From Dehalococcoidia bacterium (GTDB lineage: Bacteria; Chloroflexota; Dehalococcoidia; JAUSIH01), in the NCBI GenBank assembly GCA_030648205.1, contig JAUSIH010000038.1, forward strand, positions 1 through 38,194: a stretch of 38,194 bases of DNA, given 5' to 3'. Made by a program: the position numbers and the translations under genes. A model generated the notes under the pieces. The model did not search any database, was not told where the DNA came from, and was given only the letters and a program-made list of their open reading frames with translations. Positions 1 through 38,194 of this stretch are shown here, piece by piece; within the stretch, counting starts at the first letter, position 1, and each line of letters begins with the position of its first letter.

Positions 1-134
1 AGCATCATGGGGTGTCTCCCCAACGCTTCCCTTTGTACCTCAAGGAACTGGAGTTCCGCTACAATCATCGCCAGGAGGACATCTTCCCTCGGTTAGTTCA
101 GTACCTCTGCGATTTTGTGCCAAACCTTACCTAA
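1..134 (+). pseudogene. IS1595-type (ISXO2-like) transposase, C-terminal fragment
   Basis: Reading from base 3 gives about 43 residues to a TAA at 132-134. The fragment begins HHGVSPQRFPLYLKELEFRY and continues with NHRQ. The HHxVSxxxxxxYLxExxFRYNxR pattern is the C-terminal end of DDE transposases of the IS1595/ISXO2 group. The upstream part lies outside the window, so it cannot be told whether the element is intact. I saw no terminal inverted repeat after the stop. The family call rests on motif memory. Confidence 0.7.
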
Positions 135-140
135 TCACCT

Positions 141-296
141 ATGGTTATTATAGAAAAAGGGTATATCGCAGCCACGCCGGACGCAATCGCCAACTCGTTT
201 CAAGATATTAACAATTCAGAGTACTCTGATATAGACCATGTATACCTCACCGGATTTGGGAAGCCGCGTCGGATAGGCGGCATGGCACCAGTCTGA
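141..296 (+). CDS. Short AT-rich ORF, possible gene remnant
   Basis: A 51-residue ATG-to-TGA frame starts six bases after the transposase stop. The stretch is clearly more AT-rich than the following gene, and the peptide (MVIIEKGYIAATPDA...GFGKPRR) is not low-complexity. I do not recognise it and see no convincing ribosome binding site. It may be the tail of a gene interrupted by the insertion element, or not a gene at all. Confidence 0.25.
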   Translation: MVIIEKGYIAATPDAIANSFQDINNSEYSDIDHVYLTGFGKPRRIGGMAPV

Positions 297-318
297 ATAG
301 TTTCACTGATGTTGTAAA

Positions 319-933
319 TTGCGCATGCCATTCACCTACGACCTCGACGCCATCCGCTCCCGCCTCGCGCGGGAGCTTCCGCGCGGCCTCTGCGACCACT
401 GCGAGCGCGTCGCCACGGTCGCCGTCGGGCTGGCGCTCCGGCATGCCGGAGGCCTGGACCCCGCGCTGGCGGAGGCCGCCGCCCTGCTTCACGACGTGGC
501 GCGCCACCTGCCGCGCGCGGAGATGCTGCGGCGCGCGCGCGACTACGGCATTCCGGTCAGCCCGCTCGACGAGCGGATGCCCGTGCTTCTCCACGGCCCC
601 GTCGGCGCGGAGACGCTGCGCCGCGAATGGGACGTCCGCGACCCGCGCGTGCTGGACGCCGTATGGGTGCACACGTTCGGGCGGGAGAGCATGGCCCCGC
701 TGGACAAACTGCTCTTCCTGGCGGACAAACTCGACCCGCACAAGGACAGGCGCTACCCGTTCAACGGACAGGTGCGGGAGAAGGCGTCCGTCGACCTGGA
801 CGGGGCGCTCCTGGACTGGCTCACCGGCGAGCTGCGGCGGCTTGTGGACGCGGGCGCGGCGGTGCACCCGCTGATGGTGGCGACGCGGAATAGCCTGCTG
901 CTGGCGCGGAACGCGGTGACGGGGGAGGAGTAG
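319..933 (+). CDS. YqeK-like HD-domain hydrolase (putative Ap4A hydrolase)
   Basis: A 204-residue HD-superfamily protein. Metal-binding positions are in family order: His27, the His58-Asp59 pair in LLHDVA, His92 in VLLHGPVG, His118 in VHTFG and Asp136 in LFLADK. The spacing and the M-x-x-L-D-K-L-L-F-x-A-D segment match YqeK, a symmetrical diadenosine-tetraphosphate hydrolase of bacteria. The first possible start is TTG at 319; an ATG two codons later (325) is equally plausible. In many relatives yqeK sits beside nadD and rsfS, but neither is present here. It stands alone and is followed by a hairpin with a T-run. The family is secure; the substrate is inferred from the family. Confidence 0.8.
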   Translation: MRMPFTYDLDAIRSRLARELPRGLCDHCERVATVAVGLALRHAGGLDPALAEAAALLHDVARHLPRAEMLRRARDYGIPVSPLDERMPVLLHGPVGAETLRREWDVRDPRVLDAVWVHTFGRESMAPLDKLLFLADKLDPHKDRRYPFNGQVREKASVDLDGALLDWLTGELRRLVDAGAAVHPLMVATRNSLLLARNAVTGEE

Positions 934-963
934 GCCCCCAAACGCGGGCCTGGCCCCGCCAGC

Positions 964-986
964 GGGCCGCCCTGCGGCCCTGTTTT
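964..986 (+). terminator. Probable Rho-independent terminator after the HD hydrolase
   Basis: GGGCCGC (964-970) pairs with GCGGCCC (974-980) across a CCT loop and is followed by TGTTTT. It lies 31 bases after the gene's stop codon. Confidence 0.6.
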
Positions 987-1008
987 GGCAATGCGTTCCC
1001 TAGTTCAT

Positions 1009-1080
1009 GTCATACCGGCGGAAGCCGGTATCCAGAGAAACGCGGGGAACGCTGGATTCCGGCATACGCCGGAATGACGA
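1009..1080. repeat. Intergenic repeat, family A (TCATTCCGGCGAAAGCCGGAATCC type)
   Basis: Two inverted modules, one reading ACCGGCGGAAGCCGGTATCC and one reading GGATTCCGGCATACGCCGGA, face each other. The same unit recurs near 3351-3425 and 14890-14970. The rest of the 934-1256 gap holds only the terminator and nothing else I can identify. Confidence 0.75.
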
Positions 1081-1256
1081 ACGAGCGACGCTGGTTTCCG
1101 GCCCCGTATCGGGTACGGGGCAAGCTTTTGGCCGGAAAGACGGTACGTGGCCAGAGGCGTGTCCTCGAACAGCTTCTCATGGATAAATTAGCATGCGTAC
1201 TTCAGGGACAGGACACTGGACCCTGTGCGCCGCAACCGCCCGCGCCCTCGTCGTGC

Positions 1257-2456
1257 TCATATGAGCGCAAGGAGCTGTCCGCCCAGGGCCGAGAGAATGA
1301 CCACCAGCCACGGAGGCCATCTCCAGAAGGCGAGCAGGGCGAAGGCCGCGAGCGCCAGCGCCAAGTCCCCAGGCCCGCGGACCGCGCTGGTCCAGACGGG
1401 GTTGTAGAGCGCCGCCATGAGCAGCCCCACCACCGCCGCGTTTATTCCGCGCATGGCCCCACTGAACCCGCCCATGACGCGCAGGCGGTCCCAGAAGGGC
1501 AGCGCCCCGACGACGAGGAGAAACGCGGGCAGGAAAATGGCGACGAGCGCGAAGATGCCGCCAGCCCAGCCGGTCGGGGCGCCGTGAAGCATCGTGCCCA
1601 GGTAGGCCGCGAATGTGAACAGCGGTCCGGGCACGGCCTGGGCCGCGCCGTAGCCCGCGATGAACTCCTCGTTGGTCACCCATCCCGGCGGGACGACCTC
1701 GGCCTGAAGCAGGGGCAGCACCACGTGGCCGCCGCCGAACACCAGCGAGCCGGCCCGGAAGAAGCCGTCGAACACACGAAGAGGCTCGCTGTCCACCACC
1801 TGCCTCAGCAGCGGCAGGCCCACCAGGAGCGCGCCGAAGAGGACAAGGCAGAAGACCGCCACGCCGCGACCGACAGGAAACCTCTGCGTGGGCCCTGACT
1901 CGGCCTGGTCTTTTTGCAGCAGACGCCACCCGACTATCCCCGCCACGGCGATGACGGCGACCTGCCCGACAGCCGTCGGCCACGCCAGCGTGGCGATGGC
2001 CGCGACGATGGCCAGAGAGGCCCGCGGGCTGTCCGGGCACAGGGTCTTCGCCATGCCCCAGACGGCCAGCGCCACGACCGCCACCGCCACGGTCTTCAGT
2101 CCGTGCAGCCAGCCCGCGTCGGCCACGCCGCCCACGGCCGCGACGCCGTAGGCGAAGAGGATGAGCGCCGCGGCGGAGGGAAGCGTGAACCCGAGCCATG
2201 CGGCCAGGCCCCCGAGAAGACCCGCGCGCTTGATGCCAATCGCAATCCCCACCTGGCTGCTCGCGGGGCCGGGGAGGAACTGGCACAGGGCCACCAGATC
2301 GGCGTAGGTGTGCTCGTCGAGCCACTTGCGCCGCTCTACGTACTCGTCGCGAAAGTAGCCGAGGTGAGCGATGGGGCCACCGAACGACGTCAGCCCCAGC
2401 CGGGTGAACGCCGTCAGGACTTCAAGAAACGAGCCGCGCGAGGACTGCTGCTCCAC
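1257..2456 (-). CDS. chrA: ChrA-type chromate/anion transporter (two-domain form)
   Basis: A 399-residue, very hydrophobic membrane protein made of two homologous halves. The first half carries LTSFGGPIAHLGYFRDEYV with FLPGPASSQVG. The second carries the matching FGGGHVVLPLL, EFIAGYGAAQAVPGP and a TM-rich tail. This duplicated FGG...PGP arrangement defines the long CHR family, which exports chromate in resistant bacteria; the physiological substrate in many relatives is unknown. The start is GTG at 2456, since a stop codon lies just upstream in frame and a GAGAGG element precedes it. It lies downstream of hisA on the same strand, separated by about 130 bases. Confidence 0.88.
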   Translation of the reverse strand: MEQQSSRGSFLEVLTAFTRLGLTSFGGPIAHLGYFRDEYVERRKWLDEHTYADLVALCQFLPGPASSQVGIAIGIKRAGLLGGLAAWLGFTLPSAAALILFAYGVAAVGGVADAGWLHGLKTVAVAVVALAVWGMAKTLCPDSPRASLAIVAAIATLAWPTAVGQVAVIAVAGIVGWRLLQKDQAESGPTQRFPVGRGVAVFCLVLFGALLVGLPLLRQVVDSEPLRVFDGFFRAGSLVFGGGHVVLPLLQAEVVPPGWVTNEEFIAGYGAAQAVPGPLFTFAAYLGTMLHGAPTGWAGGIFALVAIFLPAFLLVVGALPFWDRLRVMGGFSGAMRGINAAVVGLLMAALYNPVWTSAVRGPGDLALALAAFALLAFWRWPPWLVVILSALGGQLLALI

Positions 2457-2589
2457 GTATCAGCCTCTCAGCGGCCCCATTCGCGCTTCCACTCGGTGGC
2501 GAATGGCGTCGCTCCCGCATCTCCCTGACGACATCAGCAGCGGCCCGCGGGGTCCGGCAACCCTCGCATTCCTGAGACGTTCGGCGGGC

Positions 2590-3318
2590 CTAGCTCCGCG
2601 CCATGTGGCGGGCCGTGGCGATGGCCTGAGCCAGGTCCACTGCGCCCGTATAGAGCGCCTTGCCGATAATGACGCTCTCCACGCCCAACTCCGCCAGGCG
2701 GCGGATGTCATCCAGCGCGCCGACGCCGCCGGACGCGATGACCGGCACCGGCACCTGCCGCACGATCTCGGCGATGTCCACCAGGTTAGGCCCCTCCAGC
2801 GTGCCGTCGCGTCCGATGTCGGTGTACACGAGCCGTTGCACGCCCAGTCGCACCAGGCCGCGCGCCAGGTCCAGGGCGGTCACCGGCAGCGCCTCCTGCC
2901 AGCCCCGGACCGTGACCATGCCCCTCCGGGCGTCAATGCTCACGACGACGGCGGAGCCGTGGCGCTGGCACGCCTCGTCCAGGAGCGCGGGGTCTTCGAT
3001 AGCCCGGGTGCCCAGGATCACGCGGCGCGCGCCCATCTCCAGCAGCCGCTCAATGGTCTCCAGCGTCCGGATGCCGCCGCCCACCTGGACGTGGGCGCGG
3101 ACGGCCTTGATGATGGCCTCAATTTGGGGCAGGTTCGCCGGCGTGCCGGACCGCGCGCCGTCCAGGTCCACGACGTGCAGGCGTTTCGCCCCCGCGCTCT
3201 CCCAGCGGCGGGCCGCCTCCACGGGGTCGTCGGGGAAGACCGTCTCCCGGGCGAAGTCCCCCTGGTAGAGGCGGACGCACTGTCCGCCTCGGAGGTCTAT
3301 GGCGGGGATGATGTCCAT
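2590..3318 (-). CDS. hisA: HisA, phosphoribosylformimino-5-aminoimidazole carboxamide ribotide isomerase
   Basis: A 242-residue (beta/alpha)8 barrel. It opens with MDIIPAIDLRGGQCVRLYQG, whose Asp8 is the N-terminal catalytic acid of HisA. VSIDARRG and YTDIGRDGTLEGPN supply the second acidic and phosphate-binding region, and VIASGGVG the C-terminal phosphate loop. The TDIxRDGT motif distinguishes HisA from HisF. It performs the Amadori isomerisation of ProFAR in histidine biosynthesis. hisH lies upstream on the same strand with a repeat-filled gap of 140 bases; hisF is not in this window. Confidence 0.95.
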   Translation of the reverse strand: MDIIPAIDLRGGQCVRLYQGDFARETVFPDDPVEAARRWESAGAKRLHVVDLDGARSGTPANLPQIEAIIKAVRAHVQVGGGIRTLETIERLLEMGARRVILGTRAIEDPALLDEACQRHGSAVVVSIDARRGMVTVRGWQEALPVTALDLARGLVRLGVQRLVYTDIGRDGTLEGPNLVDIAEIVRQVPVPVIASGGVGALDDIRRLAELGVESVIIGKALYTGAVDLAQAIATARHMARS

Positions 3319-3350
3319 CTAGCGTCCTGTCCCTGAAAGTCGTTGACGGA

Positions 3351-3425
3351 TCGTCATTCCGGCGAAAGCCGGAATCCAAGTTCCACAGGCTCCCCGACTG
3401 GATTCCGGATCAGGTCCGGAATGAC
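3351..3425. repeat. Intergenic repeat, family A, second copy
   Basis: ATTCCGGCGAAAGCCGGAAT is followed by a facing copy reading GATTCCGGATCAGGTCCGGA and ATGACG. It fills the gap between hisH and hisA, so it would be transcribed if they share a message. Confidence 0.75.
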
Positions 3426-3458
3426 GGGTATCGAGATGCTTTTTTCGGGGACACCACA

Positions 3459-4091
3459 TCAGACGCGCGCCGCCTTGCGCTGGGCCATGGCGAGGAAGTT
3501 GGCGTACAGGCGCAGGCCCATGTCGCCGCTCTTCTCCGGGTGGAACTGGGTCGCCACGAGCATGCCGCGCCCGATGGCGCTGGGCACCTGGACGCCGTAG
3601 TCCGTGGCGCCGATGACCAGCCCCCCGTCCTCCGGCGAGGCGTAGTAGCTGTGCACGAAGTAGAAGTAGGCGTTGTCCGGCACGCCGTCGAAGAGGGGGT
3701 GCGGGCGCGTCTGGCGCACCTGGTTCCAGCCCATGTGGGGCACCTTCAGGCCCTCCGGAAGCTTTACAACCCGACCGGGCAGGATTCCCAGGCATTCGGC
3801 GCCGCCCTCCTCCGTGGAGGCGAACAGCACCTGCAGGCCCAGGCACACGCCGAAGAACGGCCTGTCCTCCGCCACCACGCGGCGGACCGCGTCCGCCAGG
3901 CCCAGGCCGGTGAGGTTGCGCATGGCGTCGGAGGCGGCGCCCACGCCCGGCAGGACGACGGCGTCGGCGCGCAGCACGTCGGCGGGACTGCTGGTGACGT
4001 GGGGCGTCCGGCCCAGCTTCTCGAAGGCCTTGGCCACGCTGCGCAGGTTGCCCGCGCCGTAGTCAATAATCGCCAGGTCGAATGCGCTCAT
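3459..4091 (-). CDS. hisH: HisH, glutaminase subunit of imidazole glycerol phosphate synthase
   Basis: A 210-residue class I glutamine amidotransferase. The nucleophile is Cys83 in FGVCLGLQ, and His184 and Glu186 in TQFHPEKSG complete the triad. The oxyanion strand LPGVGA lies near residue 48, and IDYGAGNLRSV at the N-terminus is typical of HisH. It supplies ammonia to HisF. Its ATG overlaps the stop of the upstream cobalamin adenosyltransferase by four bases (ATGA, 4088-4091), which points to translational coupling of two genes from different pathways. Confidence 0.95.
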   Translation of the reverse strand: MSAFDLAIIDYGAGNLRSVAKAFEKLGRTPHVTSSPADVLRADAVVLPGVGAASDAMRNLTGLGLADAVRRVVAEDRPFFGVCLGLQVLFASTEEGGAECLGILPGRVVKLPEGLKVPHMGWNQVRQTRPHPLFDGVPDNAYFYFVHSYYASPEDGGLVIGATDYGVQVPSAIGRGMLVATQFHPEKSGDMGLRLYANFLAMAQRKAARV

Positions 4092-4669
4092 AGGGCGGTC
4101 GCCTTCGTCGCGCCCTTCCGTGGAAGGGTCGCCCCGGCCTTCATGTCCTCGTAGCGCGCCAGGAGATAGACCAGCGACGACAGGCGGTTCAGGTAGCGGA
4201 CGATCTCCGGGTTGCGGGTCAGGCCCGCCTCCTGCAGGGACACCGCCCGGCGCTCGGCGCGGCGGATGATGGCCCGCGCCAGGTCCAGCGCGCCGGAGGC
4301 GGCGGTGTCGCCCGGCATGATGAAGACGCGCGGCATCTCCACCTCGCGCTCCAACTCCGCGATGGTCGCCTCCAGCTTGTCCACCATCGCCTTGGTCACG
4401 CCGCCGAAGTGCTGAACGAACGTGTCGTACTTCTCGTCGGCGGTCGCCATCTCGCCGCCCACGGTGAACAACTCTCGCTGCAACGCGTGGATGATGTCTT
4501 TGACGTTCTGTTGAGCGCAGAGCGCGCGGCCCAGACCCAGGGCGGAGACCGCCTCGTCAATGGTGCCGTAGGCCTCCACGCGGGGGTCGGACTTGGGCAC
4601 GCGCCCGCCGTACAGAAGGCCCGTATCGCCCCTGTCGCCGGTGCGGGTGTAGACCTTGACCTTCTTCAT
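4088..4669 (-). CDS. PduO-type ATP:cob(I)alamin adenosyltransferase
   Basis: A 193-residue protein of the PduO/human MMAB type. The N-terminal YTRTGDRGDTGLLYGGRVPK loop binds ATP, EAYGTIDEAVSALGLGRA follows, and the C-terminal helix RRAERRAV...LNRLSSLVYLLAR forms the active-site helix. It makes adenosylcobalamin from cob(I)alamin and ATP. It is first of a leftward group with hisH and hisA. The C-terminal tail (GATLPRKGATKATAL) is encoded partly by a copy of the 16-base CCCTTCC-GGAAGGG palindrome found in many gaps of this window, so the last residues may be repeat-derived. Confidence 0.92.
   Translation of the reverse strand: MKKVKVYTRTGDRGDTGLLYGGRVPKSDPRVEAYGTIDEAVSALGLGRALCAQQNVKDIIHALQRELFTVGGEMATADEKYDTFVQHFGGVTKAMVDKLEATIAELEREVEMPRVFIMPGDTAASGALDLARAIIRRAERRAVSLQEAGLTRNPEIVRYLNRLSSLVYLLARYEDMKAGATLPRKGATKATAL
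4113..4128. repeat. Palindromic repeat, family B, inside the adenosyltransferase 3' end
   Basis: CCCTTCCGTGGAAGGG is a 16-base near-perfect palindrome that lies within coding sequence. Related 16-mers lie at 10576-10591, 17180-17195, 20025-20040, 23988-24003, 24543-24558 and 26797-26812. Confidence 0.7.
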
Positions 4670-4698
4670 GGGCCCCGTCAGCGAAACAGAATGTATTG

Positions 4699-4704
4699 AT
4701 TATA
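4699..4704 (-). promoter_or_regulatory. -10 element upstream of the adenosyltransferase-hisH group
   Basis: On the minus strand the perfect hexamer TATAAT lies 30 bases upstream of the ATG at 4669. No good -35 is present at 17 bases. A TG directly precedes the hexamer, close to an extended -10. Confidence 0.45.
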
Positions 4705-4748
4705 CACCCGCCCCGCTATCCGGCCCCTAGCGCCGCGTCCGTAAATCG

Positions 4749-6089
4749 TCACGGGCACCGGGCGCAGCAGCCGCCCTTCGCCAGGTGCAGCAGCCCCTGC
4801 CGTCTGCGCGCCGTGGTCAGCGGCACGTCCGCCAGGCCCCGGCGGAGGGCCATGCGCCGCAGCACGCGGTTGTCCTCCCGGCCCGGATAGCTCCGGAAGA
4901 GCTCCCACGCGCGCTCCTCCAGCGGTCTGTCCCTGATGAGGTCGCCCCACGCCGCGAGGAACGGCAGCGCCGCGTTCACCAGCGCCACGCCCGCGCGCTC
5001 CGGCCCGACGAGCGCGGGCCTGCCCTCCAGCGGGCGGCCCATGTCGTACCGCGTCGCGAAGTACCCCTCTGCGGGCACGCGCAGCGCCGCGTCCAGCGCG
5101 ACCGTGGCGGCGCTCAGCTCCGGGGCCAGGGCCGCGTGCCGAAGGGCCAGCGCCAGCCCCGGCGACAGGTGGCGCTCCACCAGGCGCGCGGCTGCCGCCA
5201 GTCGGCGCGCCGGATGGTTCTCCGGTCGCACCCGGAAGAGACGCAGCGGCACCGGCTGGCGGGTGTCCTTCGGCCCCCGCTCGCGCCAGACATTCTCCAG
5301 CCGGGCGGCGTAGTCGGCGTCTTCGCCATCGAGGGCCAGCCCCCGCTGCGATGGCAGCAGGCCCGCCGCGCCCAGGAGCAGCGCCTCGATGGCCGGGACG
5401 CGCTCGTCGCGCGGGCCGCCCTGTGCAAGCCCCTGAAGGGATGCAAGAGGCATGCGCTGCGCCACCTCCGCCAGCGCCGCGGCGTTTTCGGTGTAACCCA
5501 GCGCGGTCAGCACGCCCTCGTACAGCGCCTGGCCCGGCCCAACGCACGCGATGGCCGCCGCGCAGCGCGCCGCCTTCGCGCGGAAGCGCGCGTCGCCCGC
5601 CCGGTCCAGGGCGCGGCCCATCTCCTCCGCGCTCCGGCCCATGATGCATCCGGCGCAGGGCTCGCCCGGGGGCGCCGTCGGCGGGCCTTCCAGCAGCAGG
5701 TAGTCCAGGGAGACGGACAGGGCGTCCACGAGGGGGAGCGTGGGCACAGACCGCCCGGAGGACGTGCGCGTGTCGTATCCCGCGCCGTCCTCCAGCGCCA
5801 CGTGCAGCACGACGCCGTCGTACGCCGGGTCGCGGCCGTGGCCGTGCGCCGACCAGTCGGCGGAGCGCAGGTGCACCTCCACGTCGCCGGAGAGCAGGCC
5901 CTCGCCCTCCAGCGCGACCAGCGCGCCAACGAAGTCCGGCCCCGCGCCGGGGCCGTCCCGGCCGGGGTAGACCACCTGCACGCGCCGCCCGCCGGTGGCG
6001 CGGAGCGCGTCCGGGCGCACGAGCTGGTGCCGCCAGACCGCGGCCACCAGCGCCTCCGTCACGCCCGGCGGGATGGTCCGCGTGGTCAT
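4749..6089 (-). CDS. DUF2851 family protein
   Basis: A 446-residue protein of unknown function. The N-terminal third carries the family signature: GPDFVGALVALEG, GDVEVHLRSADWSAHGH, and DPAYDGVVLHV. The C-terminus ends in a cysteine cluster (GGCCARCP). The ATG at 6089 (MTTRTIPPG) is chosen because the frame upstream runs into repeat DNA. Family members are cytoplasmic, common in Chloroflexota and Bacteroidota, and have no assigned reaction. The DxEVHxxxxxWxxHxHxxD pattern looks metal-binding or nuclease-like, but that is speculation. Confidence 0.85.
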   Translation of the reverse strand: MTTRTIPPGVTEALVAAVWRHQLVRPDALRATGGRRVQVVYPGRDGPGAGPDFVGALVALEGEGLLSGDVEVHLRSADWSAHGHGRDPAYDGVVLHVALEDGAGYDTRTSSGRSVPTLPLVDALSVSLDYLLLEGPPTAPPGEPCAGCIMGRSAEEMGRALDRAGDARFRAKAARCAAAIACVGPGQALYEGVLTALGYTENAAALAEVAQRMPLASLQGLAQGGPRDERVPAIEALLLGAAGLLPSQRGLALDGEDADYAARLENVWRERGPKDTRQPVPLRLFRVRPENHPARRLAAAARLVERHLSPGLALALRHAALAPELSAATVALDAALRVPAEGYFATRYDMGRPLEGRPALVGPERAGVALVNAALPFLAAWGDLIRDRPLEERAWELFRSYPGREDNRVLRRMALRRGLADVPLTTARRRQGLLHLAKGGCCARCP

Positions 6090-6094
6090 GCGCG

Positions 6095-6210
6095 CCTCAC
6101 CCCCTCGGTCCCCCTCTCCGGCGGAGAGGGGGAAGAGATAGAGCGGAGATTCGGGAGGACACCTCCCGAACCCTCCGGCAGGGAACCGCGTTCCCTGCAC
6201 CCTGTTCTGG
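6095..6210. repeat. Composite intergenic repeat, copy 1
   Basis: The order of modules is CTCACCCCCTCGGTCC, then CCCCTCTCC paired with GGAGAGGGG, a GGGAGGACACCTCCC hairpin, and a CAGGGAAC..GTTCCCTG hairpin. The same order recurs at 24421-24530 and 33136-33250 with different bases, and in inverted orientation at 8028-8195. A TCATTCCGAGG...GAGGAATCTCC module (about 6214-6242) follows. Confidence 0.7.
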
Positions 6211-6324
6211 CTGTCATTCCGAGGCAGCGAGGAATCTCCCATCGGCTGTTTCCCTCAAGGCGGGAGCGCGTAATCGCGTGTGGGAGATATCCTTTCCGTA
6301 AGGAATACCGAGCGGGTTTCGGGG

Positions 6325-6588
6325 CTAGGGCGTAGGAGCGTCGTCCTCCGGCGTCTCCGTCTCGCCCGTGACCTCGTACGTGAACCCCGCCCGCTCCGCG
6401 ATGATGCCGAGCAGGGTGGCCGAGGCGCCGCGCGGGCGGTAGAGGCCTGTCTCCCACTCGCTGACCGTCTGCTGGCGCGTGCCGAGCTCGTCGGCCATCT
6501 GCTGCTGCGTCAGCCGCATGCGGCTGCGCAGCGCACGCACGCGGGGCGCGTCCCAGGCCGCTTGGTACTTGCCCCTCCGCTTCGTCAT
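6325..6588 (-). CDS. XRE-family HTH transcriptional regulator
   Basis: An 87-residue protein with a Cro/CI-type helix-turn-helix across residues 17-65. RSRMRLTQQQMADELGTRQQ is followed by TVSEWETGLYRPRG, with recognition-helix residues QQTVSEWE. The rest is a short acidic tail. It is transcribed divergently from the small RelA/SpoT gene. Its own promoter contains a palindrome (6599-6614) that is the obvious candidate for autorepression. The predicted transcription start coincides with the ATG at 6588, so the mRNA is probably leaderless. An XRE gene paired with a toxic nucleotide synthetase is a usual toxin-antitoxin or defence layout; that role is an inference. Confidence 0.88.
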   Translation of the reverse strand: MTKRRGKYQAAWDAPRVRALRSRMRLTQQQMADELGTRQQTVSEWETGLYRPRGASATLLGIIAERAGFTYEVTGETETPEDDAPTP

Positions 6589-6594
6589 GGCGAC

Positions 6595-6623
6595 AGTTTA
6601 CACGGAAACGTGTACGGCGTCAA
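6595..6623 (-). promoter_or_regulatory. Promoter with spacer palindrome for the XRE regulator
   Basis: On the minus strand the -35 is TTGACG (6618-6623), the spacer is exactly 17 bases and the -10 is TAAACT (6595-6600). The arms TACACG and CGTGTA around a four-base centre (6599-6614) fill most of the spacer. This is the expected layout of a repressor operator. Confidence 0.7.
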
Positions 6624-6668
6624 GTAGCGTCTTGCAGAATGTTATGGAAAGCCCGTCGATGAATGTAG

Positions 6669-6697
6669 TTGACTCGGCTAGTCCTTGGAACTAATAT
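6669..6697 (+). promoter_or_regulatory. Promoter of the small RelA/SpoT gene
   Basis: TTGACT (6669-6674), a 17-base spacer and TAATAT (6692-6697) form a near-consensus promoter. It covers the earlier in-frame TTG and ATG codons, so translation most likely begins at the ATG at 6708, three or four bases after the expected transcription start. The spacer holds the small inverted repeat GACT-CGGCT-AGTC. Confidence 0.7.
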
Positions 6698-6707
6698 GTT
6701 CCCTGTT

Positions 6708-7775
6708 ATGGCCTTTCCCAAGCCGCCTTCGGATAGAACCGCAGTAGACGCTGCGGGCCAATTTGTGATTCAGCGTCTCAAGCATCCCCTTAAATTACAT
6801 TACTGGCGGGCCCGCCATAATGCGCTAACCTTAGTGAATGCGTGGCGAGTCGCACATGCCTTCCCTCTTAATACTTTCCAAACGACTCTGAGACGGAAAG
6901 CTGTCGGAGTAGATCAGCAAGCACTCGTGTCCCAGCGAATAAAACGCTTGCGTGCTATTCGAGACAAGCTAACGCGCATGCCGTGGCTCCAACTCTCGGA
7001 GATGCAGGATATAGGTGGTTGTCGTGCGGTTGTTAGATCAGTGAGCCAAGTCAGGAAGCTGGTAGCCGAATATAAGGTGAGTAGAATACGCCACCAACTC
7101 ATTGATGAGGATGATTATATTAACAAACCCAAGAAGACGGGATATCGGAGTTACCATTTGATATACAGCTATTCCAGCGATGATGTACCTACATGGAATA
7201 GGTTGAAGATCGAGATGCAATTCCGATCTCACGCTCAGCATGCTTGGGCAACTGCTGTTGAAACCGTAGGCACATTCACAGACCAAGCACTGAAGGCAAA
7301 TCGTGGCAGTGACGAATGGAAACGGTTCTTCGCCCTGATGGGCACAGAGATTGCTCTACGGGAGGGTACACCCCCTGTGCCTGGAACACCCTCAAGCAAA
7401 GATGATCTGTTAAAAGAATTGAGAGAACTGGTGCAGCAGTTAAACGTTATCTACCGTTTGCGTGCTTACGGCTCCATGTTAAAAGCAACATTTGCCAATC
7501 CACAATTGCGGAGAGCTCGGTTCTTCTTGCTCTCTGTTGACCCTGTGGCTTCGGGAATCACGATTAGGGCGTACCGGGCTAGTGAATTGGAACGTGCATT
7601 TGAAGACCTGAATAAGACTGAGCGGGAAAATGTGAAGAAACCTAGACAAGATGCCGTGCTTGTCTCAGTAGATTCTCTGACGGCTTTGCGGAACGCATAT
7701 CCAAGCTACTTCATGGATACGCATAGGTTTGTCAGAGAAGTCGAGCGGGCGTTAAGGACGGCGGATCACCCCTAA
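6708..7775 (+). CDS. Small stand-alone RelA/SpoT-domain nucleotide pyrophosphokinase
   Basis: A 355-residue protein with a single synthetase domain at about residues 75-185: QDIGGCRAVVRS, then DYINKPKKTGYRSYHLIY, then IEMQFRSHAQHAWA. The catalytic Asp (QDIGG) and Glu (IEMQ) of RelA-type synthetases are both retained. There is no HD hydrolase, TGS or ACT domain. The C-terminal 150 residues are a separate region I do not recognise. The start at 6708 is set by the promoter overlapping upstream codons. Relatives make (p)ppGpp or act as toxins (toxSAS, CapRel) that modify nucleotides or tRNA ends. The gene is visibly more AT-rich than its neighbours and stands divergent from an XRE repressor, suggesting recent transfer and a toxin or defence role. 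Which substrate it uses cannot be read from sequence. Confidence 0.85.
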   Translation: MAFPKPPSDRTAVDAAGQFVIQRLKHPLKLHYWRARHNALTLVNAWRVAHAFPLNTFQTTLRRKAVGVDQQALVSQRIKRLRAIRDKLTRMPWLQLSEMQDIGGCRAVVRSVSQVRKLVAEYKVSRIRHQLIDEDDYINKPKKTGYRSYHLIYSYSSDDVPTWNRLKIEMQFRSHAQHAWATAVETVGTFTDQALKANRGSDEWKRFFALMGTEIALREGTPPVPGTPSSKDDLLKELRELVQQLNVIYRLRAYGSMLKATFANPQLRRARFFLLSVDPVASGITIRAYRASELERAFEDLNKTERENVKKPRQDAVLVSVDSLTALRNAYPSYFMDTHRFVREVERALRTADHP

Positions 7776-7807
7776 CGCAAAGCTGCTAAGGTCCCTATAA
7801 GAAGGCG

Positions 7808-7954
7808 TCACTTAGCTGCTCCACGCCTCTTCGGAATGTTCCAATACGGGCTTTTGCACTTGGGGCATACCCTCGGCTCCTGAGTCGTATCCCTTGGTGC
7901 CCAAGTATGCCCGCAGCGTTCACAGCGGAACCCGGCAAGCTGAATCTTTGCCAT
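7808..7954 (-). CDS. Small zinc-ribbon protein
   Basis: A 48-residue protein, too short for most ORF cut-offs. It begins MAKIQLAGFRCERCGHTW and ends in VCPKCKSPYWNIPKRRG. Two CxxC knuckles, C11-x2-C14 and C30-x2-C33, form a rubredoxin/zinc-ribbon-like site. A GAGGCAAAGGCG tract precedes the ATG. It is convergent with the small RelA/SpoT gene (32 bases between stops). Similar short proteins with the CPKCxSPYW ending are widespread in Chloroflexota and Archaea; their function is unknown to me. Confidence 0.75.
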   Translation of the reverse strand: MAKIQLAGFRCERCGHTWAPRDTTQEPRVCPKCKSPYWNIPKRRGAAK

Positions 7955-8027
7955 CGCCTTTGCCTCGGGCTACAAGGGGGTGGGGCGAAACTCCCGCCCA
8001 TGACGCCAGGAGCCAGCGCACAGAGCC

Positions 8028-8195
8028 GTGCTTTCGGAGGAGTCCGGAGGGGCGTTGCCCCGTAGCCCGTCCCTTCGGAAGGCTCAGGGCAAGCTCTGAG
8101 CGAAGCCGAAGGAACGGGGGCACGGGGGTGTCCCCCGTCTTTCTCTCTCCTCCCCCTCTCCGTCGCCACGGAGAGGGGGACCGAGGGGGTGAGGC
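8028..8195. repeat. Composite intergenic repeat, copy 2 (inverted relative to copy 1)
   Basis: Read on the minus strand, the modules come in the same order as copy 1: CTCACCCCCTCGGTCC, CCCCTCTCC/GGAGAGGGG, a GGGGGACACCCCC hairpin and a GGGGCAACGCCCC hairpin. A TTCGGCTTCGCTCAGAGC element related to repeat family C is embedded. The remainder of 7955-8355 shows no gene. Confidence 0.65.
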
Positions 8196-8355
8196 CATCC
8201 GCTGGCGGACCAGGGCGTGTGCCGGAGAGGCAACGCCCCGCGAGATACGCGGGAAACGCGCAAGACAGCGCGTCCGCGCGAGAACGCAGGGTCTTTCCCC
8301 GTGCCGCTGCCCCCGCACCGCCGCCAACTCCAGCATGAACGGAGACCACAGGCGT

Positions 8356-8382
8356 CTGGCACTCGGACGCGGAAAGTGCTAA
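8356..8382 (+). promoter_or_regulatory. CIRCE element 1 (HrcA operator) of groESL
   Basis: CTGGCACTC-N9-AAGTGCTAA matches the CIRCE consensus TTAGCACTC-N9-GAGTGCTAA at 15 of 18 positions, with the exact 9-base spacer. A TAATAT -10 (8380-8385) overlaps its right arm, and TGGCAC stands 17 bases before that. Confidence 0.85.
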
Positions 8383-8390
8383 TATGTCTT

Positions 8391-8417
8391 TTGGCGCTCC
8401 AACGCGCCGAGTGCTAA
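8391..8417 (+). promoter_or_regulatory. CIRCE element 2 (HrcA operator) of groESL
   Basis: TTGGCGCTC-N9-GAGTGCTAA has a perfect right arm, a 7 of 9 left arm and the exact 9-base spacer. Its centre is 35 bases from that of the first element, so the groESL transcript should be under double HrcA control. Confidence 0.82.
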
Positions 8418-8465
8418 CCACACCCATCGCACAAGACTCGCAGACTGCAGGGAAGGAGGTTACGT

Positions 8466-8771
8466 ATGCCAAAACCAACGACGCCGCGCAAATTCAACCC
8501 GCTCAGTGACAGGGTGGTCGTCAAGCCCTCCGTCAAGGATGAGATGACCAAGAGCGGCCTCGTCATCCCCGACATCGCCAAGGAGAAGCCCGTGGAGGGC
8601 GAGATCATCGCCGTCGGCCCCGGCCGCTGGGAGGACGGGAAGCGCATTCCCCTGGAGGTCAAGGTGGGGGACAAGGTCATTTACGCCAAGTACGCCGGCT
8701 CCGAGATCAAGGAGGACGGCCAGGAGTACATCATCCTGAAGGAAGCGGATATTCTGGCCAAGGTGGCCTAG
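8466..8771 (+). CDS. groES: GroES co-chaperonin
   Basis: A 101-residue Cpn10. [17 protein letters not shown] at the N-terminus, the mobile loop [26 protein letters not shown], and [19 protein letters not shown] with [12 protein letters not shown] at the end cover the full family length. The N-terminal extension (PKPTTPRK) is a few residues longer than usual. It caps the GroEL ring. A strong GAAGGAGG precedes the ATG. groEL follows 21 bases downstream. Confidence 0.97.
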
Positions 8772-8792
8772 CCTTTTACGAAAGGAGGAGAC

Positions 8793-10415
8793 ATGCCCAA
8801 GCAGTTAGCCTATTCCGACGAGTCACGCGCCGCTCTGAAGCGGGGCATTGACCGCCTGGCCGAAGCGGTGAAGGTCACGCTGGGCCCCAAGGGGCGCAAC
8901 GTGGTCCTGGACAAGAAGTTCGGCCCGCCGCAGGTCTGCAGCGACGGCGTCACCATCGCCAAGGAGATCGAGCTCAAGGACCCCTTTGAGAACATGGGCG
9001 CCCAGCTCTTGAAGGAGGCCGCCTCCAAGACCAACGACGCCGCGGGCGACGGCACCACCACCGCCACTGTCCTGGCCCAGGCCATCGTGACCGAGGGTTT
9101 CAGGAACGTCGCCGCCGGCTCCAACCCCATGTCCCTTAAGCATGGCATCGAGCTGGCCGTCGCGTCCCTCAAGGACGAGATCAAGAAGAGCTCCACCCCC
9201 GTCAAGGGCAAGGAGCAGATCGCCCAGGTGGCCACCCTCTCCGCCCACGAGGAGGAGATCGGCAAGCTCATCGCCGAGGTCATGGAAAAGGTGGGCAAGG
9301 ACGGCGTCATCACCGTCGAGGAGTCCAAGGGCACCAAGTACGAGGTCGAGTACGTCGAAGGTATGCAGATGGACCGCGGCTATATCAGCCCGTACTTCAT
9401 CACCAATGCCGACCGCATGGAGACGGTGATCGAGGACCCCTACATCCTGATTACCGACAAGAAGATCTCCGCCGTCTCTGACATCCTGCCTCCCCTGGAG
9501 CGGCTGCTCCAGATCTCCAAGAGCCTCGTCATCGTCGCCGAGGACGTGGATGGCGAGGCGCTGGCCACTCTGGTGGTCAACAAACTCCGCGGCACCCTGA
9601 ACTGCCTGGCCGTCAAGGCCCCCGGCTTCGGCGACCGCCGCAAGGCCATGCTGGAGGACATTGCCATCCTTACAGGCGGCAAGGTCATCAGCGAAGAGGT
9701 GGGCCGCAAGCTGGAGTCCATCACCGTGACGGACCTGGGCCGCGCCCGCAAGGTCGTGTCCAACAAGGACGATACGACCATTGTTGAGGGCAAGGGCGCC
9801 GAGGACGCCATCAAGGCGCGCATCAAGCAGATCAAGGCCCAGATTGACGAGACCACGTCCGACTTCGACCGCGAGAAGCTGCAGGAGCGGCTCGCCAAGA
9901 TGGCCGGCGGCGTCGCCGTCATCAAGGTCGGCGCGGCCACCGAGGTGGAGCTGAAGGAGAAGAAGAACCGGGTGGAGGACGCCCTGTCAGCCACCCGCGC
10001 CGCTGTGGAAGAGGGCATCGTCGCTGGCGGCGGCGTCTGTCTCCTGAACGCGCTGCCCGTCCTGGACAAGATCAAGGACGAGGATGCCGACGTCATGGTG
10101 GGCGTCAACATCGTCCGCAAGGCGGTGGAGGAGCCTCTCAAGCTTATCGCCCGCAACGCGGGCAAGGAAGGCTCCGTCATCGTGGACATGATCAAGAAGA
10201 GCAAGAAGAAGGGTTGGGGCTACGACGCCGCCGTTGACCAGTGGGGCGATATGATCGAGCGGGGCATCATTGACCCCGCCAAGGTCACCCGCTCCGGGCT
10301 GGAGAACGCGGCCAGCGTGGCGGCCATGATCCTGACCACCGAGGCGCTGATCACCGACATCCCGGAGGAGAAGAAGTCGGGCATGTCCGCCGGTGGCCCT
10401 CCCATGGACTACTAG
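8793..10415 (+). CDS. groEL: GroEL chaperonin
   Basis: A 540-residue Cpn60 of normal length. It has [14 protein letters not shown], the nucleotide site [12 protein letters not shown] near residue 87, and conserved apical and intermediate segments through to GVGEE-equivalent [11 protein letters not shown]. The C-terminus ends [14 protein letters not shown] and lacks the flexible GGM-repeat tail of E. coli GroEL. AAAGGAGG precedes the ATG. It is cotranscribed with groES under two CIRCE boxes. Confidence 0.98.
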
Positions 10416-10440
10416 GCTCTGTTGACAATTGGTATTTTCC

Positions 10441-10591
10441 CGCTCGTGGTGAGCCCTTCGGCTATGCTCAGGGCAGGCTCTGTCGAACCATGAGCGGGAA
10501 GGGAACATCCCCCACTCGCCCTTCGACAAGCTCAGGGTGAGCGGGAAGGTCAACAAAACCTAGCCTGCCGGACCGCCCTTCCACGGAAGGG
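10441..10591. repeat. Repeat families C and B after groEL
   Basis: Two copies of the CGCTCGTGGTGAGC...TGTCGAACCATGAGCG type (10441-10497 and, inverted, 10516-10545) are followed by the palindrome CCCTTCCACGGAAGGG (10576-10591). The gap holds no gene. Confidence 0.7.
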
Positions 10592-10606
10592 CATCCGCGG
10601 ACGGAC

Positions 10607-10645
10607 ACGAGGCCCCGGTATAACGCCGGGGCCTCGTTCTTTTTC
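10607..10645 (+). terminator. Rho-independent terminator of groESL
   Basis: ACGAGGCCCCGG (10607-10618) and CCGGGGCCTCGT (10626-10637) form a perfect 12-base stem with a 7-base loop, followed by TCTTTTT. It stands about 190 bases past the groEL stop, beyond the repeat block. Confidence 0.9.
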
Positions 10646-10668
10646 CGCCCGGACGCGCATCCCCGTGC

Positions 10669-10677
10669 TGCTATAAT
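10669..10677 (+). promoter_or_regulatory. Extended -10 promoter of the endonuclease III-like gene
   Basis: TGCTATAAT (TGn plus consensus TATAAT) lies 21 bases before the ATG at 10698. No good -35 is seen, as expected for an extended -10 promoter. Confidence 0.6.
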
Positions 10678-10697
10678 CGCTGGACGGCAGGTGCGAT

Positions 10698-11453
10698 ATG
10701 CGTGTCCAGCCCATCGTCGGAAGGCCAGGCAAGAGGCCCGCGTCTCTTCGGCGCGACGTCGCCGCCGGGAAGCTGCGGGAGGTCTTCCGCCGCCTGCGCG
10801 GGGCCTACGGGCCGCAGCGCTGGTGGCCCGCGGAGACGCCCTTCGAGGTGATCGTGGGGGCCATCCTCACGCAGGCGGCCGCGTGGACCAACGTGGAGAG
10901 GGCCATCAAGCGGCTGAAAGAGGAGGGCATGCTCTCGCCGCGGGCCATCCGGGAGGCGCCGCGCGACCGGCTGGCGGTCATCATTCGCTCCGCGGGCTAC
11001 TTCAACGCCAAGGCGGCCAAGCTCCAGGCCGTCTGCCTGCATCTCGGCGAGCGCTACGGCGACTCGCTGGACAGGCTCTTCGACCAGGACGTGGCGGCGC
11101 TGCGGGCGGAGCTGCTCGGCCTGTACGGCGTCGGCGAGGAGACCGCGGACTCCATCATCCTGTACGCCGCGGGCAAGCCCTCCTTCGTGATTGACGCCTA
11201 CACTCGGCGCATCCTCGCCCGACTGGGCGTGCGCCCCCGCGAGGACAGCTACGCCGCGCACCAGGCGCTGTTCATGGAGCGCCTGCCGCCCTCCGCTCCG
11301 CTGTTCAACGAGTACCACGCGCTGCTGGTGCGGCACGGGAAAGAGTCCTGCGTGAAGAGCATGCCCCGCTGCGCGGGCTGCTGCCTGGCGGACATCTGCC
11401 GCCACGCGCGACGGAGCGGCGACTGCGCCCTCAGGGGGTCACGGAGGGAGTGA
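10698..11453 (+). CDS. Endonuclease III-like HhH-GPD DNA glycosylase (COG2231/MagIII type)
   Basis: A 251-residue base-excision glycosylase. RWWPAETPFEVIVGAILTQ (about 41-59) is typical of the COG2231 branch. The helix-hairpin-helix GLYGVGEETADSI (about 141-153) has Glu where endonuclease III has its catalytic lysine, while the conserved Asp166 in VIDAYTRR remains. That predicts a monofunctional glycosylase without lyase activity. Cys218, 225, 228 and 234 form C-x6-C-x2-C-x5-C, the 4Fe-4S site of the endonuclease III superfamily. Helicobacter MagIII, a 3-methyladenine glycosylase, belongs to this branch; the substrate here is inferred. Confidence 0.88.
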   Translation: MRVQPIVGRPGKRPASLRRDVAAGKLREVFRRLRGAYGPQRWWPAETPFEVIVGAILTQAAAWTNVERAIKRLKEEGMLSPRAIREAPRDRLAVIIRSAGYFNAKAAKLQAVCLHLGERYGDSLDRLFDQDVAALRAELLGLYGVGEETADSIILYAAGKPSFVIDAYTRRILARLGVRPREDSYAAHQALFMERLPPSAPLFNEYHALLVRHGKESCVKSMPRCAGCCLADICRHARRSGDCALRGSRRE

Positions 11454-11508
11454 GGCGGGCAAGCCTTTGGTTATGCGCGTGCTCCGCAAGGGTTTCCTTG
11501 TGACACAC

Positions 11509-12360
11509 TCACACTGGAACAAAAAGAGTGGTTGGAGACAGCTTTGCTTGGAGTGCCTGCAGAATCTGTTCAACTTCCACCCTCGCCTCGGCTTGAAGTC
11601 CTAGACATGTCCCGATTCCATCGGCGTCCGTGCTCAGCCGGGACAGCATAATCAGCTTAAAAGATCTGTCGGGCTGCTTGTCCATGCGATAGGCGTGAAG
11701 GTGCATCGAGTCACCAATTAAGGCCGGATTCTTGAGATGCGCAAAGTTGAACTCCCGATTCATATAGGCGAGAAGTTTGTCTTGGATAACTAGGACGAGC
11801 TTCTTATGAACGTGCTCGAATGTCTGAATCTTGTGGTGCATCTGAACCAGAATCGTCTTTGCTGTCATCTTCCAATTCATGCCGTATGGCTTATCTGATT
11901 CCTCCGCGTTATCGTTTCGCGGAACGCTGAGTTTCTTCAGGAGTCGTTGACGTTCCGGCCATACAGTGCCGGTCGTGTCCAGAGTCTGAAGCTCGATCCC
12001 GACAAAATCCTTCACCTTTCCCCCTTTGGCGGAGACCAGGAAGTAGTCCACGCTTCCGCCCGGAACCGAGACCTCGGGGACGATGTGTAGCTCGTTTCCC
12101 GGCTCATGGGTTGTCAGGAGGTGGAAACAGTCGGTGAAGATCTGACGGCGCTGCATCAGGCGGGTGGGGCAAATGATTATAGGCTCAGGCGGTCGTCCGT
12201 AGAGAACAGTACACGAGCCAATAGATGTATTCGGATCACTTTTCCTGACTTTGTAACATCTCTTTCCCAGGAAAGGGCACTGCTGCTCCTGAACGATCTC
12301 GTTCCAGTCCTCATCTTGTTTCTCGGCGGACATCCCGAAGAGCTCGACGACAGTACTCAT
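11509..12360 (-). CDS. NotI-type type II restriction endonuclease
   Basis: A 283-residue protein. Cys28, 35, 50 and 64 (QCPFLGKRC...IGSC...IICP) resemble the iron-binding Cys4 site of NotI. SVDYFLVSAKGGKV with FVGIELQTLDTTG supplies a PD-(D/E)xK-type core: Asp105, Glu123 and Gln125, with Gln in place of Lys as recalled for NotI. The ATG at 12360 overlaps the methyltransferase stop by four bases (ATGA, 12357-12360), so synthesis is coupled to, and follows, the protective enzyme. Members of this family cut long GC-rich sites; the exact site is not readable from the protein. The gene is more AT-rich than flanking genes. Confidence 0.82.
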   Translation of the reverse strand: MSTVVELFGMSAEKQDEDWNEIVQEQQCPFLGKRCYKVRKSDPNTSIGSCTVLYGRPPEPIIICPTRLMQRRQIFTDCFHLLTTHEPGNELHIVPEVSVPGGSVDYFLVSAKGGKVKDFVGIELQTLDTTGTVWPERQRLLKKLSVPRNDNAEESDKPYGMNWKMTAKTILVQMHHKIQTFEHVHKKLVLVIQDKLLAYMNREFNFAHLKNPALIGDSMHLHAYRMDKQPDRSFKLIMLSRLSTDADGIGTCLGLQAEARVEVEQILQALQAKLSPTTLFVPV

Positions 12361-13532
12361 AACAGCGTGGCACACCTTGCTCGCGTAAGTTCGAGATACT
12401 CGCTTGAAAGATCGACGCCGACCGACTTGCGGCCAAGGGTACGGGCGGCATAGAGGGTCGTACCTGTGCCGCAGAATGGGTCTAGTACAACTCCTCCGGG
12501 CGGACATGTCGCCAGGATCGGGATGAGACAAAGATCAACAGGATATGGTGCGAAGTGAGACTCTCTCTTCTGTGTATCCTCGGGAATGATGTTCCATAGG
12601 TCACTCGGCTTACTGCCATGCGGGTGATATCGCAGGAAGTAGAAACCCTTGTCACGCAACTCCTTAGCGCGACCGGAGACCTTTTCACTGTCTGAGTGCG
12701 TCACACGCTGTTGACCGCGTATTATCATGCGGAAGTCGGAAACACGCCCAGCCGCGAGGTCAGCGAACATCTGATTGAGTGCTTTATACGCAGCGGTTTT
12801 CTCTTCTTCGGACAGTGCGGTAGATAATTCGATCTGGCGCTTATAGCGGACACCTGAAACACCAGTTGCGGAGACAATCGCACCGTTTACGACTTTCGCC
12901 TCGCGCGGCTTCGAGCGGATCGCGTCGGCGTCGTAGTAGTAGCCTCTCGGCTGTTTGACGAAGTGGAAGACGATTTCGTGGACATTGCCGAGGCGGTCCT
13001 TCGTGTTGTCCATCCCGCTCTTAACCTTGTTCCAGATAACACTGTTGCGGAGAATCCAGCCCTGGTTGTCGGTCAGTGCAAAGGCGACGCGCCACGGGAT
13101 TCCGACTAGGTTCTTTTCGTCGTAGCTGTCGCCTACATTGAGCCAGAAGGAACCAGTCGGCTTGAGGACGCGCTTCAGTTCAAGGAAGATGTCGGCGAGG
13201 TGGCGGACGAAGTCGCGGTAGTCGTTTTCGAGTCCTATGCCGCCGTTTTCGTACTGTCGTTTTCCCCAATAGGGAGGTGAGGTCATCGCGAAGTCGATGC
13301 ACGAGTCGGGTATCTCTCGAAGCACTGCGCAGGCATCCCCTAACAACAAGAGGGGGTTGATTCGCGCTTCGTCCAGATACTGCTCAAGCGCTTCCCTGTA
13401 GTTATTCGGAACTATTGAGTCTAAATTCCTTGGGCGTTCGCCTGGAGGCAGTTTTACCTCCTCAACCTTGACGTGTTGCGCCGGCACGTCAAGGTTGTCG
13501 CCGTAGTACAGGACATTGTCAGGCATGGCCAT
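12357..13532 (-). CDS. Beta-class DNA methyltransferase of the NotI-type R-M system
   Basis: A 391-residue methyltransferase. Motif IV TSPPYW (84-89) precedes the SAM-binding motif I LDPFCGTGTT (about 350-359), which is beta-class order. SPPY is the usual form in N4-cytosine enzymes, though N6-adenine activity is possible. WLNVGDSY and SVGVDLSSEYLELTR are further conserved blocks. A target-recognition region of about 100 residues lies between. It is the middle gene of a leftward operon: two bases after the small upstream gene and overlapping the endonuclease start. A perfect 13-base inverted repeat lies inside codons 12-24. Confidence 0.88.
   Translation of the reverse strand: MAMPDNVLYYGDNLDVPAQHVKVEEVKLPPGERPRNLDSIVPNNYREALEQYLDEARINPLLLLGDACAVLREIPDSCIDFAMTSPPYWGKRQYENGGIGLENDYRDFVRHLADIFLELKRVLKPTGSFWLNVGDSYDEKNLVGIPWRVAFALTDNQGWILRNSVIWNKVKSGMDNTKDRLGNVHEIVFHFVKQPRGYYYDADAIRSKPREAKVVNGAIVSATGVSGVRYKRQIELSTALSEEEKTAAYKALNQMFADLAAGRVSDFRMIIRGQQRVTHSDSEKVSGRAKELRDKGFYFLRYHPHGSKPSDLWNIIPEDTQKRESHFAPYPVDLCLIPILATCPPGGVVLDPFCGTGTTLYAARTLGRKSVGVDLSSEYLELTRARCATLL
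13463..13497 (-). promoter_or_regulatory. Long perfect inverted repeat inside the methyltransferase 5' coding region
   Basis: CAACCTTGACGTG (13463-13475) and CACGTCAAGGTTG (13485-13497) are perfect 13-base arms around a 9-base loop. In RNA this is a strong hairpin about 35 bases inside the coding sequence. As DNA it could be an operator. The role is unknown. Confidence 0.65.
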
Positions 13533-13534
13533 TA

Positions 13535-13804
13535 TTACTTCTTTCGATACACGTTCAGGCCAACTACCTCACTGCGGCCAGGCAACGAGGAGTTCCCCTC
13601 GGTGGACGCGATGATGATGGTCTTGCCCGACGCGGACGGGCCGAACTCCTTGCTCAGGTCAACCGTGATGGTGAGGGTGTTGCCCTTGACTGAGAACTCT
13701 ACGTTTTTCAAAGCACCCCCGAATGTTGGTTGCCGACCTACGGGCACGACTGAAAGGAAGCTCTTTGCCAGCGGCCACTGTCTGTCCTCGTCGCGAGCAG
13801 CCAT
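13535..13804 (-). CDS. Small conserved protein leading the R-M operon
   Basis: An 89-residue protein with alternating beta-strand character: NVEFSVKGNTLTITVDLS, then EFGPSASGKTIIIASTEGN, ending LNVYRKK. The ATG at 13804 is preferred over an upstream GTG because GGAGGGG stands about 9 bases before it. I recognise it as a widespread short conserved family of unknown function, not as a C protein, since it has no helix-turn-helix. It ends two bases before the methyltransferase start and is the first gene after the promoter at 13839-13866. Confidence 0.7.
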   Translation of the reverse strand: MAARDEDRQWPLAKSFLSVVPVGRQPTFGGALKNVEFSVKGNTLTITVDLSKEFGPSASGKTIIIASTEGNSSLPGRSEVVGLNVYRKK

Positions 13805-13838
13805 CCGGCGCTTCCCCTCCGGCACCCTCTATGCCGTC

Positions 13839-13866
13839 ACTATACCCCGTGCCTGCGGCGTGTCAA
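13839..13866 (-). promoter_or_regulatory. Promoter of the NotI-type R-M operon
   Basis: Minus strand: TTGACA (13861-13866), a 16-base spacer and TATAGT (13839-13844). The expected start is about 28 bases before the ATG at 13804. Confidence 0.75.
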
Positions 13867-14006
13867 GGGGGAACGAGGGGGACGGCCCGAACGCGAAAAA
13901 GGGCGGGCAGGCCGCAACTCTCCGGCGGCATGTGGTGTAGAATCACGCATTAGGAGAGACCCCGTTCGAGGATGTCTCTGATGCTATACGTGTGAAGGAG
14001 GCCGGC

Positions 14007-14780
14007 ATGAACAAGCTGAAAAAGACCATGCAGGAACGGGCGGCGCTGGGCGTGCTCTCGCGGATTCCTTGCCCGGATATCGTTGAGATCTACGGGCGGT
14101 CGGGATGGGACTTCGTCATCCTTGACACGGAGCACGGCCCCGCCAGCTACGAGACGCTTCTCCAGCAGATTCGGGCCGCCGAAGCGGTGGGCATACCGCC
14201 CATGGTGCGCGTCCCGACCAACGACCCGGTGCTCATCATGAAGGCGATGGACCTGGGCGTGGAGAACATTATCGTTCCCCATGTGGACACGCCCGCGGCG
14301 GCCCGGCAGGCCGCGGAGGCCGTTCGCTACGCGCCCGCGGGCACGCGGGGCACGTGCCCCGCGGTTCGCGCATCGGGTTACACCGCCGAGGACTGGCCCA
14401 CCTTCCGCGAGCGGACCAACAGGGACAGCCTGCTGATGGTGCTCGTCGAGGGCCGGGAGGGCATTCAGAACATCGAGCAGATCGTGAAGACGCCCGGTGT
14501 GGACGCGGTCTGGGTCGGGCTGGTGGACCTGGCGATGTCTATGGGCTACGGGGGCGACAAGGCCCACCCGGCCGTTCTGGAGGGCGCCCGCAAGGCTCTG
14601 CGACTCTGCAAGGAGCAGGGCATCGTCTTTGGAATCAACCCCACGGACAAGGACGACGCGCGTCACTGGGTCGAGGCGGGCGCTCGATGGGTCTGCTGCG
14701 GCAACGAAGGCAGTATCTTCTTTCAGGCCAGTCGCGCTCGTCGCGCAGACTGGCGCAAGGCGGTCCTGGGCGCGCCGTAG
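14007..14780 (+). CDS. HpcH/HpaI aldolase/citrate lyase family protein
   Basis: A 257-residue (beta/alpha)8 barrel of the class II pyruvate aldolase family. DFVILDTEHGP (Asp40, Glu42, His43) holds the catalytic base region. MVRVP follows, then the metal-binding LVEGREGIQN and WVGLVDLAMSMGYGG. These are the standard HpaI/GarL blocks for cleavage of 4-hydroxy-2-oxo acids to pyruvate and an aldehyde. The ATG at 14007 sits five bases after AAGGAGG, so an earlier in-frame ATG at 13992 is rejected. The exact substrate is unclear. It stands alone and divergent from the R-M operon. Confidence 0.88.
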   Translation: MNKLKKTMQERAALGVLSRIPCPDIVEIYGRSGWDFVILDTEHGPASYETLLQQIRAAEAVGIPPMVRVPTNDPVLIMKAMDLGVENIIVPHVDTPAAARQAAEAVRYAPAGTRGTCPAVRASGYTAEDWPTFRERTNRDSLLMVLVEGREGIQNIEQIVKTPGVDAVWVGLVDLAMSMGYGGDKAHPAVLEGARKALRLCKEQGIVFGINPTDKDDARHWVEAGARWVCCGNEGSIFFQASRARRADWRKAVLGAP

Positions 14781-14889
14781 GAGCGGCCCGGGCCGACGCA
14801 GGGCAATCGCGTCTTAATGTGGGCGATCATTGTCGTCCGTCCCGAGTGATTGTGAAGAAATGCTGCAAGAAGCTCGCTGGTTCACCACC

Positions 14890-14970
14890 GTCATTCCGGC
14901 GGAGGCCGGAATCCAGCGTGCCCGTTGCGGGCGAGCTTGTGTCCCTGGGCTCCGGCGAAAGCCGGAGCGA
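14890..14970. repeat. Intergenic repeat, family A, third copy
   Basis: GTCATTCCGGCGGAGGCCGG followed by AATCCAGCG and CTCCGGCGAAAGCCGGAGCG. A last partial TCGGAATGACG lies at 15014-15024. The gap 14781-15062 holds nothing else I can identify. Confidence 0.7.
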
Positions 14971-15047
14971 CGAAGGGACGCTCCCTTTGTGCTTTGCCGT
15001 GTCCATAAGTACATCGGAATGACGTGGAGACGGCCCCCGCGCTGGGC

Positions 15048-15053
15048 TATACT
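15048..15053 (+). promoter_or_regulatory. -10 element upstream of the LOG-family gene
   Basis: TATACT lies 9 bases before the ATG at 15063, with a poor -35 (TGGAGA) at 17 bases. If used, the message would be nearly leaderless, and no Shine-Dalgarno sequence is visible. Confidence 0.4.
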
Positions 15054-15062
15054 GGATGGACG

Positions 15063-15716
15063 ATGAAAAAGTCGAGTCCCCGCGCCACGGCCGCCGCTGA
15101 CCCGCCGCTCTCCCCCATCCCCCGCATGGTCGTGGGCGTGATGGGCTCGGCGGGCGGACACATCGCGGAGGACGTCTGCGCCAGGGTCCGCGCCCTGGGC
15201 GAGGAGATCGCCCGGCGGCGGTACGTGCTCATCACCGGCGCCTGTCCGGGCGTGCCCCAGGAGGCGGTCAAGGGCGCGAAGTCCCTCGGCGGCATCGTCG
15301 TCGGCGTCTCGCCCGCGCTCAACTTCGAGGAGCACGTGGTGAAGTACCAGTCGCCGACGGCGGGCTACGACGCCATCATCTTCACCGGCAGCGGACTCAT
15401 GGGACGCGAGATCGAGAACATCCGCTCCTGCGACGTGATCGTGTTCGCGGGAGGGCGCTCCGGCACGCTGGGCGAATTCGCCATCGCCTACGACGAGGGG
15501 AAGGTCATCGGCGTGCTGCAGAACACCGGCGGCATCACCGACCACCTGGAGACCATCATCAAATTCATGCACAAAGCGACCAGCGCAGTCGTCTGCTACG
15601 ACCCGGACCCGCACTCCCTGCTGGACAAGCTGGAGGCCATCTACAAGAAGCGCATCCTTCCGAACCATCGGAAGGTCATCGAGGGGCGCGACCCTCACGG
15701 AGTCCTGGAGGCGTAG
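15063..15716 (+). CDS. LOG/TIGR00725-family Rossmann-fold protein
   Basis: A 217-residue protein related to LOG phosphoribohydrolases and the 'lysine decarboxylase-like' fold. VVGVMGSAGG opens the Rossmann fold, VLITGACPGVPQEAVKGA follows, and FAGGRSGTLGEFAIAYDEGK is the PGGxGTxxE-type nucleotide-binding loop. The glutamate of that motif is kept. Such proteins hydrolyse nucleotide 5'-monophosphates to base and ribose phosphate; the substrate of this branch is unproven. It lies about 100 bases upstream of leuB on the same strand. Confidence 0.82.
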   Translation: MKKSSPRATAAADPPLSPIPRMVVGVMGSAGGHIAEDVCARVRALGEEIARRRYVLITGACPGVPQEAVKGAKSLGGIVVGVSPALNFEEHVVKYQSPTAGYDAIIFTGSGLMGREIENIRSCDVIVFAGGRSGTLGEFAIAYDEGKVIGVLQNTGGITDHLETIIKFMHKATSAVVCYDPDPHSLLDKLEAIYKKRILPNHRKVIEGRDPHGVLEA

Positions 15717-15818
15717 GGACGCGCCCTTGCGCCTCCGCTGCGTTTGACCTAGACTAGTCCGCCGAGACACCACCGGGTCTGGGAGCGGCGCTCTCAGGCA
15801 TCGTTTGAGGGATCGCCT

Positions 15819-16928
15819 ATGGACTTCACTCTCGCGGTGCTGCCCGGCGACGGCATCGGCCCGGAGGTCATCGCCGAAGGGACCAGGGTGCTGGACGCGG
15901 TCGGGCGCGCCTCCGGCCATCGCTTCACCTATCGCCACGACGACGTGGGCGGCTGCGCCATAGACAAGCATGGCGTGGCCCTCCGCCCGGAGACGCTGGC
16001 GATGTGCCGCGCCTGCGACTCCGTGCTGTTCGGCGCGGTGGGCGGCCCCAAGTGGGACGACCCCCTGGCCTCCGTTCGGCCTGAGGACGCCATCCTGGGA
16101 CTCCGCAAGGGGCTGGGGCTCTACGCCAACATCCGGCCCGTGAAGGTGTACCCCCAACTCGTGGACGCCACGCCGCTGAAGCCGGACGTGCTCCGTGGCG
16201 TGGACCTGGTGGTCATCCGGGAGCTGACCGGCGGCCTCTACTTCGGCAAACCCAAGCGCCGCTGGCGGGTCGCGTCCGGGCGCAAGGCCATTGACTCCCT
16301 GGCCTACTCCGAGAAGGAGGTCACGCGCATCCTGCACGTGGGCTTCCAGTTGGCCCGCCTGCGCCGCAGGAAGCTGACCTCCGTGGACAAGGCCAACGTC
16401 CTGGAGTCCTCGCGGCTGTGGCGGGAGATCGCCCTGGAGCTGGCGAAGGAGTACCCGGACGTGCATCTCGATCACCTGCTGGTGGACTCCGCCGCGATGC
16501 AGCTCGTGCGGCGGCCCGCCCAGTTCGACGTCATCGTCACCGAGAACATGTTCGGCGACATCCTGACGGACGAGGCGGCGGTGTTGGCGGGCTCGATGGG
16601 CATGCTGCCCTCCGCCAGCCTGGCGGGCGTGCCCAAGCCCGGCGCGCGGGCCTTCGGCCTGTACGAACCCATTCACGGCAGCGCGCCGGACATCGCCGGG
16701 CAGGGCAAGGCGAACCCCATCGCCACGGTGCTGAGCGTCGCCATGCTCCTGCGTCTCTCCCTGGGCCTGCCCCGCGAGGCGGACGCGGTGGAACGCGCGG
16801 TGGAGGAGGCGCTGGCGGCGGGCCACCGGACGTCGGACATCGCGACGCCGGGCGTCCGCGCGCTCACCACGCGGGAGATGGGCGGCCTGCTGGCGGAGAA
16901 GGCGGAGACGGCGCTGCGTTCGGGGTAA
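15819..16928 (+). CDS. leuB: 3-isopropylmalate dehydrogenase
   Basis: A 369-residue beta-decarboxylating dehydrogenase of full length. [29 protein letters not shown], the substrate-binding [26 protein letters not shown] with the catalytic lysine-aspartate region, [20 protein letters not shown], and [18 protein letters not shown] are all present. It oxidises and decarboxylates 3-isopropylmalate with NAD+ in leucine biosynthesis. No other leu gene is in the window. A small membrane-protein gene follows 17 bases later. Confidence 0.95.
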
Positions 16929-16945
16929 GGCAAGGGGGTGGAGGC

Positions 16946-17122
16946 ATGCTGGCCGACCTGGCCTGGACCTCCCTCCAGTCGCTCGCTCTGGTGGCGGCGG
17001 TGAACGCGGTCTACTGGGCGTTCACCGGCCTCTCGCCGTGGCCCTTCGTCGCCGTCGGCACACTGGCCGGCGGGGCGCTTGGCGTCATCCTCATGGTGCT
17101 GACCGTGCCCCGGCCCCGCTAA
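16946..17122 (+). CDS. Small membrane protein
   Basis: A 58-residue protein with two hydrophobic segments (about 9-27 and 33-53) and an RPR tail. The ATG at 16946 follows GGGGGTGGAGGC, a strong ribosome binding site. It lies 17 bases after leuB and is likely cotranscribed. I do not recognise the family; nothing connects it to leucine synthesis beyond position. Confidence 0.6.
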   Translation: MLADLAWTSLQSLALVAAVNAVYWAFTGLSPWPFVAVGTLAGGALGVILMVLTVPRPR

Positions 17123-17345
17123 GAGCCTATCCGGAAACCGGGAGCACTCTTGCGCTCGCCGCTCATGATGAGTCCTTCGTCCTTCCCGGGAAGGACTCGG
17201 AATCTACGCCTGGATATAAACTGACGAAAACCCTGAGCGAAGCGAAGGGTGACAATAGCTTCCCAAGAGGCCTTTTCGTGCAAGGCTGGACAGGTTCCAA
17301 GTAGTGCGCCACGTCACGGGCTCAAGGCCGGACGGATACGCAATT
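17123..17345. other. Repeat-containing gap before ftsH
   Basis: A palindrome TCCTTCCCGGGAAGGA (17180-17195, family B) and a degenerate family C stretch (CCCTGAGCGAAGCGAAGGG, about 17231-17249) are present. I see no gene. Confidence 0.5.
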
Positions 17346-17374
17346 TTGCATGCGCGTATTGCTGTTGGTATAAT
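17346..17374 (+). promoter_or_regulatory. Promoter of ftsH
   Basis: TTGCAT (17346-17351), a 17-base spacer and consensus TATAAT (17369-17374), with the extended TG at 17366-17367. The leader to the ATG at 17453 is about 70 bases. Confidence 0.8.
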
Positions 17375-17452
17375 GAAATGGCGTTCACGGGGAGGCAGCA
17401 GGTTTACCGACGTGGAGTTTTTCCGTCCCCGTTTCCGTGAGGTCTAGTTGAT

Positions 17453-19453
17453 ATGGGATCCAAGTGGCTGCGCAATAGCTTCATTTATCTGCTCATACTG
17501 GTGGCCATCGTGGCCATCTTCTTCACCTTGTTCCAGCCCTCCTACGGGGCCAAGGACGCCGACCTCAGCACCGTCATTGACATGGCCAACAAGGGGCAGA
17601 TAGACAAGCTGGAGATACAGGGAGACATCCTGCTCGTCACCACCAAGACCGGTGAACGCCTGAGCTCCCGCAAGGAGTCGGGCGCCAGCTTTGTGGACAC
17701 GCTGCAGCGCGGCGGCGTGAAGCTGGGGGCCGACGGCATGCGGGTCTCCATCAAGGACCAGAGCCAGTGGGGCGGCATCCTCTCGTTCCTCCTGAACTTC
17801 CTGCCCATCATCATCTTCGGGGCGCTCCTCCTGTTCATGATGCGCCAGGCGCAGGGCGGCAACTCCCAGGCCCTCAACTTCGGCCGCAGCCGCGCACGGA
17901 TGTTCGTGGGCAACAAGCCCACCGTCACGTTCAACGACGTGGCCGGCGTGGAGGAGTCCAAACAGGAGCTTCAGGAGGTGGTGGAATTCCTGAAGTTCCC
18001 CGAGAAGTTCGCCGCACTGGGAGCGCGTATCCCCAAGGGCGTCCTGCTGGTCGGCCCGCCGGGCACCGGCAAGACCCTCCTTGCCCGCGCCGTGGCCGGA
18101 GAGGCCGGCGTGCCCTTCTTCTCCATCAGCGGCTCCGAGTTCGTCGAAATGTTCGTGGGCGTGGGCGCGGCCCGCGTCCGCGACCTGTTCGACCAGGCCA
18201 AGCGCAACGCGCCCTGCATCATCTTCATTGATGAGATTGACGCCGTGGGACGGCATCGCGGCGCGGGCCTGGGCGGCGGCCACGATGAGCGCGAGCAAAC
18301 GCTCAACCAGATACTCGTGGAGATGGACGGTTTCGACAACACCACAAATGTCATCGTCGTCGCGGCCACCAACCGGCCGGACATCCTTGACCCCGCCCTG
18401 CTGCGGCCCGGCCGGTTCGACCGCCGGGTGGTCCTGGACCTGCCCTCCATCAACGGGCGCAAGCAGATCCTGGAAGTGCACGTCAAGGGCAAGCCGCTCG
18501 GCCCCGATGTGAATCTGTTGACCATCGGCAAGGAGACGGCCGGCTTCAGCGGCGCGGACCTGGCGAACCTGGTGAACGAGGCGGCCATCCTGGCGGCCCG
18601 CCGGAACAAGAAGCTGATTGGCGCAGAGGAGTTCGCCGAGGCCGTTGACCGCGTGGTCGCGGGGCCGCAGCGCAGGAGCCGGGTCATCAGCGTGCGCGAG
18701 AAGGAGATCACCGCCTTCCACGAGGCCGGCCACGCCCTTGTGGCGCGCATGCAGCCCATCGCCGACATGGTGCACAAGGTCAGCATCGTGGCGCGCGGCA
18801 CGATGGGCGGCTACACCCGCCTGCTTCCGCAGGAGGACCGGACGCTGATGACCAAGCTCCAGTTCGAGGCCATGCTGGCCGTCGCCCTGGGGGGTCGCCG
18901 CTCCGAGCAGCTTATCTTCGACGAGACGACCACGGGCGCGTCCAACGACCTGGAGCACGCCACGCGCCTGGCCCGCCAGATGGTCACCCAGTACGGCATG
19001 AGCGAGAAGCTCGGCCCGCGCACCTTCGGACGCAAGGAGGAGCTGGTCTTCCTGGGCAGGGAGATTTCCGAGCAGCGCGACTATTCGGACAAAGTGGCCG
19101 AGGTCATTGACTCCGAGGTGGAGCGGCTCATCCAGGAGGCCTATCAGAAGGCCACGGACATCCTCACCGCCAACAAGGCTAAGCTGGTCCAGCTTGCGCT
19201 GCGGCTGGTGACGGAGGAGACCATTGAGGCCGACGCGCTGGACGTGCTGTTCAACTCCGAGGCGCCCCCTCTGCCCAACGACTACAAGACCCCGCGCAGG
19301 TGGGAGAAGCCCGCTGCTCCCAGCGACGGCGCGGAGGCCCGCCCCAAGAGCGCGGCCCCCGAGGCGACGCCCGCGGCGCCGCCGGCGCCCCCTCAGCCGG
19401 GCCGCTCCGGGCCCGCGGGCATGCCCGCGCCCAGCGGCCAGCCCGCCACCTGA
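17453..19453 (+). CDS. ftsH: FtsH membrane-bound ATP-dependent zinc metalloprotease
   Basis: A 666-residue AAA+ protease. TM1 is at about 9-27, a short periplasmic domain follows, and TM2 is at about 108-130. Walker A GPPGTGKT is at 201-208, Walker B IFIDEID at about 257-263, the second region of homology [20 protein letters not shown] near 305-324, and the zinc motif HEAGH at 423-427 with the third ligand region near [12 protein letters not shown]. The C-terminal 60 residues are a Pro/Ala-rich disordered tail. It degrades unassembled membrane proteins and unstable regulators. It has its own promoter and ends at a hairpin. Confidence 0.97.
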
Positions 19454-19481
19454 TCCCCGGCTTCATCCATCACACATAACA

Positions 19482-19510
19482 GAAGGCCCACCCTGCCAGG
19501 GTGGGCCTTC
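19482..19510. terminator. Hairpin terminator between ftsH and the scaffold-like gene
   Basis: GAAGGCCCACCCT and AGGGTGGGCCTTC form a perfect 13-base stem, 29 bases after the ftsH stop. The T-run is poor on either side, so it may act on both strands as a weak bidirectional terminator. Confidence 0.7.
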
Positions 19511-19533
19511 CTGCGTTGCGCCGTAGTGCGCCG

Positions 19534-19974
19534 CTAGCCTCGCCGCGCCAGCCCGTGCGCTATCTTCTCCTGCGCCGTCAGCCCCGACAGGTCCGGCGCC
19601 GACCGCGCGGGCGCTCCCGCGGGCGTGCGCGGCGTCTCGGCTGCGTGCGCCACGGCCCGCTTCCGCACCTCGTCCACGAGCGCCTTCGCCCGCGCCATCG
19701 CTGCGTCAACCTCCTCCACCGTCGCGCCCTGCACCAGCTCCGGCGGCACCTCCGGCGTCGCCGCGAGCGCGGCCTGCCGGTACTTCGCCGTCGCCAGCGC
19801 GGCCCGCTCCGTGAGCGCGGCCACGGCCTGCCCGCGCTCCTCCACGAGCGTCCGCGCCTCCGCCAGCGCGCGCTCCAGCCCGGCCACGCGCTCCTCCGGC
19901 GTTTCCGCCGCCTGCGCCTGTCCCTGCGCCGCCGCCGCCTCGACCCCGCTCGTTGCTGCGTTCTCGTCCGTCAT
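19534..19974 (-). CDS. Phage scaffold-like coiled-coil protein
   Basis: A 146-residue Ala/Glu-rich protein. Residues about 26-75 (PEERVAGLERALAEARTLVE...) form a long amphipathic helix, residues 80-115 a second, and the C-terminus a short basic helix (LTAQEKIAHGLARRG). Length, composition and position in a leftward phage cassette fit a head scaffold or minor capsid accessory protein, but there is no diagnostic motif. AAAGGAG precedes the ATG. A promoter with a spacer palindrome lies about 120 bases upstream. The capsid gene expected next to a scaffold is absent: ftsH follows. Confidence 0.55.
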   Translation of the reverse strand: MTDENAATSGVEAAAAQGQAQAAETPEERVAGLERALAEARTLVEERGQAVAALTERAALATAKYRQAALAATPEVPPELVQGATVEEVDAAMARAKALVDEVRKRAVAHAAETPRTPAGAPARSAPDLSGLTAQEKIAHGLARRG

Positions 19975-20024
19975 CCGCCGACTCCTTTCGTCTCGCCGCC
20001 GCGCTCCGCGCTTGTCATTCCGAG

Positions 20025-20040
20025 TCCTTCCGCAGAAGGG
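20025..20040. repeat. Palindromic repeat, family B
   Basis: TCCTTCCGCAGAAGGG sits inside a TCATTCCGAG...CGAGGAATCTCC unit (20015-20052). The same arrangement is at 23979-24014. Confidence 0.7.
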
Positions 20041-20090
20041 CGAGGAATCTCCCCGATGGGGGAGCAGCGAAGAATCTACATCTGCTTGAC

Positions 20091-20119
20091 AGGGTAGGAC
20101 GCGCGTTCTACAGTGTCAA
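20091..20119 (-). promoter_or_regulatory. Leftward promoter with spacer palindrome, upstream of the scaffold-like gene
   Basis: Minus strand: TTGACA (20114-20119), exactly 17 bases, TACCCT (20091-20096). The spacer contains TAGAACGCGCGTCCTA, one mismatch from a perfect 6-base-arm palindrome. The layout and the preceding CCTG match the promoter at 27129-27157. Confidence 0.6.
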
Positions 20120-20203
20120 CAGGCGGATGACGGGGTAGAATTAAGCGCGGATAGTGGGCTTCGCGAATCTTCATCTGCCGCTGAAATGTAGCACGGAGGC
20201 ATT

Positions 20204-22084
20204 ATGAGACTCACGAGTTTTTCTGTGACAAACTACAAGAATATCCGAACGAAGGAAACGCTATCTTCACTTGGTACCTTGAACGCTTTGATTGGTCCGA
20301 ACAACGAGGGCAAGAGTTCCTTTCTGGAAGCCCTCTACTTGACTCGACATGTTAATGGACAACTGTTGGATTGGGACTACATGCGCGAACGGCTTACTGA
20401 CAAAAAAGCGAGTCCCTTCAAGCTAAGCCTGGAATTCGTCCTAGAAGCGCATGATTATGAACAGCTTGCTGACAAAGGAGGAGGACTCCGGGTTGAAAAA
20501 GTGGTATGCGAGTTGGCATTGACAGGTCAATTGGGATTCGATCCCAGATACTTGCTGCCCACTTATATGGTTTGTCACGCGAAAAGGATGCGCGAACCAG
20601 GCCGCACAGAAGAGAAGCGCATTGTTGTCTTGCGCTTGAATCCCGAGCAAAAGGCATTTGTGGTTCCTCGTTCAGGACTGCTCGCCCTCTTCAAAATGCC
20701 AGAGTCAAGCGATCTCCCGCTGGAACCGCGGGAGGACTGGTCTTTTGACAGGTTCAGGGAGCTTTTCGCCAATGGACGACGTGAAAAAGGAGACGCGTAC
20801 AGGATATTTGCCCTCTTGGCAGATTGGGCCTCTCGTTTAGTTTACGTCCCTTCTTATCGGCAAACCCCGGCGATTGGGAATGTTGGAGTTGACAGAAGCA
20901 AGATCACTGGAGAATCGCTACCCGCAGTTCTGCATTTTATGAAAAACAATGAGGAGAGACGATATCGCGTATTTGAGAAGATGATCCAGCAACTTATTCC
21001 TTCGGTTGGGAGGGTTTACACACATCTGGAAAACGCGAGTCAAGTAAGCATACGCGTAGCGTCGGAAGAAGTTGATACGGCTGAGGCGCATCGGCTGGAC
21101 AGCGTTGGAGGTGGAGTCAGTGAGCTTATCTACCTAGTCGCTCTTACTTGGTTATCCCCGGCCGGAAGCACGGTAATGATCGAAGAACCGGAGCGGGGGC
21201 TGCACGCCGCAAGCCAGCGGATGTTCATGCAGGCCGCGTTGGCACACGCAGCGGAATACGGCAAGACGTTGTTTTGGAGCACACACTCTACCATCCTTGC
21301 ACCACTCGCGGAGTTCTGTTCTGTGCACCTCATAAGTCTCCAAAACGGGAACCAAACCAAGGCAACGCTCGTGGGTGAAGGCGAACGCGGAGCGGTAAGG
21401 GAGGCACTGGGGCATTCCAACCTCGATTTATACGGCTACGACTTGGTCGTCCTTTGGGACGGGGAGAGTGAGTCGTCCGCTCTGCCAGAAATAGCCGAGC
21501 ATTTGCTTGGGACACAACGCTTCAATGCGATTCACATCCAGTCGCTGGATGGAGACCTCGGGTCCAAAATTGACAGTGTGTGTCGCTTGATAGAATCCTT
21601 GAGTGCGAACCAGACCAGAGTGGTCATTTTTGCGGATGATGACGAGGGAACAAGTAAGACAATAGAAATCCTGCGCCGCAAGTTTAGCGACGGTAAGTCT
21701 TGGACAGATGACCAAGTTCACGTGTGGGACTGTGGTGTTAAGAGTGACTCCGGTGGAGTGCGCAGGGCCGAATTCGAGGACAACTTTTCTTACGACGAGC
21801 TAATTCGGGCCGCCAATGCGGTCGCGAATGGTGGGGATTTGACCGTGGAGGGTTTGACAAAGCATGTTGAGGCCGCTCCGACCCAGAAAATCTCAAAAGT
21901 GCTGGGGCATTACTTCTATGAGACCTATCAATACGGACTCAGTAAACCGCAACTCAACAAGAATTTGGGGGCTGAAGCATTAGGCAAGATTTCCGCCCGA
22001 CAATCGCGCGGCCGGAATAACACGAAATATGAGTTTGAGGATGCTATTGAGAAGCTTCGCACGTTCTTGCCAAGACAGCCGTGA
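20204..22084 (+). CDS. OLD-family ATPase/TOPRIM nuclease
   Basis: A 626-residue protein. The N-terminal ABC-type ATPase has Walker A GPNNEGKS (31-38), the signature-like GGGVSELIYLVAL near 305, Walker B TVMIEEPERGLH near 322, and the switch histidine in FWSTHS near 360. The C-terminal TOPRIM-like region has VLWDGESESSALPEIAE near 416 and VVIFADDDEGTSK near 476, supplying the Glu and the Asp cluster. This is class 1 OLD architecture (P2 Old, GajA-like). No GajB helicase or other partner adjoins, so Gabija is not supported; a stand-alone anti-phage nuclease is the best reading. It is AT-rich compared with its neighbours, is oriented against the phage cassette it interrupts, and has CGGAGG before the ATG. 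Confidence 0.82.
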   Translation: MRLTSFSVTNYKNIRTKETLSSLGTLNALIGPNNEGKSSFLEALYLTRHVNGQLLDWDYMRERLTDKKASPFKLSLEFVLEAHDYEQLADKGGGLRVEKVVCELALTGQLGFDPRYLLPTYMVCHAKRMREPGRTEEKRIVVLRLNPEQKAFVVPRSGLLALFKMPESSDLPLEPREDWSFDRFRELFANGRREKGDAYRIFALLADWASRLVYVPSYRQTPAIGNVGVDRSKITGESLPAVLHFMKNNEERRYRVFEKMIQQLIPSVGRVYTHLENASQVSIRVASEEVDTAEAHRLDSVGGGVSELIYLVALTWLSPAGSTVMIEEPERGLHAASQRMFMQAALAHAAEYGKTLFWSTHSTILAPLAEFCSVHLISLQNGNQTKATLVGEGERGAVREALGHSNLDLYGYDLVVLWDGESESSALPEIAEHLLGTQRFNAIHIQSLDGDLGSKIDSVCRLIESLSANQTRVVIFADDDEGTSKTIEILRRKFSDGKSWTDDQVHVWDCGVKSDSGGVRRAEFEDNFSYDELIRAANAVANGGDLTVEGLTKHVEAAPTQKISKVLGHYFYETYQYGLSKPQLNKNLGAEALGKISARQSRGRNNTKYEFEDAIEKLRTFLPRQP

Positions 22085-22117
22085 ATGACCAAGCAAACAA
22101 GAGTGTGAAGGAGCGTT

Positions 22118-22145
22118 GGGGGTTGGGTTCACAAACCCAACCCCC
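22118..22145 (+). terminator. Perfect stem-loop after the OLD gene
   Basis: GGGGGTTGGGTT and AACCCAACCCCC form a 12-base perfect stem with a CACA loop, 33 bases past the stop. There is no T-run, so its terminator function is tentative. Confidence 0.5.
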
Positions 22146-22242
22146 AACCCCCGCCCCGCCCTCCTCCCGCACGCGCGCCATCTCCCCCTCCGGGGTCCAC
22201 CGCTCCCAGCGCCGACATCGCCGTGCGCTGGCCGTGCGGCCC
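22139..22242 (-). pseudogene. Duplicated 3' end of the portal gene
   Basis: About 100 bases closely match 22569-22672, the 3' end of the intact portal gene, in the same orientation. On the minus strand both encode RRTAMSALG/QRTAMSALG followed by a Gly/Glu-rich tail, but this copy has lost frame after AVDPGG and has no upstream part. It is therefore a truncated duplicate, lying on the far side of hicB. Confidence 0.75.
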
Positions 22243-22291
22243 TTGCCGCCACACCCGCGCCCGCGTTAGACTGATGCTGAGAGGTGACGCT

Positions 22292-22543
22292 ATGCTGAAG
22301 GAAGCGCCGCTAGCGGCGCTGAGGCGGACGATACTCGCGCGCGTTTCCAAAGGTGAGAAGTATTACATCGCCGAGTGTTTGGACATCTCGGTTGTGACGC
22401 AAGGCCGCACCCTAGAGAAGACCCTTTCCAACCTGCGCGAGGCTGTTGCTCTCCATTTGGAGGGTGAGAATCTGGCTGAACTGGGGTTGGCTCCAAACCC
22501 CAGCATCCTGGTCACGATGGAACTCGATCCAGCCAGCGCTTGA
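22292..22543 (+). CDS. HicB-family antitoxin, orphan
   Basis: An 83-residue protein with the HicB partial RNase H fold: KYYIAECLDISVVTQGRTLE, then KTLSNLREAVALHLEGEN. The ECLD...VTQGxTxEEAxxNLxEA pattern is diagnostic. HicB neutralises the HicA mRNA interferase, but no HicA-like ORF (small, with a GSHxxF motif) lies on either side. The ATG at 22292 follows AGAGGTGA. There is no C-terminal DNA-binding domain. The gene lies between two copies of the portal 3' end. Confidence 0.8.
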   Translation: MLKEAPLAALRRTILARVSKGEKYYIAECLDISVVTQGRTLEKTLSNLREAVALHLEGENLAELGLAPNPSILVTMELDPASA

Positions 22544-22566
22544 GCTGGCTCCCTAATCCCCAACCG

Positions 22567-23934
22567 CTAACCCCCAACCCCCGCCCCGCCCTCCTCCCGC
22601 ACGCGCGCCAGCTCCCCCTCCGGGTCCTCCACCCCCAGCGCCGACATCGCCGTGCGCCGGCTGTGCAGCCCCGCGCGCACCAGCGCCTCCTCGTCGCTCA
22701 CCAGCCGCCCGCGGTCCTGCGGCAGCACCGGCCCCCATGTCACCTTCACCCGCACGTCGCCGTAGCGCGCCCCCGTGTGCCGCTCCAGCAGCCGCAGCGC
22801 CATCTGCGCCCGCCGACGGTACACCGCCGACCGCACCAGCCGCTTCCGGCGCACCTTCTGCAAGAGCGGGTGCAGCTCCATCTCCAGCGCCACGCCGCTC
22901 AGCCCCTGCCGGTTGTCGCCGAAGGCCGTCCGCGGCGCCTCCGACACGTCGTGCAGCGTCCGGTACAGCAGGTCAATGTAGTCGGCGTGCAGATTCACGC
23001 CGCCGCCCTGGAGCAGGTCCAGCAGGTACGCCCGCGCCCTCTCCGGTATCTCCCACACCGCGCCCGGCTGCACCGCGATGTCCTGCGACTCCTCGACGTT
23101 CTCCAGCACCGCGATGGGGTTGCCCGACAGCTCCAGGATCGTCGAGAGCTGCGACATCGCGCGGTTCAGCTCCCGCGACGGCTCGATAAGCGGCGGGATG
23201 TCACTCGCGCCCCAGAACTGCTTGGGCTGGCGCAGGTTGGGGAAGATGACGAACGGGATGAAGCCGCAGGGGTTCGCGCGACGCTCCACGACCTCGTTGT
23301 CCAGCCACAGCTCGAAGCTGTCCGCCGTCCACGCCTCGACCACCGTCACCTCGCGCGCATGGGCCGAACCGCTCGATCCTGATCCCGTCGAAGGACCGAA
23401 GCGGTTCGGCGAGACGCCGTACAGCGCCGCGGCCTCCTCCGACGGCAGCCGGTAGCGGCTCGCGACGCGCCACACTCGCGACACGTCGTCGCCCGCCCAC
23501 CAGGCGTACAGCCCCTGCGCGTCCGGCGCCGTCACCCGCACGCGCTGCTCCTCCGCGTCCCACGTCACCTTGTAGCAGCCGTCGCCCAGAATGGCCGCGT
23601 CCAGCTCCGTCTCGAAGTCGAGCGACTCCAGCGCATTCGCGTCGTACACGGCGCGCAGGTCCGACTCCGCGCGGCGGGCGCGCTCCCGCCCTTCCGGCGA
23701 GTCGTCGGCGGGCTCCACGTCGAGCGTGATGCCGGACATCAGGTACGACGTCAGCTTGTCCACCAGCACCCGCGCGTAGTTGAACGTGAGCTGCCTCTCG
23801 CGCCGCCGCGGCCTCGCGGGCCACTGCCTGCCGTTATAGAACTCCAGGTTCTCGCGGTACGCTGCCATGCGCGGCTGGTCCATCCGCGCCACCTGCTGCG
23901 GCAGGGCCGTCTGCGTCTGTGCCGTCGTCGTCAT
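22567..23934 (-). CDS. Phage portal protein (SPP1 gp6-like)
   Basis: A 455-residue protein. The N-terminal YRENLEFYNGRQWPARPRRR, the LTFNYARVLVDKLTSYLMSG block, then GDGCYKVTWD, FVIFPNLRQPKQFWGASDI and the LNRAMSQLSTILELSGNP helix form the portal core. EAPRTAFGDNRQGLSGVALEM is the conserved wing/clip segment of this family. Portals are the dodecameric DNA gate of tailed-phage heads. Residues about 175-190 (RFGPSTGSGSSGSAHA) are encoded by an inserted repeat bounded by perfect 10-base arms, in frame. The zinc/HTH gene lies upstream. Function in packaging is secure by family; whether it is used here is doubtful without a capsid gene. Confidence 0.82.
   Translation of the reverse strand: MTTTAQTQTALPQQVARMDQPRMAAYRENLEFYNGRQWPARPRRRERQLTFNYARVLVDKLTSYLMSGITLDVEPADDSPEGRERARRAESDLRAVYDANALESLDFETELDAAILGDGCYKVTWDAEEQRVRVTAPDAQGLYAWWAGDDVSRVWRVASRYRLPSEEAAALYGVSPNRFGPSTGSGSSGSAHAREVTVVEAWTADSFELWLDNEVVERRANPCGFIPFVIFPNLRQPKQFWGASDIPPLIEPSRELNRAMSQLSTILELSGNPIAVLENVEESQDIAVQPGAVWEIPERARAYLLDLLQGGGVNLHADYIDLLYRTLHDVSEAPRTAFGDNRQGLSGVALEMELHPLLQKVRRKRLVRSAVYRRRAQMALRLLERHTGARYGDVRVKVTWGPVLPQDRGRLVSDEEALVRAGLHSRRTAMSALGVEDPEGELARVREEGGAGVGG
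23364..23409. repeat. In-frame repeat insertion inside the portal gene
   Basis: CCGAACCGCT (23364-23373) and AGCGGTTCGG (23400-23409) are perfect inverted arms. The interior resembles repeat family C (CTCGTCCTGAGCCTGTCGAA). It encodes a Gly/Ser linker-like peptide. Confidence 0.6.
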
Positions 23935-23978
23935 GCGCGCCTCCTATGTCGCTTCATTCCTGGCGCTCGCCTTCCCGT

Positions 23979-24014
23979 CATTCCGAGTCCTTCCACGGAA
24001 GGACGAAGAATCTA
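23979..24014. repeat. Palindromic repeat, family B, overlapping the zinc/HTH gene stop
   Basis: TCATTCCGAGTCCTTCCACG and GAAGGACGAAGAATCTA form a copy of the family B unit with the palindrome at 23988-24003. Its terminal TCTA contributes the gene's TAG (24012-24014). Confidence 0.65.
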
Positions 24015-24374
24015 CCCCGGTCTTTTGCCTGCATGGAGTGAGGTCGGAAAGCCTCGCGCCCGCTTCATGATGCGCTGCACCGTGCGCACGCTCATCCCGA
24101 ACCGCCGCGCAAGCTCGGCGGGCCTGCCGCGCTCCGTGCGCAGCGCCTCCAGCACCCGCGCGTCCCGCGACGCCAGCCGCAGCCGACGGTACCAGTCGGG
24201 GTCGTCGTACTTGCAGCGCGGCAGCGGGCACTCCAGGCACGTCGGCGACACCTCGCAGCCCTCGTCGCGATAGGCCGCGAGCTCCGGCAGCGTATCGAAA
24301 TCCCCTCCGCCTTGCGGAGCGGGCGGCTGCGCGGCGCCGTTCGGGGCGTGGTCTTTCTCGTACGTCAGCGTCAT
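24012..24374 (-). CDS. Small zinc-knuckle plus HTH protein of the phage cassette
   Basis: A 120-residue protein. Cys40, 46, 49 and 54 (CEVSPTCLECPLPRC) form a compact metal site, followed by YDDPDWYRR. Residues 75-105 (EALRTERGRPAELARRFG with MSVRTVQRIMKRA) form a sigma70-region-4/resolvase-like helix-turn-helix. The ATG at 24374 is chosen because GGAGG stands 8 bases before it, giving MTLTYEKDH. It lies between terminase and portal, where phages often carry late-gene regulators. That role is an inference. Confidence 0.65.
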   Translation of the reverse strand: MTLTYEKDHAPNGAAQPPAPQGGGDFDTLPELAAYRDEGCEVSPTCLECPLPRCKYDDPDWYRRLRLASRDARVLEALRTERGRPAELARRFGMSVRTVQRIMKRARGFPTSLHAGKRPG

Positions 24375-24420
24375 GCTCGTGCCTCCATCGTGAAACACAG
24401 TCAATGCGCGTGTATTTTTC

Positions 24421-24530
24421 CGGATACCTCATCCCCCGGCCCCTTCTCCTGCAGGAGAAGGGGGATTAATGGGTATAGGGGACACCCCTAAGACCCCGGC
24501 AGAGGCGTGGCCCCTGCACCTCGTTCCCGC
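24421..24530. repeat. Composite intergenic repeat, copy 3
   Basis: CGGATACCTCATCCCCC, CCCCTTCTCC-TGCA-GGAGAAGGGG, a GGGGACACCCCT hairpin and a GGCAGAGGCGTGGCCCCTGC module. It closely parallels copy 4 at 33136-33250. Confidence 0.75.
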
Positions 24531-24542
24531 TGCCATACCCAG

Positions 24543-24604
24543 TCCCTCTTCGGAAGGACGCCCATTCGGTGTCCGCTCGTCCTGAGCCTGTCGAAGGATG
24601 AGCG
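24543..24604. repeat. Families B and C between terminase and the zinc/HTH gene
   Basis: A degenerate TCCCTCTTCGGAAGGA (24543-24558) is followed by CGCTCGTCCTGAGCCTGTCG and AAGGATGAGCG (24574-24604). The 24375-24625 gap is made of repeats and contains no gene. Confidence 0.65.
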
Positions 24605-24625
24605 GGGTCTCCAGGGCGCATGCCT

Positions 24626-26043
24626 TCAGGGATGACCATTCGTTATCCGCCCGCGCGCCCGCCGGGGCGCGTACCCGGCGCTTGCCTCCACCAGCAGCGC
24701 CATGCTCATCAGGAAGTCGTCGTGCCCGCGCGACGCTTCCACCCCGAAGCCCATCGTCTGGCCGCTCCGGTACACGCTCGTCGCCAGCTCTACCTCACGC
24801 CAGAACTCCGCCACTCCGCCGAGCCGTCGGCCCCGTACATCTTCAATCGTCCCGCATTGACCGCCGCCAGCAGTTGGAAGCCGATCCGCGACTTGCCGGG
24901 CGCCGTGAACACGAACGGCGTCACAATGCCGCTCAGCGCCTTCGCCAGGAAGCTCGCCACGCCCGCGCCGACGCCCGTGGCGTCCACCACCACCCGCCGG
25001 CAGCGCCAGACGTCGCGGAGCACGTCCACCAGTTGGGCGTACAGCGCCGCGTGCGGCCTGCCCGTCCACCAGTAGTGCTCCACCACGCGCACCCGCGGCT
25101 CCGGCAGCGCGTCCGTGCACGCCGCGAAGTCCACCTCGCCGATGCTCACCACCGTCGAGTCGCGCCGACGCTCCGCCGCGCGCACCGCCGCGTCCTGATT
25201 GGGTCCCTCTTGCGCCGCCTCAGCCTCGCCCGCGATATCAATGCCCGCGACGTACACCGCTCCGGCGCGGGGCGAGCGCTGCCGCGAGTGCGCGCCCTGC
25301 AGTTGCGCCCGCTGCCCCGCCGAGAGGAATCCGCCCGCGCCGCGCACCGGGTTCAGGCAGTACTGCGTCTGGAACAGAGGATGGCTCTCGCCGAGCCGCG
25401 CCCTCTCGCCCTCCACGTACCGCATGTAGTCCGGGTTGTGCCTGCCCACCTCAAGCCAGTCGAAGCGAAAATGCCGCTTCACCCCGTCGCGCCGCTCCAT
25501 CTCCAGGTTGACCTGCTTCGACTCCTCCAGCAGCGTCGAGCCGTCCCACGCCGTGCCGTACAGCACCGTGGTCACGTTCGCGGGCGCGCCCATGGGCCGG
25601 AAGTCCCGCGCGAACTTCTGCTTGTCCACGTCCTGGGCCTCGTCCACCTCCAGCAGCACGTCCGCCGTCGCGCCCACCACGTGGCTCCCCGGCTCCGCGC
25701 TGAAGAACAGCGCCCGCGCCTTGCCCAGCCGGACGGCGTGCCCGGCCTCAGCCGACCACAGGCCGCGCAGGCCGGCGTCGTCCAGGCGGTCCCGCAGCCG
25801 ACGCATGCTGACGACGACCTGCGGGACGAAGGTGGGAGCGCACTTCACCAGCGTGCCGCCCTTCAGCGCATGCATAACCAGCAGCAGCACCTCCATGTGC
25901 GCCGAAAGCTCGTTCTTCCCCGCCTGTCGCGCCATCTCCACGGTGAATGTCAGCCCTCGCCGCCGCGCGACGCTGCCCAGCACGGCACGCCCCACTTCTA
26001 CCTGGTATGGCCGCAGCTTTATCGGAGGAGTAGCCATGCTCAC
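24626..26043 (-). pseudogene. Phage terminase large subunit, frameshifted near its C-terminus
   Basis: The ATPase domain has a Walker A-like ARQAGKNE (about 39-46) and Walker B VLLEVDEAQD (about 128-137). The RNase H-type nuclease shows its first Asp in YVAGIDIAGE and its second in VVVDATGVGAG. The frame from 26043 stops early, at 24790, in AEWRSSGVR. The next frame continues the homologous C-terminus as EFWREVELATSVYRSG and SRGHDDFLMSMALLVEA, whose HDD supplies the last catalytic acid, and ends at 24626. One missing G near 24816 (CGGGAG to CGGAG) explains it. This is either a real inactivating indel or a sequencing error. The GTG at 26043 overlaps the previous stop (GTGA); an ATG at 26037 is the alternative. 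Confidence 0.8.
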
Positions 26044-26288
26044 TTCACCAGTCGAAGCACCACTTCCAGCAGCACCGTGCCCGCCACCAGGTAGAGCAGG
26101 CCGTTCACCCGGCCCTTGACCTCCTCCACCTGCGCCTCAAGCTCCTTCAAGCGCTGCTCCAGCACCGCCTCGAAGGCGCTCGCGGGCGCCACCTCCACGC
26201 GCGCGCCGTTGGCCTGGCCCTCGCGGCCCCCGCGCAGGCCGGCCCACAGGCGGCGCAGCGTCTCCCCCAGCTCATCTCTCCGGCGCAT
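26040..26288 (-). CDS. Coiled-coil plus C-terminal TM protein (XhlA-like layout)
   Basis: An 82-residue protein. Residues 45-62 (VLEQRLKELEAQVEEVKG) form a coiled coil, and residues 64-80 (VNGLLYLVAGTVLLEVV) a transmembrane helix with a Lys end. This resembles hemolysin XhlA-type phage proteins that work with holins, but the similarity is one of layout only. The ATG at 26288 follows GGAGG. It overlaps the preceding gene by 17 bases and the terminase by four. Confidence 0.6.
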   Translation of the reverse strand: MRRRDELGETLRRLWAGLRGGREGQANGARVEVAPASAFEAVLEQRLKELEAQVEEVKGRVNGLLYLVAGTVLLEVVLRLVK

Positions 26289-26631
26289 CCATGCCCTCCA
26301 GTCCCAGCGCCGCGCCGACGCTCCGCAGCGCGCCCGCAAGGCTGCTCGCCAGGTCCTTCTCGGCCTTGGGCGAGAGGCGGTACTTCACCGCGACCGCGCG
26401 CACCAGCACGTTGATGCCCTTCAGGAGCATCTCCACGTTCTCCGGGTGCTCCCGCGCCAGCCGCTCCAGGCGGACGCGCAGCAGGGCGATCTCCGCGTCC
26501 AGCCCCTGGACCTTGCGCGCGCGAGGCAGCCGCACGCGCTCCGCCTCGCTGAGGGCCGCCTCGTAGAAGCCGGGCGCCGCGTCGGAGCGACCACTCTTGC
26601 CCCGAGGCCGAGGGCTAGCGCTGTCGGCCAT
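26272..26631 (-). CDS. Small helical protein upstream of terminase (possible small terminase)
   Basis: A 119-residue protein. A Ser/Arg-rich N-terminus is followed by FYEAALSEAERVRLPRARKV and long helices (DAEIALLRVRLERLAREHPE, NVEMLLKGINVLVRAVAVKY). The position before the large terminase and the length fit a small terminase or packaging accessory, without a recognisable DNA-binding motif. The ATG at 26631 follows AAGGGGG and lies inside the end of the preceding small gene. Confidence 0.6.
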   Translation of the reverse strand: MADSASPRPRGKSGRSDAAPGFYEAALSEAERVRLPRARKVQGLDAEIALLRVRLERLAREHPENVEMLLKGINVLVRAVAVKYRLSPKAEKDLASSLAGALRSVGAALGLEGMDAPER

Positions 26632-26776
26632 CGGCGTCGCCCCCTTCAAGCGAATCCAGCAGTCCCTCCAGGGCGTCCGCGGGCAGCCTGCCGGCCGCTC
26701 GGAGCGCCCCTTCCGCCAGGCACAGCGCCGCCAGATCCCATTGCTGACGACGCAGCGCGTTCGCAAGCGTTGACAT
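26615..26776 (-). CDS. Very small protein of the phage cassette
   Basis: A 53-residue protein starting MSTLANALRRQQWDLAALCL and ending LLDSLEGGDADGRQR. It has a perfect AAGGAGG six bases before the ATG at 26776. It ends inside the start of the following gene (17-base overlap). Spacing and ribosome binding site make it a real gene; the family is unknown to me. It is predicted to be all-helical and soluble. Confidence 0.65.
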   Translation of the reverse strand: MSTLANALRRQQWDLAALCLAEGALRAAGRLPADALEGLLDSLEGGDADGRQR

Positions 26777-26785
26777 GCCGCCTCC

Positions 26786-27100
26786 TTATCCCCGTGTCCT
26801 TCCGCGGAAGGACAGCGCGTGGCGCGCTATCAGCGCGGAGACCAGCAACGAACTGACGCAGGCCGACGCTGCCACCGGCAGCCACGCCCCTCCGACGGGC
26901 CAAGGCGCCCCGCCCGCCCGCGCGAACAACCCGTAGAACATGCCCTGGGCCAGCCCAGCCAGGCACACGCCCGCCATCACCGCGGCGCCCACCCGACGCC
27001 GCAGCGCCGACGCGCGGTAGCGCAGAAAGTACAAGGCGTTGACGCCGCTGCTGGCGGCGGTGACGGCGTAGAGAAGGGCGACCAGCGCCGTGTCCTGCAT
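26786..27100 (-). CDS. Small multi-pass membrane protein (holin-like position)
   Basis: A 104-residue protein with three hydrophobic segments at about 4-24, 37-60 and 70-92, and an Arg-rich tail. It is first in the leftward cassette, 9 bases before the next gene. Size and topology fit a holin or a small accessory membrane protein. The last residues (LSFRGRTRG) are encoded by a family B palindrome (26797-26812), so the C-terminus may have been altered by repeat insertion. Confidence 0.55.
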   Translation of the reverse strand: MQDTALVALLYAVTAASSGVNALYFLRYRASALRRRVGAAVMAGVCLAGLAQGMFYGLFARAGGAPWPVGGAWLPVAASACVSSLLVSALIARHALSFRGRTRG

Positions 27101-27128
27101 GGCCTCGTCCTCGCGTGGAATGGCACTG

Positions 27129-27157
27129 AGGATAGAACATAAGTTCTATAACGTCAA
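27129..27157 (-). promoter_or_regulatory. Leftward promoter of the phage cassette with a LexA-type box
   Basis: Minus strand: TTGACG (27152-27157), exactly 17 bases, TATCCT (27129-27134). The spacer and -10 are covered by the perfect palindrome TAGAACTTATGTTCTA (27133-27148). GAAC-N4-GTTC is the Gram-positive LexA half-site pattern, also reported for Dehalococcoides. This suggests SOS control of the cassette. Confidence 0.72.
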
Positions 27158-27327
27158 CAGGGGCGTGGCGCAGGGACGCTGCGGTCCAGACACGAGGGAG
27201 GCGCGGACAGTCGGCCTACCCAAAGGCGCATCGTTGTGGTACAGTGTTTGTGCTCATTGTAGGTGGCATGTGACGAGTAGTAGTTGTCTGCGACCCGGAG
27301 AGGGCGTGGACTTGGAAAGAGTAAGTC

Positions 27328-27993
27328 ATGGAACGTGAACCGATGGTCGGCAAGGCGAAGCGAATTGCCGCCGGAAATGTAACGGAGAAGCCAGCGGGAA
27401 GAGCGATAACATCTGACTACGACTGGAAGGCATACTACAAGGGGAACTTCATTCAGAAGTGGTGGAAGCGACGGGCAGCCAGCCTTGTGTTGGAAATGGC
27501 CGGAGAAAATAATCCTGTGGTGGACCTGGGCTGCGGGAGCAGTCCTATTCTCAGCCTGGTGAAAGCTACGGAGAAGGTGGGGGTGGACGCGCACGCAGGC
27601 AAGATAGACCTTATGAAGGAAAAGGACAGCACATCCACGTACATGAACGCGCTGGCCGAAAATTCGAAGCTCGCGGACAACTACTTTGGCACAACGCTAT
27701 GCATTGAGGTCATTGAGCACCATGAGAACCCGCACAAGCTTATGCAGGAAATAGCACGGATAACCCGGCCCGGCGGAACGGTCATCATCGCAACCCCTGA
27801 CTTCTCCTCCTGGACGTGGAACGTCATAGAGATACTTTATGGCGTGCTTATGAGGTCGGGCTATCATGATGAACACAATAGCAAATTCACGGAATCATCC
27901 ACCAGAGCTCTGGCCGCAGCCTACGGCCTCAGACACGAGGAGACGAGGAAGGTGATGGGCGCGGACATGGTCATGAGGTTTCGCAAGGAATAG
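27328..27993 (+). CDS. Class I SAM-dependent methyltransferase
   Basis: A 221-residue protein of Methyltransf_11/25 type. Motif I PVVDLGCGSSPILSLV is near residue 63, the acidic strand-2 end is VGVDAH, motif IV is TTLCIEVIEHHENPH, and RITRPGGTVIIATPDF closes the core. The FIQKWWKRR segment and WTWN...LYGV region suggest a cell-surface or polyketide-like small-molecule target, but this is open. An extended -10 (TGGTACAGT, 27237-27245) is a possible promoter. The gene is less GC-rich than the glycosyltransferase gene that follows and could be part of a cell-surface module with it. Confidence 0.82.
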   Translation: MEREPMVGKAKRIAAGNVTEKPAGRAITSDYDWKAYYKGNFIQKWWKRRAASLVLEMAGENNPVVDLGCGSSPILSLVKATEKVGVDAHAGKIDLMKEKDSTSTYMNALAENSKLADNYFGTTLCIEVIEHHENPHKLMQEIARITRPGGTVIIATPDFSSWTWNVIEILYGVLMRSGYHDEHNSKFTESSTRALAAAYGLRHEETRKVMGADMVMRFRKE

Positions 27994-28136
27994 TCCGGCC
28001 AACCATTGGCGCGGGCCATTCTTTCAGGACAGGCAGACAAGTCCGGGACTGGACAGAGCCTTGTTTCTTCTCCGCCCCCTTTGCCCACCGCTGCTCCCCA
28101 GGCGCCAGCCACAACCTCTCCCTTGGTAGCTGGTGG

Positions 28137-28142
28137 TATACT
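28137..28142 (+). promoter_or_regulatory. Extended -10 before the glycosyltransferase gene
   Basis: TGGTATACT (TGn plus TATACT) lies about 70 bases before the GTG start. No clear -35 is present. Confidence 0.45.
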
Positions 28143-28210
28143 CGCGTGGTCACGGACGTCCGGACAACATGAGCGAGAGGTAGCGCGAGCAATGGGTGAG
28201 GGGAACGAAC

Positions 28211-29959
28211 GTGGCACTGACTGATCAGAAAGGGGCGTCCGCCCCCGTGGGACGATGCGCGTTCCGACTGTGGGAGCTTGCCTCACGCTACCGCGTGGCC
28301 GTTGTGCTGGTGGCCCTGATGCTCACGGGCCTCGCGCTGCGCCTGTGGGGAATAGACCGGACGGACGTCGTCTATGGCGATGAGATTCCCAACGTGCGCA
28401 TCGCCATGGGGTTCGCCGCCACGCGGAGCATCGTGCCCGTGGGCGGCTCCATCCATCCCGCCGGGTATCCAGACGTGCTCTTGCTCACGTACGGACTTTA
28501 CGCGGTGGTCGGCCTGGTGACGGGGGCGTTCGCGTCCCTGGAGGACATGGCCTTCACGTACCTGGTTGACCCCCACGCCTTCTACGTTATTGCGCGGGCT
28601 ATCTCCGCCGTCGGGGGCGCCGCCGCCATTGCGTTGACATTCCGGCTGGGCCGCCGCCTGGCGGACGACAGGACCGGACTCGTCGCGGCGGGCATCATGA
28701 CCGTGGCATACCTGCCCGTCTGGTTCAGCCACTTCGCCCTTATGGAAAGCATGGTCATGCTTCTGGCGACGGGGGCCTTCTTGGCCAGCCTCCACGCCCT
28801 GACGTCGCCGACGCGCCGCGCGTTCGTCCTGGCGGGCGCGCTGGGCGGGTTCGCCATGTCCACCAAGTACAACGGAGGCTTCTTCATCCTGCCGATGGTC
28901 GCCGCGCATGTTCTGGCCAGCAGGCGCGCCGGGATGACATGGCGCCAGACGCTTTTGGGGGCTAACCTGTGGCTGGGACTGGGCGTTGCGGTCGCCGCGT
29001 TCCTGCTGCTGTCGCCATTCTGGATTGTGCAGTTTCCCGAGCGGGTCGCGAGCGCGCTGTCCTACTTTCAGATCAGAAGCTCAGGCGCGTGGACGGGCCA
29101 GACCAGCAGCGACATCGCCGCCCTTTCGCTCCTTCAGTCTTTTCTGGAGCAGGAGTGGGCCATCGGGGTGGTCCTCCTGGCGGGCGTAGTGGGCGCGCTG
29201 TTCCGCCGCAAGAGCGAGGACATCCTGGCCTTGGCGGCCATTCTCCCGCTCTTCCTCTTCGTCGGCGCCCTCCGTTCGTCCGCGCTGCACTACATCCTGC
29301 CCGCGTACCCGCTGCTGGTGGCCCTCGGCGCGGTCCTTCTCGTCCGTATCCTCCCGCGCCCCGCGTGGCTGGCCGGGTCTGTGGCCGCGCTGCTCATCAT
29401 CCCCACGGCGGGCCACGTCATCGCCGACCGCATTCAGGGTTCGGCGCCGGACGCGCGCGTCGCCGCGGCGCGGTGGATCGAGGGGAACGTGCCGCGCGGG
29501 GAGAAGGTGGCGCTGGCCTTCTTCTGGGCCGGAAGCTGCAACCCCCCCATCCTCGCGAACGGGCCTGAGATATGGACGCTGGCGAAGTCCGATGTGGACT
29601 CCGGATTCATGGCCCGCCTGCCCGCCAGCTTCCCGAAGCGACTCGACGCGTACTTCGCCGCGCGGCCCGTGTACCGCGTCGCCTTCCTGGAGGAGTTCGC
29701 CTCGCCGGAGGAGATGCGGGCCGCGGGCGTTCGCTACGCCGCCGTCTCGAGCTGCGCGTACGCGCCGTACGTTGACCAGCCGCCGCCGCCAGCGGGCGCG
29801 TCATGGGCCGAGCAGTACCTCAAGACCCACGCCCTGTACTCCACGCTCCTGGCCCCGACGCCCGGTGTGCGCACCCTGGCGGCGTTCACGCCGGAGCAGG
29901 GGTACGGCGGGCCGGAGGTCCGCGTGCTGGAGCTGTCCCCCGGCGCGGGCGGGCGCTAG
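28211..29959 (+). CDS. GT39/ArnT-like membrane glycosyltransferase
   Basis: A 582-residue polytopic membrane protein of PMT_2 type. After TM1 (about 25-40) comes DVVYGDEIPNVRIAMG, with the acidic residues of the first periplasmic loop that act in catalysis, then HPAGYPDVLLLTYGLY. Eight or more further TM segments follow, and a soluble C-terminal domain of about 170 residues. It would transfer a sugar from a polyprenyl-phosphate carrier on the outer face of the membrane. GAGGGG stands 8 bases before GTG 28211, which is preferred over GTG 28196. The acceptor is unknown. Confidence 0.82.
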   Translation: MALTDQKGASAPVGRCAFRLWELASRYRVAVVLVALMLTGLALRLWGIDRTDVVYGDEIPNVRIAMGFAATRSIVPVGGSIHPAGYPDVLLLTYGLYAVVGLVTGAFASLEDMAFTYLVDPHAFYVIARAISAVGGAAAIALTFRLGRRLADDRTGLVAAGIMTVAYLPVWFSHFALMESMVMLLATGAFLASLHALTSPTRRAFVLAGALGGFAMSTKYNGGFFILPMVAAHVLASRRAGMTWRQTLLGANLWLGLGVAVAAFLLLSPFWIVQFPERVASALSYFQIRSSGAWTGQTSSDIAALSLLQSFLEQEWAIGVVLLAGVVGALFRRKSEDILALAAILPLFLFVGALRSSALHYILPAYPLLVALGAVLLVRILPRPAWLAGSVAALLIIPTAGHVIADRIQGSAPDARVAAARWIEGNVPRGEKVALAFFWAGSCNPPILANGPEIWTLAKSDVDSGFMARLPASFPKRLDAYFAARPVYRVAFLEEFASPEEMRAAGVRYAAVSSCAYAPYVDQPPPPAGASWAEQYLKTHALYSTLLAPTPGVRTLAAFTPEQGYGGPEVRVLELSPGAGGR

Positions 29960-30054
29960 GACATGGCGCGGTTGCGGAGCGGCACGCGCGGGTGGGGTAG
30001 GGGGCGGCCGCTATCAGCGCGCACCCAGGATTTGGGATTCGCTCGCTGGGGTAT

Positions 30055-32094
30055 CTAAGCCGCTTTCCACTTCGGCCACGCGTCCAGCACCTTGATGTCG
30101 GCGTTCTCGGATATGACGGCAGCGAGCTTCTCCAGCCACTGTGCGTCCGGATGGCCGTCCTGCCGCGCTCTGGCGATGTTGTCGGACAGGCCCCATCCGG
30201 TAGAGCGTTCTCCCTCAGTGAGCAGCCTTTTCAGATTAGTGAGTGCCCTTTGTCGATCCGTAGCTGGCCCGTGGGCATATAGATAGGACCAACACTCAAG
30301 AGCCAGTTCGCGAACCTCTTCTAATTGGTTGCTAGCCAGAGCTTTGTTGAGAGTGCGCAGCCCCTCCCCTTTTCTTCCCTGAGCCAGGAGAAGGCCTGCG
30401 TAATTGCCGTTGTTGATAGCATTGTTGGGGTCTGCGGCCAGCGCGCGGCGATAGTGTTCCTCCGCCTTGTCGTAGTCCTTGCGGATATCTGAGAGGAAGT
30501 TTGCGTAGTTGCCCAAGTTGTTGGCATTGTTGGGGTCGGCGGCCAGCGCGCGGCGGTAGAGTTCCTCCGCCTTGTCGTAGTCCTTGCGGATATTTTTGAG
30601 GAAGAACGCGTAACTGCCGTTATTGGTGGCATTGTTGGGGTCGGCGGTCAGCGCGCGGCGGTAGTGTTCCTCCGCCTTGTCGTAGTCCTTGCGGATATCT
30701 TTGAGGAAGATCGCGTAATTGCCGTTAGTGTTGGCGAGGTTGGGGTCGGCGGTCAGCGCGCGGCGGTAGTGTTCCTCCGCCTTGTTGTAGTCCTTGCGGA
30801 TATTTTTGAGGAAGATCGCGTAATTGCAGTTAGTGTTAGCATTGTTGGGATCGGCAGCCAATGCGCGGCGGTAGTGTTCCTCCGCCTTGTTGTAGTCCTT
30901 GCGGATTTGATGGAGGAAGATCGCGTAATTGCCCAGAAGAGGCGCGGAGTCCGGGAGCTTTTTCAACCCCTCGAGGTAAAGCGCTTCCGCTTTCTCCGGG
31001 TCTGTTTTCTCCAGTCGGCCAGCTTGAATTGCATAGGTGAACCACCCTGTGAGCGAAGCGTCCGTCTTCTCGACGGCCTTCTTTAGTCGGGCGGCTCCAG
31101 GGACAGTTTCCGGCAAAGACAGTACGCGCTTGGATAGCTTCTCATAGGTTTTTCCGTATTCATCGAATACCGACTTGAATCGCTGGTCGTCCGGACGAGG
31201 AAGTTTGAAAGTGTCATGAATCAAAAGCATCAGCTCATCAAAGTCACGCTTTTGGACCCAAATAGCTTTGCGAGAGTCAAGCCATTGCCTGATCACTCCC
31301 TGAGGTTCTAGCTCACTGACCCAGAACACACTCAGGGGCAACGCCGCTGGTGGAAGCGCGTCGAGCATCTCAACGATACCTTTGTCGTTGCCGCCATAAC
31401 CGATGAAGATTAGCCCTCGGTCATGCAATAAGGGGCGGACACTATTCGCTATCACTTGCGGTAAGGTCGCGGTCTCCTGGAACGTATTGTGTGGAGAAAG
31501 ACGATGATCGCCATGAAGTTTCACAACCAGTGGCCGCATGCGAGCCGGCCTTATGTAGCTCGCAAGAGATTCATGATGAATCACTAAAGGGCGCGCTTCT
31601 GTGTACAGGTATAAAGCATCAGGGGCCAGATCATCAAAGTTCGTAGTCAGAACAACGTTGAAGCGCCCTTCATCCATGGCAATGAGATTAGCTAGCACGG
31701 CATATCCGAAGCCGGGGAATTTGCCTTCGCAAAGACGTTCTACTTCTCTCTGACGCTCTTCGAGGTTGAGAAAGAGCTTCTCCATGACCGCGCCATAAAG
31801 CAGTGCCATGCGAGACAAGTCACTACCTGGGAATTGTTCACGCGCCCAACTCTCCAAATCCTTCCTCTCGGGCGCACGCAAGTCCCTAAGGCGTGGAAGC
31901 CAATCTTCTTTGACCAGTGTGCCAGCATCAGGGATGCCGGAGGATATAGAGCACCCAGCGCCAATGAAAAGGGCGTAGCGTCTTTCTGGACGCTTGATAG
32001 AGTCGTGAATGCGTCTGACAAATTCCTCAGCATCCATTTTGTGCAGTGGATTGCTAGAAGGGGCAGAGACTCTCTTTTTGCGCCGCTCGGTCAT
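30055..32094 (-). CDS. SIR2-TPR protein, candidate NAD-depleting defence protein
   Basis: A 679-residue protein. The N-terminal SIR2_2-type domain (about 35-290) has YALFIGAGCSISSGIPDAG (GAGxS motif), VLTTNFDDL (Asn152, Asp154), VVKLHGD (His194) and FIGYGGNDKGI. Five near-identical 35-residue TPR units (residues 384-558) and a degenerate sixth follow, then a helical C-terminal domain. SIR2 domains fused to sensor repeats act in anti-phage abortive systems by destroying NAD+; the catalytic Asn and His positions look intact. The ATG at 32094 lies five bases after the stop of the upstream luciferase-like gene, with GAGAGG overlapping that stop. It is more AT-rich than its neighbours, suggesting acquisition. 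Confidence 0.82.
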   Translation of the reverse strand: MTERRKKRVSAPSSNPLHKMDAEEFVRRIHDSIKRPERRYALFIGAGCSISSGIPDAGTLVKEDWLPRLRDLRAPERKDLESWAREQFPGSDLSRMALLYGAVMEKLFLNLEERQREVERLCEGKFPGFGYAVLANLIAMDEGRFNVVLTTNFDDLAPDALYLYTEARPLVIHHESLASYIRPARMRPLVVKLHGDHRLSPHNTFQETATLPQVIANSVRPLLHDRGLIFIGYGGNDKGIVEMLDALPPAALPLSVFWVSELEPQGVIRQWLDSRKAIWVQKRDFDELMLLIHDTFKLPRPDDQRFKSVFDEYGKTYEKLSKRVLSLPETVPGAARLKKAVEKTDASLTGWFTYAIQAGRLEKTDPEKAEALYLEGLKKLPDSAPLLGNYAIFLHQIRKDYNKAEEHYRRALAADPNNANTNCNYAIFLKNIRKDYNKAEEHYRRALTADPNLANTNGNYAIFLKDIRKDYDKAEEHYRRALTADPNNATNNGSYAFFLKNIRKDYDKAEELYRRALAADPNNANNLGNYANFLSDIRKDYDKAEEHYRRALAADPNNAINNGNYAGLLLAQGRKGEGLRTLNKALASNQLEEVRELALECWSYLYAHGPATDRQRALTNLKRLLTEGERSTGWGLSDNIARARQDGHPDAQWLEKLAAVISENADIKVLDAWPKWKAA
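30421..30945 (-). repeat. Five tandem 105-base units encoding TPRs
   Basis: Each unit encodes NYAIFL..IRKDYNKAEEHY and RRALAADPNNAN with few changes; the DNA is also nearly identical between units. Such identity favours copy-number change by recombination. Confidence 0.85.
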
Positions 32095-32099
32095 ATACC

Positions 32100-33119
32100 C
32101 TACCTCTCCGCGCCCGCGGGCAGCCGCTTGATGACCTGCTCCGTCAGCTTGATCTTCTGCATCATCTCCGCGTGCGTCAGCCCCGGGTACTGGATGCGCA
32201 GGTTGATGTGGTTGAACCCCAGCTCCCTGTACCGCAGTATCTCGTTCGCGCACTCCGCCGGGTCGCCCAGCACGAACGTGTCCTTCGCCAGCGCCTCGAA
32301 GTCGCCGAGCAGCTTCTTGTCGTCCTCCGGCAGCGACGCCTGCAGCCCGTGCTCCGCGTACGCCTCCCACTTGCGCCGCATCCCCTCGCGGCCTAGCTCC
32401 ACCGCCTCCGCGCGCGTCCGGCCCACCGAGTACTCGCGGCTGAACACCATCTCCTTCGGCGGCCACGGCTTGCCGACCTTCTCCAGCTCCTCGCGGTAAA
32501 TCCCCACCTGGCGCTTCACCACGTCGTACGTGCCGAACGGCGCGATGTACACCGCGTCGCCCATGCGCGCGGCGCGGCGGATGGCCGGGTCGCTGTTCGC
32601 GGCGATCCAGATGGGCGGGTACGGCTTCTGCAGCGGCTTCAGCGTCGGCTTCGCGCCCGTGATGTTGAAGAACCGCCCGTGGTGCGTCACCTCGTCCTCC
32701 GTCCAGAGGCGCTTCATCAGCGTCAGCGACTCCTCGAAGCGCGGCGCGCGGTGCTTCAGGCTCACGCCGAAGAACTCGAACTCCAGCGGCCGATAGCCCA
32801 GTCCCAGGCCGACGCGCAGCCGACCCTCGCAGGCGTAGTCCAGCGTCGCCATCTGCTCCGCGACCTCCACGGGGTTCAGCAGCGGCAGCAGGATGACGCC
32901 CGTGTTAAGGAGCATTTTGCCCGTCTCCGGCGCCAGGCGCGCCAGCCACGGGATGACGTTGAAGTACTGGAACGGGTGGATGACCCAGTGATGCCCGATG
33001 GAGATGCGGCCAAAGCCGTGGTCGCGGGCGGCGCGCACCTGCTCCAGCATCTCGTTCCAGTGCTGGTCCGGCGGCTTCCCCGCGAGTTGCCCCGGCCCCA
33101 TGTTCATGCCCACAATCAT
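32100..33119 (-). CDS. LLM-class (luciferase-like) flavin/F420-dependent oxidoreductase, paralogue 1
   Basis: A 339-residue (beta/alpha)8 luciferase-like monooxygenase. It shows LEQVRAARDHGFGRISIG, LLPLLNPVEVAEQMATLD, GRLRVGLGLGYRPLEFEFFG, HGRFFNITGAKPTLKPLQKP and FVLGDPAECANEILRYRELG. The cofactor may be FMN or F420; the sequence does not decide. Start: ATG at 33119 after GGAGATAA. It is 73-base-scale similar in DNA to paralogue 2 in its central part. Its stop is followed five bases later by the SIR2-TPR gene. The substrate is unknown; such enzymes oxidise or reduce a wide range of small molecules. Confidence 0.88.
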   Translation of the reverse strand: MIVGMNMGPGQLAGKPPDQHWNEMLEQVRAARDHGFGRISIGHHWVIHPFQYFNVIPWLARLAPETGKMLLNTGVILLPLLNPVEVAEQMATLDYACEGRLRVGLGLGYRPLEFEFFGVSLKHRAPRFEESLTLMKRLWTEDEVTHHGRFFNITGAKPTLKPLQKPYPPIWIAANSDPAIRRAARMGDAVYIAPFGTYDVVKRQVGIYREELEKVGKPWPPKEMVFSREYSVGRTRAEAVELGREGMRRKWEAYAEHGLQASLPEDDKKLLGDFEALAKDTFVLGDPAECANEILRYRELGFNHINLRIQYPGLTHAEMMQKIKLTEQVIKRLPAGAER

Positions 33120-33135
33120 GGAGTTATCTCCTGTC

Positions 33136-33250
33136 CTCGGATACCTCATCCCCTGGCCCCTTCTCCTCGCAGGAGAAGGGGAAGAAACTAAATCTGGGGG
33201 ACGCCCCCAGACCCCCGGCAGGGACGCCGTCCCTTGCAACCCTGCACTGC
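33136..33250. repeat. Composite intergenic repeat, copy 4
   Basis: CGGATACCTCATCCCCTGG, CCCCTTCTCC-TCGC-AGGAGAAGGGG, a GGGGGACGCCCCCAG hairpin and a CAGGGACGCCGTCCCTTG module. This is the cleanest copy in the window. Confidence 0.8.
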
Positions 33251-33264
33251 CTGGGCCAAACGCC

Positions 33265-33341
33265 CGCTCGTGGTGAGCTTGTCGAAGCCATGAGCGGTGG
33301 ACAAGTAGCCCGCTCATCCTGAGCCTGTCGAAGGACGAGCG
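33265..33341. repeat. Repeat family C, two copies
   Basis: CGCTCGTGGTGAGCTTGTCG with AAGCCATGAGCG (33265-33296), and CGCTCATCCTGAGCCTGTCG with AAGGACGAGCG (33311-33341). They lie between the two luciferase-like genes. Confidence 0.75.
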
Positions 33342-33353
33342 CCTGACATCCGG

Positions 33354-34364
33354 TTACCCCTGCGGCAGCCTCTTGATGACCTGCTCGCTGAGCTTGATGC
33401 GCTCCATCACCTTCTCGTGCGACATCCCCGGGTACTGCAGGCGCAGCTTCATGTGCGTGATCCCCGCGATATCCCTGTACCGCAGTATCTCGTTCGCGCA
33501 CTCCGCCGGGTCGCCGACGATGAAGGTGTCCTTCGCCATCGTGTCGAACTCGTCCAACAGCTTCTTGTCCTTCTCCGCCAGCGAGCCTTGCAGCCCATGC
33601 TCGGCGTACGCCGCGAACTTCTCCACCATGCCCGCTGCGCCGTCCCGCACCGCCTCCGCGTGCGTCCGCCCCACCGAGTACTCGCGCGCCATCGGCACCT
33701 CTTTAGGCCAGGGCTTGCCTTCCTCTTTGAGCGTCGCCTTGTAAAGCTCCAGGTGCCGCTTGAGCACGGTTACGTTCTGGAACGGTGACCAGAACGGCGC
33801 GTCGCCCATGCGCGCCGCGCGTCGCGTCGCCGGCTCGCTGTTCGTGGCGATCCAGACGGGCGGGTACGGCTTCTGCAACGGCTTCAGCGTCGGCTTCGCG
33901 CCCGTGATGTTGAAGAAGCGCCCGTGATGCGTCACCTCGTCCTCCGTCCAGAGGCGCTTCATGAGCGTCAGGGCCTCCTCGAAGCGCGGCGCGCGGTGCT
34001 TCAGGCTGATGCCGAAGAACTCGTACTCCAGGGGCCGATAGCCGAGGCCGCAGCCGAACTTCAGCTTGCCGCCGCTCATGATGTCCAGCGTCGCGAGCTT
34101 CTCGGCCATGTCCACGGGATTCACCAGTGGCAGCAGGACCACGGAGGTGACGAGCGTCATCTCCGGGACCTCGCCGTTGATGCGCGCGAGCCAGGGAATC
34201 AGGCTGAAGTATTGGAACGGGTGGATGACCCAGTGCGTGCCCACGGACACGAAGTCGAAGCCGTGGTCGCGGGCGGCGCGCACCTGCTCCAGGTGCTCCT
34301 TCCACTGCTGCTCAAGGGGGTACGGGTGCAGGACGACAGGCCCCATGTGAAACCCGACGTGCAT
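33354..34364 (-). CDS. LLM-class (luciferase-like) oxidoreductase, paralogue 2
   Basis: A 336-residue paralogue of the downstream gene. The blocks KHRAPRFEEALTLMKRLW, TEDEVTHHGRFFNITGAKPT and LKPLQKPYPPVWIATNS are nearly identical to paralogue 1, whereas the N- and C-terminal parts differ more. GGAGGTGG precedes the ATG at 34364. It is the first gene of the leftward group, with a repeat-filled gap before paralogue 1. The pair probably acts on related substrates. The cofactor (FMN or F420) is undetermined. Confidence 0.88.
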   Translation of the reverse strand: MHVGFHMGPVVLHPYPLEQQWKEHLEQVRAARDHGFDFVSVGTHWVIHPFQYFSLIPWLARINGEVPEMTLVTSVVLLPLVNPVDMAEKLATLDIMSGGKLKFGCGLGYRPLEYEFFGISLKHRAPRFEEALTLMKRLWTEDEVTHHGRFFNITGAKPTLKPLQKPYPPVWIATNSEPATRRAARMGDAPFWSPFQNVTVLKRHLELYKATLKEEGKPWPKEVPMAREYSVGRTHAEAVRDGAAGMVEKFAAYAEHGLQGSLAEKDKKLLDEFDTMAKDTFIVGDPAECANEILRYRDIAGITHMKLRLQYPGMSHEKVMERIKLSEQVIKRLPQG

Positions 34365-34497
34365 GACGCCACCTCCGGATGGAATGCCTGGATTATAGCG
34401 CAGGCGGCACGCCAGCACACGGATGGTCGGCATTGCGCCTTCGTCGGACGTTTCCTCAGCCCGTTGGCCGTCGTATCATGGGAAGATTGGAGCGACT

Positions 34498-34734
34498 ATG
34501 AGCGGAAACCCACTGGACGAGGCGGTCAGCGCGACCATGCGGGGCCACCCGGAGGTGGTCCGCCGATGGCTGGCGAACGAGCCGGGGAGCTGGGGCTTCC
34601 TGGCGGGCAAGGCGGTGCTGGACTGCCGTCGGAAGTTGGGCAGGCACCTGACCGAGGCGGAGCGGCGCGCCGTGTGGCGCTTGCTGTGGGGCCGGCTCAC
34701 GGCGCTGCGCGAGGGCTTGCGCGACCGCCCCTAA
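34498..34734 (+). CDS. Small conserved helical protein
   Basis: A 78-residue protein: NPLDEAVSATMRGHPEVVRR, then WLANEPGSWGFLAGKAVLD, then LTEAERRAVWRLLWGRL. It is rich in Trp and Arg and predicted all-helical. A TTGGAGCG element precedes the ATG at 34498. I believe it to be a conserved Chloroflexota family but cannot name it. It is divergent from the luciferase-like genes. Confidence 0.6.
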   Translation: MSGNPLDEAVSATMRGHPEVVRRWLANEPGSWGFLAGKAVLDCRRKLGRHLTEAERRAVWRLLWGRLTALREGLRDRP

Positions 34735-34836
34735 CCGGGTGCTTCCCTCCGGCGCCGATCCCTCGGGGGCTGGCGCACGCACACTGTGGGCTATTTTCTG
34801 TCGAAGGCGCGGCGGCGGAGTGACGCCCGGCGAGGC

Positions 34837-35097
34837 TCAGGAAGCGGAAGGGAGGCGCTTCACAATGGCGGAGCGCACCTCCGCGGTGGTCGGAAAGCGG
34901 CCCGTGCGCACTGTGGAATAGACCAGCTCCCCGTTGACGGTGACCTCGAAGCGTCCCTCCTCGCCGGGGACGAGCGTCAGGGCGGACACCTGCTCACCGA
35001 ACTCGCGCAGAAGCTCTTCCGCCAGCCTGGCGGCGCGCGGCAGGTAGTTTCAGGGCAGGCAATACTCAATCTGGATGGCTAGCTTCTGCGCGGACAT
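34837..35097 (-). CDS. SelW/Rdx-family selenoprotein with in-frame UGA
   Basis: From ATG 35097 the minus strand reads MSAQKLAIQIEYCLP, then TGA (35050-35052), then NYLPRAARLAEELLREFGE, through FEVTVNGELVYSTVRTGRFP to a TGA at 34837-34839: 86 residues with selenocysteine (U) at 16. Cys13-x-x-U16 is the redox motif of the SelT/SelW/Rdx thioredoxin-like family, and the part after the UGA continues the family fold, including the conserved TGRFP. A hairpin CCGCC-AGGCT-GGCGG starts 16 bases after the UGA. It has the position and loop of a bacterial SECIS. GGAAAG precedes the ATG. It lies 52 bases after rpsT, probably cotranscribed. Selenocysteine machinery is not in the window. Confidence 0.85.
35014..35028 (-). 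promoter_or_regulatory. Candidate bacterial SECIS hairpin
   Basis: Within the coding sequence just after the UGA, CCGCC and GGCGG pair around AGGCT (loop-adjacent A/U can extend the stem). The loop starts 21 bases after the UGA. In E. coli fdhF the SelB-binding loop AGGTCT stands at a similar distance. Confidence 0.6.
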
Positions 35098-35149
35098 GCT
35101 GCTTTCCCATGCGGTTGCCGGCTGGGGGAAGGGTGAGAGAGCGCCGGGC

Positions 35150-35458
35150 CTACTTGCTGCCCGTCTTGGCCGACGCCTCAGCCGTGGCCGCGCCCGCCAG
35201 TGCGTTGAGCTGATGCATCAGACGCGACTTCTGCCGGGAAGCCTTGTTCTTGTGAATGATGCCCTTGGTCCAGGCCCTGTCCAGGGCGCGCACGGCGCGG
35301 GCCACGGCTGCCGTGGCGTTCTCCGTGTCCTTGCTCTGGATATAGCTCCGGGCGATACGCACGTGCGTCCTGACGGCGGAGCCGATGGGCTGGTTGCGAT
35401 GCTCCCGGCGCACGGACTTGCGGTGCGCCTTTTTCGAAGAAGGGGACTTCTTGGCCAA
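35150..35458 (-). CDS. rpsT: 30S ribosomal protein S20
   Basis: A 102-residue S20. AKKSPSSKKAHRKSVRREHR at the N-terminus, IGSAVRTHVRIAR in the middle, and WTKGIIHKNKASRQKSRL with MHQLNAL near the end match the family. The start is TTG at 35458: GGAGGT stands 5 bases before it, while the upstream in-frame GTG would place this site inside the coding region. S20 binds 16S rRNA early in small-subunit assembly. The C-terminal tail (AGAATAEASAKTGSK) is a short extension. Confidence 0.95.
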   Translation of the reverse strand: MAKKSPSSKKAHRKSVRREHRNQPIGSAVRTHVRIARSYIQSKDTENATAAVARAVRALDRAWTKGIIHKNKASRQKSRLMHQLNALAGAATAEASAKTGSK

Positions 35459-35496
35459 GGGGACCTCCTCCACTCGAGGTGAAAACTCTTGCGTCC

Positions 35497-35525
35497 ATGA
35501 TACCAGATGCGCGAGCGCCCGTAAA
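35497..35525 (-). promoter_or_regulatory. Promoter of rpsT
   Basis: Minus strand: TTTACG (35520-35525), a 17-base spacer and TATCAT (35497-35502) with an extended TGG just before it. It lies directly at the end of the upstream rel gene. Confidence 0.6.
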
Positions 35526-35526
35526 C

Positions 35527-37758
35527 CTAAGCCCCGCTATTGCTGCGCTGGGCGCTGAGGACGCTCTTGACGGTCTCCATCTTGGCGAAGAGGCGGCTGA
35601 GCTGCTGGATGCCGGAGGTGTGGAGCGTCATGGAGATGGTGATGGCGCCGTCCGAATGCTCAATGGACTGCAATCCCACGATGTTCACCTTCTCGTCCGC
35701 GAGCACGTTGCTGAGGTCGCGCAGCAGCCCCACCCTGTCCCACGCCTCCACGCGGACGCGCACCGGATAGACCTGCTTGGTCGGCCCCCATTGGACGGGC
35801 ACGATCCGTTCGGTCTCGTCCACGTTGAGGACGTTGGTGCAGTCCCGCCGGTGGACCGTCACGCCTCTGGTGCGCGTGATGAAGCCCACGATGTCGTCGC
35901 CGGGCAGGGGATGACAGCAGTTCGCCACGCGCGTCAGCAGGTCGCCCACGCCCATGACGGTGACGTCCGTGAGGGGCGCCGGGGCGGCGTGAGCGGGCGG
36001 CGGCGTGATCTGCGGCGGCTCCGGCTCCTGCGGGCCGACCTTCGTCGCTATCTGCTGCAGGCTGATGTTGCCGCAGCCGATGGCCGCCAGCAGGTCGTCC
36101 GCCGAGTCGAACTTCAGGAGAGCAGCGACTTCGTCCTCGCTGATGGTCACCGCCAGCCGGTGCAGTTCCTTCTGGAGCGCCTCGCGGCCCCGCTGAACGT
36201 TGACCGTCCGCTCCTGCTTGCGGAACCACAGGCGGACCTTCTCACGGGCGCTCGTGGTGTGGACGAAGCCCAAGTCCTGGTTCAGCCAGTCCAGGCTGGG
36301 GCCCCGCGCGATCTTGCTGACGACGACCTCCACGGTGTTGCCGTTCTGGAGCTGGGTGTTGAGGGATACCAGCTTGCCATTCACCTTGGCGCCCACACAG
36401 CGGTGCCCCAGGTCCGTGTGGATGCGATAGGCGAAGTCCAGAGGCGTGGAGCCGGCGGGCAGCTCAACGATGTCACCCTTGGGGGTGTAGACGAAGACCT
36501 GGTCGTGGAGGATGTCCGTGCGGACGGACTCCAGGAACTCCTCCGTGCCCGTGACCTCCCGCTGCCACTCGAGGAGCTGGCGGAGCCAGGTCATCTTCTC
36601 CTCGAACTTCATGTCCTCGCGGGAGACGCCGGCCTCTTTGTAGCGCCAGTGCGCGGCCACGCCGTACTCCGCGAGGCGGTGCATCTTGTTCGTGCGGATC
36701 TGGACCTCCACCGGCGAGCCCTGGCACATCACCGTGGTGTGCAGGGACTGATACATGTTCTCCTTCGGGTTGCCGATGTAGTCGTCAAGTTGGCCGGGCA
36801 GGGGGTGCCAGAGGGTGTGGACAATGCCTAGCGCCGCGTAGCAGTCCTTCACGTCTTCAACCAGGACGCGGACGGCGAACAGGTCATAGATCTGGGAGAT
36901 GTCCTTGCCCTGGGCCGCGTACTTTTCGCGTTTCTCGTAGATGCTGTAGATGCCTTTGGGGCGGCCGCTCACCTCTGCCTTGATGCCCGCCTTCTCCAGC
37001 TCCTTGCGCAACGTGACCATGACGCCCTGAATGTACCGCTCCCGCTCACCCCGTTTGGCGGCCAGGAACCGGGAAATCTCATGGTACTTGTCAGGCTCCA
37101 GGTGCCTGAGGGCGAGGTCCTCCAGTTGCCACTTGAACTGCCAGATGCCCAGGCGGTGGGCCAGCGGAGCGAAGACGTCCAGCGTCTCCCTTGCGATGCG
37201 CTTGCGGCGCTCCTCCGGCAGGGCGTCCAGGGTGCGCATGTTGTGCAGGCGGTCGGCGAGCTTGATGAGCACCACGCGCACGTCCTCCGCCATGGCCACC
37301 AGCATCTTGCGAAGGCTCTCGGCCTGGACGCGCTCTCCCTCCGGTGTGCGCTGGGCGCCCTGGCGCTTCTCCAGGAGCTGTAGCTCGATCTTGCTGACCT
37401 TGGTGGCGCCGTCCACCAGCTTGCCGACTTCATCGCCGAAGCGGCCCGCTATGTCCTCCTGGGAGACGCCGCAGTCCTCAATCACGTCGTGCAGGAGAGC
37501 GGCGGTGATGGTGGAGGCGTCCAGTTGCAGCTCGGCGAGGAGGATGGCCGTGCTCAGCGGGTGGACGATGTACGGTTCACCGGACTCGCGCATCTGCCCT
37601 TCGTGGCAGCGGGCGGCATAGGCGTACGCCTCCTCAATGACCTGGACCTTCTCAGGCGGCAGGTACTCCCTGACCTTCGTCAGAAGCTCCTGCACGTCCA
37701 CCTTGGGGGACGCTGTCCGCCCCTTGTCACGCGCCAGCGCGTCCTTAGTCCTTTCCAT
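35527..37758 (-). CDS. rel: Bifunctional (p)ppGpp synthetase/hydrolase, long RelA/SpoT type
   Basis: A 743-residue protein. The N-terminal HD hydrolase (about 35-170) retains YIVHPLSTAILLAEL, ALLHDVIEDCG and KLADRLHNMRTLDAL, so degradation should be active. The synthetase domain (about 235-350) has GRPKGIYSIYEKREKY, YDLFAVRVLV, NPKENMYQSLHTTVM and VEVQIRTNKMHRLAEYGVAAHW. TGS (VFVYTPKGDIVELPAGSTPL) begins near 400, and the end is an ACT/RRM region with the conserved CCHPLPGDDIVGFITRTRGV. The ATG at 37758 is chosen by the nearby promoter. It sets stringent-response levels of (p)ppGpp on ribosomes. rpsT lies downstream. Confidence 0.96.
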   Translation of the reverse strand: MERTKDALARDKGRTASPKVDVQELLTKVREYLPPEKVQVIEEAYAYAARCHEGQMRESGEPYIVHPLSTAILLAELQLDASTITAALLHDVIEDCGVSQEDIAGRFGDEVGKLVDGATKVSKIELQLLEKRQGAQRTPEGERVQAESLRKMLVAMAEDVRVVLIKLADRLHNMRTLDALPEERRKRIARETLDVFAPLAHRLGIWQFKWQLEDLALRHLEPDKYHEISRFLAAKRGERERYIQGVMVTLRKELEKAGIKAEVSGRPKGIYSIYEKREKYAAQGKDISQIYDLFAVRVLVEDVKDCYAALGIVHTLWHPLPGQLDDYIGNPKENMYQSLHTTVMCQGSPVEVQIRTNKMHRLAEYGVAAHWRYKEAGVSREDMKFEEKMTWLRQLLEWQREVTGTEEFLESVRTDILHDQVFVYTPKGDIVELPAGSTPLDFAYRIHTDLGHRCVGAKVNGKLVSLNTQLQNGNTVEVVVSKIARGPSLDWLNQDLGFVHTTSAREKVRLWFRKQERTVNVQRGREALQKELHRLAVTISEDEVAALLKFDSADDLLAAIGCGNISLQQIATKVGPQEPEPPQITPPPAHAAPAPLTDVTVMGVGDLLTRVANCCHPLPGDDIVGFITRTRGVTVHRRDCTNVLNVDETERIVPVQWGPTKQVYPVRVRVEAWDRVGLLRDLSNVLADEKVNIVGLQSIEHSDGAITISMTLHTSGIQQLSRLFAKMETVKSVLSAQRSNSGA

Positions 37759-37781
37759 AACCCCATCCAATCCGTACGTCC

Positions 37782-37810
37782 AGTATATCCCAAGGAGACT
37801 GGGCCGACAA
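37782..37810 (-). promoter_or_regulatory. Promoter of rel
   Basis: Minus strand: TTGTCG (37805-37810), 17 bases, TATACT (37782-37787). The leader is about 17 bases and contains GGATGGGG before the ATG. Confidence 0.55.
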
Positions 37811-37991
37811 ATGCGCGGGCTGAGATCGAGGGAGGCCATAGCGTATCTGGCCTGGCCTTTGACTTTGCGCTGCAAATCGGCATACTTGTGGTGCTGGTGT
37901 TTGTGGCGTCACGGCTGCATGCACGGATAGTCCGCTAGCCGCCCGCGCTCGTGCCAGCCGATATAAGTCCACTGACCGGAGGTCTGGCGCC

Positions 37992-38194
37992 GTGTTCAAA
38001 GCGCCGCGTGGCATGACGGACATCCTGCCGGACGAGCAGGACTACTGGGCGCACATCCGGGATACGGCGGAGCGCCTCGGCCTGCGCTTCGGCTACCGCC
38101 GCATCGAGACGCCCGTCTTCGAGGAGGCCGGCCTCTTTGTGCGGAGCGTCGGCGCGGGCACCGACATCGTCGAAAAGGAGATGTACACCTTCGC
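37992..38194 (+). CDS. hisS: Histidyl-tRNA synthetase, N-terminal part
   Basis: Sixty-seven residues from a GTG start, cut off by the window end. FKAPRGMTDILPDEQDYW contains motif 1 flanking sequence of HisRS, YRRIETPVFEEAGLFVRSVG the next block, and GTDIVEKEMYTF the conserved ATP-side strand. GGAGG stands 10 bases before GTG. HisZ, a HisRS paralogue without charging activity, shares this region, but GTDIVEKEMYTF favours HisS. It is divergent from rel with 233 bases between. Confidence 0.88.
   Translation, partial: MFKAPRGMTDILPDEQDYWAHIRDTAERLGLRFGYRRIETPVFEEAGLFVRSVGAGTDIVEKEMYTF

Follow-up and report, generated by a model that had tools for sequence, protein, structure and literature searches.

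The window, by which we mean the whole stretch of 38,194 nucleotides analysed here, makes up contig C38 of a genome of 2.69 Mb, which is assembled in 120 contigs and 95% complete; no family-level relatives of the host were present among the sampled genomes. On the minus strand we found a gene of the SelW/Rdx family with rpsT immediately upstream of it, and the two genes are possibly co-transcribed. A RelA/SpoT gene also lies upstream on the same strand, and two genes for luciferase-like monooxygenases lie downstream (Table 1). The monooxygenase genes are adjacent and similar to each other, which is likely to reflect a tandem duplication. We also noticed a gene whose product carries a SIR2-like domain followed by TPR repeats and matches the PADLOC models SIR2-pAgo-associated and PDC-S65; it is a candidate anti-phage protein, and its true start is probably internal, at about residue 125, because the upstream part of the frame overlaps a monooxygenase gene. 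Searches of the window with Rfam and ARAGORN gave no matches.

Table 1. Position and basis of the features described in the window.
Feature	Position	Strand	Basis
SelW/Rdx-family selenoprotein gene (predicted)	34837..35097	minus	ATG to terminal TGA, 86 residues, Sec16; translation with TGA=U and family matches
UGA codon predicted to specify selenocysteine	35050..35052	minus	CxxU motif (C13-L-P-U16); aligned codons of class relatives
Bacterial SECIS hairpin (predicted)	35019..35033	minus	stem of 5 bp, CCGCC/GGCGG, closing the loop AGGCU (alternatively 6 bp closing GGC); energy and covariation
rpsT, ribosomal protein S20	35150..35473	minus	Pfam PF01649, 1.4e-21
Luciferase-like monooxygenase gene	33354..34433	minus	
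Luciferase-like monooxygenase gene	32100..33317	minus	
SIR2-like/TPR protein gene	30055..32466	minus	PADLOC models

When TGA was translated as U, the SelW gene gave the product MSAQKLAIQIEYCLP-U-NYLPRAARLAEELLREFGEQ...RLPSAS or, with a longer stretch after the selenocysteine written out, MSAQKLAIQIEYCLP-U-NYLPRAARLAEELL...RLPSAS. The internal TGA occupies 35052..35050 and the terminal one 34839..34837, and the length of the relatives suggests that this second UGA ends the protein. The frame contains a single internal UGA, at residue 16, which is the redox position of the CxxU/CxxC motif, and the codon aligns with the cysteine of the homologues. Translation together with the Pfam match to Rdx (PF10262, 5.6e-23, residues 8-78) thus confirmed the full-length SelW-like frame that the first-pass annotation had described on this strand, and the 70 residues past the UGA, where that annotation saw continuing homology, proved to be intact and conserved. 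The Rdx / SelT-SelW-SelH similarity extends across the whole domain. The product also matched NCBIfam NF041051, 'SelT/SelW/SelH family (seleno)protein', with 88.5 bits, just over the cut-off of 88, as well as TIGR02174 (71 bits) and the solved structure 2fa8 (8.8e-14), so that the family match is far from chance. Homology to 2fa8 and other structures leads us to expect a thioredoxin-like fold. At 19 sites of the window a largely open frame has a TGA near a Cys codon; SelW alone was a recognisable known selenoprotein, the other sites being judged by eye.

Under the standard code, the sole open part of the SelW frame is a C-terminal 50-aa fragment with a GTG start (34837-34989), and for this reason ordinary gene callers would lose the active site. 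The practical point is that the gene would be truncated by standard-code callers. The description of the gene as unannotatable by default is nevertheless too strong, because NCBIfam models already name the family '(seleno)protein'. The literature on how the NCBI pipeline treats selenoproteins yielded nothing usable.

Directly after the UGA, the sequence can form the hairpin CCGCC-AGGCU-GGCGG from bases 17-31. It starts at the 17th base and there are therefore 16 bases between, in agreement with the AGGCT-loop hairpin that had been proposed from the sequence. According to its quotation in PMC13188914, the bSECIS model demands a loop of 3-9 nt with G within its first two positions, a stem of 4-16 bp, a spacing of 16-37 nt and an energy of at most -7.5 kcal/mol. 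The window hairpin falls within all of these limits, with a loop of GGC or AGGCU, a stem of 6 or 5 bp, a spacing of 21-22 nt and an energy of -8.6 kcal/mol. The fold energy of the window region was not unusual when set against shuffled sequences (z 0.66), and region fold energies were so alike in Sec and Cys forms (mean z -0.03 and 0.10, respectively; P = 0.34) that this measure alone did not separate the two. On resampling of synonymous codons, the window hairpin taken by itself ranked only 0.23, so the case for a real element rests on comparison across relatives.

In most Sec forms a hairpin occupies the same fixed place with a different sequence, for example CCGUC-AGUUU-GACGG, CCGCC-UGGAU-GGCGG or CCACC-CGUGC-GGUGG; in one Sec subgroup, of the ARAAWTAQE type, the stem is displaced by a few bases. 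Most Cys homologues have a weak form of the hairpin or none. Under the published constraints the mean hairpin energy was -7.96 in Sec forms vs -4.02 in Cys forms (P = 2.6e-9), and the mean rank on synonymous-codon resampling was 0.26 vs 0.61 (P = 1.7e-10), although both P values are optimistic because the rows share ancestry. Covariation was examined in 56 aligned Sec sequences. Pairing was preserved in 92.9% of cells, and two-sided changes were seen in four of the five pairs (30 cells); none of 500 shuffles reached this level, and with the partner shifted by 1-3 columns the values were at most 63% and 14 cells. The second loop base was G in all 106 Sec sequences, whereas 15 of 95 Cys forms did not have this G. 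Because of it, Sec forms invariably encode Trp, Ser, Gly or Arg there. The chances seem about even that the RNA constraint of the SECIS element on the residues that follow shapes the evolution of the SelW protein, in which case loss of selenocysteine would release the constraint.

We then consider the genome outside the window. The host encodes a UCA-anticodon tRNA-Sec (69 bits), whose fold shows an acceptor stem of 8 bp and a long variable arm, together with selA (564 bits), selB (a 661-codon open frame, 351 bits) and selD (366 bits). All four components of the pathway were thus recovered, and the objection that the genome might lack selB and tRNA-Sec does not hold. The selD gene has an in-frame TGA of its own (...LARCAG-U-AAKFSPEDL...; locus L017 near 1531-1533, within G000:C53:41321-42244) and is therefore itself a selenoprotein gene, a second one that is independent of SelW.

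A scan of genome contigs with the single protein gave no confirmed relatives, whereas a scan with an alignment succeeded. The closest relatives found were about 55% identical. A SelW relative was present in 153 of the 393 genomes of the class and selA in 254 of them. We aligned the codons of 152 non-redundant SelW rows from 121 class genomes. At the redox codon, 54 rows had TGA, 97 had a cysteine codon (87 TGC and 10 TGT) and one had GAT, while neither TAA nor TAG occurred there in any of the 152. Among 80 named loci from Chloroflexota, Gemmatimonadota, Latescibacterota, Planctomycetota, Thermomicrobiota and other phyla, 72 carried TGA and 8 TGC/TGT; the search patterns for these loci came mainly from Sec forms, and the share is therefore no census. 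On a tree of 213 rows, with few columns and many unresolved forks, the distribution of Sec and Cys forms agrees with the branching: seven changes were needed, compared with 70.7 for shuffled labels. The 54 genomes with the TGA form had selA in 46 cases, and tRNA-Sec was found in seven of the other eight. Over the 121 class genomes, selA was not significantly associated with the TGA form (46/54 vs 49/67, Fisher P = 0.12), the association being weak since selA is present in most of the class. In one genome of the same class, G211, which has a TGA-form SelW, neither selA nor tRNA-Sec matched at the thresholds used; this may be a matter of genome incompleteness.

Several arrangements of SelW genes were seen in passing. 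Locus L074 (G381:C10:159756-160650) holds a tandem pair. Its first copy has the UGA. The second has the sequence YSLSD, in which Ser and Asp (GAT) stand where the two redox residues would be, and is apparently a redox-dead paralogue. In several class genomes a Sec-form and a Cys-form gene are neighbours, at L067 and L103 (family f33) and at L146, L153 and L154 (family f15).

One could argue that TGC or TGT became TGA in a Cys-form gene, either by an error in sequencing or assembly or by a nonsense mutation that arose recently, since the genome is fragmented and Cys-form relatives do exist. We regard this as extremely improbable. A base error at this codon is very unlikely because the 54 related class copies carry TGA there, and the same is true of the 72 named loci; moreover, the window gene has a hairpin that most Cys forms are without, and the genome holds the whole Sec machinery. 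Equally hard to credit is a genome-wide reassignment of UGA to an ordinary amino acid such as Trp or Gly with no selenocysteine involved. Two genes with UGA read-through, selW and selD, would fit such a code, but in both of them the UGA coincides with the established Sec site. The genome also has a dedicated tRNA-Sec with selA and selB, the large genes nearby are open frames that need no UGA read-through, and the SelW gene ends in UGA where its relatives end. That the locus is a pseudogene, or encodes only a short N-terminal peptide with UGA as the stop, is scarcely conceivable: the GTG fragment is formally open, but the sequence past the UGA bears no other lesion and the relatives have kept the hairpin.

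Protein homology runs unbroken across a UGA at the catalytic site, a conserved hairpin lies just downstream, and the genome has a full set of Sec genes. Together these make it almost certain that this locus encodes a SelW/Rdx selenoprotein whose UGA would be read as selenocysteine, as first proposed. From what is established for this pathway, SelD would make selenophosphate, SelA would convert Ser-tRNA-Sec into Sec-tRNA-Sec, and SelB bound to the hairpin would bring Sec-tRNA-Sec to the ribosome, where the UGA would be read as selenocysteine. In thiol redox reactions of the finished protein, the Cys13-x-x-Sec16 pair would most likely form a reversible selenenylsulfide.

In 2006 a list of bacterial selenoproteins already included SelW-like proteins (PMC1794560). 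Together with SelD, they had the widest distribution of the selenoproteins in the marine data of the Global Ocean Sampling (PMC2398784), and the family's status as a common bacterial selenoprotein thus dates from 2006-2008. The bacterial SelW-like selenoproteins (PF10262; NF041051, TIGR02174) share with the window gene the length, the CxxU motif, the in-frame UGA and a SECIS hairpin directly downstream, and the window gene differs from them in sequence only. Cys-form Rdx proteins of known structure, such as Atu0228 (2fa8) and SAV_2001 (3dex), align over nearly their full length and have the same redox loop, but they carry Cys where the window protein would have Sec and need no SECIS. Mammalian selenoprotein W (2npb) belongs to the same family (match 5.3e-05) and has the CxxU/C redox motif, whereas its eukaryotic SECIS is located in the 3' untranslated region and not in the coding sequence (PMC2398784).

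The window SelW gene is thus a well-supported, securely identified but ordinary new member of a widespread bacterial selenoprotein family. Its occurrence here is unsurprising, because the family is common in marine surveys, selA is frequent in the class and an NCBIfam model exists. The current view of selenocysteine biology is unchanged by this gene. It adds one secure selenoprotein, from an uncultured bacterium in a Dehalococcoidia family that had no other genome in the search. Across the Dehalococcoidia and neighbouring phyla, SelW-type selenoproteins occur widely and share a hairpin at a constant distance.
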